A stretch of 64,000 bases of DNA from Sacculina carcini (lineage: Eukaryota > Arthropoda > Thecostraca > Sacculinidae). Positions within the stretch are counted from its first letter, which is position 1. Each line of letters opens with the position of its first letter. Below are positions 1-64,000 of the stretch, in pieces. The position numbers and the translations under genes were made by a program. The notes beneath the pieces are model-generated. The model did no database searches, was not told where the DNA came from, and was given only the letters and a program-made list of their open reading frames with translations. Location: contig OU696573.1 of the NCBI GenBank assembly GCA_916048095.2, forward strand, positions 7,233,806-7,297,805, written 5' to 3'.

Positions 1-2560
1 TTCGAGTTCTGAATTATTCAGCACGACGGGCGGGTTTAAAAATGACTCAGGCGGACTGAGGGGAAATATTGTGTCGAAATAAAAATAATTAAACTTATAA
101 TTTTCAATTGATTAATATTTTTATGAGTGTACCCTATTTCATTTTTATTTTTCCATATTTTTTATGAATTTCATGTTATGAATTGCTCCGCACAACGGGC
201 GGGTTTTAATGCTATATATATACATAAAGAAGAAATTATCTGTCTGTCTGTGTATGTATGCTTGAATATGAGGTGACATAATTGCGCTGGCTCATGGTTC
301 GCTGGTTCAATTATCAGGGGCTTCAAACGCAAACGAAGCGATGGCTCATTTTTATGAAATAAAAATGTCCCGCGGGCAGCAATAAAACGTTCAATTTCAC
401 CGTATAGAATGAATTCATATACAAAACTAATGGATTTGACTTCAAGAACCAGAACGGATGGTGTTCGAGTTCTGAATTTTTCCTCACGTCGGGCGGGTTT
501 AAATATGAGGCGGGTTGAGTGAAAATATTTTGTCAAAATAAAATTAAAAATAATGAAATTTAGACTTTTTAATTGATTAAGGTCTTCATGAGTTTGCCTT
601 ATTTATTTTTAATTTGCAATATTTTTATGAATTGTTCCGCACAACGGGCGGGTTTTAATGCGGTTTTAATGCTATATATATACATAAAGAAGAAATTATC
701 TGTCTGTCTGTGTATGTATGCTTGAATATGAGGTGACATAATTGCGCTGGTTCATGCTGGTTGCGCTGGTTTACACATTTATATTTTTATATTGGATAAG
801 CTTTTTGCTTTTTGATTCATTATATTTTATTAATAGTTCCGCACGACGGGCGGGTTTAAATACGAGGCTGTTTGAGGGAAAACATTTTGCCACATCTAAA
901 ATAAAAACATTCATATTTAGACTTTTCTATTGTTTAAGACTTTTTATGGGTTTACTTTTTATTTTTTATTTCTAATCGTTTTTTATTAATTCAATATTTA
1001 TTTTACTTTATTTATTGTTCTGCTCAACGGGCGGGTTTTAATGATAGATGGTGATGTTGAGTTATAAATATATTTTGAAAACATTATGATAAAAAAATTA
1101 GTCATTTTTCATTGTTTTGTGTCTGAGTTCTGAATCATTCAGCACGACGGGCAGGTTTAAATATGAGGCGGTTTAGGCAAACTATTTTGTCAAAATAATA
1201 TAAAAATATAGAAATTTAGACTTTTTATGGGTTTACTCTTTTCTTTATTAATTCATATTTATTTTCTCTTATAAATTGAATAAAAATTTAATGGTATAAA
1301 TTGTTTCGCACGACGGGCCGGTTTATATGCTAGAATTTCCATTGTTTGTTGTGTTTTTGTTCTGAATTATTCCGCACGACGGGCAGGCTCAAATATGAGG
1401 CGGATTGAGGGATAATATTTTGTCAAGTTTAAATTTAAAATATTGACATTTTGAGTTTTTTATTGGTGAACGTATATACAGGTTAAATTTTTTGCTTTTT
1501 TATTTGTATTCAGTATTTTATGGATTGAATATGAATTTTACTTTATGAATTGTTCCGCACGACGGGCGGGCTCAAATCTATATATATATATATATAAATA
1601 TAAAAGAAATTATCTGTCTGTCTGTGTGCGTGTATGCTTGAATATGAGGTGACCTAACTGCGCGGGCTCAATGGTATAGATCAGGGCCTTGAAACGTAAA
1701 CGAAGCGATGGATCATGTTTATGAGATAATATTGTCCCGGGGGCATCAACTGTAGACAATAGAACGTTTAATTTCACCGTGTAAAACGAGTTCATATACA
1801 AAACTAACGGATTTGACTTCAAGGTCCAGAACGGATCGTGTTTGAGTTCTGAATTATTCCGCACGTCGGGCGGGTTTAAATATGAGGCGGGCTGAGGGAA
1901 AATATTTTGTCCAAATAAAATAAAAAATAATGAAATTTAGACTTTTCGATTGATTTAGGTTTTTATGCGTTTGCCATATAAATTTTTTAATTTGCAATAT
2001 TTTTATGAATTTTTCCGCACAACGGGCGGGTTTTAATGCTAGTATATATATATAAGAAATTATCAGTCTGCCAGTGTGTATGTATGCTTGAATATGAGGC
2101 GGCATAATTGCGCGGGCTCAATGGTATAGAACAGGGGCTTCAAACGTAAACGAAGCGATGGATCATGTGTATGAAATAAAAATGTCCCGCGGGTAGCAAC
2201 ATACAGGTAATAGACAAGGTATAGACAACGTGACGTTCAATTTAACCGTATAGAATGAATTCATATACAAAACTAACGGATTTGTCTTCAAGATCCAGAA
2301 CGGATCGCGTTCGAGATCTGGATTATTCCGCGCGTCGGGCGGGTTTAAATATGAGGCGGATTGAGGGAAAATATTTGGTTAAAAAATAGAAAAAATGATT
2401 AAACTTAGACTTTTCAATTGATTACAATTTTATGAGTGTGCCCTTTTTCATATTTAATTTTTCTATATTTTTTATGAATTAAACATGAATTTCATTTTAA
2501 GAATTGTTCCGCACAACGGGCGGGTTTTAATGCTAGTATATATATATATATATATATATA
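1..2560 (+). repeat. GC-box satellite array, left domain
   Basis: AT-rich DNA punctuated by about 14 copies of a conserved GC-rich box, core GCACGACGGGCGGGTTT, all in one orientation. Two box types alternate. Type 1 follows GAATTATTC and is followed by AAATATGAGGCGG (near 22, 483, 840, 1141, 1374, 1861 and 2331). Type 2 follows ATGAATTGTTC and is followed by TTAATGCTA and often a TA run (near 187, 636, 1021, 1308, 1557, 2014 and 2509). Type 1 to type 2 is a fairly constant 150-185 bp; type 2 to the next type 1 varies from about 66 to 317 bp. The longer intervals share a spacer with GTCTGTCTGT and a CCCGCGGG stretch. Small ORFs here are by-products of the repeats. No match to a known family is claimed. 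Confidence 0.85.
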
Positions 2561-2563
2561 TAT
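2536..2563. repeat. TA microsatellite
   Basis: A short TA run directly after the last type-2 box. It marks the right edge of the left box array. Confidence 0.9.
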
Positions 2564-3267
2564 CGACATCATTATTTCCAATGAACCTAGGTAATGGATG
2601 CCCAGCGTCCAGAAAAATGGACAGCCATAAATCAACTATTATAACTCAAAGCCATATCATATGCAATACCTATTGATGATTTAAATTCACAGCTACAACA
2701 GTCATGTACGTGTTAAAACAGTTTTTATGCAAATAAAAACAGGTAGTAAAGAAATCACAGCAATATAACTCAACCGGAGCGACGCCGTGCAGCCGCCAAC
2801 ATGCAGTTCAGCAGTGTACCGGTTCACGAGACGTACAAAATATGTTTGGCTGCGCTGCCCGTTTTATGACAGACAAGTTGATTATTATTATTATTATTAT
2901 TAATTACAGGCAAATCCAGTAGCATGGGAAGAGTGCAAGCACTATTACCACCCTAAGGTGGCCCCATGTACCGGAAGCGCCCAAAAGATTAAGAGAGAAA
3001 GAGAGTTCGAAGAGAAATAAGTCTAGAAAGAGAGTTGGAAAGAAAATAATAAATAAATAACAATAAATAATAAACCATCATCCGATAACAATCCATAATG
3101 TCACTCCGCCCACGTTCCTCAATAAATAATAACAATCAACAATAAATATGTGATTCATTAAAAAACAGCCATCAATAAATAAGAATAAATATTAATAAAT
3201 AAGTAATAAATAACAATCAAGAACAATACATATGATTCAAAAAAGAAACATCCAACAATAAATATAA

Positions 3268-3480
3268 ATATGATTCAATAAGTAACAACAACACAAATAA
3301 ATATGTTTCAATAAACAATAACACCAATAAATATGATTCAATAAACAACAACAACAATAAATATGATTCAATAAACAGCAACAACAATAAATATGATTCA
3401 ATAAACAACAACAACAATAAATATGACTCAATAAACAGCAACAACAATAAATATGATTCAATAAACAACAACAGCCAACA
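3268..3480 (-). repeat. 30-bp minisatellite in LINE A 3' UTR
   Basis: About seven tandem units of 30 bp, each with ATATGATTCAATAAACA followed by a CAACAA-rich stretch. Because 30 is divisible by three the units stay open in some frames and make an artefactual Leu/Cys-rich ORF on the minus strand. The flanking 3060-3640 is looser AATAAATA-rich sequence of the same kind. Confidence 0.9.
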
Positions 3481-3642
3481 CTGAGTAAAAGTATAATTTA
3501 ATAAATAACAACAACCAATGATAAATAGTAATAAATAGAGAGTAAAATAGGAATAAATATGAATAAATAGAAAATAAATAACAATAAGCATGAATAAATA
3601 ACAATAAATATGAATAAATATACAATTAATAAGACTCAACAG

Positions 3643-6600
3643 TCAATTCCGCTCTTTCAGTAGCATTTCATTTACTTTGGCCTTGAATTTGTTCAAATTG
3701 CTCTGCAAGAAAGCCTCCTCCTTCAACGTGTTCCAAGTAGACACAGTGGCCGGAAGAAAGCAACGTTGGAATTGTTTTGTACGACAACGAATTGGAGCCA
3801 TGCACTGGGAATGCTGTTTGGATGTAAACCGTGTGCTTCTTGCTGCCACGAAATCATCAGGAATTGACTTGCTCATCGGATGATGGTCGTTGTGCTTGAT
3901 CTTGTACAGCATGCACACACTGCTGACCTTTCGACGATGGCAAAGATCACCAAGAACCAAGTCACCACAGAGGAACTTGCAAGTTCTAACAACTCTGTTG
4001 ATGAGATTGAGGTGACAATCCGCAGCAGAAGACCACACGGGGGCGCAGTACTCCAGAATTGGCAAAATGAAACAGCGAAAACAACTTTTTGAGATTGTGC
4101 TGCTACCGAACATCCGATATGCCTTTCTTATAATTCCCAGTTTCCGCGATGCCGAACAAACTAGCTTCCGAATGTGACTCTCAAACGTGAGCTTTGAGTC
4201 TACATGTACTCCCAATAATTTGAGCTCATCACACACGTTGAGTTGGGCGTCATTTATGAGGATAGCTCCATGTGAAGGCTGAACGGTACGTGACCTAGAA
4301 ACCAACAAGCATTTAGATTTCGAAGTGTTCAGCATCATATTCCACCTCTCACACCACTTCAGGACGCTGCTGAGATCGTCGTTGACCGTTTGACGTACCT
4401 GTGGTCTGTCCGAAGGAGATGAAATTACAGCCATCAAGGTGATATCATCAGCATATCCATATACAGGGTTGCGTGTGGTTGTGTACAGGTCAGCGGTGTA
4501 AATGTTGAACAAAATAGGACCCAACACACTTCCCTGCGGGACACCGGACGCAATGCTCTGCCAGCCACTGTATGCTCCATCGATGGCAATACGTTGTACG
4601 CGATTGGATAGAAATTGATGCAAAACACTTAGCAAACGGCCGCCGACTCCAATCTTTCTCAGTTTTTGCAACAAGCCCTGGTGGCTCACACGGTCAAATG
4701 CTGCCGAGAAATCCAACTGCACAATCCAGGCTTCACTGGCTTTGTCTAGCACTTGCTGGAGCTCATGCGTGATAGTAAGCAGAGCGTCAGTCGTGCTGAG
4801 TTTTTTGCGGTATGCAAATTGGTTTTCCGACAGCAGATTGTTGCTCTCCAGGTACTTAGACAGTCTGGAAGATATCAAGTGCTCGAATATTTTGGACAGA
4901 ATCGGCGTAATTGATATTGGCCGGTAGTTTGCAACATCAGCTGAATTGGTTCCTTTTGGTATGGGCGTGATATTCGCAACCCGCCAACATGATGGAAACG
5001 AACCAGTCTTCATCAAGCGCCTGAAAAGAGCACTAAGCTTCGGAGCTAGAGTATCTGCCGTGTTCTTGAAAAATAGCGGAAACATATTCAGAGGGTCTGT
5101 TCCTCCGTGGGCATCAAGGTCTTTCATGAGATTCGCCACTTCTTTTGATCGGAAGGCAATGCCTTTGATTTTCGGGGCGAGGACAGATGAATCGTCAGAC
5201 GGAATGGACCCTTGACATTGCTTGGTATTGAAGTAATCCATAAGCAACTCTGCCTTCTCTGTTGGGTTGATTTTGAGCTCACCGTTCGCTGAAAATAAAG
5301 GAGGGACAGACAGGTCATGTCCAAACACTGACGATTTCAACGTTGACCACCATTTGTGGGCGTCATTGGCAGATGTTAGTTTTTCAGCAAGTTTCTTTGA
5401 GTGACGTGTTTCCGCTTCTGAATACACATGCTCAGCATGCCGTCTGGCCTCAGTGTAGACATTCCATGAATCGGCTGAGCGTGATTGGAGCCACTTGTGG
5501 TAAGCCTCCTGCTTGGATTCACGAGCGCTGCGACATTCGTTGGTGAACCAGGCTTTGTCATCAGAGCGAAAACGTAGTTTTTTAGTAGGCACTCTCCTTG
5601 AGATGACATCGGTAATGTATTTGTTCAATGCATCGATGGGGCATTCCTTCTGCTGCAGATTTGAAACTTTAATTGCTTTCAATTCATCATTCACCTTCAC
5701 CCAGTCAACATTGTTCTTCATGTGCACGAGCCTTGAAATCGTGTAAGGAGAAACCTTCTGTCTCAATGTCAACTTCACGGACAGCGACGAGTGATCTGAA
5801 CTTCCTATTGGAGCTTCCACGCTTACACTCACGATATCTGAGACGTCTGTCATAACCAAGTCCAAACAGTTTCCCGCTTGATGTGTGGGACCGGACACCA
5901 TTTGGGAGCAGCCAGAAATGTTGCAGAAATCATATGCTGCTCTACCATGAGCGTCTGTAGGAGATGTCGACAAGAGCCACTCACGGTGATGGGCGTTCAT
6001 GTCTCCCACAAATACAAATGCTGACTTGGTGTCCTTCTCCTGAATTGTTGACATGGCTGACAAGAGACATTCGTAGATAGAGTCGTTACTGTCTGGATTT
6101 CGGTAGGCTCCAAAGATGTAAAAATTCATCAAGGCGGTGTTGACACGCAGCAGCATAAATTCATGACAAGTGCAGTCGTGAGCTGTAATTCTCGTTGCTG
6201 AAAAGCCTTTGCGTACGTACACTGCCATGCCACGCCGCCTGTTTTTTGAGTCACGTTTGATTAGCAATGGCTTACTGAAACCTGGCATCAAGAGCTCAGA
6301 TTGGTCCCGATAATCGGACACAAGCGTTTCGGCACAGATAACGATGTCCTTGGAGCGACTGGCTGCTGTCAAATCTCTGATGTTCTTATACAAGCCCCTG
6401 ATGTTGGCGAAAAGTATATTTGAAAATCGTTTTTGTGGTCGAGCAGGACCGGGATTCATTTCAACATCGCCACACATCATCAGTAGAAACGACAAATCCA
6501 CGGTGTGAGAAGGCACACACACAACGCAAAGCAGACATACAAATAAACACATAATGCACGACGCATGCGAACACAAAAACACAACACATAACACATGCAT

Positions 6601-6939
6601 ACGAAATTTCACAACAAAAAACAAGCATACAACACACACAATACAAAGCAAACATACACACAAAAACACACACAAGAAAAACACTAGAAAACACATGTGA
6701 GAACAATTTATTGAGAGCTCATTGTTAAACACATTTCGCAAGGCAAAATGTCCAATGGGCGACCACAAAGACAGAGTATGAGAGCAACACAGAATTAGTT
6801 GGCACCTCAGTGCGAGGAAAGAGCTGGGCGCTGACGGAAAACGGGAAAACCGGCCGTTAGCCGTCGGGGCGGGGCTACAATTTTCGGCCCGCCACATCAA
6901 CAAAACAGACATGAGACAGAAAATAATACATATATCCAT
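3643..6939 (-). CDS. LINE A polyprotein: hydrophobic leader, 2A-like peptide, AP endonuclease, reverse transcriptase
   Basis: A single ORF of about 1,098 codons from the ATG at 6939; the frame is open slightly further upstream. Numbering from 6948: residues ~85-145 are very hydrophobic and Cys-rich; residues 160-168 read GDVEMNPGP, a full match to the 2A consensus D-V/I-E-x-N-P-G-P; residues ~175-390 are an AP endonuclease (FANIRGL, ICAETL, FVGDMNAHH, GSSDHSSL). RT motifs follow: NYRPISITPI, VQLDFSAAFDRVSH, SGVPQGSVLGPILFN, YGYADDITLM and LLGVHVDSKLTF. In the 2A families studied, the ribosome skips the last Gly-Pro bond, which here would release the leader from the enzyme. Met85 could be an alternative start that puts the hydrophobic stretch at the N-terminus. 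No frameshift or internal stop is seen. Confidence 0.9.
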   Translation of the reverse strand: MDICIIFCLMSVLLMWRAENCSPAPTANGRFSRFPSAPSSFLALRCQLILCCSHTLSLWSPIGHFALRNVFNNELSINCSHMCFLVFFLCVFLCVCLLCIVCVVCLFFVVKFRMHVLCVVFLCSHASCIMCLFVCLLCVVCVPSHTVDLSFLLMMCGDVEMNPGPARPQKRFSNILFANIRGLYKNIRDLTAASRSKDIVICAETLVSDYRDQSELLMPGFSKPLLIKRDSKNRRRGMAVYVRKGFSATRITAHDCTCHEFMLLRVNTALMNFYIFGAYRNPDSNDSIYECLLSAMSTIQEKDTKSAFVFVGDMNAHHREWLLSTSPTDAHGRAAYDFCNISGCSQMVSGPTHQAGNCLDLVMTDVSDIVSVSVEAPIGSSDHSSLSVKLTLRQKVSPYTISRLVHMKNNVDWVKVNDELKAIKVSNLQQKECPIDALNKYITDVISRRVPTKKLRFRSDDKAWFTNECRSARESKQEAYHKWLQSRSADSWNVYTEARRHAEHVYSEAETRHSKKLAEKLTSANDAHKWWSTLKSSVFGHDLSVPPLFSANGELKINPTEKAELLMDYFNTKQCQGSIPSDDSSVLAPKIKGIAFRSKEVANLMKDLDAHGGTDPLNMFPLFFKNTADTLAPKLSALFRRLMKTGSFPSCWRVANITPIPKGTNSADVANYRPISITPILSKIFEHLISSRLSKYLESNNLLSENQFAYRKKLSTTDALLTITHELQQVLDKASEAWIVQLDFSAAFDRVSHQGLLQKLRKIGVGGRLLSVLHQFLSNRVQRIAIDGAYSGWQSIASGVPQGSVLGPILFNIYTADLYTTTRNPVYGYADDITLMAVISSPSDRPQVRQTVNDDLSSVLKWCERWNMMLNTSKSKCLLVSRSRTVQPSHGAILINDAQLNVCDELKLLGVHVDSKLTFESHIRKLVCSASRKLGIIRKAYRMFGSSTISKSCFRCFILPILEYCAPVWSSAADCHLNLINRVVRTCKFLCGDLVLGDLCHRRKVSSVCMLYKIKHNDHHPMSKSIPDDFVAARSTRFTSKQHSQCMAPIRCRTKQFQRCFLPATVSTWNTLKEEAFLQSNLNKFKAKVNEMLLKERN
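6445..6471 (-). other. 2A-like ribosome-skipping motif
   Basis: Codons for GDVEMNPGP lie just upstream of the endonuclease domain, with SFLLMMC before them. All residues of the 2A signature (D, E, N, P, G, P) are present. Skipping at the final Gly-Pro is established for viral and several LINE 2A sequences; its activity here is inferred. Confidence 0.85.
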
Positions 6940-7535
6940 GAACAACACTTATATTTATAGACAAAGTTAAATTAAATAATATACAAACTGAACTGAAAAG
7001 TGACGAAAAAGAATGTGATGAGAGAATTCAGCAGGAAGATTGCAAAGCAACTATGGCTGCGAACCCTGATTCTCAATCACATTCAGAAACAAAATATAAA
7101 AATTCAAATATATAACCTGAAATAAAAAAAGATTAATTGACTTAAAAGTCTTAAACAGTCTTAAAAGTAAATGAATGAGCTCGCAAGAAGAAAATATCCG
7201 CCTTTAAAAAGGCAAATATTATCAATGAACAAAACGAGTAATGAAAAATCAAAATAACGCTAAATCAAATATAATAATAAAACAACTGAAATATAACTCA
7301 ATGAACACTCAGCGTTAGCAGAAAGCAGGATCTGTCGTCGGTGGGCGTCAGCGAAGCGTAGACAGCCGGGCGCGAACGAGCGACGGAAAACACGTGCACA
7401 CTCAGCGAGGGTTAGTCAGAGAATGAATGAGAGAGACTGATGTCCAGGGTCTCTCCTCATCATATTATTACACTTCAATACTGCCAGGTCACTATGGCGT
7501 CACAGGTCACTAGTCACTATGACGGTTTTTCTAGC
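6940..7535. other. LINE A 5' flank, unassigned
   Basis: About 600 bp without a supported gene. 7300-7440 is GC-richer and could belong to the LINE A 5' UTR. 7490-7530 has two near-copies of GGTCACTA. The edge between LINE A and the element it entered could not be placed. Confidence 0.5.
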
Positions 7536-7571
7536 GTCCATTTTTCTGGACGCCAGGTCTTAATGGGTTGA

Positions 7572-7656
7572 GTGTGCTTCTTTTGCAACATTTATTATAT
7601 CATTTATGTATATCAAAGATAAGATTGGCCACAATATAGATCCCTGTGGTACTCCA
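7572..7656 (-). pseudogene. Reverse transcriptase scrap of an older LINE
   Basis: The minus strand reads [20 protein letters not shown] followed by INVAKEAH, the RT motif around the conserved PQG plus the start of the next block. Only about 28 codons survive, and the YADD region is absent. The YINDI wording differs from LINEs A, B, C and F, so this is a different and older family. Confidence 0.8.
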
Positions 7657-7694
7657 TGATGAATGTATTTATACTCTGAAGGCAAATTGTTACA

Positions 7695-8025
7695 GAGAAC
7701 AATTTTCCATCTCAACCGCCAGCTTCTTGGCCTTTTCCATCATAAGAGGTCCATTCACGGGTGCATTTTTGTGGCACATCTGGTGGAACCACCTGAGCAC
7801 CGCCTCATTACCCTCTGCAAGATTGCTAGATCTATTCAGTTTCCGACTCAGATTGCTGGTGCTCACCGCAATGTCTCGAATTACTTATTCTTTCTTCCTG
7901 ATTTTTTAAATTGTTCCCTGATCGCATTCCAGTTCCTTTGCAATGGTCATTTGTTTCTTGTCAGCCTTGAGCTGGTCCAAGATTTGCAACGTATCCTGCA
8001 GCGTCAACTCAGTACGCTTTCCCAT
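7695..8025 (-). pseudogene. pogo/Tigger-type transposase N-terminal fragment
   Basis: From an ATG at 8025 the minus strand reads MGKRTELTLQDTLQILDQLK and then a helix-turn-helix of the CENP-B N-terminal type (QMTIAKELECDQGTI). After a stop and a short gap, a second HTH region of CENP-B/Tigger proteins follows ([33 protein letters not shown]). This is the DNA-binding half of a pogo-superfamily transposase; no DDE catalytic domain is seen. It is a broken plain DNA transposon. Confidence 0.8.
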
Positions 8026-8119
8026 CACTGCTGCCACAATGAATACGCGCAAAGGATGAATATGATTTTGACTGAGTGAGCAAACATAAAAAACATGGAC
8101 TGGCTGACCACAAGGGTAC

Positions 8120-8275
8120 GACAATAACCGACATTAACCCAACTATGACATTAACCGGTATGACATTAAACGGTATCTGCCCCTGTGTAAAGTATAGGGC
8201 CGAAGTTTGGGACCTGACAATGGTATGATATTAACCGAATTATGACATTAACCGGTATGACATTAAGCGGCTTCG
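8120..8275. repeat. Imperfect direct repeat with GACATTAACCGGT motif
   Basis: GACATTAACCGGTATGACAT occurs near 8148 and again near 8243, each followed by TAA-CGG, with a degenerate version near 8128. It lies just outside the Tigger fragment and may be its subterminal repeat region, but no matching end was found on the other side. Confidence 0.6.
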
Positions 8276-9160
8276 ACTTTACCTGTCAAAACTTGATTAC
8301 ATGCCATGTATTTTGTGGATTATGTTGTCATTATTTTTCCGAAAATATTTATTTCTTGTTTCAATTTTGAATTAAGTAAACATGTTTTATTGAGCCCTAA
8401 ATAATGTTTGTGTAAAGTCTTACTGATTTACTGCAAGCACAAGCCAAAATTATAACATCTCTAAAACAGAAAATGCCAAAGTCTGCACGGAGCCCATATA
8501 AATGGGCGGCCCATATTTCATATTTGAAGCAGACAATATTCTGAAAAACGTGATAGTAATCGGTTTTAAGACAAAATCGAAAAATGGTAAAAAAATCAAC
8601 TGATTAGGGCGAGCGGAAATGGTTGCAAGTTCTCGAGGGTTAAGCCACTTCCACCCTTCACCAGAATCGACCACCACCATCACGATTCTGCTATATGGGA
8701 GCATAGTATGGATGTAAAAACAGGCCATATATTTCGCAGAACATATGAAAAAGACACTGCACCGTGAAACAATGAATAACGATTAATATTCATACAGATA
8801 CACTTGACGTTCTCCCGGGTTTATGCAAACACGACTTGGAAAACATGTATCGAATAAGTCAACGAAAGCAATTGAAATGATTATACATCCCGGAAGCAGT
8901 ATATCAATTCAACAGCAGCCCGCCCGATGAGTGGAAAAAGAAGTGTGCCATAATTCCAAAAACGACCCACTCTTTTATCGAGACACTACACACGAGGATT
9001 CTGCTGCACAAATAAATACATCCTATGCACAGGCTGGTTCCAAACACAGGTTTCAAACTCCTTTGATTGTCGTTACGGTGATAAAATGTAAAATTATATA
9101 TACACCTGATACAAATACATTACAATGCATTTCACATTACCAAGAAGCCGACGCACATAT
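8276..9160. other. Unassigned intergenic DNA
   Basis: No gene or repeat family recognised. A 92-codon minus frame at 8450-8728 has no recognisable features and is not called. Confidence 0.5.
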
Positions 9161-9165
9161 ATACG

Positions 9166-9207
9166 CACACGCACGCACGCACATACACACACACACGCAC
9201 ACACAGG

Positions 9208-9258
<51 letters not shown>

Positions 9259-9285
9259 ACACACACACACACACACAAATACACC
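9166..9285. repeat. CA/TG microsatellite
   Basis: (CA)n of about 120 bp with a few interruptions (CGCA, GGCT, TACA). ORFs through it on either strand are low-complexity artefacts. Confidence 0.97.
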
Positions 9286-9521
9286 CAAAAACATCAACAT
9301 CACTAATTGCTAGCCGGAGTCAAAACCCACAGAGGATGAGATGGGGACACGGCTGCAATCTAGATAAGCATAACTCATCGCCCTCAAACTGAGCCCAGTT
9401 GGTTAAATAGAGTAGTTGGACATGCGCTCAGTGACTTCAGTTCGCGATGTCATTCCTTGGTGTGACCACCTGACAACAAGCCCCATTGACAAAAAAACTA
9501 AGTGCATAATACTTCCCCGTT

Positions 9522-9944
9522 CTACTGCAAGCGAACAGAGCTGATGTGGTCGAGCACCTTGTCGAACATAGCGCACTGCTTTGGTAGCGAAATCAGCATA
9601 TTGGACAGGAGTGATTTCAGAGTCGCAATTTCGCAGGCAATCTGGACGACACGGCTGAATTGCTGTTGCGCCGATTTGAGCGCCCCTGGCGGCAGCGCCG
9701 AGAACCATCGTAAAGGCTGCGCACGTGTGTCGTGCCCGCTAAACACTGCAGTGAATGTTGAAAATGGTTTCACCTTTGTCTCATCCGTGGAATCGGTAGT
9801 CCGCTCAACCAACGCACTAGCGCTGATGGATATATCACTCGACGGGATTCGTTGGGCACACACTGATTGCTGGCCCATAATGTACCTGAAAGTGTCAGAG
9901 TCATCACAATGTGATTGCTGAATATAAGCTGGATGAGGCCACAC
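9522..9944 (-). CDS. Hypothetical ORF, possible 3' exon
   Basis: An open frame of about 140 codons without an upstream ATG. It sits in DNA that is GC-richer than its surroundings and has mixed, non-repetitive composition (for example LRWFSALPPGALKSAQQQF and LISLPKQCAMFDKVLDHISS before the stop). A pyrimidine-rich stretch ending in CAG lies at the GTACATTATGGG position, so translation could begin at an internal splice acceptor and read YIMGQQSV. I do not recognise the protein. It could be a host terminal exon, a decayed mobile-element piece or chance. Confidence 0.3.
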   Translation of the reverse strand: MWPHPAYIQQSHCDDSDTFRYIMGQQSVCAQRIPSSDISISASALVERTTDSTDETKVKPFSTFTAVFSGHDTRAQPLRWFSALPPGALKSAQQQFSRVVQIACEIATLKSLLSNMLISLPKQCAMFDKVLDHISSVRLQ

Positions 9945-12440
9945 TGAATTTTAAGCTAACAAGGAGCATATAGCAATAGAATATAGCAAGCGCAATAGTA
10001 TATAGCCAGCGCACGTTTGACACTTATCATCAAAGATTGGGGTACAAATTCAGTTAACTACAAACAATATACGCCAAACACACTGCGGTCAGTCCGATGT
10101 CAACAGATACAGTGAAGAACAAGCATGGGGCACATATACATGCATAGCATGCATGCACATATGCTAGCATGGGGCACATATACATTCCACTAGAAGAAAA
10201 ACATTGTACGAATTGATAGTTAATGAAGGGAAGGCGAATGATCGCATGCTGCTTACGCTGCGTGCATACAGAGAATACGGGTGAGTCTGCTTGAACATGC
10301 GGAATGAAGTGTGATATATGTTTGTCGTTGCACTTGTTGAAATTGTTTTTCATCTTACACCAAACATCTCTGAGGAATTTTGAAAAGGACAACATTTAAT
10401 AATATAATTATTTCAAAAACAGTGTGTCGGGCCGAAGGGAAAAATACATTTAGTTAACAAAACACGTCAACAACTATGGCAGCGACTGCACAAATAAACT
10501 AGCCCGCTCGTCTTCGATTGCATCAGATGTTGCTATTATGCAGATGTTGTTAATGCAGATATTAACGACTATCATCCCAGGTATAGAAAATATTTAGGGA
10601 TTCCAGCCAAAATTAACAGATCGCCTCAAATATCCAACGTGTAAATTAAGTGAAAATATTACATCATTCAAACAATGGGTTGTTGAGTTACAGTTATATT
10701 CCTATGTGGGAACACCATGAGCAGAGCGGCCAAAATTTACCGTATCTTCTCGACGAATTTAGGTAAAAATGGTAACGTATTTTTTTCAGAAATACATGTA
10801 AAATTGTTTTTACAAGTAAGTCTTGCGCGCAGAGGCATATTACACAAGGTATAATACTAAATTAAATACATATGATTTATTACGTATATTTTTGTAGTCT
10901 TCTTCTCTACTGACAGTGATAGTCTGATTTAGTTGCTTTTGTTTTGCCGCGATAACTCCAAAATACCGGTTCCCATGATGAATATATTATTGACCACACA
11001 GGCAATCCGAACAACTAATAGTGAAGAGGTATCAAAATGCTCACAAGCCACTACACTTGTGTCACAGAGTCCTAGTCAGCCACACCTTCTAACGCCCTAT
11101 GTTAACATCCCGAATGCCTATGTTCTAATTCCCCATGCCTAGTCAACGCCGTCTTTTATACGGACCATTTTACTGTTTTTGCAACAGTGCACGCAGAGTG
11201 GGTTGGTTCTACAGACAACGCATTAAACGATGTCTGCCACTTAGTTCCAATGATATCTCAATCAGTAATTTACGATAGACCCTAGTTATGTTTTCACATC
11301 TGAGGATACGCATGTCTACCCCTATTTCAACAGATACTCAGGTAGTAGCAAGCGCTCAGAGCATGCCTGCTAGTACATATATGCACCTATTCCGACATCA
11401 GCTCGACATAAGTCGATTAATCATACGACGTTGCAAATACACAACATTTAAATCAGTCAAGCTTAAAAGCACTTTACGACTATGTGCAACACACACATAC
11501 GCACATGCACGCACGCACCTAACTACGAACTAACTACACCTATTGTTAATTTACACACTACCTTTGATGCAACACGCGCGTGGGAATACTTAGTATAGGT
11601 GATAAACTAGCCTTATAGAAACACAACACAAAACAAATAAAGAAACAGAAAATCTGGTCCAACTGAAACTTAGTTACAATTTTATTAAATATATTATAAA
11701 TATATTATTTTTGGCGTATGATTACCCGAATTATATTAAATAACCGCATTTTCAGCTCATTTGAGAGAAAAAGTATAGCATTAATGATGATACAAACACT
11801 TTCTATATATGCGTGAAAACTGCATCCTTTCCATGCTGACTTCAATTACGATTCAACAATAATTTTAAATCCAGGCAGCCAATTAAAGGCTACACGATCG
11901 CAATTTTACGGCGAAATCGATGTTTCAACTTAACTTCGCTGAAAGGCTTTCTCAATGAATCCAATAAAATATATATTTGCGGAACCAGCAAGGCAAATGT
12001 ATCTACCGCAACTTGACACTAGTTAAACTTTTGAAAAAGTAAAGAATCCATCCATTCTTAGCATACTTGACTAAAGCTGTGATCACGGTACATCGATCAC
12101 ATTTGACGTGTCGCCCACAAGCATTGAGAAAACCCATACCAGTGGGAACCAGACGAGAAAGATGCGAAATGTTTGTGAAAATTGTTTGTGATTGTGTGGA
12201 CATTGATTAATGCTGTCATATTTATGCGCAAACCTTGTTTTCACACAGAGTCTGTTTTCACTGAAATCAACAGGCTAACATGGATTGACAGAAATATTTT
12301 GTCAGTTATAATGCCAGCGTCAAAATCTCAACTAGTGTTTGAGCTATTTATTTAAGTCTAGTGAGGTCCACTGTGTATAATTTAGCAGAGTAATTCACAA
12401 CCTACAGTTGTGTTGTGACATTGACATTGAAAGGTTGTGT
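9945..12440. other. Unassigned intergenic DNA
   Basis: About 2.5 kb with no gene or family that I can support. It contains a short direct repeat (GCATGGGGCACATATACAT near 10120 and 10168). Small ORFs at 10054, 10933, 11288 and 12003 have no motifs. Confidence 0.5.
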
Positions 12441-12456
12441 TTGAACGTGAAATCGA

Positions 12457-12916
12457 TTGTGTGAGCCGAGTCGAGTAACTATGGACACTCAAGTGATACA
12501 GCCAATGCTTGAGGCACAGGAGCGGGCTTTTAAGTCTGCTCTGGAGTTATTGCTTCAGCAGCAAGATCGCAGGATCGTGGCTGCGGAGTCCACCATCGAG
12601 GAGCTGGAGAAGAATTTACAGTTCGCGTATGGTGAAATAGATGACCTGAAACGCACTGTGCAATGCTTGAAAGCGACGGGAGAGGAGAGCCAAAAGGAGA
12701 TGGTGGAATGCCGTGAAAGACTTCGCAAAAGTGAGGATTTCTCGCGGAGAAAAAACCTGCGGATGTGTGGTATTAGAAACGAGCAGAGGGAGAGTTGGAA
12801 ATGACGGCTCAGCTGATTGAGAACACTCTCAAAGACAAACTGGGTATATCGAGTGTGTTCCGGTGGAACAAGCAAAACGTATTGGAAACCCGGATGCCAC
12901 CCAAAAAAACGTACCA
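12457..12916 (+). pseudogene. LINE G ORF1, 5' half (coiled coil)
   Basis: The first ATG-led frame (MDTQVIQPMLEAQERAFKSA from 12481; open from 12457) forms a heptad-rich coiled coil and then reads EDFSRRKNLRMCGIRNEQRE, like the RRxNxRIxGI segment of LINE ORF1 RNA-binding proteins. A frameshift near 12795 moves it to QLIENTLKDKLGI, and another follows before AKRIGNPDAT. The protein is cut by the mariner insertion at 12917. It would be an RNA-binding chaperone of the LINE RNP. Confidence 0.75.
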
Positions 12917-12936
12917 TACTATACCATTTACAAGTA

Positions 12937-13165
12937 AATTTTACAAAACTGAAAATCAATTTTACAATTGTAAAAATCAGTTTTACAATTGTGAAAATCA
13001 ATTTTACAATTGTGAAAATCAATTTTACAATTGTGAAAATCAATTTTACAATTGTGAAAATCAATTTTACAAAAGTGAAAATCAATTTTACAAAAGTGAA
13101 AGTCAATTTTACAAAAGTGAAAATCAATTTTACAAAAGTGAAAGTCAATTTTACAAAGCATTAAA
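12937..13165 (+). repeat. 21-bp minisatellite, left arm of mariner-type element
   Basis: About 11 units of the type GAAAATCAATTTTACAATTGT. The first units carry CAATTG, the later ones CAAAAG. The unit is divisible by three, which explains long open frames on both strands (ENQFYNC-like and FTIVKIN-like repeats). Not coding. Confidence 0.95.
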
Positions 13166-13619
13166 TCATTGAAAATAGTTGTAACCTATATCAAATTTGA
13201 ACAAAATTATTTTTACAATCATTCTGAGATATTTTCAGAAAAGATCCGTTATGAATGTTTCACACATCTGTGAGATTAATATGTGAAGGTAGTTGAGAAA
13301 AAATGGTGTATTCAACACACGAGCGTACTTTTAGATGACTTTTTGTGACGCTTGTGTTATATTGGCGCTTCAAGACTATATCTCATTTATTTCTATGAAT
13401 ATCATTAATAAAATTAATGTCAGTTTGAATATGCTTTGATCTATTTTGCTCGACCAAAATTAACAACAAAGTTTTACTTACAACGACAAGTGCTGTATTG
13501 AGCCTTGTGTCTGATAACTTATTATTCATCATACAACACAAAACATAGGGCTATATTGTCAGTAAACGACGCATGGCAAATACACTAAGCATCACATGTG
13601 GAATCAACTGATCAAAAAA

Positions 13620-14650
13620 TTAAATTTCATGTAGGTCCTCTTCTCTAGCAGCCGCAGGATAATACACTTCTACTCTGGAGCTAAACGACATGATCATCTG
13701 TAGAGTGATCTTCTCCATTGCCATTAGAGCCGATTCCTCCAAAGTCCTCAGCCTCATCTCGACTAGGGTCAGGTCGCCTTGTCCGCGTCTTGCAGACGCT
13801 AATTGTGGCACCACGCTACGTAGATGCTCTTTTACTAATGCCTTGAGGGAACTCCACAAGAGTTCAATAGGATTTAGGAGGTACGAGTACGGCGCCAGTC
13901 GCAGAACTCTGGCATCCTCGTCTTGTCTGATCACAGACTCGAGCGATGTATGAGCTGGCGCGTTATCAATAATGAATGTGGGCTTGTAGACACCATCCGC
14001 CATGCACTAGTCGACGAGTTGTCGGAACCAGGCGTTTGCTTGAACTGATTTGAATGCTCCTCTTTGTGTTTCAAAGCAAATGACGATATTGTTAGTTACT
14101 GCCCCGATACAGTGAACATTACTTCCTCTGCAAGAAGTTGTAACAACCTCAGCTCTTGTACCCATTTTGGACCGGCCTACTTTGCATCGACAAAACAAAT
14201 TGAAATTTGTTTCATCAATGTAGATAAGAGTTCTCCCCTCTGAACGATGTTGAAAAAGCTCGTCCATATAAGCCTTTCTTTTTGCCTTGACCTCTGGGCG
14301 ATTCATATTACCGACGTGTGGTCTGACATTTTTCAGAGTTATTAGCTCTCCGTCGAGCCAGTTTTATATTGTGATCACACACACATTTACTTGAAATTCC
14401 TCAATCAAGTGCTGTTCTAGCTCTCTCAGCGTGATGGAAGGAATTTTTTGTATATTCGCAAGAAGAAATTTTATTATCTCAGTATTCTTGCGAGATGTTG
14501 AACCTCCTTTTGGCTTCGGCTCAATCTGGTCATTTTGTAGCCATTTGTATGCCGTATTCAACTTGACTCCTAAGGAGAGCTACATTTCGCCAATTTCTCC
14601 CATCTCTGTGCGCGAGCTCTGTCAGCTGCACTCACTTTGTTGTATGGCAT
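13620..14650 (-). pseudogene. Tc1/mariner-superfamily transposase, decayed
   Basis: From the ATG at 14650 (MPYNKVSAADRARA) come an N-terminal HTH (NTAYKWLQNDQ, ITLRELEQHLIEEF), the first catalytic block (LIYIDETNFNLFCRCKVGRS), and, after a stop near 14007, the second block (TFIIDNAPAHTSLE) and third block (APYSYLLNPIELLWSSLK). The second Asp and the Glu are separated by 33 residues in this copy. The frame is broken at least three times (near 14600, 14340 and 14007), so it is dead, but all three catalytic acids survive. IS630-Tc1-mariner is clear; the sub-family is not. Confidence 0.85.
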
Positions 14651-14887
14651 TTTGCTAGTAATTCAAATAACAACACGATTTTATGACAACGATCAATTAT
14701 TAATACTGATTGGTATTGTTCAATAAGACTGCCAACGATCACCACAATTACAATGAGCTTTCAGTTCAACGTGAAGCAGAAATTCCTAGGATATTAAAAA
14801 ATATATGAACAATTCAATCGAATACATATTACAAATAGAAACAACTTTAAAATTACATTTTAACACAAAATTCATATTTCGCAGACT

Positions 14888-15012
14888 GAACTCTCACTTT
14901 TGTTAAATTGATTTTCACTTTTGTAAAATTGATTTTCACTTTTGTAAAATTGATTTTCACTTTTGTAAAATTGATTTTCACAATTGTAAAATTGATTTTC
15001 AGTTTTGTAAAA
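14888..15012 (-). repeat. 21-bp minisatellite, right arm of mariner-type element
   Basis: About six units of the same 21-bp repeat as at 12937-13165, in inverted orientation. It has fewer units than the left arm, and both kinds (CAATTG and CAAAAG) occur. Confidence 0.95.
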
Positions 15013-15034
15013 TTGACTTGTAAATTGTATAGTA

Positions 15035-15420
15035 CGAATCGAGAGGTTCCGTGACAAGGAAAACGTACGGCCAAACTCGGAGATACGGGCATTTATATTA
15101 AATGAGGACTTATCAGTGGCGTCTCAGGAGCTCAAGATGTCCAGGATGCTGGAGTTCCGGGTTGCAAGGACCGCTGATAAGATTGCGTTCTTCCACCAGG
15201 CGCGTTTGATAACACGGGACCAAGAACGCGACCGAGACTCTACTGCCGGAGCGACTGTGGTTGGACTCGACAATGCACGTCCGGAAATCCCTGTTGGAGT
15301 TTCACCGGACACCATCAGAAGTTCCGTCGGGTACAAAATGTCTCCCAACGTTGCCAGCAGAAATGACACGAGTGGCATGACTACGAGAAAGGCTGCATCG
15401 CGGGGGCGCAAATGCAATTA
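15035..15420 (+). pseudogene. LINE G ORF1, 3' half
   Basis: Directly after the TA duplication the plus strand reads RIERFRDKENVR and then FILNEDLSVASQELK and DKIAFFHQARLITRDQ, the C-terminal RNA-binding domain of LINE ORF1 proteins. The frame stays open to 15418. It is separated from its N-terminal half by the mariner-type insertion. Confidence 0.8.
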
Positions 15421-15734
15421 GTAAGGTTGTCTGTATCTCTTTCTGTATTTCTGCTATCTTGAATCTTTGATGTCTGATAACTGGAAGGAATTTCCGTTTT
15501 TCTTTGAAGACAATGACTGCCAACTTGTAAATTTTCGTGCATCTTCAATTCATTAGTCCCATTAATCCATGGAGTCTGAAAACTTCACGGAATACTTTTT
15601 CGGAAGACACAGATCCTTAACATTCTAATATAGAATTCGTCACCGTGACCCGATAAAGGCTGAATACATTTTACTTGATGGAATTCCCGAGCACCTGAGA
15701 CGCATTAAAACATACATAAACATTTTTCAACATA

Positions 15735-16125
15735 CTTAACCTAAATATCCGTTCATTTCCTAAAAATGTGCATATATTCGAGGATATGACGTTGCGATAA
15801 ACACTGGCTAAGCCTGATATTGGTCTTACTGAAATAAGATGAATTATGAAGTTGTCATCAATTTATAGTATACCCGGTTACAGTATGCATGCTAATCCAA
15901 GGAACGTCCATGGAGGTGGAGTTGTTATATATGTGTCGGATGCATACAATTTCATTAGAAACAACGATCTCTCAGTGATGAGTCCGGCAATTGAAACAAT
16001 AGGTGTTGAAATAAAGATAAGAAACAAACTGTATTTCTGCATTGTTGTATATAGACCGCCTTGTAAAATCCTATATCGACTTGTTGAATGAAATTCTCTC
16101 GGACGCATATCAAAACAGGTATGAA
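15735..16125 (+). pseudogene. LINE G endonuclease, N-terminal half
   Basis: Reads NLNIRSFPKNVHIFEDM, a stop, AKPDIGLTEIR, another stop, then SIPGYSMHANPRNVHGGGVV, IYVSDAYNF and FCIVVYRPPCK, and after a frameshift FVDLLNEILSDAYQ. These are the first AP-endonuclease blocks (catalytic Asn and Glu, and the YRPP strand). The second half with GDFN is missing here; the element is interrupted. Confidence 0.75.
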
Positions 16126-16164
16126 AGCATTACTAATTAAATAATAAGAAGTATTTAAGGATTT

Positions 16165-17690
16165 CAATTTGGGAATAATCGATAGTAACGGCTCTAGTAC
16201 CATTTGATCCAACATACGGCTCTAGTACCATTTGATCCAACATACCATCTGGTCCAATAGTCGGTGTGCATCGCATCGCAACTTAACACAGTGGCGTCCC
16301 TAGTGACTGAAAACTCCGCGAGTGACCATTTCGTCCAATTTCCCATCAGCTGTATGAACTTCAGTGGTTTTCAAACAAATTAACGTGTACACTTACAATT
16401 CAAAGCCTGAATATCGTATATCTGTAGTGACTAGTTGCATTATACGATATGTTTTCTTTAGCAGAGATATATTACATATATGATAGTTTTGATAGTGTTA
16501 TTCGTCTGCCGAAATAATGAATTACTATCAATTTTGATATATTACCCACATATGCGCAGCACAATTCAAACAATAGCCGATAGGTTCAACAGGTAAATAA
16601 ACAGGCTTGACAAATCTGTTTGAGAATGGCGGCAGTTTCGAGCAGTTGTACGAGCTGCTCGTAGCTGCTTGTATGCGATGCAATAAATATTGCCTTGAAC
16701 CATTTGCCAAAGTAGGCTGGCTTCACTACGAAGACTGCCAAATTTGTGAAGGCAACTTGATGTGAGTGTCCTAGGGGCCAATTTCGAAACGAAATGGCAG
16801 CTAGGGTTAAGTGTTGATTGAGTTGAAATGGTGACTTGTCTTGAACAGGTAAAGGTGAGTATATTTCGGTAAGTAAGTTAAGTTAAGTCGGTAAGTTTTG
16901 CATCTCTTCAGGTCAGTTGAGATCAGGGGTTCTTAGCGTTTAACTGGTTCCATACCTCAAATGGATTGTTGAATTTGGTCCTACACGTCTTTACTTGACT
17001 ATTCAAATAATTATCACTACTCCTATTGCCAGCGCCAGCGCATTGGTAACCTATTTGAAGTTTAATGAATCAATGCATGATGAGTAAACATGTCTTGCAC
17101 TCGTGACGCGACTGGCACAAGGTTCACTATTGAACATGAATCATTTCATGTTGTGTATCTCTGTTGAAAATCAGGAGTTTTAGAAGAAAAAATATTACCG
17201 AACAAATTAAATCGACGACTTTCACATGTATTTTGCTGTATACTCATGTCTTTTTCATTAACAAGAGTACATCAATTCCAAAAAAATGTATATGCCACAG
17301 TGTATTGCTTGTTTATCATTTGAAAAAAACATTAAAATATGCACATCACAAATAATTCAACACTTTGTTCACGTTTCAAATCAAATTATAATAATTATTG
17401 AAGCACGTTTCAAATAAATAACTGAGATAAAACTATTCACCAAGATAAAACTATGCGTTGGCATCACTGTGATCTAAGCATCACTGTAAATCTAAACGTC
17501 ACTGTTAATCTAGTTTTACTTCAATATTTTAATTGTTTTAGTCGTATAAAACGATTACTAATTCATTTACATGTATATATTTGACAAATTTATTTATTCC
17601 ATAAACTCAGTGAATATATCAACCCTTTCATCGTTTTAGCGTTGGATCAGTTGGTACGTTGGGGTAAATGGTCGTAGCCCCATAGTAACA
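16165..17690. mobile_element. Candidate inverted-repeat DNA element inside LINE G
   Basis: The left side has two tandem copies of CTCTAGTACCATTTGATCCA (28-bp period, about 16189-16244). The right side, read inverted from about 17688, gives GGGGCTACGACCATTTACCC, then CAACGTACCAACTGATCCAAC. Both share ACCATTT-(n)-CCAAC in inverted orientation. They bracket 1.5 kb that separates two halves of the LINE G endonuclease, as an insertion would. No transposase is seen. The ends are imperfect, so this is tentative. Confidence 0.35.
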
Positions 17691-17819
17691 ACGGAAACGT
17701 TGTTGAATTTATGAACCTGTTGTCGTCATAATCATTGTTTACGCTTATAGATAAACCTACGCGAGGTGAAGACAAAAGTGACACTCAAATTGATCACACA
17801 TGGTCTACTTTGTTTGAAG

Positions 17820-18520
17820 AAAAAAATGTGCTAAAAATTGGATTAAGACTGGCATTACTGATCATTATCTGATATTGAGTCGGTTCAGTCTACATACGGA
17901 TAAGCCATACGTACATACATACGTACATACATACGTATCTTCATTGAAAACAAGGTTGGTTTCTGATCAAGCTCTTAAGTCTTTCGCTAACGAAATTTCC
18001 ATGTTGAATTGGGACACTGCTTTTGACTCGATGCACGGTAACGAGGTATATGAGATATTTTATATGTGAATATTATGTGAATTGTACAACAAGAATTTTC
18101 CTACTCGTGTGGTTTGCATAAACAATAAACAAAAACTCAGAACGAACATTACTCCTGAACGTAAAATCAAGGAGAAGCGAAGGCTGGACAGATTGTCACA
18201 TAAATGGCCACTGAATCACATAGGAATGTACAAAGCTTACAGAAACAGGCTAAACACTGAAACAAGAGAGGCTAAAAATGATTACTTCAAAAAAAGACTC
18301 AAGGAAGATCAGGGCAATGCAAAGAAGCAATGGAAAACTACAAATACACTATTAGGAAGGACCAAGTCAGGCACTCTCGAAACAACCATTGACGAAACGG
18401 AAGCTGAATCGAATCGTACTTTTTCAGTAAACATTCTAGCGAGGATACTTCAGATACTTCAGATGGAACAGAAGACACCGGTGTGCACAAATAGTTTGTG
18501 CCTACTTAACATAGTCTAGG
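17820..18520 (+). pseudogene. LINE G endonuclease C-terminus and pre-RT linker
   Basis: Reads TGITDHYLILSRFS, which includes the SDH-type endonuclease motif, then SFANEISMLNWDTAF, LYNKNFPTRVV and YKAYRNRLNTETREAKNDYF, KKQWKTTNTLLGRTKSG. This is the usual segment between endonuclease and RT in Jockey/CR1-group LINEs. It is broken by a stop near 18067 and ends abruptly where the LTR fossil begins. A CATACGTA repeat at 17900-17935 interrupts it. Confidence 0.7.
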
Positions 18521-18535
18521 CAGCAACAACGCTCC

Positions 18536-19630
18536 ATTCAATCGTGACCTGCTGGCCCGGAATGAGCAAAGATGTTCAGCGACTGGTGTCAAGTGTATGT
18601 ACTATCAACGTAACGGCAAGTTGCTGTCATATATGACTCTAGCAACTCATATGCATTCTTCTCACCCTTCCGGACCACCCGCGGTAGAAGCTGACAGTTA
18701 GCATCGATAACCTTATCGACTCGGCTCCGCCAGAGGCCCACTACGCGATAACACTAGTCGACTACCTCTCTAAGTGGGTCAAAGTAGGTTTCACTAATAC
18801 AATTGACAGTAATCAGACCTTGAGCTATATGAATGTCATCTGGGATCGCGAGGGCTTTCCAGAGGAGATGGTCACGGACAATGTACAACAATTCGTCAGT
18901 AAGGCGTCTAGACACTATCCAACATCGGCAATCGGCGGCTTATTGATCACAGGGCAACTCGAACGTCGAGCGATTCAACAGAACATTCAAGGCTTAGGTT
19001 CAACAGTGTCACGACAAAACAAAGTTTCAGGAGCGAATGCGGAAACTGTAGACTGAGTACAAAGCAAAGCCAAACTGCACCACTGGTGCGCAGTGAGCTA
19101 TTGCACGGGTGCTCTGAGCTATTACACGGGTAATGCATGAAGCTGATATTGTCGGTTTTGAACAAACGCGTCGATCCGTATATCGATGAGCGTGTCGGCA
19201 AGCACCATACTCGCACCAAGCGAAGCTATGCTCGCCGGAATGACACGAGGACTCCGTCGTTCGCCGCAGGAAACTCGGTGTTTGTGCGGGTGCAGAGTCA
19301 CATCGGTAAATCGAAGCGTCGTTTCAAGAATCCGCCACGCATAACGGTAATAAGACGATCGGATTGCTGCCTGGAGAACAGGTCTGTGGGGAATGCAGCT
19401 CACCACCATCGGATGACGAAACGGGCCGTTGACTTCCTCTGTCATCAACGGAAGACGCAGTGGCAGAGCAGAACACGGCGTCATCACCGGCGCTTGAGAG
19501 ACCAGCTGAATGTCATACGCCCAAGCCCGCAGGTGCAACGCAGGCGGAGGCGACATTGAGTCACACTGAACCCCCGGATGACGGAAGATCGCGACGGGAA
19601 CGTCCGCCATCTAGAGGTCGCAGACGATAG
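18536..19630 (+). mobile_element. Ty3/gypsy-type fossil, integrase region
   Basis: A partial, broken copy of an LTR retrotransposon pol gene on the plus strand. It holds the remains of the integrase zinc-binding part, the catalytic core (ITLVDYLSKWVKV, IWDREGFPEEMVTDN) and the basic C-terminal region (NSVFVRVQSHIGKSKRRF). No LTR, gag or RT is seen beside it. It carries several breaks and looks old. It is a different copy, and probably a different lineage, from the fossil at 30.6-32.9 kb. Confidence 0.8.
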
Positions 19631-19662
19631 TATTTTTTTCGCTTAGCGGAGTAAGCTCTCTT

Positions 19663-20875
19663 CAACCCTTTAGTTACTAACGTTCCCATTTTGGGAACAT
19701 GAACTAGAGGAGTATAAATCAAAGCCTATAACAGCTACAGTATAATTGAATACATCATTAGAAAGCTCAAATAATGTAGATTTTTTATATATAAAATATT
19801 TGTCTGATTTTGCTTGGGTTAAAAATTGTATTAAGTTTAATCAAGGCGAAAATCAACACCTCTGCAACTTAGTGGTTTTTGTTGTATTTTATACAAGCTG
19901 GCATTAGCATCAAGTAGATTTCTCTAGTCCATAAAGAGGACAAATGAAGGTATATATCAAAAAAAGAATCCTAGCGTAGCTCAATTCAAAATGACTCAAA
20001 AAATCAATTGAAATCTATGTTCCCCAAAAAGGGGAACGTTGGTACCTTCTGGTACACAAAAATACCCTATTTTCAATGTTATATTTGTTTCGCATGGAAA
20101 TGATTTCAGATAGTTGTTTATGACTCTTGGGAGCGTAAAATCATTCTCAATCCTGTATTTGCTGATGTAGCACAATGCTGGCACATGAAATTCGCAGTTG
20201 TTATGGAGTGGTAGACCTAAATTAGTAAGTAGACCTAAATTATTCACTCATTGCTAGCGCCTTTTTCAGCTTCCTCAGCGCAGTTTGCCCAACATTGTCA
20301 TACAGTTATGTATATTTCATATTTAAATTATTTGAAATTCATATGAAATTCTTAAGAGTTCAAAGTCATACAATTCGTACCAGGCAGTGTTTTGATAATA
20401 TATATTTCAGTCTTTCCCCAGGCATCCATGCATCAACGTCCATCACTTCCTAGAAACTGCGATCGAGGAAGCAGGTGACTCCCCCGGGGTGGATGATATT
20501 GTGATTATCCCTTCATCTGATGAAGATGAAGACATTCCGAGTGAAGAAGAAGGCGATGACAACATACTCGATCGCGACTTCCTCCCTGAAGAGGTGCCAG
20601 GGATGGCAGAAGTGCATTTGACCGAAGACGCTTCTGATAAATCCGAGTCCGGTTTTGAAGGGCAGCGCTGGAGGAAACGGGATAGTGTAGGCATGACACC
20701 ACCGAAACCGGGCAAAGTTCCCCGATATGTGGTGGAGCACCAGGGAAATACTGCATTCAATATTTCCAGCTCTTTTCAGCATGGAAATGATATCATTCAT
20801 TGCTGAACACACAAATTTATATGCTTCGCGCGATAAAAACGAGGTCAACTTCTGCGTGGATGTGTAATTGCATGG
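19663..20875 (+). mobile_element. piggyBac-like element, left part
   Basis: The left end is likely CCCTTTAGTTACTAACGTTC at 19663 after TTCAA, followed by the palindrome GTTCCCATTTTGGGAAC. An inverted relative (GTTCCCCAAAAAGGGGAAC, then GTTGGTA) lies at 20021-20047. The transposase N-terminus follows at 20.4-20.87 kb. The element is then interrupted by LINE B. Its continuation is probably at 29.78 kb. Alternatively 19663-20050 is a separate MITE. Confidence 0.55.
20410..20872 (+). pseudogene. piggyBac transposase N-terminal region
   Basis: The frame around 20489 reads VDDIVIIPSSDEDEDIPSEE, LPEEVPGMAEVHL, a basic WRKRDS and PPKPGKVPRYVVE. An acidic N-terminus followed by RWRK is typical of piggyBac transposases. 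After a stop near 20803 the sequence RDKNEVNFCVDV follows, the segment just before the catalytic domain. The rest is cut off by LINE B and appears to resume at 29.8 kb. Confidence 0.6.
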
Positions 20876-20884
20876 ACATGTGTG

Positions 20885-23800
20885 TATGTGTGTGTGTGTG
20901 CGTGCGTGTGTGATCACATTTTGGACCTTGTAATTAGCCCTAGGACTCAAAACAGCCCGGTCATTGATGTGTGTATAGAACCAATTGACAGAGTCTCCTC
21001 CGACCATAGCTTAATTAGATTCAAACTCAATACTCCTCTTCCGGTCAAATTTCGTCAAGCCATCTCTTTCTATGACTATAATCGTATTGATGTTGAATTA
21101 TTAGTATTTGAGCTCGGTGAAAAATTCAATGTGTTAAACTACACCTCTCTACCAGTAGACGATCTATACTCATACTTTGAAAGAACCATGAACGACGTTC
21201 GTCACATGTGTGTTCCTTATACGCAAAAACTGATTAAATGCCACCAATCCGCTCCTTGGTTCAATACCCAACTAAGCCAACTCAAGAAATTAAAAAGAAG
21301 GCATGAACACCGCTGGCGCCGAACCTTTTCACCTGAGGATTGGAGTGAGTTTTGCTCTGCCAGATCCATTTATAACCGTGCTATCACAGAAGCGAAACAA
21401 GTGTATTTTCATACAATGATCATGGACTCACGACCTGATGTACTATGGAGGACACTCAACAAACTGTTGGGTAACAAGCATAGCTCAAACCAGAATGTAT
21501 GGTGTGATAAAGAATGTATGCCCGATAAATTTCGCTTGTTTTTTCAGGAGAAAATTGAAAAAATACAGTCATCTATTCAGGTCCCGATGAGACAGGCTAA
21601 TCCTCCATCAGGTCATTCCATATTATTTACCTCATTTGAACCAATCGACTACTGTTCATGTGTTAGACTGAATAATCGAAGTAGTATGCGATCCAATAGT
21701 CTAGATCCAATCAGATTTATTGCTATCAAATCTCATTTAATACTTGTTACACCTTTTATCATGTATCTTGTAAATACTAGCTTCATGCATTGTAAATTTT
21801 TAGCTTCCAAACAGTCTATAATTACTCCTATCATTAAAAAAGCTGGATTGAGTGTGCAGTCTCTGTGTAATTACCGACCTGCTTCTCAAATACCATGGGT
21901 GTCCAAGCTTCTAGAGTATGCCATATATGATCAGCTGTATATATTCTTAGAAAATAACTTTCTTCTTTTACCACAACAATCAGGGTTTCGGAAGCAACAT
22001 TCTTGTGCCACTTCATTGCTCTGTACATATGATTACTCCTTGTCTGCGCTTTTGAGTGGACAAAACGTGCTTCTCATGCAGCTGGACTTTTCGGCGGCAT
22101 TTGATACTGTGTGCCACGAAATGCTGCTGGAAGATTTATCAAACTGCGGTGTATCTGGAGGTGCACTCTCGCTCATCCGAGATTACCTAACAGATCGCAT
22201 GCAAACAGTTATACTGAATGGAGTTCAAAGTCAGTCTTTCCCTCTGAAAACTGGTGTTCCTCAAGGGTCAATCCTTGAGCCTCTTTTTTACAATGTATAT
22301 ATATTGTCAATCAGGCAGGTTCTCGAAAACTATGGAGTTGAATATCAAATATTCGCTGACGACATTCTGGTTTACTTTAAATATGTTGACGATGTTACTA
22401 GCGATCATCACCTGGGCAGCCTCCAAGCACCTGAAGTTGAACAGGGATAAAACCAAGTTTATCGCATTGACTAGAAGTCAATGGAACGGTTCTCTCAGCA
22501 AAGAGTTACATATTGTGGAAACCACCAAACATCTCGGTGTAAAGTTAGACAGCCACTTAACATTCGAGCCACATGTGTTTGAGCTGGTGCGAAATTGTAA
22601 TTATCACCTACGTCGAGTGTACTATATAAGAAAAAATTTGACTGTAAATGCTGCTAAAAAACTTGTAGATTGTCTGATATTGAATAGGATTAAGTATTGT
22701 TCTGCCCTGTTACTGAATATTAACCACCGAACTCTGCGGAAACTGCAGAGTGTGATGAACAGGTCGTGTCGTCTTGTGTTCAACCTGCCTAGACGCACTT
22801 CTCTGGTGGAATATCTCATCAAACTAGCCTGGCTACCGGTCAAGGCTGACATTGAGTACAACCTGCTTTGTATAGTTCACTCTGTCCTTGTAAATAAAAC
22901 ACCTGCCTATCTACAAGACCTGTTATCTTTCAGACAAATTTCACCAGATTATGATTTGCGCCAAAATAATCACAATTTTCTTTACGAACCTGCATTTCCC
23001 TCTAGACACTCGCACTATAACCGCTGCTTTCAGTATATGGCTCCCAGGTTGTACAATAAGTTGCCACGGTTCATTAGGGGATCTCACTCTCTCTCACTTT
23101 TCAAAAGTAGACTTAAGAAATATTTATTGGAAAAATCTTATCACCGCGAAAAACTCCTCATTAAACCTGAGTACACGGTGTAAATTTTGCATATTCACGA
23201 TTGTGAATACAGTTGCTACATGTATAGAAAATGTTTAAAATGTTAGAAATTGTTTTATCTGAGTGTGCGTTTGTTTGGGGTTTCGTATCTATGTATATCT
23301 ATGCTGGATCTTGATTTGTACGTGTGTGTGAGTGTATGCGTGTGTGTGTGTACGACTGTCCACGCTGTGTCGGTTTCCATTGAATTGTGCATATGTAAGT
23401 ACTCTTATACCCAACCTGTGCATGTGAGCGTGTATGTGTATGTGTGCATATGTGTGTTTGTATGTGTGTGTGTGTGTATGTGTGAGGGTCCACGCTGTCC
23501 CACCGCGCGGGTTCTTTGATTGTCAGCGTGACCCTAATACTGTTTCGACTTGACGTCTTTACGTCTACCTGTCATCATTGTATATATATGAGGTGTGCGG
23601 TGTGTTTGTGATGTATGATGTTTTCGTGCGCTTAGTACAGGTAGTACCTGGCTGAATTCTCTAATTCTAATTCTATAAGATTAGTGTCATCGCTATCTTG
23701 ATGAACCGGCTAAGGTATTTGCTGATGGGCGCGTGTACGTGTGTGTGCGTGTGTCTGTGTTCTGCCTGCATTGTATTGTCCTGCTTTGTAAATATGAAAC

Positions 23801-23926
23801 ATATATTTGAATATGCATGTGATTGTGCATGAATATATGTGGTGTGTAATGTATATATCAGCTCAATTGAGACATGATGTGTATATTGCGCTATACAAAT
23901 GACTCAATAAATGAAATAAATGAAAA
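20885..23926 (+). mobile_element. LINE B: 5'-truncated CR1/L2-group LINE
   Basis: It begins abruptly inside the endonuclease after a short TG run at 20880-20910, the usual result of incomplete reverse transcription. It has an RT domain, a 740-bp TG-rich 3' UTR and a 3' end GCGCTATACAAATGACTCAA followed by a short ATGAA repeat at about 23890-23926. It lies inside the split piggyBac-like element. Confidence 0.88.
20912..23183 (+). pseudogene. LINE B endonuclease end and reverse transcriptase, frameshifted
   Basis: Starts at HILDLVISPRTQN with the SSDHSLIRF endonuclease motif, then the linker (WFNTQLSQLKKLKRRHEHRW). RT blocks are [48 protein letters not shown] and YQIFADDILVYF. One frameshift near 22390-22400 moves the frame. 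The thumb and C-terminus continue as LKLNRDKTKFIALT, HLGVKLDSHLTF and ending KPEYTV. With FADD present and a single frame break it is a fairly young dead copy. It has no C-terminal zinc finger, as expected for CR1/L2-type LINEs. Confidence 0.88.
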
Positions 23927-23929
23927 TGT

Positions 23930-24300
23930 GCTTGTGTGAGTCGTGCGTTGTCGTATATTGTGAGTTATCCACATGTGTGTATGTATGTGCGTATTTGCTG
24001 ACCTGTTCTTCGGAGTGTTTGATTAGCATGTGTGTGTGTGTATGCGCGCGTATGTATGTGTGTATGTGTGTGTGCGACTGCGTGTGTGTTTGTACAATAT
24101 GCTGAGAGGAGTTCGGTGCGGCGGCACTGAAGCAGCCGGGAGTCTGGTTGGAGAAGGGTGGCAGTGCTGATGTGAGTGTATCGCGGGGTTGTTGTGTTGC
24201 TGGTGGTGTTAGGTGAGGCTAGCGCAGGAGATGGAGAGTTGAATTGGTGTGGTGTTGTGGCGTTTATTTCCCTTGTGTTTTTAGTCTAGAATTATACGTT
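23930..24300. other. TG-rich unassigned DNA
   Basis: Continues the TG-rich character of the LINE B 3' UTR beyond its tail. It could be the 3' UTR of another, older copy. No ORF or end could be supported. Confidence 0.5.
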
Positions 24301-24302
24301 CC

Positions 24303-25262
24303 CAATTTGTTTTCTTTTCTTTTTACAACCACAGGATGCTAATGACATAGCGCAACTTTTGGGACTTCTTCATTCATTCATATAACACCACAACACAGCC
24401 ACACGACCTAATCCACAGCACACCCACACCACAACACAGCCACGTGATTAATTGGCTATTCTGTGCAAAACATAACATGAATAAACTGCACAATATGACA
24501 TGAAAACGCACTTATCAACCACACACACGCACCCACACACACACACACACACAAACACACCACAATAACACTCACACGTCTCAAAAGAAAGATAGATAAA
24601 TATCAGACCCGTTAAGCATGGTTTAAAAATCAAGGATCACGTGGCTGTGTTGTGGTGTGGGTGTGCTGTGGATTAGGTCGCGTGGCTGTGTTGTGGTGTT
24701 ATATGTATTGATTCACTACACTGTAGTTGAAACGTCGTCTCCCAGACTGCGTATTGATTTTGGCAGGGATCAGTTGGATCGTAGTTTGCTGTTTCCTCCG
24801 TTCATTTGTGTCGAGAGTCGTGTAAATCTGTTCGGGTATTTTCGTTGTCAGGAGTTTGTGTATAAATTCAACTCGGTGTTGCTCGATGAGTGTTTCAGCT
24901 GTTGGCCATTGCAGTGCTTCGTAGATCGGGCTGATGTGGTCGCGTCTTCTCGTTCCAGTTACGACTCGTGCTGCAAAATTCAATATTTTCCTAATTTTTT
25001 GCGTCTGTGTTTTATTGCAAGTTCCGTAGATTGAATTGCAGTATCGTATGTAGCCAAATACGAGTCCAAGAACCAATTATTCATGTGTCGATGGTGGAAA
25101 GCTAGTCTTGGCTATGTTGAGTGCAATCAGCGTTCCTGTTGCATTGCGGCGGAGTCGAGATACGTGTGAGTCGTATGTAAGCTTTTGATCCAGCACAACA
25201 CCCAGTAATTTGATAGTGTCCCTCGGCTTGATAATTTGTCCGTTGAAGTCTAAATCAGATGA
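24303..25262 (-). mobile_element. LINE E: 5'-truncated LINE, 3' portion
   Basis: A minus-strand fragment with the RT C-terminus. From 25262 the frame reads LDFNGQIIKPRDTIKLLGVV, LDQKLTYDSHVSRL; a stop at about 25080; then LNFAARVVTGTRRRDHISPI, WPTAETLIEQHRVEFIHKLL up to 24699. The 3' UTR runs to GCGCTATGTCATTAGCATCC and an AAAAG-rich tail near 24315-24350. A 66-bp inverted repeat lies in the 3' UTR. The RTE/CR1-group wording differs from LINEs B, C and F. Confidence 0.8.
24381..24703. repeat. Long inverted repeat (hairpin) in LINE E 3' UTR
   Basis: About 66 bp at 24381-24446 (CACCACAACACAGCCAC, twice per arm) is repeated almost perfectly in reverse complement at 24636-24703. The loop of about 190 bp contains a (CA)n run. 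In RNA it would form a stable stem. Confidence 0.9.
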
Positions 25263-25365
25263 ATCAGTCGTCGTCGAGTAGCCGTCGCGAGTGGTGCTGT
25301 TTCTGTGAGCTCCGTGTCTTCCTTATTTGCTCTGTCTTTTTCTGTGCGCGAGTGTTGTGACCGCA

Positions 25366-26499
25366 ATGCCCAACCGTTCTGACATTGATCGATTGTGTTG
25401 TTGCGGTGAGTCCGTTTCCGCCGTCGCGCACATTGTGTGCGAAGGATGCTCCGCCGTATTTCACCCCTCATGCGCGGCGCTTTCTACACCGGCATACAAT
25501 GCTGTCAAGAAGCATAAACTGTTTTGGGTTTGTGCTTCGTGCAAAACTGACTTCGTACTAGTCAAGCGTAATCCACTGACTGTCGAGAAAGTGACATCGG
25601 TGATGGAGTCCCGCTTCACCCAGCTGCGAACCGAACTGCTTGATGATCTGCGTGACTTTCACCCCTCTCGCTGCGCCTCTGCCAACGCTGATGAAAATAC
25701 CGCTTCCCACCACAACGTGCCAGCCCGTACAATTGCTCTTGTGGTGAAAAACAAAAGTAAAGAGCCTGTACGAGCTGATAACTTGCAACAACATCTGCAA
25801 ACGGTACAAGTGAAAACGGCCCGTCCTACATCATCTGGTGGTTTTGTTTTGCGCTGCTCCACCGAAGACGCCGCTGCCCAGGCAGCCAAGTCGCTTGCCG
25901 ACAACATCGACGGAGTGCAAGTAGCAGTGCTGAATAAGCAGCAAACAATTCTGCCGAAAATCACCCTCGTGGATGTGCCACCCTCGTCCCCTGATAGTCT
26001 GCTGGCCTCCCTGCGTGCCAAGAACAGCTTTCTCACTGATGTCCCAGAAGCCGACCTCAAGTTATTCTTCATCACCCCGCCTAAACAAGGTCGCTCTCAT
26101 GCCGTGCTGGGAGTCTCACCGGGAGTTCGGCAAAAAATTCGTGAGGGAGGTGATCGCCTCTTCGTCCACCTACGCTGTTGTCGCGTTTATGACAGGTTTT
26201 GGGTGACTCGCTGCTCTTGCTGCTGTGGACTTGGTCACAAGTTTGAGCGTTGCCCCACAAAAGTACCCGTCTGTGGCTATTGTGCTGGTCCCCACCCCTC
26301 CTCCGCCTGTCCTGATCGCAGCACACTGAAATGTGTCAACTGTACTAATCACGGCCACGCTTCTAACCATTCTGTTTTTTCTCCGCAGTGTTCTTCCTTC
26401 TTGGCTGTCCGCAATTCTATCCGTGCCCGCACTCTCTTAGCTCCCACCACCTCACCACCGACCGTCATCCCTCGTCATCCCTCGCCAATGCTAAATTGA
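25366..26499 (+). CDS. LINE C ORF1: PHD-finger and zinc-knuckle protein
   Basis: 377 codons from ATG 25366 (the frame is open from 25327 but only with TTG). Residues 11-59 form a C4HC3 PHD-type finger (C11, C13, C25, C28, H33, C36, C56, C59). A short coiled region follows (VTSVMESRFTQLRTELLDDL), then a mixed alpha/beta region, then three Cys/His clusters near the C-terminus (CSCCCGLGHKFERC, CGYCAGPHPSSAC, CVNCTNHGHAS). It is probably the nucleic-acid-binding partner of the LINE RNP; PHD fingers are known in CR1 ORF1 proteins. The stop is TGA followed by CTA, and the frame continues directly into ORF2. Confidence 0.9.
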   Translation: MPNRSDIDRLCCCGESVSAVAHIVCEGCSAVFHPSCAALSTPAYNAVKKHKLFWVCASCKTDFVLVKRNPLTVEKVTSVMESRFTQLRTELLDDLRDFHPSRCASANADENTASHHNVPARTIALVVKNKSKEPVRADNLQQHLQTVQVKTARPTSSGGFVLRCSTEDAAAQAAKSLADNIDGVQVAVLNKQQTILPKITLVDVPPSSPDSLLASLRAKNSFLTDVPEADLKLFFITPPKQGRSHAVLGVSPGVRQKIREGGDRLFVHLRCCRVYDRFWVTRCSCCCGLGHKFERCPTKVPVCGYCAGPHPSSACPDRSTLKCVNCTNHGHASNHSVFSPQCSSFLAVRNSIRARTLLAPTTSPPTVIPRHPSPMLN

Positions 26500-26502
26500 C
26501 TA
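26497..26502 (+). promoter_or_regulatory. TGA-CTA stop context between in-frame ORF1 and ORF2
   Basis: The ORF1 stop TGA (26497-26499) is followed by CTA and the same frame stays open through ORF2. UGA CUA is a well-known leaky stop context in viral and cellular readthrough. ORF2 has no ATG before its first catalytic block. The same junction is present in LINE F. Confidence 0.7.
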
Positions 26503-29448
26503 TCGCCTTCTAGCGATTCTTCCCTTCCTCTTTCTATTTCAGCGCAATTTCCCTGCCGCTCTTCCATCTCTTCCCTCTACTGTTCCTCACTTCCCTCACC
26601 TCAACCTAGTCCACATTTTAACTCTAAGTATCTTTCAATTGGATTTCTCAACATCAGATCGGCTCGAAATAAAACGACTCACATATCCCACCTCTTTGCC
26701 TCACATAATATGTCTATTCTCTGTCTTGCCGAAACCTGGCTCCTTGATTCTGATATTTCCTCATTCTCTGCTAACTTACCTTCCTGTTCTTCATTCCTAC
26801 ACAAATCGCGCGACAGTTCTAAGTCTTCGGGTGGCGGGGTAGGTTGTCTATTCTCCAAAGGTCTCTCCATTTCGTCCCTTTCCAATCTGGTTTCTTCTCC
26901 CACCTCATTCGAATTCCTAGCTCTCACCCTCTCGGTCCCCTCTTTTAACAAGTTTTGCATCCTTATCATTTACCGTCCCAATCACCCCGGCACTTCCGCG
27001 ATGTTTTTTCAAGAGTTTCCTCCTCTCATTGAAGCAGTCTCGTCTATTTTCTCCAGCCATTTTATCATACTCGGCGACTTTAACTTCTGGCTTGATTCAC
27101 CCTCGGCCAATCCTTACTGCTTGAATTTTATCTCATTACTTACTTCCCATGGTCTCTCTTATTCTTCTCTCTCTCCTACACACATATCTGGCCATACACT
27201 TGATCTAATCCTGTTTCCCTCCCCATTTCTCTCGACTGATCCTGTCCCTTCCGATATCTTTGTATTTCCTCCTGATTCCTCCGTCTCTGACCACAGCCTA
27301 CTTTTATCTACTCTGCCGCTCACTTGTCCCCCTTCTCATACTCCGTCCAGCTATCGTAACTACAAATGTTTTAATTCCATTCAATTTCACTCACTATTAT
27401 CCTCCTGTCTCCCTATCTCTGCTCTGTATTATCTTCCTCCCCATGACATCTATCCATATTTCTCTTCCGCACTCTCCCATATAAATAATTGTATGTTCCC
27501 AATCATCACTCGCTCATCTTCCTCTCGCTCTCCTCCTTGGTCATCTCCTCAGCTTCGAGTACTCAAGTCTCTTCAACGACGTCTTGAGCGTACTTGGAGG
27601 CGTTCACGATCTTCTTCCGATTGGCTTTTGTTTTGCTCCGCTCGCTCATCTTTCACTTCTGCTCTTTCTGCTGCTAAAAGTAGCTACTATAGCTCCAAAC
27701 TCTCGTCCCTTTCTCGTTCCTCCAAGTCATTGTGGTCCACTCTGAACTCTCTCTGCGGTCTTAACTCTCCTGCTTTTTCCTCTCCTTTAACGGCTCCCGA
27801 GTTCTCAACATTTTTCTCTGAAAAAGTAAAACTCACACAATCGAGTATTCCCACCAATTGTGCTGCCCTCACTCACACTTCCACTCATCACCGGTTCACG
27901 TCCTTCTCTCACATTGATCTTCATGATATCCTTTCCCTCGTTTCCTCTTCCAAGCTATCCTTCTCACCAGCTGATCCAATCAACTTCCCTGCTATATCCA
28001 AATCCCTTCCTTCCCTGGTTCCTTATCTCCTGCATCTTATCAACTCCTCTTTTCTTCACGGCCAGTTTCTCGCTGACAAACATGCAATTGTCCGTCCAAT
28101 TCTTAAGAAACAGAACCTTGACTCTTCTATACTTAGTAACTATCGTCCTATATCTCTTCTGAGCTTTGCTTCTAAACTTCTCGAGTCCGCTATCTCTGCG
28201 CAACTTTCCCCTTTCATCTGCCAGTCTCTTGATCCCTTCCAATCCGGGTTTCGCCCTTCTCATTCTACCGAATCAGTTCTTCTTTCTATCTCCAATGGCA
28301 TCCTCTCGCACTTCTCGTACCGTCGCTCTGTTCTTCTCGTTCTTCTCGATATGTCCTCCGCCTTCGACCTTGTTAATCACTCTATCCTAATTCATGACTT
28401 CTCTCATCTTGGTATCTCGTCTTCTGCCCTCTCTCTCCTTAAATCGTACCTTTCGGGAAGGACCTACTCTGTCAACTTCAATTCCTCTGTATCTGATCCT
28501 ATCCATCTTTCATCAGGTGTCCCTCAGGGATCTATTCTTGGTCCGATACTCTTTAACCTTTACATGTCCTCCCTCTGTCCTATCCTTCGTAAGTATTCCA
28601 TCTCATTTCATATCTACGCTGATGACATTCAGTTATATATCCCTCTTCCTTTTCCTTCTCCGTCTTTTCTCTCTGACATCCTATCCACCATCTCTTCTTG
28701 GGCGTCGTCCCGTCACCTTCTCCTCAACCCGTCCAAGTCTGAGTTTCTGGCTCTTCATCCTCCTCGTATTCTTCCTCCTCGCTTACCTCTACCTCGCTTA
28801 CCTCTATCATCGACAGTTCGCAATCTCGGAGTTATTTTTGACTCATCTCTCTCTTCCTCCGACAACATCCTCTCTGTCGCCCGCACTTGTCGTCTTATCT
28901 TGAGATCCCTCTATCCTATACGCTCATATCTCGACAGACCTTCCGCAATCAAACTTATTCACTCTCATGTATTCTCTAGACTTGACTATTGTAATTCTTT
29001 GTACATCCATGCTCCTCGTCGTTCTCTTAAAATCCTACAACGCGTCATTAATCAATCTTGTCGTTTTGTCCTTCATCCTGTTCCTTGTCGTCACACTTCT
29101 CGATTTCTTTTTCAATTTCGCTGGCTCCCTATTATTCCACGTATTCACTTTCGCCTGTGCTGTCTGATATATAAGCTTCTCCACGATCCTCATCAGCCAT
29201 CCTATCTCCGCCTTCTCCTCACTCCTTCCCGAATTCCTCTTCCCCTTGTATGCCCTCGTGCTTTAAATGAATCTCCTTGGTCCTCCAAATCATTCTTTTT
29301 TTCCGCCCCTCGCCTTTACAATTCCATCCCAGTTCACATTACTTCTTCTCTTTCCTACAATTCTTTCCGCTCTAAGCTCTCCAAACACTTTTTTGACCTC
29401 TCTTTTGACCCAGTCTCCCACACTCTCACACCTTTTGCATCACTATAA
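26500..29448 (+). CDS. LINE C ORF2: AP endonuclease and reverse transcriptase
   Basis: Open from the codon after the ORF1 TGA to 29448 (about 982 codons). The first in-frame ATG is 26710, which lies after the catalytic-Asn block SIGFLNIRSARNKT, so an ATG start would give a damaged endonuclease. Endonuclease blocks: ILCLAETWL, IIYRPNHPG, IILGDFNFW, SPTHISGHTLDLIL, SVSDHSLL. RT blocks: [74 protein letters not shown] and LNPSKSEFL. The C-terminus lacks a zinc finger. All catalytic residues I can check are present. It nicks target DNA and primes reverse transcription. Confidence 0.92.
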   Translation, partial: LSPSSDSSLPLSISAQFPCRSSISSLYCSSLPSPQPSPHFNSKYLSIGFLNIRSARNKTTHISHLFASHNMSILCLAETWLLDSDISSFSANLPSCSSFLHKSRDSSKSSGGGVGCLFSKGLSISSLSNLVSSPTSFEFLALTLSVPSFNKFCILIIYRPNHPGTSAMFFQEFPPLIEAVSSIFSSHFIILGDFNFWLDSPSANPYCLNFISLLTSHGLSYSSLSPTHISGHTLDLILFPSPFLSTDPVPSDIFVFPPDSSVSDHSLLLSTLPLTCPPSHTPSSYRNYKCFNSIQFHSLLSSCLPISALYYLPPHDIYPYFSSALSHINNCMFPIITRSSSSRSPPWSSPQLRVLKSLQRRLERTWRRSRSSSDWLLFCSARSSFTSALSAAKSSYYSSKLSSLSRSSKSLWSTLNSLCGLNSPAFSSPLTAPEFSTFFSEKVKLTQSSIPTNCAALTHTSTHHRFTSFSHIDLHDILSLVSSSKLSFSPADPINFPAISKSLPSLVPYLLHLINSSFLHGQFLADKHAIVRPILKKQNLDSSILSNYRPISLLSFASKLLESAISAQLSPFICQSLDPFQSGFRPSHSTESVLLSISNGILSHFSYRRSVLLVLLDMSSAFDLVNHSILIHDFSHLGISSSALSLLKSYLSGRTYSVNFNSSVSDPIHLSSGVPQGSILGPILFNLYMSSLCPILRKYSISFHIYADDIQLYIPLPFPSPSFLSDILSTISSWASSRHLLLNPSKSEFLALHPPRILPPRLPLPRLPLSSTVRNLGVIFDSSLSSSDNILSVARTCRLILRSLYPIRSYLDRPSAIKLIHSHVFSRLDYCNSLYIHAPRRSLKILQRVINQSCRFVLHPVPCRHTSRFLFQFRWLPIIPRIHFRLCCLIYKLLHDPHQPSYLRLLLTPSRIPLPLVCPRALNESPWSSKSFFFSAPRLYNSIPVHITSSLSYNSFRSKLSKHFFDLSFDPVSHTLTPFASL

Positions 29449-29779
29449 CATGTTACTCTAGCATGTTCTTACTCGTATTCCTTCTCTCATTTGCATGCTT
29501 ACTATATCTACGCTATGACTATATTCTCCCGAGTTGTGTTTGCTGTGTTGTTTTGTCATTATGTTTCAGTCGTGTTGTCTTGTCCGTCATGTCCGTCTGC
29601 TTTGTATGTTTTGCCCATATTTTGTCTCTATATTTATTGTCATTTATTGCATATTTGTAGTTCACTTCTTTTGCATCTGTCCTGTTATTTGTATTCCGTG
29701 TTCCCAACTGTTATAATCGTGTCGCGCCCGAGCCCTTCGGTGCGCTATAACAAATACATGTTGTTGTTGTTGTTGTTGT

Positions 29780-30564
29780 ATCGATGCCTGGCAATGCTCT
29801 AGCTGATCCAAGTAGCATCATCTGGATCCATCATCATCATCATCATATTCTCATCAGTGGTTATCATCACCTGCCTGCAGAAAAACACTATTGGTCCACA
29901 AGTCAGGATTTCGACGCACCAATCTGTCCAAAGACAATGACCAGAGACCTGTTTCGAAAACTAAAGATGTTCCTGCATGTAGCTGACAACCAAAACTTGG
30001 CACCTTCGAAAGTCGCGAAAAGTTTGCCACTGCTCAACATGCTAAAAGAGAATTGCAGGCAATTCGGATTTTCCACACCGATTTGAGCATTGACGAATCG
30101 ATGGTTCCGTACAGGGGATAGCACAGGGTCAAGCAATTCATACGAGGAAAACCCATAAGATTTGGCTACAAGTTATGGATGATGTGCAGTTCCTAACTGT
30201 TACCCCTACAATTTTGAGGTTTATTGTGGGAAGGACCAACATAGGGACCAACCTATGGGTTCGTACGTAGTAAATGCCAGTGCAATTAAAAAAACAGACT
30301 GTCATGTCGTGTACATGGACAACTCACTCACAAGTTGTAAGCTGCTTAGCGATTTGATAGAGAGAGGATTCCGTGTCACTGGACCTATTTGAGAACAGAA
30401 CGGGGGGATGTCCTCTGGCATCTAAAATGACATGCGAAATACAAAGATAATGATACGCGAAAGAGACCACTATGATTGCCGGTCGAACGGAAAAATTATT
30501 TGCCTCAAATGGAATGACAGCAAGATGGTCATGGAGAGGGGAGAAAAAGAATTGCTCAACCCAA
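29780..30564 (+). pseudogene. piggyBac transposase, catalytic-domain part
   Basis: Directly after the LINE C tail the plus strand reads ILISGYHHLPAEKHYWSTSQ, PICPKTMTRDLFRKLKMFLH, VADNQNL, KVAKSLPLLNMLKEN, then after a frameshift near 30080 DESMVPYRG, QFIRGKPIRFGYKLWM and later YMDNSLTSCKLLSDLIERGF. These are the YW, lhf-DN, DESM and D-N-FF-type blocks of piggyBac DDD transposases. Several stops and frameshifts are present. A CAT microsatellite sits at 29830. It continues the N-terminal part at 20.4-20.87 kb. Confidence 0.82.
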
Positions 30565-32890
30565 TGTAGTGTGGCCCGGGACGTAACCTGCAGAACTCGA
30601 CTCACAAATGCACAATATATTAACGATACAAAACCCTAGACTACAATGCACATACTGACCCATATTCCACAACAAACCCGTTTTATATAAACTCACCGAT
30701 TACCCGCCAGGCACTTACCAACAAGTACAAGAATCAGCCAATGAGCGACAGAACATAACAACCACGACCAGACATAACCAAATATGGTCACACAAGCTGA
30801 AACCCGTGAATGTTACGTCTGTGGCGCGGCAAATACATAATACACGAATATAAATGAAATATATACATGATGCCAATGACGCCACTACATATCCCCGCAC
30901 TTCAAAAAAAGAAGACGTCACTGTCAAACAAAATCATGCAGCCGGGCCGGACGCCAGCGACGACGACCTCTAGTCGACGGCGTCAGCTCCTGTATAGGGG
31001 ATGCTGACGTCGCCGGCTCGTCACGCCGAGGAATCGCCAGCTCTGTGCTCGCGTTCTCAGCAGGTTGTTCCGCCGACAACTCAGCGGTAGGCGTTGGCGA
31101 CTTTTCCGGTTGTGGAGCGACATCAGCGAAATCGGCGGCGGTAGACCAGAGAAAGTCTTTCTCAGTCGGCGCAGTCTTCGCTTTCACCAGGTGCGCCGGA
31201 TTCCTGACTGAGCCGTGGTCGAGACGAAACGATGAGCCTTGACGGGCTGTTATCCGCCTCGGAGAGCTGAAACGACTGTCAAATTTCGACACGTGCCTGG
31301 TATTCGCACATTAACTGAATCTCCAGCACGCATTTGTACATCACGCACAGCGTGGCGGCGATTATAATTTCAACTGTTTCCCTTCTGCTGCTTCACCACG
31401 CGTGCTCGGACGTCGTCATGTGGTGCCGCTCGTGAAGCTCGCGGAAGTATCGGTAACGACAGTCTCATCGCGCGGCCATGCAGAAGGGCTGATGGTGAAC
31501 AGCCTGTAATGCAGTAGGGTGTGGCTCTGCAGGCGACCAGCTGCTGACGAATATGATCACGAAGTCGGCTCCCGCTGACGCTTTGCAACCACGACTTGAA
31601 CGTTTTGTTGAACCGTTCCACGGCGCCATTTCCCCTCGGCCAGTATGCTGCGGAGCGTAAATGTTCGATTCCGCGGTCACGGACGAACTCTTGAAACTCA
31701 CCGCTGGTGAATTGGCGGCCGTTGTCCGATACAATTTGATCGGGGTAGCCTTCGCGGGCAAAAATAGCCTTGAGGAACTCTGTGATGACACGTGTATCCA
31801 CCGATGAAGTCAGGTGGACCTCGGCCCACTTGGAGCGGTAGTCCACCAACGTGATGGTGAAACGGCAGTCTTCTGGTGCTCGATCCATCGGCACGACGAC
31901 ATCGATGCTCACTTTTTGCCAGGGTTGCGCTGGTAACTCAACCGGATTTAATGGAGCGGGGCGCGCTCGGCCGCGGATAACCTTGTCGCTCGTCTGACAC
32001 GACGAGCATTGTTCGACGACACGGCGTACATCGGTGTCCATACCTGGCCACCATGACAAACTCCGCAGAAGCTGCTTGGTCCTCACACAACCATCGTGTG
32101 ACGAGTGGGCACGCGCAAGGTACTCCTCTCGGAGACTGGCGGGGATGACCAGTTGGCGGCCGGCCCTGATAACCAACTCGTCGTCGACGGATAGTTGGTG
32201 ACGTATGTGGAAATACGGCTTTACCATTGGACTGCAACGCTTGGCTGCGAAGGGAAACCCGTTGACGATGTGGTTCCTGAGACCCACATTTCAGGGTCGT
32301 CGCGGCAAGCGTCACGTACTGCGGCTAGTCGAATACTCGGCCCGTCCTCCAGCGTGGCGATCACGTCAATATTGGCGCACTCGTCCTCGTCGCACTCGGA
32401 CTCGGAGAAGGTCGGTGGCAACCGAGACAGAGCGTCAGCACCTGGGATCCTGTGACCTGAAACATGCTGCACACTGTAAGTGTACGATATTAGACTCGCC
32501 TGCCAACGAGCTACGCGAGCTCCGGCTCTACCGCTGAATTGCGCCGATAGAATCGACTTCAGCGCATTGTGGTGGGTACGAAGAACAAATTCACGTCCCC
32601 ACAAGTACACCTTCCACTTTTCTATCGCCTGTACAGCGACCAAGGTCTCTCGTTCCGTGACAGAGTACTTACGTTCGGCTGGCGAGAATCTCAGGCTCCA
32701 AAACGCAACCACCGACTCTCGACCACCATCGTCCAGCTGTGACAGTATAGCGCCGGCGCCCTTGTCGCTACCATCGGAGGTAACGACCGTCTTCTTGGCC
32801 GGGTCAAACCGGCTGAGTGGGCTTGACGATACAATGAGGTTATTGATGTCGTTGAACGCTCGATCGTGTTCTGGCGTCCAGTCAAACACG
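30565..32890 (-). mobile_element. Ty3/gypsy-type fossil with 3' LTR
   Basis: A minus-strand partial LTR retrotransposon. The 3' LTR is 30565-30889 (325 bp), starting TGTAGTG and ending CACTACA, with a purine-rich tract just inside it. Upstream lie a basic C-terminal tail region, the integrase (zinc-binding part, LVDYRSKWAEV core, DNGRQF, GNGAVERFNKTF) and RNase H (VVTSDGSDKGAGAIL, LRTHHNALKSIL). RT, protease, gag and the other LTR are absent; it stops where LINE D starts. The copy is broken in a few places and is incomplete, but the parts are well preserved, suggesting moderate age. It abuts the piggyBac-like element, probably by insertion into it. Confidence 0.88.
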
Positions 32891-34273
32891 CCTCACATTC
32901 AAACACCACATCAACAACATAAAAACCAAAGTCACCTCACGCCTCAACACACTTAAAGCACTCTCACACAACTTTCGGACACAACAAAGACACCACCACC
33001 ATTATATACAAACAATACATCAGACCCGCGATAGAATATGCTAGCCCCGCATGGGTTAGGAATCTCGCAACACGCCACATGAGCACACTTCAAACACTTC
33101 AAAACACCGCACTCAGAACCATCACAGGATGCACAGCCACCACACCTGCAGACCACCTCCATCACGAAATAAACATCCTCAAACATTTAACACCACTTAG
33201 GCATGAGAGGCACACAAACACTCGCAGCAGCAGTCACCAACACAGCACATCCACTACATCAACTCACAACTCAAGAATACACAACCAGAAACATAAAACA
33301 ACACCAGGCACACTTTACTACAGACAAATTCTCAAATCAATTTCACCAGCTCCCCCAATTACATCAATCAAGAAACACATACACACAGAGATCGCACGGA
33401 AACCTATACATTCACTTAACATAACACAAATATTAACATAACACACTCCTACAAAGGCACCCACCAGACATACACAAATCAGATAACACACTCACAAGCG
33501 AAAACAAGGTGCATGTGGCCAGGTTGAGATGTGGTCATCATCCTGCTCTTCTGACTTATAAGAGAACGCTGAATGACTCGATCGATGACACCTGTCCATA
33601 TTGTGATTCGGCACCACACACCATCACACACATCATGGAACACTGTACAGCACACACACAACTCAGACGCCAACACAAAATCAAGTCAATCAGGGACCTG
33701 TGGAACAACCCGGTCGGAGCCGTGTCTTTCCTCACGAGCACGAGGTTGTTCGGCCAGACAGCCTGAGGAACAACAACAACTACGATTACGCGCCGACAGC
33801 CAACATTTTCACAAGCACAGAGCACCCACAAACACCCACATACACGCATGCGTACGTCCTCGTCCAGTAGACCACATGAAACACGAAGGCACACGTACAC
33901 GCACTCACGCACACACACCATAGCTATTTTTGTTTGATTCTTTGTTTGTGTCATGTATATAGTCGCACTTATCCGGGAAGCATGAGACTGCGTATATTTT
34001 GCGTGCATGTATTCAGTTTCCCTCGTTTTCGATGTCTTTACGCTGCGCTCTTCTACGTTCTTGTATGTGCCCTGCTGCTGTTCTGATCCTCTGTATCTCC
34101 TTGATTTAATATGCGTTTTAGTTTCCATTTCTGTGAGCGCGTTGAGCTCTTATTATCGTATTATCCTGTACTCGCATTGTCAGTGTATATTTAATGTTTA
34201 TTCTGCATCGGTATTCGTCTGCGCGCCTGTGATGATGAGCGCTATACCAAATACACTGTTGTTGTTGTTGGTT
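32891..34273 (+). mobile_element. LINE D: 5'-truncated LINE with C-terminal zinc finger
   Basis: Starts mid-RT at LTFKHHINNIKTKVTSRL and continues YKQYIRPAIEYASPAWVRN, TLQTLQNTALRTITGC, then after at least two frame breaks GHHPALLTYKRTLND and a CCHC finger CPYCDSAPHTITHIMEHC near the end (33590-33645), ending RLFGQTA. A finger of this kind marks Jockey/R1/I-group LINEs and is absent from LINEs A, B, C and F. The 3' UTR ends AGCGCTATACCAAATACACT and (GTT)4 at 34273. It is joined directly to the Ty3/gypsy fossil. Confidence 0.85.
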
Positions 34274-34428
34274 TACATAGCACACATTATACATACACAC
34301 GGCATGACAATTAAAAAGTGGAAGAATGGGAGAGTACAAACATACCCAGCAACAACAAAAAACGCGAGACACAAGTGAGAGAAAATATACAGTACAGATA
34401 AGATAAGCTTTACTGGAAGCGTGAATAC

Positions 34429-34602
34429 CTTGACTTTGCAATGTTGATGAAACCATTTTTCATCCACGATTCCAACGATGTCTGAAGCATCACAATATCA
34501 TCAATAACTTGCCAAACATCCAATAATACTTCGTCCTGGAATGGACAGCAATAGCATTCCTTTTCCGAAATACGACTCATATCGCATAAATACAGATACT
34601 GG
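34429..34602 (-). CDS. Possible host exon, unrecognised
   Basis: On the minus strand the frame around ATG 34580 reads MSRISEKECYCCPFQDEVLL, DVWQVIDDIVMLQTSLESWM and KNGFINIAKSR, then a good donor AAG|GTATTC at 34428. Upstream the frame is open to about 34602, where TATGACCAG could be an acceptor. Composition is protein-like and non-repetitive. I do not recognise the family, and a host exon is inferred only from the frame and splice signals. Confidence 0.25.
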
Positions 34603-34676
34603 TCATAAAGAGCAAAATATTAACACAATTTAAAACCAACTGTCAATTTCTGCAGCCAAATGTACACTTGGTTCAC

Positions 34677-34765
34677 AGTAGGGGTGGGCGAGAATCGACT
34701 CCTAAATCGATTCTCGCGATTCTAGTTGGCAGCTGCAGAATCGAGTCTGATTCGTCAAGATCGAT
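34677..34765 (+). mobile_element. Possible hAT-type transposon end
   Basis: CAGTAGGGGTGGGCGAGAAT is followed by inverted GAATCGA/TCGATTC motifs. CAG-GGGGTGGGC is a common start of hAT elements. No partner end or transposase was found, so it is a one-sided relic at best. Confidence 0.35.
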
Positions 34766-34984
34766 TCTAACATTTTCTTGGTTGACTTTATTTGAAGATT
34801 CACTCTAACAAAACACTAAAATCGAAGAATGCATATGAATCAAACTTTTTTAGTATTAAATTAATGAAATTTCTCCGGGATATACTGTATAAACACTGCG
34901 ACTGCCCAGAGTTTGACCTCTGGACCACTAGATGGCAATATCAGTCCTTAATGCATATACATGTGTGTATATATATCTATATAT

Positions 34985-35836
34985 ATATATATAAAAGAGA
35001 TCCTCTGTGTGTGTGTGTGTGTCTGTGTGTCTGTCCAACCCTCCTTGGTCCATTTTCTATCAGCTATTATTTGGCCACCACTTGGCCTACCCGCTAACAA
35101 TTTCCACCATCACGTTGGAAATCTTCTTGTCTACACTTTAGATTAAATTTTAAATTTCAAAAATGAAATCAAAAAAAGTTATAGCGGTGAAAAGACAAAA
35201 TGAACCCTGAAAAATGCGAAAATTCTGGTCAATTTTCTGAAGACTACTCCTCCTAAACCAGCAATGGTACAACTATACAAATTATACCACTGTCTAGAAA
35301 AAAATTTTGTTCTACTCAACGAATTATAATTTATACCCAAAAATTAAATATAAAACATGTAAAATGGAAAAAAATCAATCTACATTCAAAATTATATTTA
35401 AACTCCACGCGTCCGATTTTCTATACTTTTTTCTCTATTTCTCAAAAACTAATTATCACACATCTAAATAAATAATACCATCATGCTGGGAATTTTGTTT
35501 GCTACAATACGGTATAATTTTTAATTTTCCAAAGTGTATTAGAAAAAGTTACGGCGGTGTGAAGTGTAAATGACAAAAAGGCAAAATTAGCACAAAAGAC
35601 GTGAATATTTTGGTCAATATTCCGCTATCTATTCCTCATAAACCAGCAATGGTACAGCTATAAAAACCATATTATTGTGTAGATAATTTTGTGTTCTACA
35701 AGAAAAACTATAATTTATACCCACAAATGATACATAAAACGTGTAAAATTGGCAAAATTCTCAAATACATCCAAAATTACACTTGAACACCGGGCGACTA
35801 ATTTTTTTTTTCTACTATTTCACAGGAACTATTTAC
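34985..35836 (-). repeat. Tail-module repeat family, inverted copy
   Basis: Reverse complement of the sequence at about 44.9-45.78 kb. From the left it reads TA run, AAAGAGATCCTCTGTGTG, GTCTGTCTG-like run, CCCTCCTTGGTCCATTTTC, then two to three diverged ~400-bp modules. It is unclassified and has no ORF. It opens the large repeat domain and joins the alpha block at about 35836. Confidence 0.85.
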
Positions 35837-38310
35837 CTCATATTCAAGCATACATACACAGACAGACAGATAATTTCTTCTTTATGTATATATATAGCAT
35901 TAAAACCCGCCCGTTGTGCGGAGCAATTCATAACATGAAATTCATATTCAATTCATAAAAAAATATGGAAAAATAAAAATGAAATAGGTTACACTCATAA
36001 AAATATTATTCAATTGAAAATTATAAGTTTAATTATATTTATTTCGACAAAATATTTCCCCTCAGTCCGCCTGAGTCATTTTTAAACCCGCCCGTCGTGC
36101 TGAATAATTCAGAACTCGAACACGATCCGTTCAGGATCTTGAAGTCAAATCCATTGGTTTTGTGTATGGATTAATTCTACAGGGTAAATTGAACGTTCTA
36201 TTGTCTATAATTGCTACCCGCGGAGCATTTTTATCTAAAAGAAAACCTTTTTTTAAATGAACCATTTGAAAAAATGAACTAAATAATGGAAACACTTTTT
36301 TAAGCCCGCCCGTTGTGCGGAACAATTCATACAATAAAATTCATATTTGAAGTCAAATGCATTGGTTTTGTGTATGGATTAATTCTACAGGGGAAATTGA
36401 ACGTTCTATTGTCTATAGCTGATGCCCGCGGAGCATTATTATTTAAAAAAAATACCTTTTTTTAAATGAACCATTTGAAAAAATTAACTAAAAACACTTT
36501 ATTAAACCCGCCCGTCGTGCGGAACAATTCATACAATGAAATTCATATCAAATCCATAAAATATAATGAATACAAATTGAAAACCAAAAAATGTAACCTA
36601 TACATATCTTAACCAATAGAAAAGTCTAAATGTGAATATTTTTGTTCTTATTTTGACAAATATTATCCCTCAACCCGCCTGATATATAAATCTGACCGTC
36701 GTGTGGTATAATTAAGAACACAAACACGAAACAAACTATGAAAGATGATGAAATCTTTTCATCAGAATGTTTCCAAACTATATTTATTACTTAACATCAT
36801 TCCCCAATATCATTTGCTTAAGTACTATTTTACTTTTACCGCTATAATATTTATTGCTAAAATATATATATGTTCCGCTATCATTAAAACCCAATATAAC
36901 CTGAGTCAAACCTACCCAACCCAACCCAGCCATCCAATCTTGACCGCACTCAGCCTAGTCTGAGGTGATTTAACTTATTAGTTTGTGATCACAAAACATA
37001 CTGATGCCATCATAATTTGTAATCAGAAGACTGAGATTATCTACCCCAGGGGTCCCAAACACGCGGCCCACCAATACTTTTCTCTCAACCCGCCAATATA
37101 GTATCGGAACCAAACTCTAAGGCAGCTAAATTCACATTTGTTGCATAATGCGATATAATTATACACCATTATCATATTATCTCATAATTCCCGGTTAATG
37201 CTTCCACTAATGCATCATATTCATACAGTTGTTATTTTTTGGATTACACCGATATTACAGCCCTTGATATTACAGCCGATATTATATTATGCAATCTATA
37301 TTCTGCTACGTATTATTCCTAATACATATATCATCAGATCGCAAAATATATCTAAAGGTTCACATCATTCTCCAAAATCATTTGCTTAAGAGCTATTCTA
37401 CTTTTATCGCTAGAATATTTACTGCTAGCAAAATATCATATACCTCGCTATCATTTAAACCCACTCTTTATAGATACATTTAAGCCCGCCCGTCGTGCGG
37501 AACAGTTCATAAAATATAATTAATATTGATTTAAAGAAAAATTTAGTGAAAATTGAAAAAGAAAAACAAACCCATAGGAAAGTTTTAGCCAATATAAAGG
37601 TCTAAATCTGAAATTTATGTTTCAATTTAGAAAACATTTTTTTCCACAACCCGCCTCATATTTAAAGCTGCCCGTCGTGCGGAATAATTCAGAACTCAAA
37701 CACGAAACAAACACAAAGAAAATTGATGAAAATCGACCAACAGAAAAAGTCAAATTTGTAAATTCTTGTATTAATTATTGACGATGTTTTTCCCTCAACA
37801 CTGGTCAAATTCACACCCGTCCTTCGTGTGTAGTAATTCAGAAGTGTAACACTATCAAAACAATGAAACCTTCTGTCATCTCTATAATTCCAGATTTATG
37901 CGTCCGCTAAAACAGCATATTCATATAGTTGGCATTGCATGATATTACAACCCATATCCTTATGCAACTTGAGCTTATGCAACTTGAAATTATACCAATT
38001 ATATTACACAGTAAAATTCAGTAGTTAACTTTGTTCCCAGAAGTATTTTAGCCGCCCGTCGGGCGGAACAATTCATGTGTAAATATTGAGGACAATAAAG
38101 CCTTTCTATTTAGTATAGTTAATTAATTAAACTGTACCCAATAAAACTACACCATCCATGCTTGGAGCAAATATGATGCATTCTTAATTGTGATTGGACT
38201 GCAGTGAAATTTAATCGGTGTATATTCCTGTGTAATCGCAAGTGCGCATAATAGCTGTCAAATTGGCAATATGTCCTTTTGACTTTACACCGCCGTAACT
38301 TCCTTCAGAT
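35836..38310. repeat. Alpha block, copy 1
   Basis: About 2.47 kb, repeated at 40548-43030 and 52284-54670. It starts with CATATTCAAGCATACATACA, (CAGA)n and a TA run, holds nine GC boxes (inverted relative to 1-2.56 kb), a stretch around ATGATGAAATCTTTTCATCA with an 72-codon open frame in all three copies, and ends in CTTCCTTCAGATACACTTTG. No gene is supported; the shared small ORFs follow from recent duplication. Confidence 0.9.
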
Positions 38311-39035
38311 ACACTTTGTAAAACCAGTAAGGCGCCGTGTTCGGCGATGAACGAGCGAGCGCGAAGTTGTCATATGTAATCAAACTTTGTCGTAAATGTA
38401 TTTGTCTGCGTGCATGGGCAAAGTTTTCTGCTACATTATAAGAGGGCATATGGCACGTGCCACGTGCCATGCTGGGCATTGACATAATTCGGCATAATCT
38501 CATTCGCGGCAGGAAGGATTGGGCTACCCAACAAACAAAAACGCATGTTAATCGGACCTATGGTTCCAGAGATATAAGCCTCTGAAAAACGGGTAAAAAG
38601 TGTTTTTCGAAAAAGTAGGAGGGAATTTGGGACCTGCCACGTGCCACATGGGGCACTGACATAATTCGGCCTGGTTTCATCCGCGGCAAAAAGGATTAGG
38701 CTACCTAACAACAAAAAAAGCATGTTAATCAGACTTATGGTTCCAGAGATATAAGCCTCTGAAAAATGGGTAAAAAGTGTTTTTCGAAAAAGTAGGAGGG
38801 CATTTGGGACGTGCCACGTGCCACAGTGGGCACTGACATAATTCGGCTTGGTCTCATCCGCGGCAGGAAAGATGAGGCTACCCAACAAAAAAACATGCAT
38901 GTTAATCGGACTTATGGTTCCAGAGATATAAGCCTCTGAAAAGCGTGACCACGGCCGGCCGGCGGGCCGGCCGGCGGGCCGCTCATACTCATTTTTCTAG
39001 TAACACCAAGTATGAACTCGCTCGCTATCGCTCGC
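38310..39035. repeat. Insertion carrying three ~178-bp tandem units and a GGCCGGCC palindrome run
   Basis: Three units of about 178 bp start near 38455, 38633 and 38811, each opening with GCCACGTGCCA and containing GACATAATTCGGC and TATGGTTCCAGAGATATAAG. Then comes a pure G/C stretch at 38948-38982 (GGCCGGCCGGCGGGCC, twice) and CTCGCTCGCTATCGCTCGCT. The left flank holds GAACGAGCGAGCG, so the edges share an inverted GAGCGAGCG motif. The block interrupts a tail-module unit between CACTTTG and AATTACAA, unlike every other copy of that unit here. Confidence 0.85.
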
Positions 39036-40143
39036 TCGTAATTACAAGTTATACCGTATTGTAGAAAACAAGATTTCTAGCACGATGGTATAATTTATTT
39101 TTATGTATAACAAATATTTACTATGAAATAGTAGAAAAATAAATTTATTTTAGTCGCCCGGTGTTCAAGTGTAATTTTGGATGTATTTGAGAATTTTGCC
39201 AATTTTACACGTTTTTTTTATCATTTGTGGGTATAAATTATACTTTTTCTTGTAGAACTCAAAATTATCTACACAATTGTATAATTTTTTATAGCTGTAC
39301 CTGTAGTGTCTGGTAACTCAGCGCGACAAAGTGTGCGCGGATGGGGAATTGTGAGTGACACATTGGTTATGAACATGAGGAGTTTTATGAGTTGTTTTTC
39401 AATACATTACAATGGCGACGAGGATAAGATGGTAGTTTCATGTGAATAATTTGAGATTGGGGAATTTATGTGACTGTTTGATTCTATTTGGAATATTTAA
39501 TTTGGATTTTGAGTGTTGTTTTTATGTACGCTATGGCAAATATTAATCTACCTCCACCAAGCAAAAAGCTTATCCAATAGAAAAATATATATTTGTAAAT
39601 TCTTGTTTTAATTATTGACGAAGTTTTTTCCCTCAACACTGCTCAAATTCACACCCGTCATTCGTGTGTAGTAATTCAGAAGTGTAACACTATCAAAACT
39701 ATGAAACCTGCTGTCATCTCTATAATTCCAGATTTATGCGTCCGCTAAAACAGCATATTCATATAGTTGGCATTGCATGATATTACAACCCATATCCTTA
39801 TGCAACTTAAGCTTATGCAACTTGAAATTAAACCAATTAAAGTATACAGTAAAATTCAGTAGTTAACTTTGTTCCCAGTTGTATTTTATTTTTGTAGTAT
39901 CTTATTCGCCCGTCGGGCGGAACAGTTCATGTGTAAATATTGAGGACAATAAAGCCTTTCTATTCAGTATAGTGTAGCACTAATCAAACTGTACCCAATA
40001 AAACCACACCATCCATGCTTGGAGCTAATATGATGCATTCTTAATTGTGATTGGGATTCAGTGAAATTTAATCGGTGTATATTCCTGTGTAATCGCAAGT
40101 GCGCATAATAGCTGTCAAATTGGTAATATGTGCTTTTGACTTT
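39035..40143. repeat. Beta block, copy 1
   Basis: About 1.1 kb, nearly identical to 47640-48750. It contains part of a tail module, a short LTR-element fossil, then box sequence (near 39650 and 39905) and CACACCATCCATGCTTGGAG. A few substitutions separate the copies. Confidence 0.9.
39302..39561 (+). mobile_element. LTR-retrotransposon fossil (5' end), beta copy 1
   Basis: A possible short LTR at 39302-39411 (TGTAGTG start, CATTACA end) followed by ATGGCGACGAGGATAAGATG, which looks like a primer-binding region, and a leader reaching ATGGCAAATATTAATCTACC, which would be the start of gag (MANINLPPPSK). It then stops. A truncated fossil of Ty3/gypsy type, inserted in a tail module. The family call is inference from these landmarks. 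Confidence 0.5.
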
Positions 40144-40548
40144 ACTTTACGCTTTACGTAGCATTAAAACCCGCCCAGTTGTGCGGAGCAATTCATAAAC
40201 ATATCGCAAATTAAAAATAAATAAGGCAAACTCATAAAAACCTTAATCAATTAAAAGGTCTAAATTTCATTATTTTTAATTATATTTTGACAAAATATTT
40301 TCACTCAACCCGCCTCATATTTAAACCCGCCCGACGTGAGGAATAATTCAGAACTCGAACAACACCCGTTCTGGTTCTTGAAGTAAAATCCATTAGTTTT
40401 GTATATGAATTCATTCTATACGGTGAAATTGAACGTTTTATTGCTGCCCGCGGGACATTTTTATTTCATAAAAATGAGCCATCGCTTCGTTTGCGTTTGA
40501 AGCCCCTGATCATTGAACCAGCGAACCATGAACCAGCGCAATTATGTC
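40143..40548. repeat. Box core plus spacer, inverted match to 480-690
   Basis: Boxes near 40168 and 40322 flank a ~155-bp core. Together with the next ~310 bp it is close to the reverse complement of about 1-690 and also matches 51895-52330. Confidence 0.85.
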
Positions 40549-43030
40549 ACCTCATATTCAAGCATACATACACAGACAGACAGATAATTTCTTCTTTATA
40601 TATATATATAGCATTAAAACCCGCCCGTTGTGCGGAGCAATTCATAACATGAAATTCATATTCAATTCATAAAAACATATGGAAAAATAAAAATGAAATA
40701 GGGTACACTCATAAAAATATTAATCAATTGAAAATTTTAAGTTTAATTATTTTTATTTCGACAAAATATTTCCCCTCAGTCCGCCTGAGTCATTTTTAAA
40801 CCCGCCCGTCGTGCTGAATAATTCAGAACTCGAACACGATCCGTTCTGCATCTTGAAGTCAAATCCATTGGTTTTGTGTATGGATTGATTCTACAGGGTA
40901 AATTGAACGTTCTATTGTCTATAGTTGCTGCCCGCGGAGCATTTTTATTTAAAAAAAAATACCTTTTTTCAAATGAACCATTTGAAAAAATGAACTAAAA
41001 AATGGAAACACTTTTTTTAAACCCGCCCGTCGTGCGGAACAATTCATACAATAAAATTCATATTTGAAGTCAAATCCATTGTTTTTGTGTATGGATTGAT
41101 TCTACAGGGGAAATTGAACGTTCTATTGTCTATAGTTGCTGCCCGCGGAACATTTTTATTTTAAAAAAAATTACCTTTTTTAAATGAACCATTTGAAAAA
41201 ATGATCTAAAAACACTTTTTTAAACCCACCCGTCGTGCGGAACAATTCATACAATAAAATTCATATCAAATCCATAAAATATAATGAATACAAATTGAAA
41301 ACCAAAAAATGTAACCTATAAATATCTTAACCAATAGAAAAGTCTAAATGTGAATATTCTTGTTCTTATTTTGACAAATATTATCCCTCAACCCGCCTGA
41401 TATATAAATCTGCCCGTCGTGTGGTATAATTCAGAACACAAACACGAAACAAACAATGAAAGATGATGAAATCTTTTCATCAGAATGTTTCCAAACTATA
41501 TTTATTACTTAACATCATTCCCCAATATCATTTGCTTAAGTACTATTTCACTTTTACCGCTATAATATTCATTGTTAAAATTTATATATTTTCCGCTATC
41601 ATTAAAACCCAATATAACCTGAGTCAAACCTACCCAACCCAACCCAACCATTCAATCTTGACCGCTCTCAGCCTAGTCTGAGGTGATTTAACTTATTAGT
41701 TTGTGATCACAAAATATACTGATGCGATCATAATTTGTAATCAGAAGACTGAGATTATCTACCCCAGGGGTCCCAAACACGCGGCCCACCAATACTTTTC
41801 TCTCAACCCGCCAATATAGTATCGGGACCAAACTGTATGGCAGCTAAATTCACATTTGTTGCATAATGCGATATAATTATACACCATCATCATATTATCT
41901 CATAATTCCCGGTTAATGCTTTCACTAATGCATCATATTCATACAGTTGTTATTTTTTGGATTACACCGATATAAAAGCCCTTGATATTACAGCCGATAT
42001 TATATTATGCAATCTATATTCTGCTACGTATTATTCCTAATACATATATCATCAGATCGCAAAATATATTTAAAGGTTCACATCATTCTCCAAAATAATT
42101 TGCTTAAGATATATTCTACTTTTATCGCTAGAATATTTACTGCTAGCAAAATATCATATACCTCGCTATCATTTAAACCCACTCTTTATAGATACATTTA
42201 ATTCGCCCGTCGTGCGGAACAGTTCATAAAATATAATTAATATTCAATTCATAAAAAATTAGTGCAAATTGAAAAAGAAAAACAAACCCACAGGAAAGTT
42301 TTAGCTAATATAAAAGTCTAAATGTGAAATTTATGTTTCAATTTAGAAAACATGTTTTTCCACAACCCGCCTCATATTTAAAGCTGCCCGTCGTGCGGAA
42401 TAATTCAGAACTCAAACACGAAACAAACACAAAGAAAATTGATGAAAAACGACCAATAGAAAAGTCAAATTTGTAAATTCTTGTTTTAATTATTGACGAT
42501 GTTTTTCCCTCAACACTACTCAAATTCACACCCGTCCTTCGTGTGTAGTAATTCAGAGGTGTAACACTATCAAAACAATGAAACATCTCTATAATTCCAG
42601 ATTAATGCTTCCTCTAAAACAGCATATGAATATACTTGGCATTGCATGATATTACAACCCGTATCCTTATGCAACTTAAGCGTATGCAACTTGAAATTAA
42701 ACCAATTAAATTACACAGTAAAATTCAGTAGCTTACTTTGTTCCAAGTAGCATTTTACCCGCCCGTCGTGCGGAGCATTTGATGTGTAAATATTGAGGAC
42801 AATAAAGACTTTCTATTCAGTATAGTGTAGCATTAATTAAACTGTACGCAAAAAAACCACACCATCCATGCTTGGAGATAATATGATGCATTCTTAATTG
42901 TGATTGGGCTTCAGTGAAATTTAATCGGTGTATATTCCTGTGTAATCGCAAGTGCGCATAATAGCTGTCAAATTGGCAATATGTCCTTTTGACTTTACAC
43001 CGCCGTAACTTCCTTCAGATACCCTTTGGA
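40548..43030. repeat. Alpha block, copy 2
   Basis: Second copy of the 2.45-kb block, colinear with copy 1 over its full length with scattered substitutions and small indels. Boxes near 40617, 40797, 41020, 41222, 41408, 42200, 42382, 42528 and 42757. Confidence 0.9.
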
Positions 43031-45040
43031 TAATTACAAATTATACCGTATTGTAGAAAACAAGATTTCTAGCACGATGGTATAATTTATTTTTATGTAT
43101 AACAAATATTTACTATGAAATAGTAGAAAAATAAATTAATTTTAGTCGCCCGGTGTTCAAGTGTAATTTTGGATGTATTTGAGAATTTTGCCAATTTTAC
43201 ACGTTTTTTGTACCATTTGTGGGTATAAATTATAGCTTATATTGTAGAACACAAAATTCTCTACACAGTAGTATATTCCTGTGTAATCGCAAGTGCGTTA
43301 ATTGTGATTGGACTTCAGTGAAATTAAATCAGTGTATATTCATGTGTAATCGCAAGTGTGCATAATAGCTGACAAATTGGCAACATGACATTTTGACTTT
43401 ACATCGCCGTAACTTCCTTTAGATACACTTTGGCAAATTAAAAATTATACCGTATTGTAGAAAACAAAATTTCTAGCACGATGTTATAATTTATTTTCAT
43501 GTATAACAAATAGTTACTGATAAATAGTAGAAAAATGAATTAATTTTAGTCGCCCGTTGTTCAAGTGTAATTTTGGATGTATTTGCGAATTTTGCCAATT
43601 TTACACGTTTTTTGTATCATTTGTGGGTATAAATTATAACTTATCTTGTAGAACACAAAATTATCTACACAGTAGTATATTCCTGTGTAATCGCAAGTGC
43701 GCATAATAGCTGTCAAATTGGCAATATGTCCTTTTGACTTTACACCGCCGTAACTTCCTTTAGATACACTTTGGAAAATTACAAATTATACCGTATTGTA
43801 GAAAACAAAATTTCTAGCACGATGGTATAATTCATTTTTATGCATAACAAATAGTTACTGAGAAATATTACAAAAATGAATTGATTTTAGTCGCCCGGTG
43901 TTCTAGTGTAATTTTGGATGTATTTGAGAATTTTGCCAATTGTACACGTTTTTTGTATCATTTGTGGGTATAAATTATAGCTTATCTTGTAGAACACAAA
44001 ATTATCTACACAGTAGTATATTCCTGTGTAATCGCAAGTGCGCATAATAGCTGTCAAATTGGCAATATGTCCTTTTGACTTTACACCGCCGTAACTTCCT
44101 TCAGATACCCTTTGGAAAATTACAAATTATACCGTATTGTAGAAGAAAAGGTTTCTAGAACGATGGTATGATTTATTTTTATGTGTAACAAATAGTTACT
44201 GAGAAATAGTAGAAAAATGAATTAATTTTAGTCGCCCGGTGTTCAAGTGTAATTTTGGATGTATTTGAGAATTTTGCCAATTTTACACGTTTTTTGTATC
44301 ATTTGTGGGTATAAATTATAGCTTTTCTTGTAGAACACAAAATTCTCTACACAGTAGTATATTCCTGTGTAATCGCAAGTGCGCATAATAGCTGTCAAAT
44401 TGGCAATATGTCCTTTTGACTTTACACCGGCGTAACTTCCTTCAGATACACTTTGGAAAATTAATAATTATACCGTACTGTAGGAAACAAAATTTCTAGC
44501 ACGATGGTATAATTAATTTTAATGTATGACAAATAGTTCCTGAGAAATGGGTATAAAAATGAATAAATTGTAGTCACCCGGTGTTCAAGTGTCATTTTGG
44601 ATGTATTTGAGAATTTTGCCAATTTTACACGTTTTTTGTATCATTTGTGGGTATAAATTACACCTTTTCTTGTAGAACACAAAATTATCTACACAGTAGT
44701 ATATTCCTGTGTAATCGCAAGTGCGCATAATAGCTGTCAAATTGGCAATATGTCCTTTTGACTTTACACCGCCGTCACTTCCTTCAGATACACTTTGGAA
44801 AATTAAGAATTATACCGCATTTTAAAAAATACAATTTCCAGCACGATGATATAATTTATTTTAATGTGTGACAAATAGTTCCTGAGAAATAGGTAGAAAA
44901 ATGAATTAATTTAGGCGCCCGGTGATCAAGTGTAATTTTGGATGTATTTGACAATTTTGCCAATTTTACACATTTTTTGTATCATTTGTGGGTATAAATT
45001 ATAACTTTTCTTGTAGAACACAAAATTATCTACACAATAG
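42930..45040 (+). repeat. Tandem array of ~340-bp units
   Basis: Unit starts TATATTCCTGTGTAATCGCA occur near 42931, 43266, 43677, 44016, 44357 and 44700. Each unit includes ACCGCCGTAACTTCCTTCAG, TAGTCGCCCGGTGTTCAAGT and CTACACAGTAG. The 43266 unit has a partial extra start at 43328. Unit starts coincide with a segment that occurs once in the alpha and beta blocks, so the array grew from it. Confidence 0.9.
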
Positions 45041-45707
45041 TATAATTTTTATAGCTGTACCATTGCTGGTTTATGAGAAATAGATAGCGGAATATTGACC
45101 AAAATATTCACGTTTCTTGTGCTAATTGTGAATTTTTGCCTTTTTGTCATTTACACTTCACACCGCCGTAACTTTTTTTTAATACACTTTGGAAAATGAA
45201 AAATTATACCGTGTTGTAGAAAACAAAATTCCCAGCATGATGGTAATATTTATTTAGATGTGTGATAATTAGTTTTTGAGAAATAGAGAAAAAAGTATAG
45301 AAAATCGGACGCGTGGAGTTTAAATAAAATTTTGAATGTAGATTGATTTTTTTCCATTTTACATGTTTCATATTTAATTTTTGGGTATAAATTATAATTT
45401 GTTGAGTAGAACAGAAAATTTTCTACACAGTGGTATAATTTGTATAGTTGTACCATTGTTGGTTTAGAAGGAGTAGTCTTCAGAAAATTGACCAAAATTT
45501 TCGCATTTTCCAGGGTTCATTTTGTCTTTTCACCGCTATAACTTTTTTTTATTTCATTTATGAAATTTATAATTAATCTAAAGTGTAGACAACAAAATTT
45601 CCAACGTGATGGTATAAATTGTTAGCAGGTAGATCAAGTGGTGGCCAAATAATAGCTGATAGAAAATGGACCAAGGAGGGTTGTACAGACACACAGACAC
45701 ACACACA

Positions 45708-45760
<53 letters not shown>

Positions 45761-45780
45761 GATCTCTTTTTTATATATAG
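45040..45780 (+). repeat. Tail modules with terminal (CA)n-CAGAGGATCTC end
   Basis: Two further diverged modules after the tandem array, ending GACCAAGGAGGGTTG, a long (CA)n with CAGA, GAGGATCTCTTTT and TATATATAGAC. The next base begins a GC box. This is the complete right end of the family. Confidence 0.85.
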
Positions 45781-46284
45781 ACTAGCATTTAAACCCGCCC
45801 GTTGTGCGGAACAATTCATAAAATTAAATTCATATTTAATTAGTAAACATATTGCAAATTAAAACAACATATTGCAAATAGATTATAGTAAATCCATAGA
45901 AATCCTAATCAATTGAAAAGTTTAAATTTAATTATTTTGTATTGTTATTTTGACAAAATACTATCCCTGAACCTGCCTCATATTTAAACCTGCCCGTCGT
46001 GTGGAATAATTCATAAATCGAACACGATCCGCTCTGGACCTTGAAGTCAAATCCGTTAGTTTTGTATATGAACTCGTTTTACACGGTGAAATTAAACGTT
46101 ATATTGTCTACAGTTGATGCCCCCGGAAGATTATTATCTCATAAACATGATCCATCGCTTCGTTCACGTTTGAAGCCCCTGATCAATACCATTGAGCCCG
46201 CGCAGTTAGGTCACCTCGTATTCAAGCATACACGCACACAGACAGACAGATAATTTCTTTTATATTTATATATAATTTCTTTTA

Positions 46285-46330
<46 letters not shown>

Positions 46331-47640
46331 TTTGAACCTGCCCGTCGTGCGGAACAATTAATAAAGTAAAATTCATATTCAATCCATAAAATAAACTGAA
46401 TACAAATAAAAAAACAAAAAATTTAACCTGTATATACGTTCACCAATAAAAACTCAAAACCTGCCCGTCGTGCGGAATAATTCAGAACACAAACACATAA
46501 CAGACAATGGAAATTCTAGCATATAAACCGGCCCGTCGTGCGGAACAATTCATAACATTAAATTTTCATTCAATTTATAAGAGAAAATAAATATGAATTA
46601 ATAAAGAAAAGAGTAAGCCCATAAAAAGTCTAAATTTCTATATTTTTATACTATTTTGACAAAATAGTTTGCCTAAACCGCCTCATATTAAAACCTGCCC
46701 GTCGTGCTGAATAATTCAGAACTCAGACTCAAAACAATGAAAAGTAACTAAGCTTTTGTATCATAATGTTTTCAAAATATATTTATAACTCAACATCACC
46801 ATCTAGCATTAAAACCCGCCCGTTGAGCAGAACAATAAATAAAGTATAATGAATATTGAATTAATAAAAAACGATTAGAAATTAAAAAAGAAAAAGTAAA
46901 CCCATAAAAAGTCTTAAACAATAGAAAAGTCTAAATATGAATGTTTTTATCTTAGATGTGGCAAAATATTTTAGCCTCGAACAGCCTCGTATTTAAACCC
47001 GCCCGTCGTGCGGGACTATAAATAAAATATAATGAATCAAAAAGCAAAAAGCTTATCCAATAGAAAAATATAAATTTGTAAATTCTTGTTTTAATTATTG
47101 ACGAAGTTTTTTCCCTCAACACTGCTCAAATTCACACCCGTCCTTCGTGTGTACTAATTCATAAGTGTAACACTATCAAAACAATGAAACCTGTCATCTC
47201 TATAATTCCAGATTTATGCGTCCGCTAAAACAGCATATGCATATAGTTGGCATTGCATGATATTACAACCCATATCCTTATGCAACTTACGCTTATGCAA
47301 CTTGAAATTAAACCAATTAAATTATACAGTAAAATTCAGTAGTTAACTTTGTTCCCAGTAGTATTTTACCCGCCCGTCGGGCGGAACAATTCATGTGTAA
47401 ATATTGAGGACAATAAAGACTTTCTATTCAGTATAGTGTAGCATTAATTAAACTGTACCCAATAAAACCACACCATCCATGCTTGGAGCTAATATGATGC
47501 ATTCTTAATTGTGATTGGGCTTCAGTGAAATTTAATCGGTGTATATTCCTGTGTAATCGCAAGTGCGCATAATAGCTGACAAATTGGCAATATGTCCTTT
47601 TGAATTTACACCGCCGTAACTTACTTCAGATATACTTTGG
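45780..47640. repeat. GC-box domain, matching 770-1960 in inverse
   Basis: Ten boxes between 45793 and 47367 with short cores. About 45.88-47.08 kb is close to the reverse complement of 770-1960. A TA run lies at 46290-46328. The right part repeats the sequence seen at the end of the alpha block. Confidence 0.85.
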
Positions 47641-48760
47641 AAAATTACAAATTATACCGTATTGTAGAAACCAAGATTTCTAGCACGATGGTATAATTTA
47701 TTTTTACGTATAACAAATAGTTACTGATAAATAGTAGAAAAATGAATTAATTTTAGTCGCACGGTGTTCAAGTGTAATTTTGGATGTATTTGAGAATTTT
47801 GCCAATTTTACACGTTTTTTTATCATTTGTGGGTATAAATTATACTTTTTCTTGTAGAACTCAAAATTATCTACACAATTGTATAATTTTTTATAGCTGT
47901 ACCTGTAGTGTCTGGTAACTCAGCGCGACAAAGTGTGCGCGGATGGGGAATTGTGAGTGACACATTGGTTATGAACATGAGGAGTTTTATGAGTTGTTTT
48001 TCAATACATTACAATGGCGACGAGGATAAGATGGTAGTTTCATGTGAATAATTTGAGATTGGGGAATTTATGTGACTGTTTGATTCTATTTGGAATATTT
48101 AATTTGGATTTTGAGTGTTGTTTTTATGTACGCTATGGCAAATATTAATCTACCTCCACCAAGCAAAAAGCTTATCCAATAGAAAAATATATATTTGTAA
48201 ATTCTTGTTTTAATTATTGACGAAGTTTTTTCCCTCAACACTGCTCAAATTCACACCCGTCATTCGTGTGTAGTAATTCAGAAGTGTAACACTATCAAAA
48301 CTATGAAACCTGCTGTCATCTCTATAATTCCAGATTTATGCGTCCGCTAAAACAGCATATTCATATAGTTGGCATTGCATGATATTACAACCCATATCCT
48401 TATGCAACTTAAGCTTATGCAACTTGAAATTAAACCAATTAAAGTATACAGTAAAATTCAGTAGTTAACTTTGTTCCCAGTAGTATTTTATTTTTGTAGT
48501 ATCTTATTCGCCCGTCGGGCGGAACAGTTCATGTGTAAATATTGAGGACAATAAAGCCTTTCTATTCAGTATAGTGTAGCACTAATTAAACTGTACCCAA
48601 TAAACCACACCATCCATGCTTGGAGCTAATATGATGCATTCTTAATTGTGATTGGGATTCAGTGAAATTTAATCGGTGTATATTCCTGTGTAATCGCAAG
48701 TGCGCATAATAGCTGTCAAATTGGTAATATGTGCTTTTGACTTTACACCGCCGTAACTTC
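47640..48760. repeat. Beta block, copy 2
   Basis: Second copy of the 1.1-kb beta block, including the same LTR fossil at the same internal position, so the fossil predates the duplication. Confidence 0.9.
47904..48161 (+). mobile_element. LTR-retrotransposon fossil (5' end), beta copy 2
   Basis: Same short LTR-like stretch (47904-48013), primer-binding-like region and leader as at 39302-39561, with the same truncated end. It was carried along by the segmental duplication. Confidence 0.5.
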
Positions 48761-49725
48761 CTTCAGATTCACTTTGGAAAATTACAAATTATACCGTATT
48801 GTAGAAAACAAGATTTCTAGCACGATGGTATAATTTATTTTTATTTGTAACAAATATTTACTGAGAAATAGTAGAAAAATGAATAAATTTTAATCACCGG
48901 GTGTTCAAGTGTAATTTTGGATGTATTTGAGAATTTCGCCAATTTTACACGTTTTTTGTATCATTTGTGGGTATAAATTATAACTTTTCGTGTAGAACAC
49001 AAAATTATCTACACAATAGTATAATTTTTATAGCTGTAACTCTGCTGGTTTATGAGGAATAGATAGGGGAATATTGACCAAAATATACGCGTTTTTAGTG
49101 CTAATTTTGCCTTTTTGACTTTGTCATTTTGACTTCACACCGCCGTAACTTTTTCTTAATACACTCTGGAAAATTAAAATTTATACCGTGCTGTTGCAAA
49201 CAAAATTCCCAGCATGATGGTATTATTTATTTAGATGTGTGATGTTTAGTTGCTGAGAAATAGAGAAAAAGTACAGAAAATCGGACGCTTCGAGCTTAAA
49301 TATAATTTTGAATGTAGACTGAAATTTTGTCATTTTTACATATTTTATATTTAATTTTTGGATATGAATTGTAGCCTACCGAGTAGAACAGTATATTTTC
49401 TACACAGTGGTACAATCTGTTTGGCTGTACCATTTCTGGTTTATGCGGAGTAGATGTAGGAATATTGACCAAAATTTTCGCATTTTTCAGAGTTCATTTT
49501 GTCTTTTCACCGCGATAACTTTTTTTGGTTTTATTTTTAAAATTTGAAATTTATCTTATCGTGTAGACAAGAAAATGTCCAGCGTAATGGTATAAATTGT
49601 TGGCGGATACATTAAGTGGTTACCGAGTAGCAGCTTGCTGAAAATGTGACCAAGGAGGGTGGGACAGACAAACACACAGACAGACAGACAGACAGAGGAT
49701 CTCTTTTATATATATATATATAGAT
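48760..49725 (+). repeat. Tail-module family, copy ending at 49725
   Basis: Three diverged modules ending GACCAAGGAGGGTGGGACAG, (CAGA)n, GAGGATCTCTTTTATATATA. Each module repeats the pattern AAATTATA, TGTAGAA-ACA-AATT, GGTATAATTT and a GAAATAG/GGAATAG box. Confidence 0.85.
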
Positions 49726-50090
49726 TTTTGGATATTAATTAGAGCCTATCGCGTAGAACAGAATATTTTCTACACATTGGTATAATCTGTTTGGCTGTAC
49801 CATTTCTGGTTTATGAGGAGTAGATGTAGGACTATTGACCAAAATTTTCGCATTTTTCAGGGTTCATTTTGTCTTTTCACCGCGATAACTTTTTTTGGTT
49901 TTATTTGTAAAATTTGAAATTTGTCCTATCGTGTAGACAAGAAAATTTCCAGCGTAATGGTATAAATTGTTGGCGGGTACATTAAGTGGTTACCGAGTAG
50001 CAGCTTGCTGAAAATGGACCAAGGAGGGTGGGACAGACAAACACACAGACAGACAGACAGAGGATCTCTTTTATATATATAGATATAGAT
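49726..50090 (+). repeat. Tandem duplicate of the terminal tail module
   Basis: About 365 bp repeating 49355-49722 nearly exactly, from TTTTTGGATAT to the TATATATAGAT end. The junction falls directly after the previous terminal TA run. Confidence 0.9.
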
Positions 50091-50760
50091 AGCATCAAAA
50101 CCCGCCCGTTGTGCGGAGGAATTCATAAAATGGAATTAATATTCATAAAAATTCATATTAATGAAAAATATTCCAAAATAAGAAAGAAAAGGAAAAGTCC
50201 AAGTGTGAATATTTTTATTTTTATTTTTGACATAATATTTTCCCTCAACCTTGCTCAACAATTCATAAAATAAAATGCATATTCAATCCATAGAAAACTG
50301 TATAAAAATTAAAAAGTAAAAAATGTAACCTGTAAATGCGTTCACCAATAAAAACTCTAAATGTGAATATATTAATTATAAATTTGTCAAAATGTTATCC
50401 CTTAATCCACCCCATATTTAAACCTACCCGTCGTGCGGAATGATTCAGAATACTAACACGTACAAAACAATGAAAATTCTAGCATGTAAACCCACCCGTC
50501 GTGCGAAACAGTTCATACTATTAAATTTGTATTCAATTCATAAGAGAAAATAAATATGAATTAATAAAGAAAAGAGTAAACCCCAAAAAATCCTATTTAA
50601 ACCTGCCCGTCGTGCTGAATAATTCAGAACTCTGACACATGCAATTGTTAGCGGATACGCCAAGTGATGGCCGAGTAACAGCTCATAGAAAATGGACCAA
50701 GGAGGGTGGGACACACACACAGACAGAGGATCTCTTTTTTATATATATATATAATATATA
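50090..50760. repeat. GC boxes with a short tail-module fragment
   Basis: Boxes near 50097, 50420, 50490 and 50597. At about 50648-50755 a fragment with only the last ~110 bp of the tail family (GCGGATACGCCAAGTGATGG to the TA run) is inserted after a box. Confidence 0.8.
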
Positions 50761-51890
50761 GTAAACTGTACCCAAAAAAACCACACCATCCATGCTTGGA
50801 GCTAATATGATGCATTCTTAATTGTGATTGGGCTTCAGTGAAATTTAATCGGTGTATATTCCTGTGTAATCGCAAGTGCGCATAATAGCTGTCAAATTGG
50901 TAATATGTGCTTTTGACTTTACACCGCCGTAACTTCCTTCAGATACACTTTGGAAAATTACAAATTATACCGTATTGTAGAAAACAAGATTTCTAGCACG
51001 ATGTTATAATTTATTTTTATGTGTAACAAATATTTACTGAGAAATAGTAGAAAAATGAATAAATTTTAATCACACGGTGTTCAAGTGTAATTTTGGATGT
51101 AATTGAGAATTTTGCCAATTTTACACGTTTTTTGTATAATTTGCGGGTATAAATTAAAATATTTCTTGTAGAACACAAAATTATCTACACAATCGTATAA
51201 TTTTTATAGCTGTAACTCTGCTGGTTTATGAGGAATAGATAGGGGAATATTGACCAAAATATTCGCGTTTTTAGTGCTAATTTTGCCTTTTTGACTTTGT
51301 CATTTTGACTTCACACCGCCGTAACTTTTTCTTAATACACTCTGGAAAATTAAAATTTATACCGTGCTGTTGCAAACCAAATTCCCAGCATGATGGTATT
51401 ATTTATTTAGATGTGTGATGTTTAGTTGCTGAGAAATAGAGAAAAAGTACAGAAAATCGGACGCTTCGAGCTTAAATATAATTTTGAATGTAGACTGAAA
51501 TTTTGTCATTTTTACATATTTTATATTTAATTTTGGGATATGAATTATAGCCTACCGAGTAGAACAGAATATTTTCTACACAGTGGTACAATCTGTTTGG
51601 CTGTACCATTTCTGGTTTATGAGGAGTAGATGTAGGAATATTGACCAAAATTTTCGCATTTTTCAGGGTTCATTTTGTCTTTTCACCGCGATAACTTTTT
51701 TTGGTTTTATTTGTAAAATTTTAAATTTATCCTATCGTATAGACAAGCAAATTTCCAGCGTAATGGTATAAATTGTTGGCGGGTACATTAAGTGGTTACC
51801 GAGTAGCAGCTTGCTGAAAATGTGACCAAGGAGGGTGGGACAGACAAACACACAGACAGACAGACAGAGGATCTCTTTTATATATATAGA
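50760..51890 (+). repeat. Alpha/beta 3' segment plus tail-module family copy
   Basis: Begins GTAAACTGTACCCAAAAAAA as in the end of the box blocks and runs through the same modules as 48600-49725 to an identical terminal region. No gene. Confidence 0.85.
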
Positions 51891-52435
51891 CTAGCATTAA
51901 AACCCGCCCGTTGTGCGGAGCAATTCATAAAAATATTGCAAATTAAAAATAAATAAGGCAAACTCATAAAAACCTTAATCAATTAAAAAGTCTAAATTTC
52001 ATTATTTTTAATTTTATTTTGACAAAATATTTTCACTCAGCCCGCCTCATATTTAAGCCCGGCCGACGTGCGGAATAATTCAGAACTCGAACACCATCCG
52101 TTCTGGTTATTGAAGTCAAATCCTTTAGTTTTGTATATGAATTCATTCTACACGGTGAAATTGAACGTTTTATTGCTGCCCGCGGGGCATTTTTATTTAA
52201 TAAAAATGAGCCATCTCTTCGTTTGCGTTTGAAGCCCCTGATCATTGAACCAGCGAACCCTGAATCAGCGCAATTATGTCACATCATATTCAAGCATACA
52301 TACACAGACAGACAGATAATTTCTTCTTTATGTATATATATAGCATTTAAACCCGCATTGAAAATGTGACCAAGGAGGGTGGGACAGACAAACACACAGA
52401 CAGACAGAGGATCTCTTTTATATATATAGATAGAT
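51890..52435. repeat. Box core and spacer, cut by a tail fragment
   Basis: Boxes near 51900 and 52055. The box at about 52348 is truncated after AAACCCGC and followed directly by ATTGAAAATGTGACCAAGGA, the last ~80 bp of the tail family, then a TA run and a new complete box at 52445. Confidence 0.85.
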
Positions 52436-54670
52436 ATAGCATTAAAACCCGCCCGTTGTGCGGAGCAATTCATAACATGAAATTCATATTCAATTCGTAA
52501 AAAAATATGGAAAAATAAAAATGAAATAGGGTACACTCATAAAAATATTAATCAATTGAAAATTATAAGTTTAATTATTTTTATTTCGACAAAATATTTC
52601 CCCTCAGTCCGCCTGAGTCATTTTTATACCCGCCCGTCGTGCTGAATCTGGATCGCCCGTTCCGCCCTGGAACGTTCCGTTCCGCCCGCCCGTTCTGGAT
52701 CTTGAAGTCAAATCCATTGGTTTTGTGTATGGATTTATTCTACAGGGTAAATTGAACGTTCTATTGTCTATAGTTGCTGCCCGCGGAGCATTTTTATTTG
52801 TAAAAAAATACCTTTTTTAAATGAACCATTTGAAAAAATGAACTAAAAAATGAAAACACCTTTTTTAAACCCGCCCGTCGTGGGGAACAATTCATACAAT
52901 AAAATTCATATAAGAAGTCAAATCCATTGGTTTTGTGTATGGATTAATTCTACAGGGAAAATTGAACGTTCTATTGTCTATAGTTGCTGCCCGCGGAACA
53001 TTTTTATTTTTGAAAAAAGAAAACTTTTTTTAAATGAACCATTTGAAAAAATGATCTAAAAACACTTTTTTAAACCCACCCGTCGTGCGGAACAATTCAT
53101 ACAATAAAATTCATATCAAATCCATAAAATATAATGAATACAAATTGAAAAGCAAAAAATGTAACCTATAAATATCTTAACCAATAGAAAAGTCTAAATG
53201 TGAATATTTTTGTTCTTATTTTAACAAATATTATCCCTCAACCCGCCTGATATATAAATCTGCCCGTCGTGTGGTATAATTCAGAACACAAACACGAAAC
53301 AAACAATGAATGATGATGAAATCTTTTCATCAGAATGTTTCCAAACTATATTTATTACTTAACATCATTCCCCAATATCATTTCCTTAAGTACTATTTCA
53401 CTTTTACCGCTATAATATTCATTGTTAAAATTTATATATTTTCCGCTATCATTAAAACCCAATATAACCTGAGTCAAACCTACCCAACCCAACCCAACCA
53501 TTCAATCTTGACCGCTCTCAGCCTAGTCTGAGGTGATTTAACTTATTAGTTTGTGATCACAAAATATACTGATGCGATCATAATTTGTAATCAGAAGACT
53601 GAGATTATCTACCCCAGGGGTCCCAAACACGCGGCCCACCAATACTTTTCTCTCAACCCGCCAATATAGTATCGGGACCAAACTGTAAGGTAGCTAAATT
53701 CACATTTGTTGCATAATGCGATATAATTATACACCATTATCATATTATCTCATAATTCCCGGTTAATGCTTCCACTAATGCATCATATTCATACAGTTGT
53801 TATTTTTTGGATTACACCGATAATACAGCCCTTGATATTACAGCCGATATTATATTATGCAATCTATATTCTGCTACGTATTATTCCTAATACATATATC
53901 ATCAGATCGCAAAATATATTTAAAGGTTCACATCATTCTCCAAAATCATTTGCTTAAGAGCTATTCTACTTTTATCGCTAGAATATTTACTGCTAGCAAA
54001 ATATCATATACCTCGCTATCATTTAAACCCACTCTTTATAGATACATTTAATTCGCCCGTCGTGCGGAACAGTTCATAAAATATAATTAATATTCAATTC
54101 ATAAAAAAATTAGTGCAAATTGAAAAAGAAAAACAAACCCACAGGAAAGTTATAGCTAATATAAAAGTCTAAATGTGAAATTTATGTTTCAATTTAGAAA
54201 ACATGTTTTTCCACAACACTATCAAAACAATGCAATCTTCTGTCATCTCTATAATTCCAGGTTAATGCTTCCGCTAAAACAGCATAAGTTGGCATTACAT
54301 GATATTGCAGCCCATATCCTTATGCAACTTATGCTTATGCAACTTTAAATTAAACCAATTAAATTACACAATTAAATTCAGTAGTTTACTTTGTTCCCAA
54401 TAGCATTTTACCCGCCCGTCGTGCGGAACGTTATTGAGGACAATAAAGCCTTTATATTCAGTAGAGTGTAGCATTAATTAAACTGTACGCAATAAAACCA
54501 CACCATCCATGCTTGGAGATAATATGATGCATTCTTAATTGTGATTGGGCTTCAGTGAAATTTAATCGGTGTATATTCCTGTGTAATCGCAAGTACGCAT
54601 AATAGCTGTCAAATTGGCAATATGTCCTTTTGACTTTACACCGCCGTAACTTCCTTCAGATACCCTTTGG
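52284..54670. repeat. Alpha block, copy 3
   Basis: Third alpha copy, slightly shorter. A ~200-bp segment with two boxes (the equivalent of 42366-42563) is missing, leaving the junction CCACAACACTATC. Just after the box near 52625 a scrambled GC-rich patch replaces the normal flank (52643-52690). The 72-codon open frame is again present at 53310-53531. Confidence 0.88.
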
Positions 54671-55660
54671 AAAATTACAAATTATACCGTATTGTAGAAG
54701 ACAAGATTTCTAGAACGATGGTATAATTTATTTTTATGTGTAACAAATAGTTACTGAGAAATAGTAGAAAAATGAATTAATTTTAGTCGCCCGGTGTTCA
54801 AGTGTAATTTTGGATGTATTTGAGAATTTTGCCAATTTTACACGTTTTTTGTATCATTTGTGGGTATAAATTATAGCTTATCTTGTAGAACACAAAATTC
54901 TCTACACAGTAGTATATTCCTGTGTAATCGCAAGTGCGTAAATTGTGATTGGACTCCAGTGAAATTTAATCAGTGTATATTCATGTGTAATCGCAAGTAC
55001 GCATAATAGCTGTCAAATTGGCAACATGACATTTTGACCTTACACCGTCGTAACTTCGTTCAGATACACTTTGGAAAATTAATAATTATACCGTACTGTA
55101 GGAAACAAAATTTCTAGCACGATGGTATATTTAATTTTAAGGTGTGACAAACAGTTGCTGAGAAATGGGTATAAAAATGAATAAATTGTAGTCACCCGGT
55201 GTTCAAGTGTAATTTTGGATGTATTTGAGAATTTTGCCAATTTTACACGTTTTTTGTATCATTTGTGGGTATAAATTACACCTTTTCTTGTAGAACACAA
55301 AATTCTCTACACAGTAGTATATTCCTGTGTAATCGCAAGTGCGAAAAATAGCTGTCAAATTGGCAATATGTCCTTTTGACTTTACACCGCCGTAACTTCC
55401 TTCAGATACACTTTGGAAAATTAAAAATTATACCGCATTTTAAAAAATACAATTTCCAGCACGATGATATAATTTATTTTAATGTGTGACAAATAGTTCC
55501 TGAGAAATAGGTAGAAAAATGAATTAATTTAGGCGCCCGGTGATCAAGTGTAATTTTGGATGTATTTGACAATTTTGCCAATTTTACACATTTTTTGTAT
55601 CATTTGTGGGTATAAATTATAACTTTTCTTGTAGAACACTAAATTATCTACACAATAGTA
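54566..55660 (+). repeat. Tandem ~340-bp units, second array
   Basis: Unit starts near 54566, 54908 (with a partial start at 54977) and 55319. Fewer units than at 42.9-45.0 kb, with the same order of variants, so the arrays diverged in copy number after duplication. Confidence 0.88.
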
Positions 55661-56375
55661 TAATTTTTATAGCTGTACCATTGCTGGTTTATGAGGAATA
55701 GATAGCGGAATATTGACCAAAATATTCACGTTTTTGTGCGATAATTATGCCTTTTTGACTTTGTCATTTACACTTCACACCGCCGTAACTTTTTTTTAAT
55801 AAACTTTGGAAAATTAAAAATTATACCGTGTTGTAGCAAACAAAATTCGCAGCATGATGGCATTATTTATTTAGATGTGTGATAATTAGTTTTTGATACA
55901 TAGAGAAAAAAGTATAGAAAATCGGACGCGTGGAGTTTAAATATAATTTTGAATATAGATTGAAATTTTGTCATGTTTACATCTTTTATGTTCTATTTTT
56001 GGATATGAATTATAACCTATCTTGTAGAACAGAAAATTCTCTACACAATGGTATAATCTGTATTACTGTACCATTTCTGGTTTATGAGGAGTAGATGTAG
56101 GAATATTGACCAAAATTTTCGCATTTTTCAGGGTTCATTTTGTCTTTTCACCGCGATAACTTTTTTTGGTTTTATTTTTAAAATTTTAAATTTATCCCAT
56201 CGTGTAGACAAGAAAATTTACAGCGTAATGGTATAAATTGTTGGCGGGTACACCAAGTGGTTACCGAGTAGCAGCTTGCTGAAAATGTGACCAAGGAGGA
56301 TGGGACAGACAAACAGACAGACAGACAGACAGAGGATCTCTTTTATATATATAGATATATATATATATATATAGA
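55660..56375 (+). repeat. Tail modules ending the large repeat domain
   Basis: Two diverged modules ending GACCAAGGAGGATGGGACAG, (CAGA)n, GAGGATCTCTTTTATATATA and a TA run. The Penelope-like element begins directly after. Confidence 0.85.
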
Positions 56376-56583
56376 TCCAAAATGTATGGAGTACTCACGT
56401 GTCTGGTGGATAAATTATATAAGATGAAGTTGAACTTCTTCAGACACAATATTTATTTATTTACCACAACGTTTCGCCTTACGGCTTTATCAAGCAGTGA
56501 TAACATATCGTCAGCCATTGTAAGAAACCAAATTCACAAAAATATGTTAAAACACGTGATCATACATTAATTGGATATCTGAC

Positions 56584-56620
<37 letters not shown>

Positions 56621-56789
56621 ATAAGATGAAGTTGAACTTCTTCAGACACAATTATTTATTTTATTTATTTATTTGTGGTAAAAAAATAAATAATTGTGTC
56701 TGAAGAAGTTCAACTTCATCTTATATCATTTATCCACCAGACACGTGAGTACTCCATACATTTTGGATCTAAATATATATATATATACA

Positions 56790-56856
<67 letters not shown>

Positions 56857-57076
56857 GAATTTAAGGATATACTCTGTTGTCTCAAAACTTGCAGTTGAGA
56901 TCAACTCCTCTGCAGCCGTTCATCAATTTACTGGGTTCCACTTCCCGTATATATGCGGCCTCAACGTATTTTCTCTGGATGTGATCTCTCAGACCTCCAA
57001 TTAATGTATGATCACGTGTTTTAACATATTTTTGTCAATTTGGTTTCTTACAATGGCTGACGATATGTTAGCACTG

Positions 57077-57102
57077 CTTGATAAAGCCGTAAGGCGAAAC
57101 GT
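57077..57102 (+). ncRNA. Hammerhead-like motif in Penelope-like terminal repeat
   Basis: CTTGATAAAGCCGTAAGGCG is followed by AAACG. It has the layout of a hammerhead core: a CTGANGA-like strand, a short GCC/GGC stem with GTAA loop, then GAAA. The first strand departs from the consensus at two positions, so cleavage is doubtful. An inverted copy lies at 56471-56494. Hammerheads in Penelope-like elements are established. Confidence 0.35.
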
Positions 57103-57233
57103 TGTGGTAAAAAAATAAATATTGTGTCTGAAGAAGTTCAACTTCATCTTATATCATTTATCCACCAGACACGTGAGTACTCCATACATTTTGAATCTAA
57201 ATATTCTACCTCGTACTCAACAAATCGTCAACC

Positions 57234-57551
57234 ATGCAGTTATGTGACATCAACTTATTCAAAGCTAAAAAGCTGGAACAATGTCGGAGTAACATTGAGT
57301 TCTTACGTTTATGTCGTAAAAATAAAATAATTCCGATGGGATTGAGAGCAAAAAATGTTCTACGAAGTACATTTCCGTCGTTGGCAGCAGATCGACTGAC
57401 CGAGAGACATAGCAAACAGTGGCTGCAGATGGCATTAGATGCGGAATACCAACGCTTAGAAAGATTGAAATGTGCCATATATGGAGACTACCCACTTTGC
57501 TGCCGTGACACTTTGAGACCGACTTCACGGGCGCTCTCAACCTCTACATAA
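57234..57551 (+). CDS. Penelope-like ORF, N-terminal fragment
   Basis: 105 codons from the ATG: MQLCDINLFKAKKLEQCRSN, IEFLRLCRKNKIIPMGLRAK, then ADRLTERHSKQWLQMALDAE and YQRLERLKCAIYGD before the stop. The pattern 'few hydrophobics, FL..C....IIP.GLR' followed by a basic helix resembles the N-terminal region ahead of the RT in Penelope-like proteins. No RT or GIY-YIG domain follows. Family call rests on this and the terminal repeats. Confidence 0.5.
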   Translation: MQLCDINLFKAKKLEQCRSNIEFLRLCRKNKIIPMGLRAKNVLRSTFPSLAADRLTERHSKQWLQMALDAEYQRLERLKCAIYGDYPLCCRDTLRPTSRALSTST

Positions 57552-57552
57552 T

Positions 57553-58591
<1,039 letters not shown>

Positions 58592-59125
58592 ATGTACATT
58601 TTATCCAGACGGTACGTATTGTACCGTCGGCATACCCACATTAAGATGTACATTTTATCCAGACAGTACGTATTGTACCGTCGGCATACCCACATTAAGA
58701 TGTATATTTTATCCAGACAGTACGTATTGTACCGTCGGCATACCCACATTAAGATGTACATTCTATCCAGACAGTACGTATTGTACCGTCGGCATACCCA
58801 CATTAAGATGTACATTTTATCCAGACAGTACGTATTGTACCGTCGGCATACCCACATTAAGATGTACATTTTATCCAGACAGTACGTATTGTACCGTCGG
58901 CATACCCACATTAAGATGTACATTTTATCCAGACAGTACGTATTGTACCGTCGGCATACCCACATTTAGATGTACATTTTATCCAGACAGTACGTATTGT
59001 ACCGTCGGCATACCCACATTAAGATGTACATTTTATCCAGACAGTACGTATTGTACCGTCGGCATACCAACATTAACATGTACACAATAGCACGACACAT
59101 TAACATGCACATTTTATCCAGACAG
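58592..59125. repeat. 54-bp minisatellite with TACGTA palindromes
   Basis: About nine and a half units of 54 bp (CATTTTATCCAGACAGTACG, TATTGTACCGTCGGCATACC, CACATTAAGATGTA). The unit length is a multiple of three, so frames stay open on both strands (YILSRQYVLYRRHTHIK on plus; MWVCRRYNTYCLDKMYIL on minus). No start, stop or splice context suggests real coding. The last unit decays near 59090-59145. Confidence 0.95.
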
Positions 59126-59225
59126 TACGTAAGGTACCGTTGGCAAAGTATCAATCCAATAACAAAACAGTAGCAATCCAAAAATAACACAACAACACAG
59201 AAATATATACTTAAAAAAGCGAGAC

Positions 59226-59519
59226 TTAAACTCGATACCAACGGTTAAGTGACCGCATAAACTTTGTTGTCTGCCGCCGCGATAGCCCGGTGACACTGGA
59301 CCGCTTCGACGGGCGCGTGACCGGCACTCTCGGCGGCGGCATGTGATGTGTCGGCACAAACGCCGACGGCAGCTGCTGTGTCGGCACAAACGCCGGCGGC
59401 AGCTGCTGTGTCGGCACAAACGCCGGCGGCAGCTGATGTGTCGGAACAATTGGCGGCAGCGTTGGCTCAAGCTGTTGTGTCGGCACACACGCCGGCGGCA
59501 GCGTTGGCTGAAGCTGCTG
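59226..59519 (-). CDS. Possible Pro-rich terminal exon with 30-bp repeats
   Basis: On the minus strand a good acceptor (TTTTCTGCTTCAG|CAGCTT) at 59519 opens a frame QLQPTLPPACVPTQQLEPTL with 10-residue repeats (LPPAFVPTQQ) and a basic tail KRSSVTGLSRRQTTKFMRSL, ending RWYRV at 59226. It is strikingly GC-rich in AT-rich surroundings. The repeats are six units of GTGTCGGCACAAACGCCGGC-type sequence. It may be a host exon or simply a GC-rich minisatellite with an open frame. A second frame is open too. Confidence 0.3.
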   Translation of the reverse strand, partial: QQLQPTLPPACVPTQQLEPTLPPIVPTHQLPPAFVPTQQLPPAFVPTQQLPSAFVPTHHMPPPRVPVTRPSKRSSVTGLSRRQTTKFMRSLNRWYRV

Positions 59520-59655
59520 AAGCAGAAAATATACTATTAAACGATAAAACATGATGAAAACAAGAACGTTAAAATTACAAGGTATTAAGTGTATAAAAAC
59601 AGCATAACGCAAATTAAAATAATATCAACACACTAGAAATATATGAAATCATAAC

Positions 59656-59765
59656 CTCAAGTAAAGCCGGGTTTCAGTTGACGAAGACCTTTTGTGATAA
59701 ATGAACCCGTTGTGCACGTAATACGTGCGCGTTCTGCGGTGATATTTGATGCTGATGACTTCCAT
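59656..59765 (-). CDS. Possible exon with FLYWCH-like segment
   Basis: On the minus strand a pyrimidine-rich acceptor (TTCCTGTATTTTCAG|CC) precedes ATG 59765, and the frame reads MEVISIKYHRRTRTYYVHNG, FIYHKRSSSTETRLYLR to a donor TTGAG|GTTAT at 59655. HNGFIYHKR...TRLYLR resembles the first half of a FLYWCH zinc finger (G-Y-x-Y...YW-R-C) with the Cys presumably in the next exon. It could be joined to the Pro-rich exon at 59519, but the phase would then read the Arg/Cys-rich frame rather than the Pro-rich one. Host gene or transposon-derived; uncertain. Confidence 0.35.
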
Positions 59766-59803
59766 GGCTGAAAATACAGGAAACATTAAAACTAAGATAT
59801 AGT

Positions 59804-61783
59804 TTAGTAGGACATATAGAGGTTAAAAAGTAAAGGACCTAAGATGGAGCCCTGAGGAACTCCAGACAATAGAGAAGCAGAACTAGAAGTTGAGGAATTG
59901 AAATTTATGGCAAAGGTCCGGTTGGATAAGTAAGAGCAGAGAAGTGATAGGGCAGATGAAGATAAGCCAATGTGGAAAAGATCATGAGTAAGAATAGTGT
60001 GGTCAACTAGGTCAAATGCAGAAGACAAATCAAGGAGTACAAGAAGAACAGACTGTTTAAAAGAGAAATGCGATAAGATGTTTTGAGAGAGGGATATGAG
60101 GACAGTTTCAGTTGAGTGAAAAGGACGGAAACCAGATTGGAAAGGATCAAGTGCACGACAAATAAAAGGAGATAGTTGAGAAAAGATGGCAGATTCCAGA
60201 AGCTTGGAAGAGAAACTCAAGAGTGATATAGGGCGGTAGCTTTTACAATCAGAGGGATCAAGAGAGGTTTTTTTTAGGACAGGATAGATAATGGCATGCT
60301 TGTCAGAGAGAAATTTACCGTGGAGAAATGAAGAATTAATTAGATGAAGAAAATACGGGACCAGTGACATAATAGAAGAGGAAATGGCAAGGAAATTTAT
60401 TGGATCGGCCGGTGAGAAAGAGATTTTTAACTTGGAGATTAGAAAAAGAACACCAGGGAGGTCAATCTGAGAGAAAGAGGGGAAATCATCAACAGAGGAA
60501 GTATGAGTCAGAAGAATATTGGAGTGGTTAATTTTAGCTTGTGCAGATATAACCTTATCAGTAAAGTAGGATGATAGATCGGAGGCTGAAAGTGAAGAAA
60601 CAGGATGAGAACGGTTGCCAGTGAGTTTGTTGAGAGTCACCCAGAGGGCCTTCGGAGAACGGGAAAGGGAGGAAAGACGAGAAGTGTAAAAAGATCGCTT
60701 AGCTGAAGAAAGAGCAGCAATGTACAGAGAGCGAGAAGTGGAAAACGCCAACAAATCAATGGACAGGAGAGAGCGTTTCCAGGATCGTTCTAAGGAGCGT
60801 AGATTTTTTTTTACCTCGAGAAGATGAGAGTTTATCCACGGAGGAGCTGACCTGTGTTTATGAGGACGAGCAACTAAAGGGAAAATATTATCATTGATGG
60901 AACATAGAACCGAAGACAGAAAAGTATGAATTTCATCAGGGCTGAGAGAGTAAAGAATGTGAAGTGGAAAGAGTGAACTGAGTAAACCATGGAAGTGAAT
61001 TGGATCGAATTTTTTACAGTCACGGTAGAAAGAATTAGATAGAGAATTAGATAGGGCAAGGGTCCGAGAGTGATCAGGAAATGAAAGTGGAAGGGAACTC
61101 AGTAAAAGGCTATGATCCGAGAGTGAGGGGTCAGGAGGGAGAACAAGTACATCAGATGGAGGACAGTCGGAGGATAGAATAGGAATAGGGAAAATAATAA
61201 GGTCAAGGGTGTGTCCAGATATATGAGTAGGTGAGGAAACCGGAGAAAGAAGGGCATGAGAGTTGATAAGAGAAATAAAATTGGTGGCAAGATGTGGTAA
61301 GTCGACCCAGTAGTTGAAGTCGCCTACAATTATAAATCTACTAGAAAAGGAAGAGACAATTAAGTCAAGGAGTGCTGAAAATTCAGAGAAAAAGGAAGAC
61401 GAGGTACCCGGATGATTATGACGATAGGCGATCAACAAGCAGAATTCACGAGAAGAGGGAAGAGAAAGAGATAGAGCAAGATATTCAAAAGAGGAATATG
61501 GAGGGAAGGAAGAAATAACAGAAATAGGAAGGGATTTATGAAAAAAGCAACCCACTCCACCACCAGATAATTTAGAGTTAGTTCTAGCCTTATGGGAGAA
61601 CGAATAATCAGGAAGGATGTTGGAGGCAAAAGAAGGAACGTCGGACTCGAGGAGCCATGTCTCGACTATGCAAAGGATGGAGAGAGAGTAGTGGGAGCAA
61701 ATATGTGAAATATGAGAAGTCTTGTTGCGACAGGAACGAATATTAATGAAGCCAATGGGGATATGAGGGAGGACCGGTGGTAG
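59804..61783 (-). pseudogene. LINE F ORF2 (endonuclease and partial RT)
   Basis: Open from the codon after the ORF1 TGA. It reads LPPVLPHIPIGFINIRSCRN, ILCIVETWLLESDV, IAYRHNHPG, IIVGDFNYW, SPTHISGHTLDLII, SLSDHSLLL, then RT blocks YRPISLLSFSSKLLE, SGFRPFHSTETVLI, LLDLSSAFDLVDHTIL and [18 protein letters not shown] before a stop at 59804. No ATG precedes the endonuclease catalytic blocks. About one third of the RT is missing. Confidence 0.9.
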
Positions 61784-61786
61784 TCA
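61781..61786 (-). promoter_or_regulatory. TGA-CTA stop context between in-frame LINE F ORFs
   Basis: The ORF1 ending NSCT is followed by TGA (61786-61784) and CTA (61783-61781), with the frame open onward into the endonuclease. Same six bases and arrangement as in LINE C although the flanking codons differ. Confidence 0.7.
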
Positions 61787-62743
61787 TGTGCAGGAATTAG
61801 GACTAGATGTATAACTAGACGTAGCAGTGCGCTGCTGAAGAGAGCCACGAACGGCTAGAAAAGATGGACAAGATGAGCAGAACGAAGAGTGAGAATGAGG
61901 ACGGCCCGTGGACGTACAGTTATGACACTTTTCAGGTGCCAATCGGTCACAGACATTTGACCGGTGAGGGCCAGCACAGTGACCGCACACGACTTCGCGC
62001 GAACAGTGGTCATCCCTGTGTCCAAGGCCAGCGCATCTGCCACAGTGGACCACCCAAAATCTGTCGTAAACCGGGCAGGAGCATAGATCGATAAACAACC
62101 GGTCACCAGCTCTCCTCAACAGAGCTCGTACATCAGGTGAAACAGCAAGAACGGCGTGAATGGCATTGTTTTTGGGCCGAGTGTAAAAAAGAAGGCGAAG
62201 TTCAGTCTCAGGAACAGAAGAGAGAATTGAGTTTTTTTGACGGAGCAGTGTGGTAAAACGATCAGCCGATATATCGTGTGGGATATTCGCCATGGTGATT
62301 TTGGGCCCAATGGGCGCCGCAGTTGGTAAGACGACGTCGACATCCGGCAGGGACGAGCGCACGCGGTCAGCCACATGCTCGGCAGCTGCAGTTGAATGAC
62401 AGCGCAGTACAAAGCTTCCATTAGCCGCAGGACGACAAGAGGACACAGGGACATCCTGCAGTGCCGGGGAAAGCCTGGAGGCCGTGATGGGCTCACTACC
62501 ACGCGACTTCAACACCACAGAATGTGCCGGGCGACGGTGGGCCGGCTCAGGTGAGGGCACGGGAGCAGGTGCTGGACATACATTGCGCGATCCAAGCGCA
62601 GCAACCGAAGCCTCAACAGATTCAAGCCTAGAACCAACAGCAACAAGATTCTCGGCAAGCTGCAGCGCGACCTTAGCGCGGCCCAGACAAGGCGAACAAA
62701 TCCAGTTAACAACCTTGATTTGGTCAGAGCGGACGCAGTAGAA
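61784..62743 (-). pseudogene. LINE F ORF1, 5'-truncated
   Basis: Starts in the last part of the PHD finger (CVRSDQIKVVNWICSPCL), then a coiled stretch LQLAENLVAVGSRLESVEAS, a Pro-rich linker, ITMANIPHDISADRFTTLL, and Cys/His clusters CGRCAGLGHRDDHC, CGHCAGPHRSNVC and CHNCTSTGRPHSHSSFC. Alignable to LINE C ORF1 along its length (YDRFWV and SSCPSFLAVR also shared). No internal stop. The first residues of the finger and the start codon are missing. Confidence 0.88.
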
Positions 62744-62825
62744 GGCCTAACCACTTTGTTACATTTGTTTACATTATCCCCCTTGCCCCTCCCCCCTCTG
62801 ACGTCACCCCCCTCTGACGTCACAC

Positions 62826-63240
62826 TTAACCTAACTTTTTTTACTTTTTTTACCTAACTTTTTTAACCTAACCTAACTTTTTTAGTTTTTTTTTTAACCT
62901 AACCTAACTTTTTTTTTAACCTAACCTAACTTTTTTCCAACCTAACCTAACTGTTTTTTAACCTAACCTAACTTTTTTTTTTAACCTAACCTAACTTTTT
63001 TGTGTATACCTAACCTTAACCTAACCTAACTTTTTTTCTTTCTTATTCTTCCTTTCTTATTATATTTATTCTATGCCCAACCTAACTTTTTTTATTTCTT
63101 ATTCTTCCTTTCTTATTATATTTATTCTTTATTCTATGCCTAACCTAACTTCTTTGTGTATACCTAACCTAACTTCTTTGTGTGTATACCTAACCCAACT
63201 TTTTTTTTCTTTATTCTATTCCTAACCCGACCCAACCCAA
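62826..63240. repeat. Degenerate AACCT repeats alternating with T runs
   Basis: More than a dozen CCTAACCTAAC blocks separated by T6-T10. The G-rich strand reads GTTAGGTTAGG, like the TTAGG telomere repeat of many arthropods, but the T runs break the phase. It begins some 80 bp beyond the truncated 5' end of LINE F. Confidence 0.85.
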
Positions 63241-63390
63241 CTTTTAGTTTTATTTCTTATTCTTCCTTTCTTATTATATTTATTCTTTATTCTATACCCA
63301 ACTTATATTTTTTTATTTCTTATTCTTCTTTTCTTATTATATTTATTCTTTATTCTATGCCCAACTTTTATTTTTTTCCTTTATTTCTAT
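63020..63390. repeat. Pyrimidine-rich ~55-70-bp repeats
   Basis: At least four copies of TTATTTCTTATTCTTCCTTT, CTTATTATATTTATTC, TTTATTCTATGCCCAACTT with AACCT-type spacers. The low-complexity ORF here is an artefact. Confidence 0.85.
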
Positions 63391-63479
63391 TTTATGTCAC
63401 GATACTCATTATATTGGGATCGCCAAGTCGATGTTTGGCAGAGACGAGAATATAATAATTTTCAATCATACTTGAAATA

Positions 63480-64000
63480 TATATAAAAAAACGGTTTGAC
63501 TAAATCGGTCGCAAAGACAATGTTCCAATATGACGATGAATCACTCACCACGTTTATATAAAGTGTCTGGTATATGTCAAATACTACGGTAAGGTAATCG
63601 GATTAAAATGCCAGATGAATTCATTGGCGTCAAGCCAAAGATGAATATTTTGAATATATTTACCTGATACACAGGTATGGGATTAAAACGTTTGCCGGTA
63701 ACAAAGACCAAATTTACACGCAATTTATGTAAATGTAGCCGAAACGAATGCCTGTGAATCACTAGCTACGTTTATATAACGTGTCTGGCTTATGTCAAAC
63801 ACTGACTAAATCGGTAATTAAAACGCTATTCGACTGTGTCGGAATTGATACAAAAATGACTTGCAACGAAATGATTATTGTGTATTTTCACTTGATAAAC
63901 AACTATGGCAAATATACAAGCGGAAATCTTATTGAGGACACGATTCAGCGAACACATCGTGAACACAAATGTTTGTTGATTTTTCGATCAATTTTGATGA
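63480..64000. repeat. Diverged direct repeat, ~218 bp apart
   Basis: GAATCACTCACCACGTTTAT (63537) and GAATCACTAGCTACGTTTAT (63755) begin ~48-bp stretches sharing ATAT-A-GTGTCTGG-TATGTCAAA-ACT. GACTAAATCGGT also occurs on both sides. It may be an old tandem duplication. No gene is seen to the window end. Confidence 0.65.

Follow-up and report, generated by a model that had tools for sequence, protein, structure and literature searches.

How LINEs obtain two proteins in the right ratio from a single RNA is still an open problem, solved in few cases. SART1 and L1 carry ORF1 and ORF2 on a single RNA and begin ORF2 at an AUG of its own (PMC5972666), the two-ORF LINE Zorro3 of Candida requires the first ATG of its ORF2 (PMC1965478), and 2A/StopGo has been described as recoding in non-LTR elements (PMC5972666). 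In murine leukaemia virus gag-pol, the structural protein comes first and the enzyme is its same-frame extension (PMC5009743), and Candida Tca2 has a UGA between the two genes of a retrotransposon, the bypass of which is called unclear (PMC2194720). For stop-codon readthrough between the ORFs of a LINE, searches of an open-access library listed no description.

In alphaviruses the extension that follows UGA-CUA is a viral polymerase. The UGA-CUA of alphaviruses and of the human genes OPRL1, OPRK1, AQP4 and MAPK10 is identical in all six bases to the signal described below; UGA-CUA alone gives 1.5% readthrough in human cells and up to ~31% in the OPRL1 context, where the G following CUA is critical, and 12 bases past the stop are enough for maximal readthrough in the human readthrough genes (PMC4132726).

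The LINE C element and its junction

LINE C occupies positions 25264..29779 on the forward strand of the window, the whole 64,000-nucleotide stretch of DNA that was analysed. Its 5' boundary lies at ~25264, as the alignments of 14 other loci begin at 25263-25281 (15 of the 30 C loci compared, the window copy included), and its 3' end is a (GTT)n tail (29760-29779); no target-site duplication was identified, 25200-25266 and 29745-29830 having no common word of at least 5 bases. The element can provisionally be labelled a CR1/L2-group LINE with a putative PHD-type ORF1, the CR1 label being taken from the preliminary description.

ORF1 runs from the ATG at 25366 to the TGA ending at 26499 (25366..26499, forward strand, 377 aa) and is PHD-like: its N-terminus (~25396-25542, forward strand, residues 11-59) matches PF00628 PHD with an E-value of 0.00064 and 20.1 bits, under the curated cut-off of 24 bits, and the PHD Cys/His positions are preserved in an alignment of ORF1 from LINE C and its relatives D and E. 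Cys/His knuckles were recognised by eye in the C-terminal part. A protein search with LINE C ORF1 as a single sequence gave no match, and a three-sequence ORF1 profile returned two unnamed proteins. The ORF2 frame (26500..29448, forward strand) comprises 982 codons and a TAA at 29446-29448, and contains an APE-type endonuclease domain (26647..27294, forward strand; PF03372 Exo_endo_phos, ORF2 residues 50-265, 8.2e-10), with the Asn codon of its SIGFLNIRS motif at 26650-26652, and a reverse transcriptase domain (28105..28836, forward strand; PF00078 RVT_1, ORF2 residues 536-779, E 1.5e-34).

At the junction, the ORF1 stop TGA (26497-26499) is followed immediately by CTA, the two forming the proposed readthrough signal (26497..26502, forward strand), and the 50-codon linker to the endonuclease (26500..26649, forward strand) continues in one frame with no in-frame stop and no ATG in any frame. 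The earliest in-frame ATG of ORF2, at 26710, is codon 71 and lies inside the endonuclease, beyond NIRS. Two claims of the preliminary description, that TGA-CTA fuses ORF1 in frame to 982 open codons and that there is no ATG for an intact endonuclease, are confirmed by this reading. The G that would follow CTA is absent, and the element uses 11 TGG and one TGA in 1,361 codons. A single copy would be weak evidence, since a shared frame is expected by chance in ~1 in 3 cases and an in-frame ATG is rare in linkers.

TGA-CTA among copies and families

TGA-CTA is present in 29 of the 30 LINE C loci read (window copy counted), the remaining locus having TGT-CTA. LINE D, a relative on the reverse strand of the window (59810..62539, limits set by protein matches; ORF1 44% and ORF2 57% identical to LINE C), has an ORF2 that ends abruptly past the reverse transcriptase core and carries TGA-CTA at 61781..61786 (reverse strand, TGA 61786-61784), in the same frame as ORF2 and with no in-frame ATG; 13 codons lead from the stop to the NIRS Asn, as counted in copy L042. 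All 11 D loci that extend to the junction have TGA-CTA, a count that excludes the decayed relatives L049-L055 and L058, and L057, L059, L060 and L061, which stop short of the endonuclease start. LINE E has TGA-CTAG in 9/9 distinct places, L075 and L076 being repeats of L067 and L066. Two D relatives of 83-84% identity carry TCA-CTA, which counts against readthrough, and the pN/pS values among LINE C copies are listed on the same side, both for shared variants (ORF2 0.35, ORF1 1.25) and for singletons (ORF2 0.88, ORF1 0.47).

Further families, under labels of our own, were defined by matches of 24 bases where the endonuclease begins, the sample consisting of ~100 listed places (contigs C1-C3) of 602 matches, with only D, E, G1 and G2 beyond these. 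Sampling based on RVT_1 yielded other kinds of LINE, and no relatives were found in viral contigs. The 17 families compared, in all of which ORF1 shares its frame with the endonuclease, are each represented by one copy, the most intact seen; F2 and F11 are omitted because their frames mismatch, and L080, L089, L090 and L103 are second copies whose junctions are not intact. Among the matches listed, these same-frame families have a TGA stop followed by C in 17/17 cases and by CTA in 14/17, or 12/15 once the decayed F7 and F16, where TGA-CTA was chosen by hand from several stops, are dropped. Elsewhere in the linkers CTA makes up 12 of 666 other codons, and short pieces of the G1 and G2 junctions also read TGA-CTA. 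Past the CTA the linkers are fully diverged, with an identity between families of 0.48 versus 0.47 when shuffled, and pairwise identity of the last 90 bases of ORF1 is still 0.61. The recurrence of TGA-CTA at the family level far exceeds chance, although the binomial values computed for it presuppose independence, which related families lack. This conservation of stop, CTA and frame lends support to the readthrough proposal made in the preliminary description.

The coding frame runs on past the stop in the relatives, with the exceptions of F2 and F11. A protein search across the junction found exactly one stop, a TGA, in 35 of 37 diverged rows (53-57% identical; copies of few families, F9, G1 and G2 included), and 19 of the 37 give, when read through, open frames of at least 1,300 codons; 16 of 106 rows, not spanning the junction or falling between identity bands, were set aside, including three at 49-51% identity that end before residue 109. 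Because the linker is defined as beginning after the nearest in-frame stop, its stop counts by frame were left unused as evidence. The scarcity of in-frame ATG in the linkers (1 in 572, against 9 and 1 in 557 in the other frames) is not significant alone.

The preliminary description had regarded other stop contexts, a frameshift between the ORFs or an ATG ahead of the endonuclease as refuting its proposal; most families keep TGA-CTA, and cases of these kinds do occur. Three same-frame families lack CTA and have TGA-CAA, TGA-CAT and TGA-CGT, which counts against readthrough. In the TGA-CAA family, F5, an ATG lies in frame 11 codons past the stop in 2/2 copies, and the family clusters with a CTA family in a small tree of 11 of 15 rows, no ORF1 piece having been found for the other 4. 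The junction of F2 is frameshifted and looks like a -1 frameshift, with A_AAA_AAC at the end of ORF1, and F11 has TGA-CTAG with the endonuclease in other frames in all three copies. One of the two F10 copies (L096) has an ATG directly after CTA; one F6 copy without the stop and one G1 copy with TAA-CTA count against readthrough. Many old copies are decayed, and in the junction pieces L079-L109 (F families except F2) the nearest in-frame stop is TGA-CTA in 14 of 29, the other 15 being decayed copies or exception families, a count listed against readthrough since the family representatives were picked as the most intact copy.

Probable readthrough and competing explanations

Programmed readthrough of the stop codon in UGA-CUA is very probably how LINE C and its relatives produce the enzyme for their replication. 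Most ribosomes would terminate at UGA, yielding the PHD-like ORF1 product, and a fraction, aided by the adjacent CUA, would insert an amino acid at the UGA and give a minor ORF1-ORF2 fusion of ~1,360 residues in which the endonuclease and reverse transcriptase are whole. This fusion may be the active enzyme, and the rate of readthrough would set the ORF1:ORF2 ratio, a gag-pol-like control that we infer, as did the preliminary description. Folding of 18 sequences gave no 3' stimulatory RNA structure common to the families (mean z -0.13), and such a structure was rejected as a common driver; LINE C alone gave z -2.84 with a 5-bp hairpin.

LINE C resembles murine leukaemia virus in having the enzyme as a same-frame extension, but the virus uses UAG and a pseudoknot in an LTR element, whereas LINE C is a non-LTR element with UGA-CUA and no detectable shared structure. 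Tca2 shares with LINE C the UGA between two genes but is an LTR element. The extensions of the human genes are short, whereas that of LINE C is a whole endonuclease-reverse transcriptase; the human UGA-CUA genes have G next, whereas the base after CTA is random in the LINEs (0.08 bits), with G in only 4/14 CTA families. Unlike SART1, L1 and Zorro3, LINE C has no in-frame AUG before its endonuclease.

A separate start of ORF2 after the ORF1 stop, as known in SART1 or L1 (PMC5972666), would here require termination-reinitiation or internal initiation at a non-AUG codon, and is improbable. The ATG of F5 favours it, as does a Met before NIRS in four of nine outside ORF2 relatives (P0003, P0010, P0011 and P0013; P0001, P0004, P0005 and P0008 begin after NIRS and P0002 is partial), these starts being the choice of gene predictors, read from proteins alone. 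The stop also lies within ATGA, a known reinitiation layout, in 7/17 families; yet none of these 7 starts is in frame with the endonuclease, and 6/7 run into a stop before the Asn codon. Among the 17 representatives, an in-frame ATG before the endonuclease exists only in F5 and in two decayed families, F7 and F16, and none precedes NIRS in C, D, E, F1, F3, F4, F6, F8, F9, F10, F12, F13, F14 and F15. In LINE C an in-frame reinitiation start was rejected on the position of its first in-frame ATG, and a common frame and a CTA after the stop are unnecessary for reinitiation. A 2A sequence in LINE C was rejected as well, with no NPGP at the ORF1/endonuclease boundary in LINE C or in the fetched loci scanned; only LINE A of the window has one, as GDVEMNPGP ahead of its endonuclease.

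Somewhat less probable still is that TGA-CTA persists as an inherited remnant without function, with ORF2 translated from an RNA changed by splicing or in some other way. The families are related, as the ends of ORF1 indicate, and so are not independent samples; yet TGA-C and CTA recur where the linkers past them have lost detectable similarity. Splicing out of the stop was rejected, the linker of D having no AG acceptor. That this organism has reassigned UGA, or reads it as selenocysteine, is scarcely credible: nothing beyond the in-frame UGA itself speaks for it, a CTA would be superfluous, and Trp is encoded by TGG in LINE C and in the inspected copies of D and E (9 and 12 TGG, respectively), with a single TGA in each, counts on which a change of genetic code was rejected.

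A possible diversity of recoding devices within one genome

With readthrough as the preferred reading, we lean slightly towards the view that several devices coexist in one genome, UGA-CUA being the commonest and perhaps ancestral, alongside the -1 frameshift of F2, the loss of CUA and gain of an in-frame AUG in F5, and the 2A of the more distant LINE A. If true, this would constitute a natural experiment in how non-LTR elements trade one recoding signal for another. The exceptions among sister families offer a way to watch one recoding device replace another. With a short, well-studied signal recurring in many families of a single genome, reporters could put the question of the protein ratio to a direct test, and LINEs with UGA-CUA would connect this class of elements with the gag-pol logic of retroviruses.

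Structure and conservation of the LINE C junction

The retrotransposon LINE C spans roughly 25264-29779 (plus strand). Its ORF1, PHD-like at the N-terminus and with Cys/His knuckles at the C-terminus, runs from ATG 25366 to TGA 26497-26499; the stop is directly followed by CTA and, as the preliminary description had claimed, the same frame stays open beyond it, until TAA 29446-29448. In the Pfam matches to ORF2, the endonuclease begins at residue 50 and the reverse transcriptase covers 536-779. The ORF2 frame reaches its first ATG at codon 71 (26710), which indeed lies within the endonuclease domain and 3' of the NIRS motif, whose Asn we take to be catalytic by analogy with the L1 endonuclease.

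A DNA search of the host genome (264 Mb, 43 contigs) with positions 26200-27000 returned at least 40 LINE C copies, 97-100% identical, scored among 171 candidates. TGA-CTA was found in 29 of the 30 loci cut out, the window copy included, with TGT-CTA in L027, and the first Met after the stop was codon 71 in 29 of 30 (codon 168 in L032). The alignment of copies proposed in the preliminary description as a check on TGA, CTA and frame thus came out in its favor: these counts show that the junction is a family trait of LINE C, not one copy's damage. Copies this alike are too similar to tell much about selection.

The surroundings of LINE C hold further mobile-element sequence. Right behind its tail lies a transposase fragment of piggyBac type (29751-30083, plus strand; PF13843 DDE_Tnp_1_7, E 5.6e-09), and a second short segment, 34239-34270, matches (94%) the 3' end of LINE C together with its (GTT)n tail. 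A relative of ORF2, 33-37% identical, lies at 20912-23141 (plus strand), its match starting at residue 231 and split over two frames. Upstream of the 5' end, a minus-strand open frame (24699-25076) without a Pfam match resembles, by eye, the C-terminal end of another LINE reverse transcriptase protein.

Junctions across LINE families

LINE D, a diverged minus-strand relative in the same window, has an ORF1 44% and an ORF2 57% identical to those of LINE C (tblastn within the window), both in a single frame and joined by TGA-CTA at 61786-61781. The same six bases occur in all 11 D loci reaching the junction (L039-L048 and L056; L039 is the window copy), and in copy L042 the linker, from the ORF1 stop to the NIRS Asn, spans 13 codons without an in-frame ATG. 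Family E, about 70% identical to D in DNA just 3' of the junction, carries TGA-CTAG in 9/9 distinct places (L062-L068, L077, L078) and a 31-codon linker. Of the older D relatives, some have TGA-CTA (L049, L055) and others TCA-CTA (L051, L052).

The endonuclease-start pattern NIRSxRNK gave 602 genome matches versus 8 with a reversed control; the F families were drawn from roughly 100 listed places among these, grouped by a 24-base match, and upstream sequence was examined for one to three copies per family. ORF1 and endonuclease share a frame in 17 families (C, D and E included; one chosen copy each), every one of which ends ORF1 with TGA followed by C. In 14 of them the codon after the stop is CTA (C, D, E, F1, F3, F4, F6, F7, F9, F10, F13, F14, F15, F16), the other codons being CAA (F5), CAT (F8) and CGT (F12). 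Leaving aside F7 and F16, whose stop was picked among several, CTA stands in 12/15 families, against 12/666 other linker codons; since the families are related, the binomial value of 5e-19 assumes more independence than they have. In an unselected count of all 29 pieces L079-L109 (F families except F2), 14 have TGA-CTA as their nearest in-frame stop; the rest are F5, F8, F11 and F12 pieces plus copies that carry additional stops, indels or a different 5' sequence. The ORF1 stop is embedded in ATGA in D, F4, F10, F13, F14, F15 and F16, preceded by the codon CAA in all but D.

Linkers range from 13 to 64 codons, and their pairwise identity is 0.48 versus 0.47 when shuffled, while the last 90 bases of ORF1 still share 0.61. 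Kinship thus appears erased downstream of the signal while TGA-CTA stays, a stronger argument than the binomial value. At the base following CTA the information content is 0.08 bits, and in the upstream flanks it reaches 1.17 bits at single C-rich positions.

A junction-spanning protein search of the genome (102 scored of 4,367 candidates; 106 matches listed) extends this picture to copies of a few families 53-57% identical: of 37 such junction-covering matches, 35 contain exactly one stop, TGA, one of the others having a single TAA and the other TGA plus TAG, and 19 stay open over no fewer than 1,300 codons once stops are read through. Among 53 C-like matches, TGA is the sole stop in 35 and occurs at least once in 49. 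Stop positions are absent from the search table, but F9, G1 and G2, all represented in the diverged set, had their junctions read directly. G1 and G2 likewise have TGA-CTA (101-base pieces only), with TAA-CTA in one G1 copy.

Possible reinitiation, candidate frameshifting and other exceptions

ORF2 could instead be started separately by reinitiation, with the ORF1 stop lying within ATGA, as it does in 7/17 families; however, in none of the seven is that ATG in frame with the endonuclease, and in six its frame ends before the Asn codon. An in-frame linker ATG exists in both copies of F5, in decayed F7 and F16 copies and in one of two F10 copies. In F5 (L087, L088, both outside the window) the stop context is TGA-CAA, with the ATG 11 codons past the stop, and this family clusters with F6 (TGA-CTA) with support 99/97 in a small tree (146 columns, 11 of 15 rows); the AUG may have been gained in step with the loss of CTA. 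A search with LINE C ORF2 in a large protein collection listed 200 proteins, with identity of up to 62%. Of nine such proteins, P0001, P0004, P0005 and P0008 begin after NIRS, which is what the lack of an upstream ATG would predict; P0003, P0010, P0011 and P0013 have a Met before it, and P0002 is partial (proteins only).

Other elements carry candidate recoding devices of a different kind. In F2, which lies outside the window and has the tree's longest branch (placement unsure, root for drawing only), the endonuclease lies in the -1 frame relative to ORF1, and A_AAA_AAC stands in ORF1 phase just 5' of the ORF1 stop in all three copies (L081, L082, L110), with TGA following immediately in two and two codons on in L082. 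This arrangement is typical of -1 frameshift sites, making it a candidate ribosomal frameshift site, but folding of the junction gave no 3' structure (z 0.15). The three F11 copies all carry TGA-CTAG and look decayed, because their endonuclease frames are off and not uniform. LINE A, a more distant element (6468-3646, minus strand; ORF2 26% identical to that of LINE C), has the 2A/StopGo motif GDVEMNPGP just 5' of its endonuclease, followed by 933 open codons with endonuclease and reverse transcriptase domains. According to a review (PMC5972666), SART1 and L1 use reinitiation, and trypanosome and sea urchin elements rely on StopGo.

The preliminary description had named another stop context, a frameshift or an ATG before the endonuclease as evidence against readthrough. 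Each occurs in some families (F5, F8 and F12; F2; F5, F7, F16 and one F10 copy, respectively), so the junction is not without exception, but TGA-C in 17/17 and CTA in 14/17 stand beside them.

Proposed readthrough and its expected level

Under the readthrough reading, ribosomes would pass UGA-CUA, coupling ORF1 to ORF2. This proposal of the preliminary description is well supported by comparative evidence, namely TGA-C in all 17 same-frame families, CTA in most and the diverged linkers between. Readthrough at UGA with a directly adjoining CUA is already documented, and several alphaviruses carry UGA-CUA; human OPRL1, OPRK1, AQP4 and MAPK10 require CUAG after UGA, with 12 downstream bases enough (PMC4132726). 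In the same study, OPRL1 readthrough reaches about 31% in HEK-293T, versus 1.5% from UGA-CUA alone. Replacing CAAUUA by CUAUUA brought the level back in the OPRL1 context; a plant test with UAG showed no such recovery. The G following CUA matters in OPRL1, yet it is present in just 4/14 CTA families here and absent in LINE C, which makes a low, percent-level rate the fitting expectation. The 90 bases 3' of the stop show structure no greater than shuffled sequence (mean z -0.13, 18 sequences; lowest C -2.84, F9 -2.73, F8 -1.98), which fits the short-context readthrough class.

PHD ORF1s are reported in CR1 and L2 lineages, some PHD elements apparently being single-ORF, by a survey covering 448 elements of the Jockey superfamily (PMC4120745), in which term searches turned up neither "stop codon" nor "readthrough". 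The preliminary description knew of no readthrough in a PHD-type CR1 LINE, and none was found, nor any between LINE ORFs generally, among the open-access titles and abstract starts listed; Repbase and subscription journals, outside this scope, may contain an earlier mention.

Family-level retention of the stop, despite sense variants in single copies (TGT in L027, TCA in L051 and L052, no stop in L090), suggests that ORF1 alone is also needed. Judged from genomic sequence, these LINE families form a group in which a conserved UGA-CUA junction couples the two genes, most likely by readthrough.
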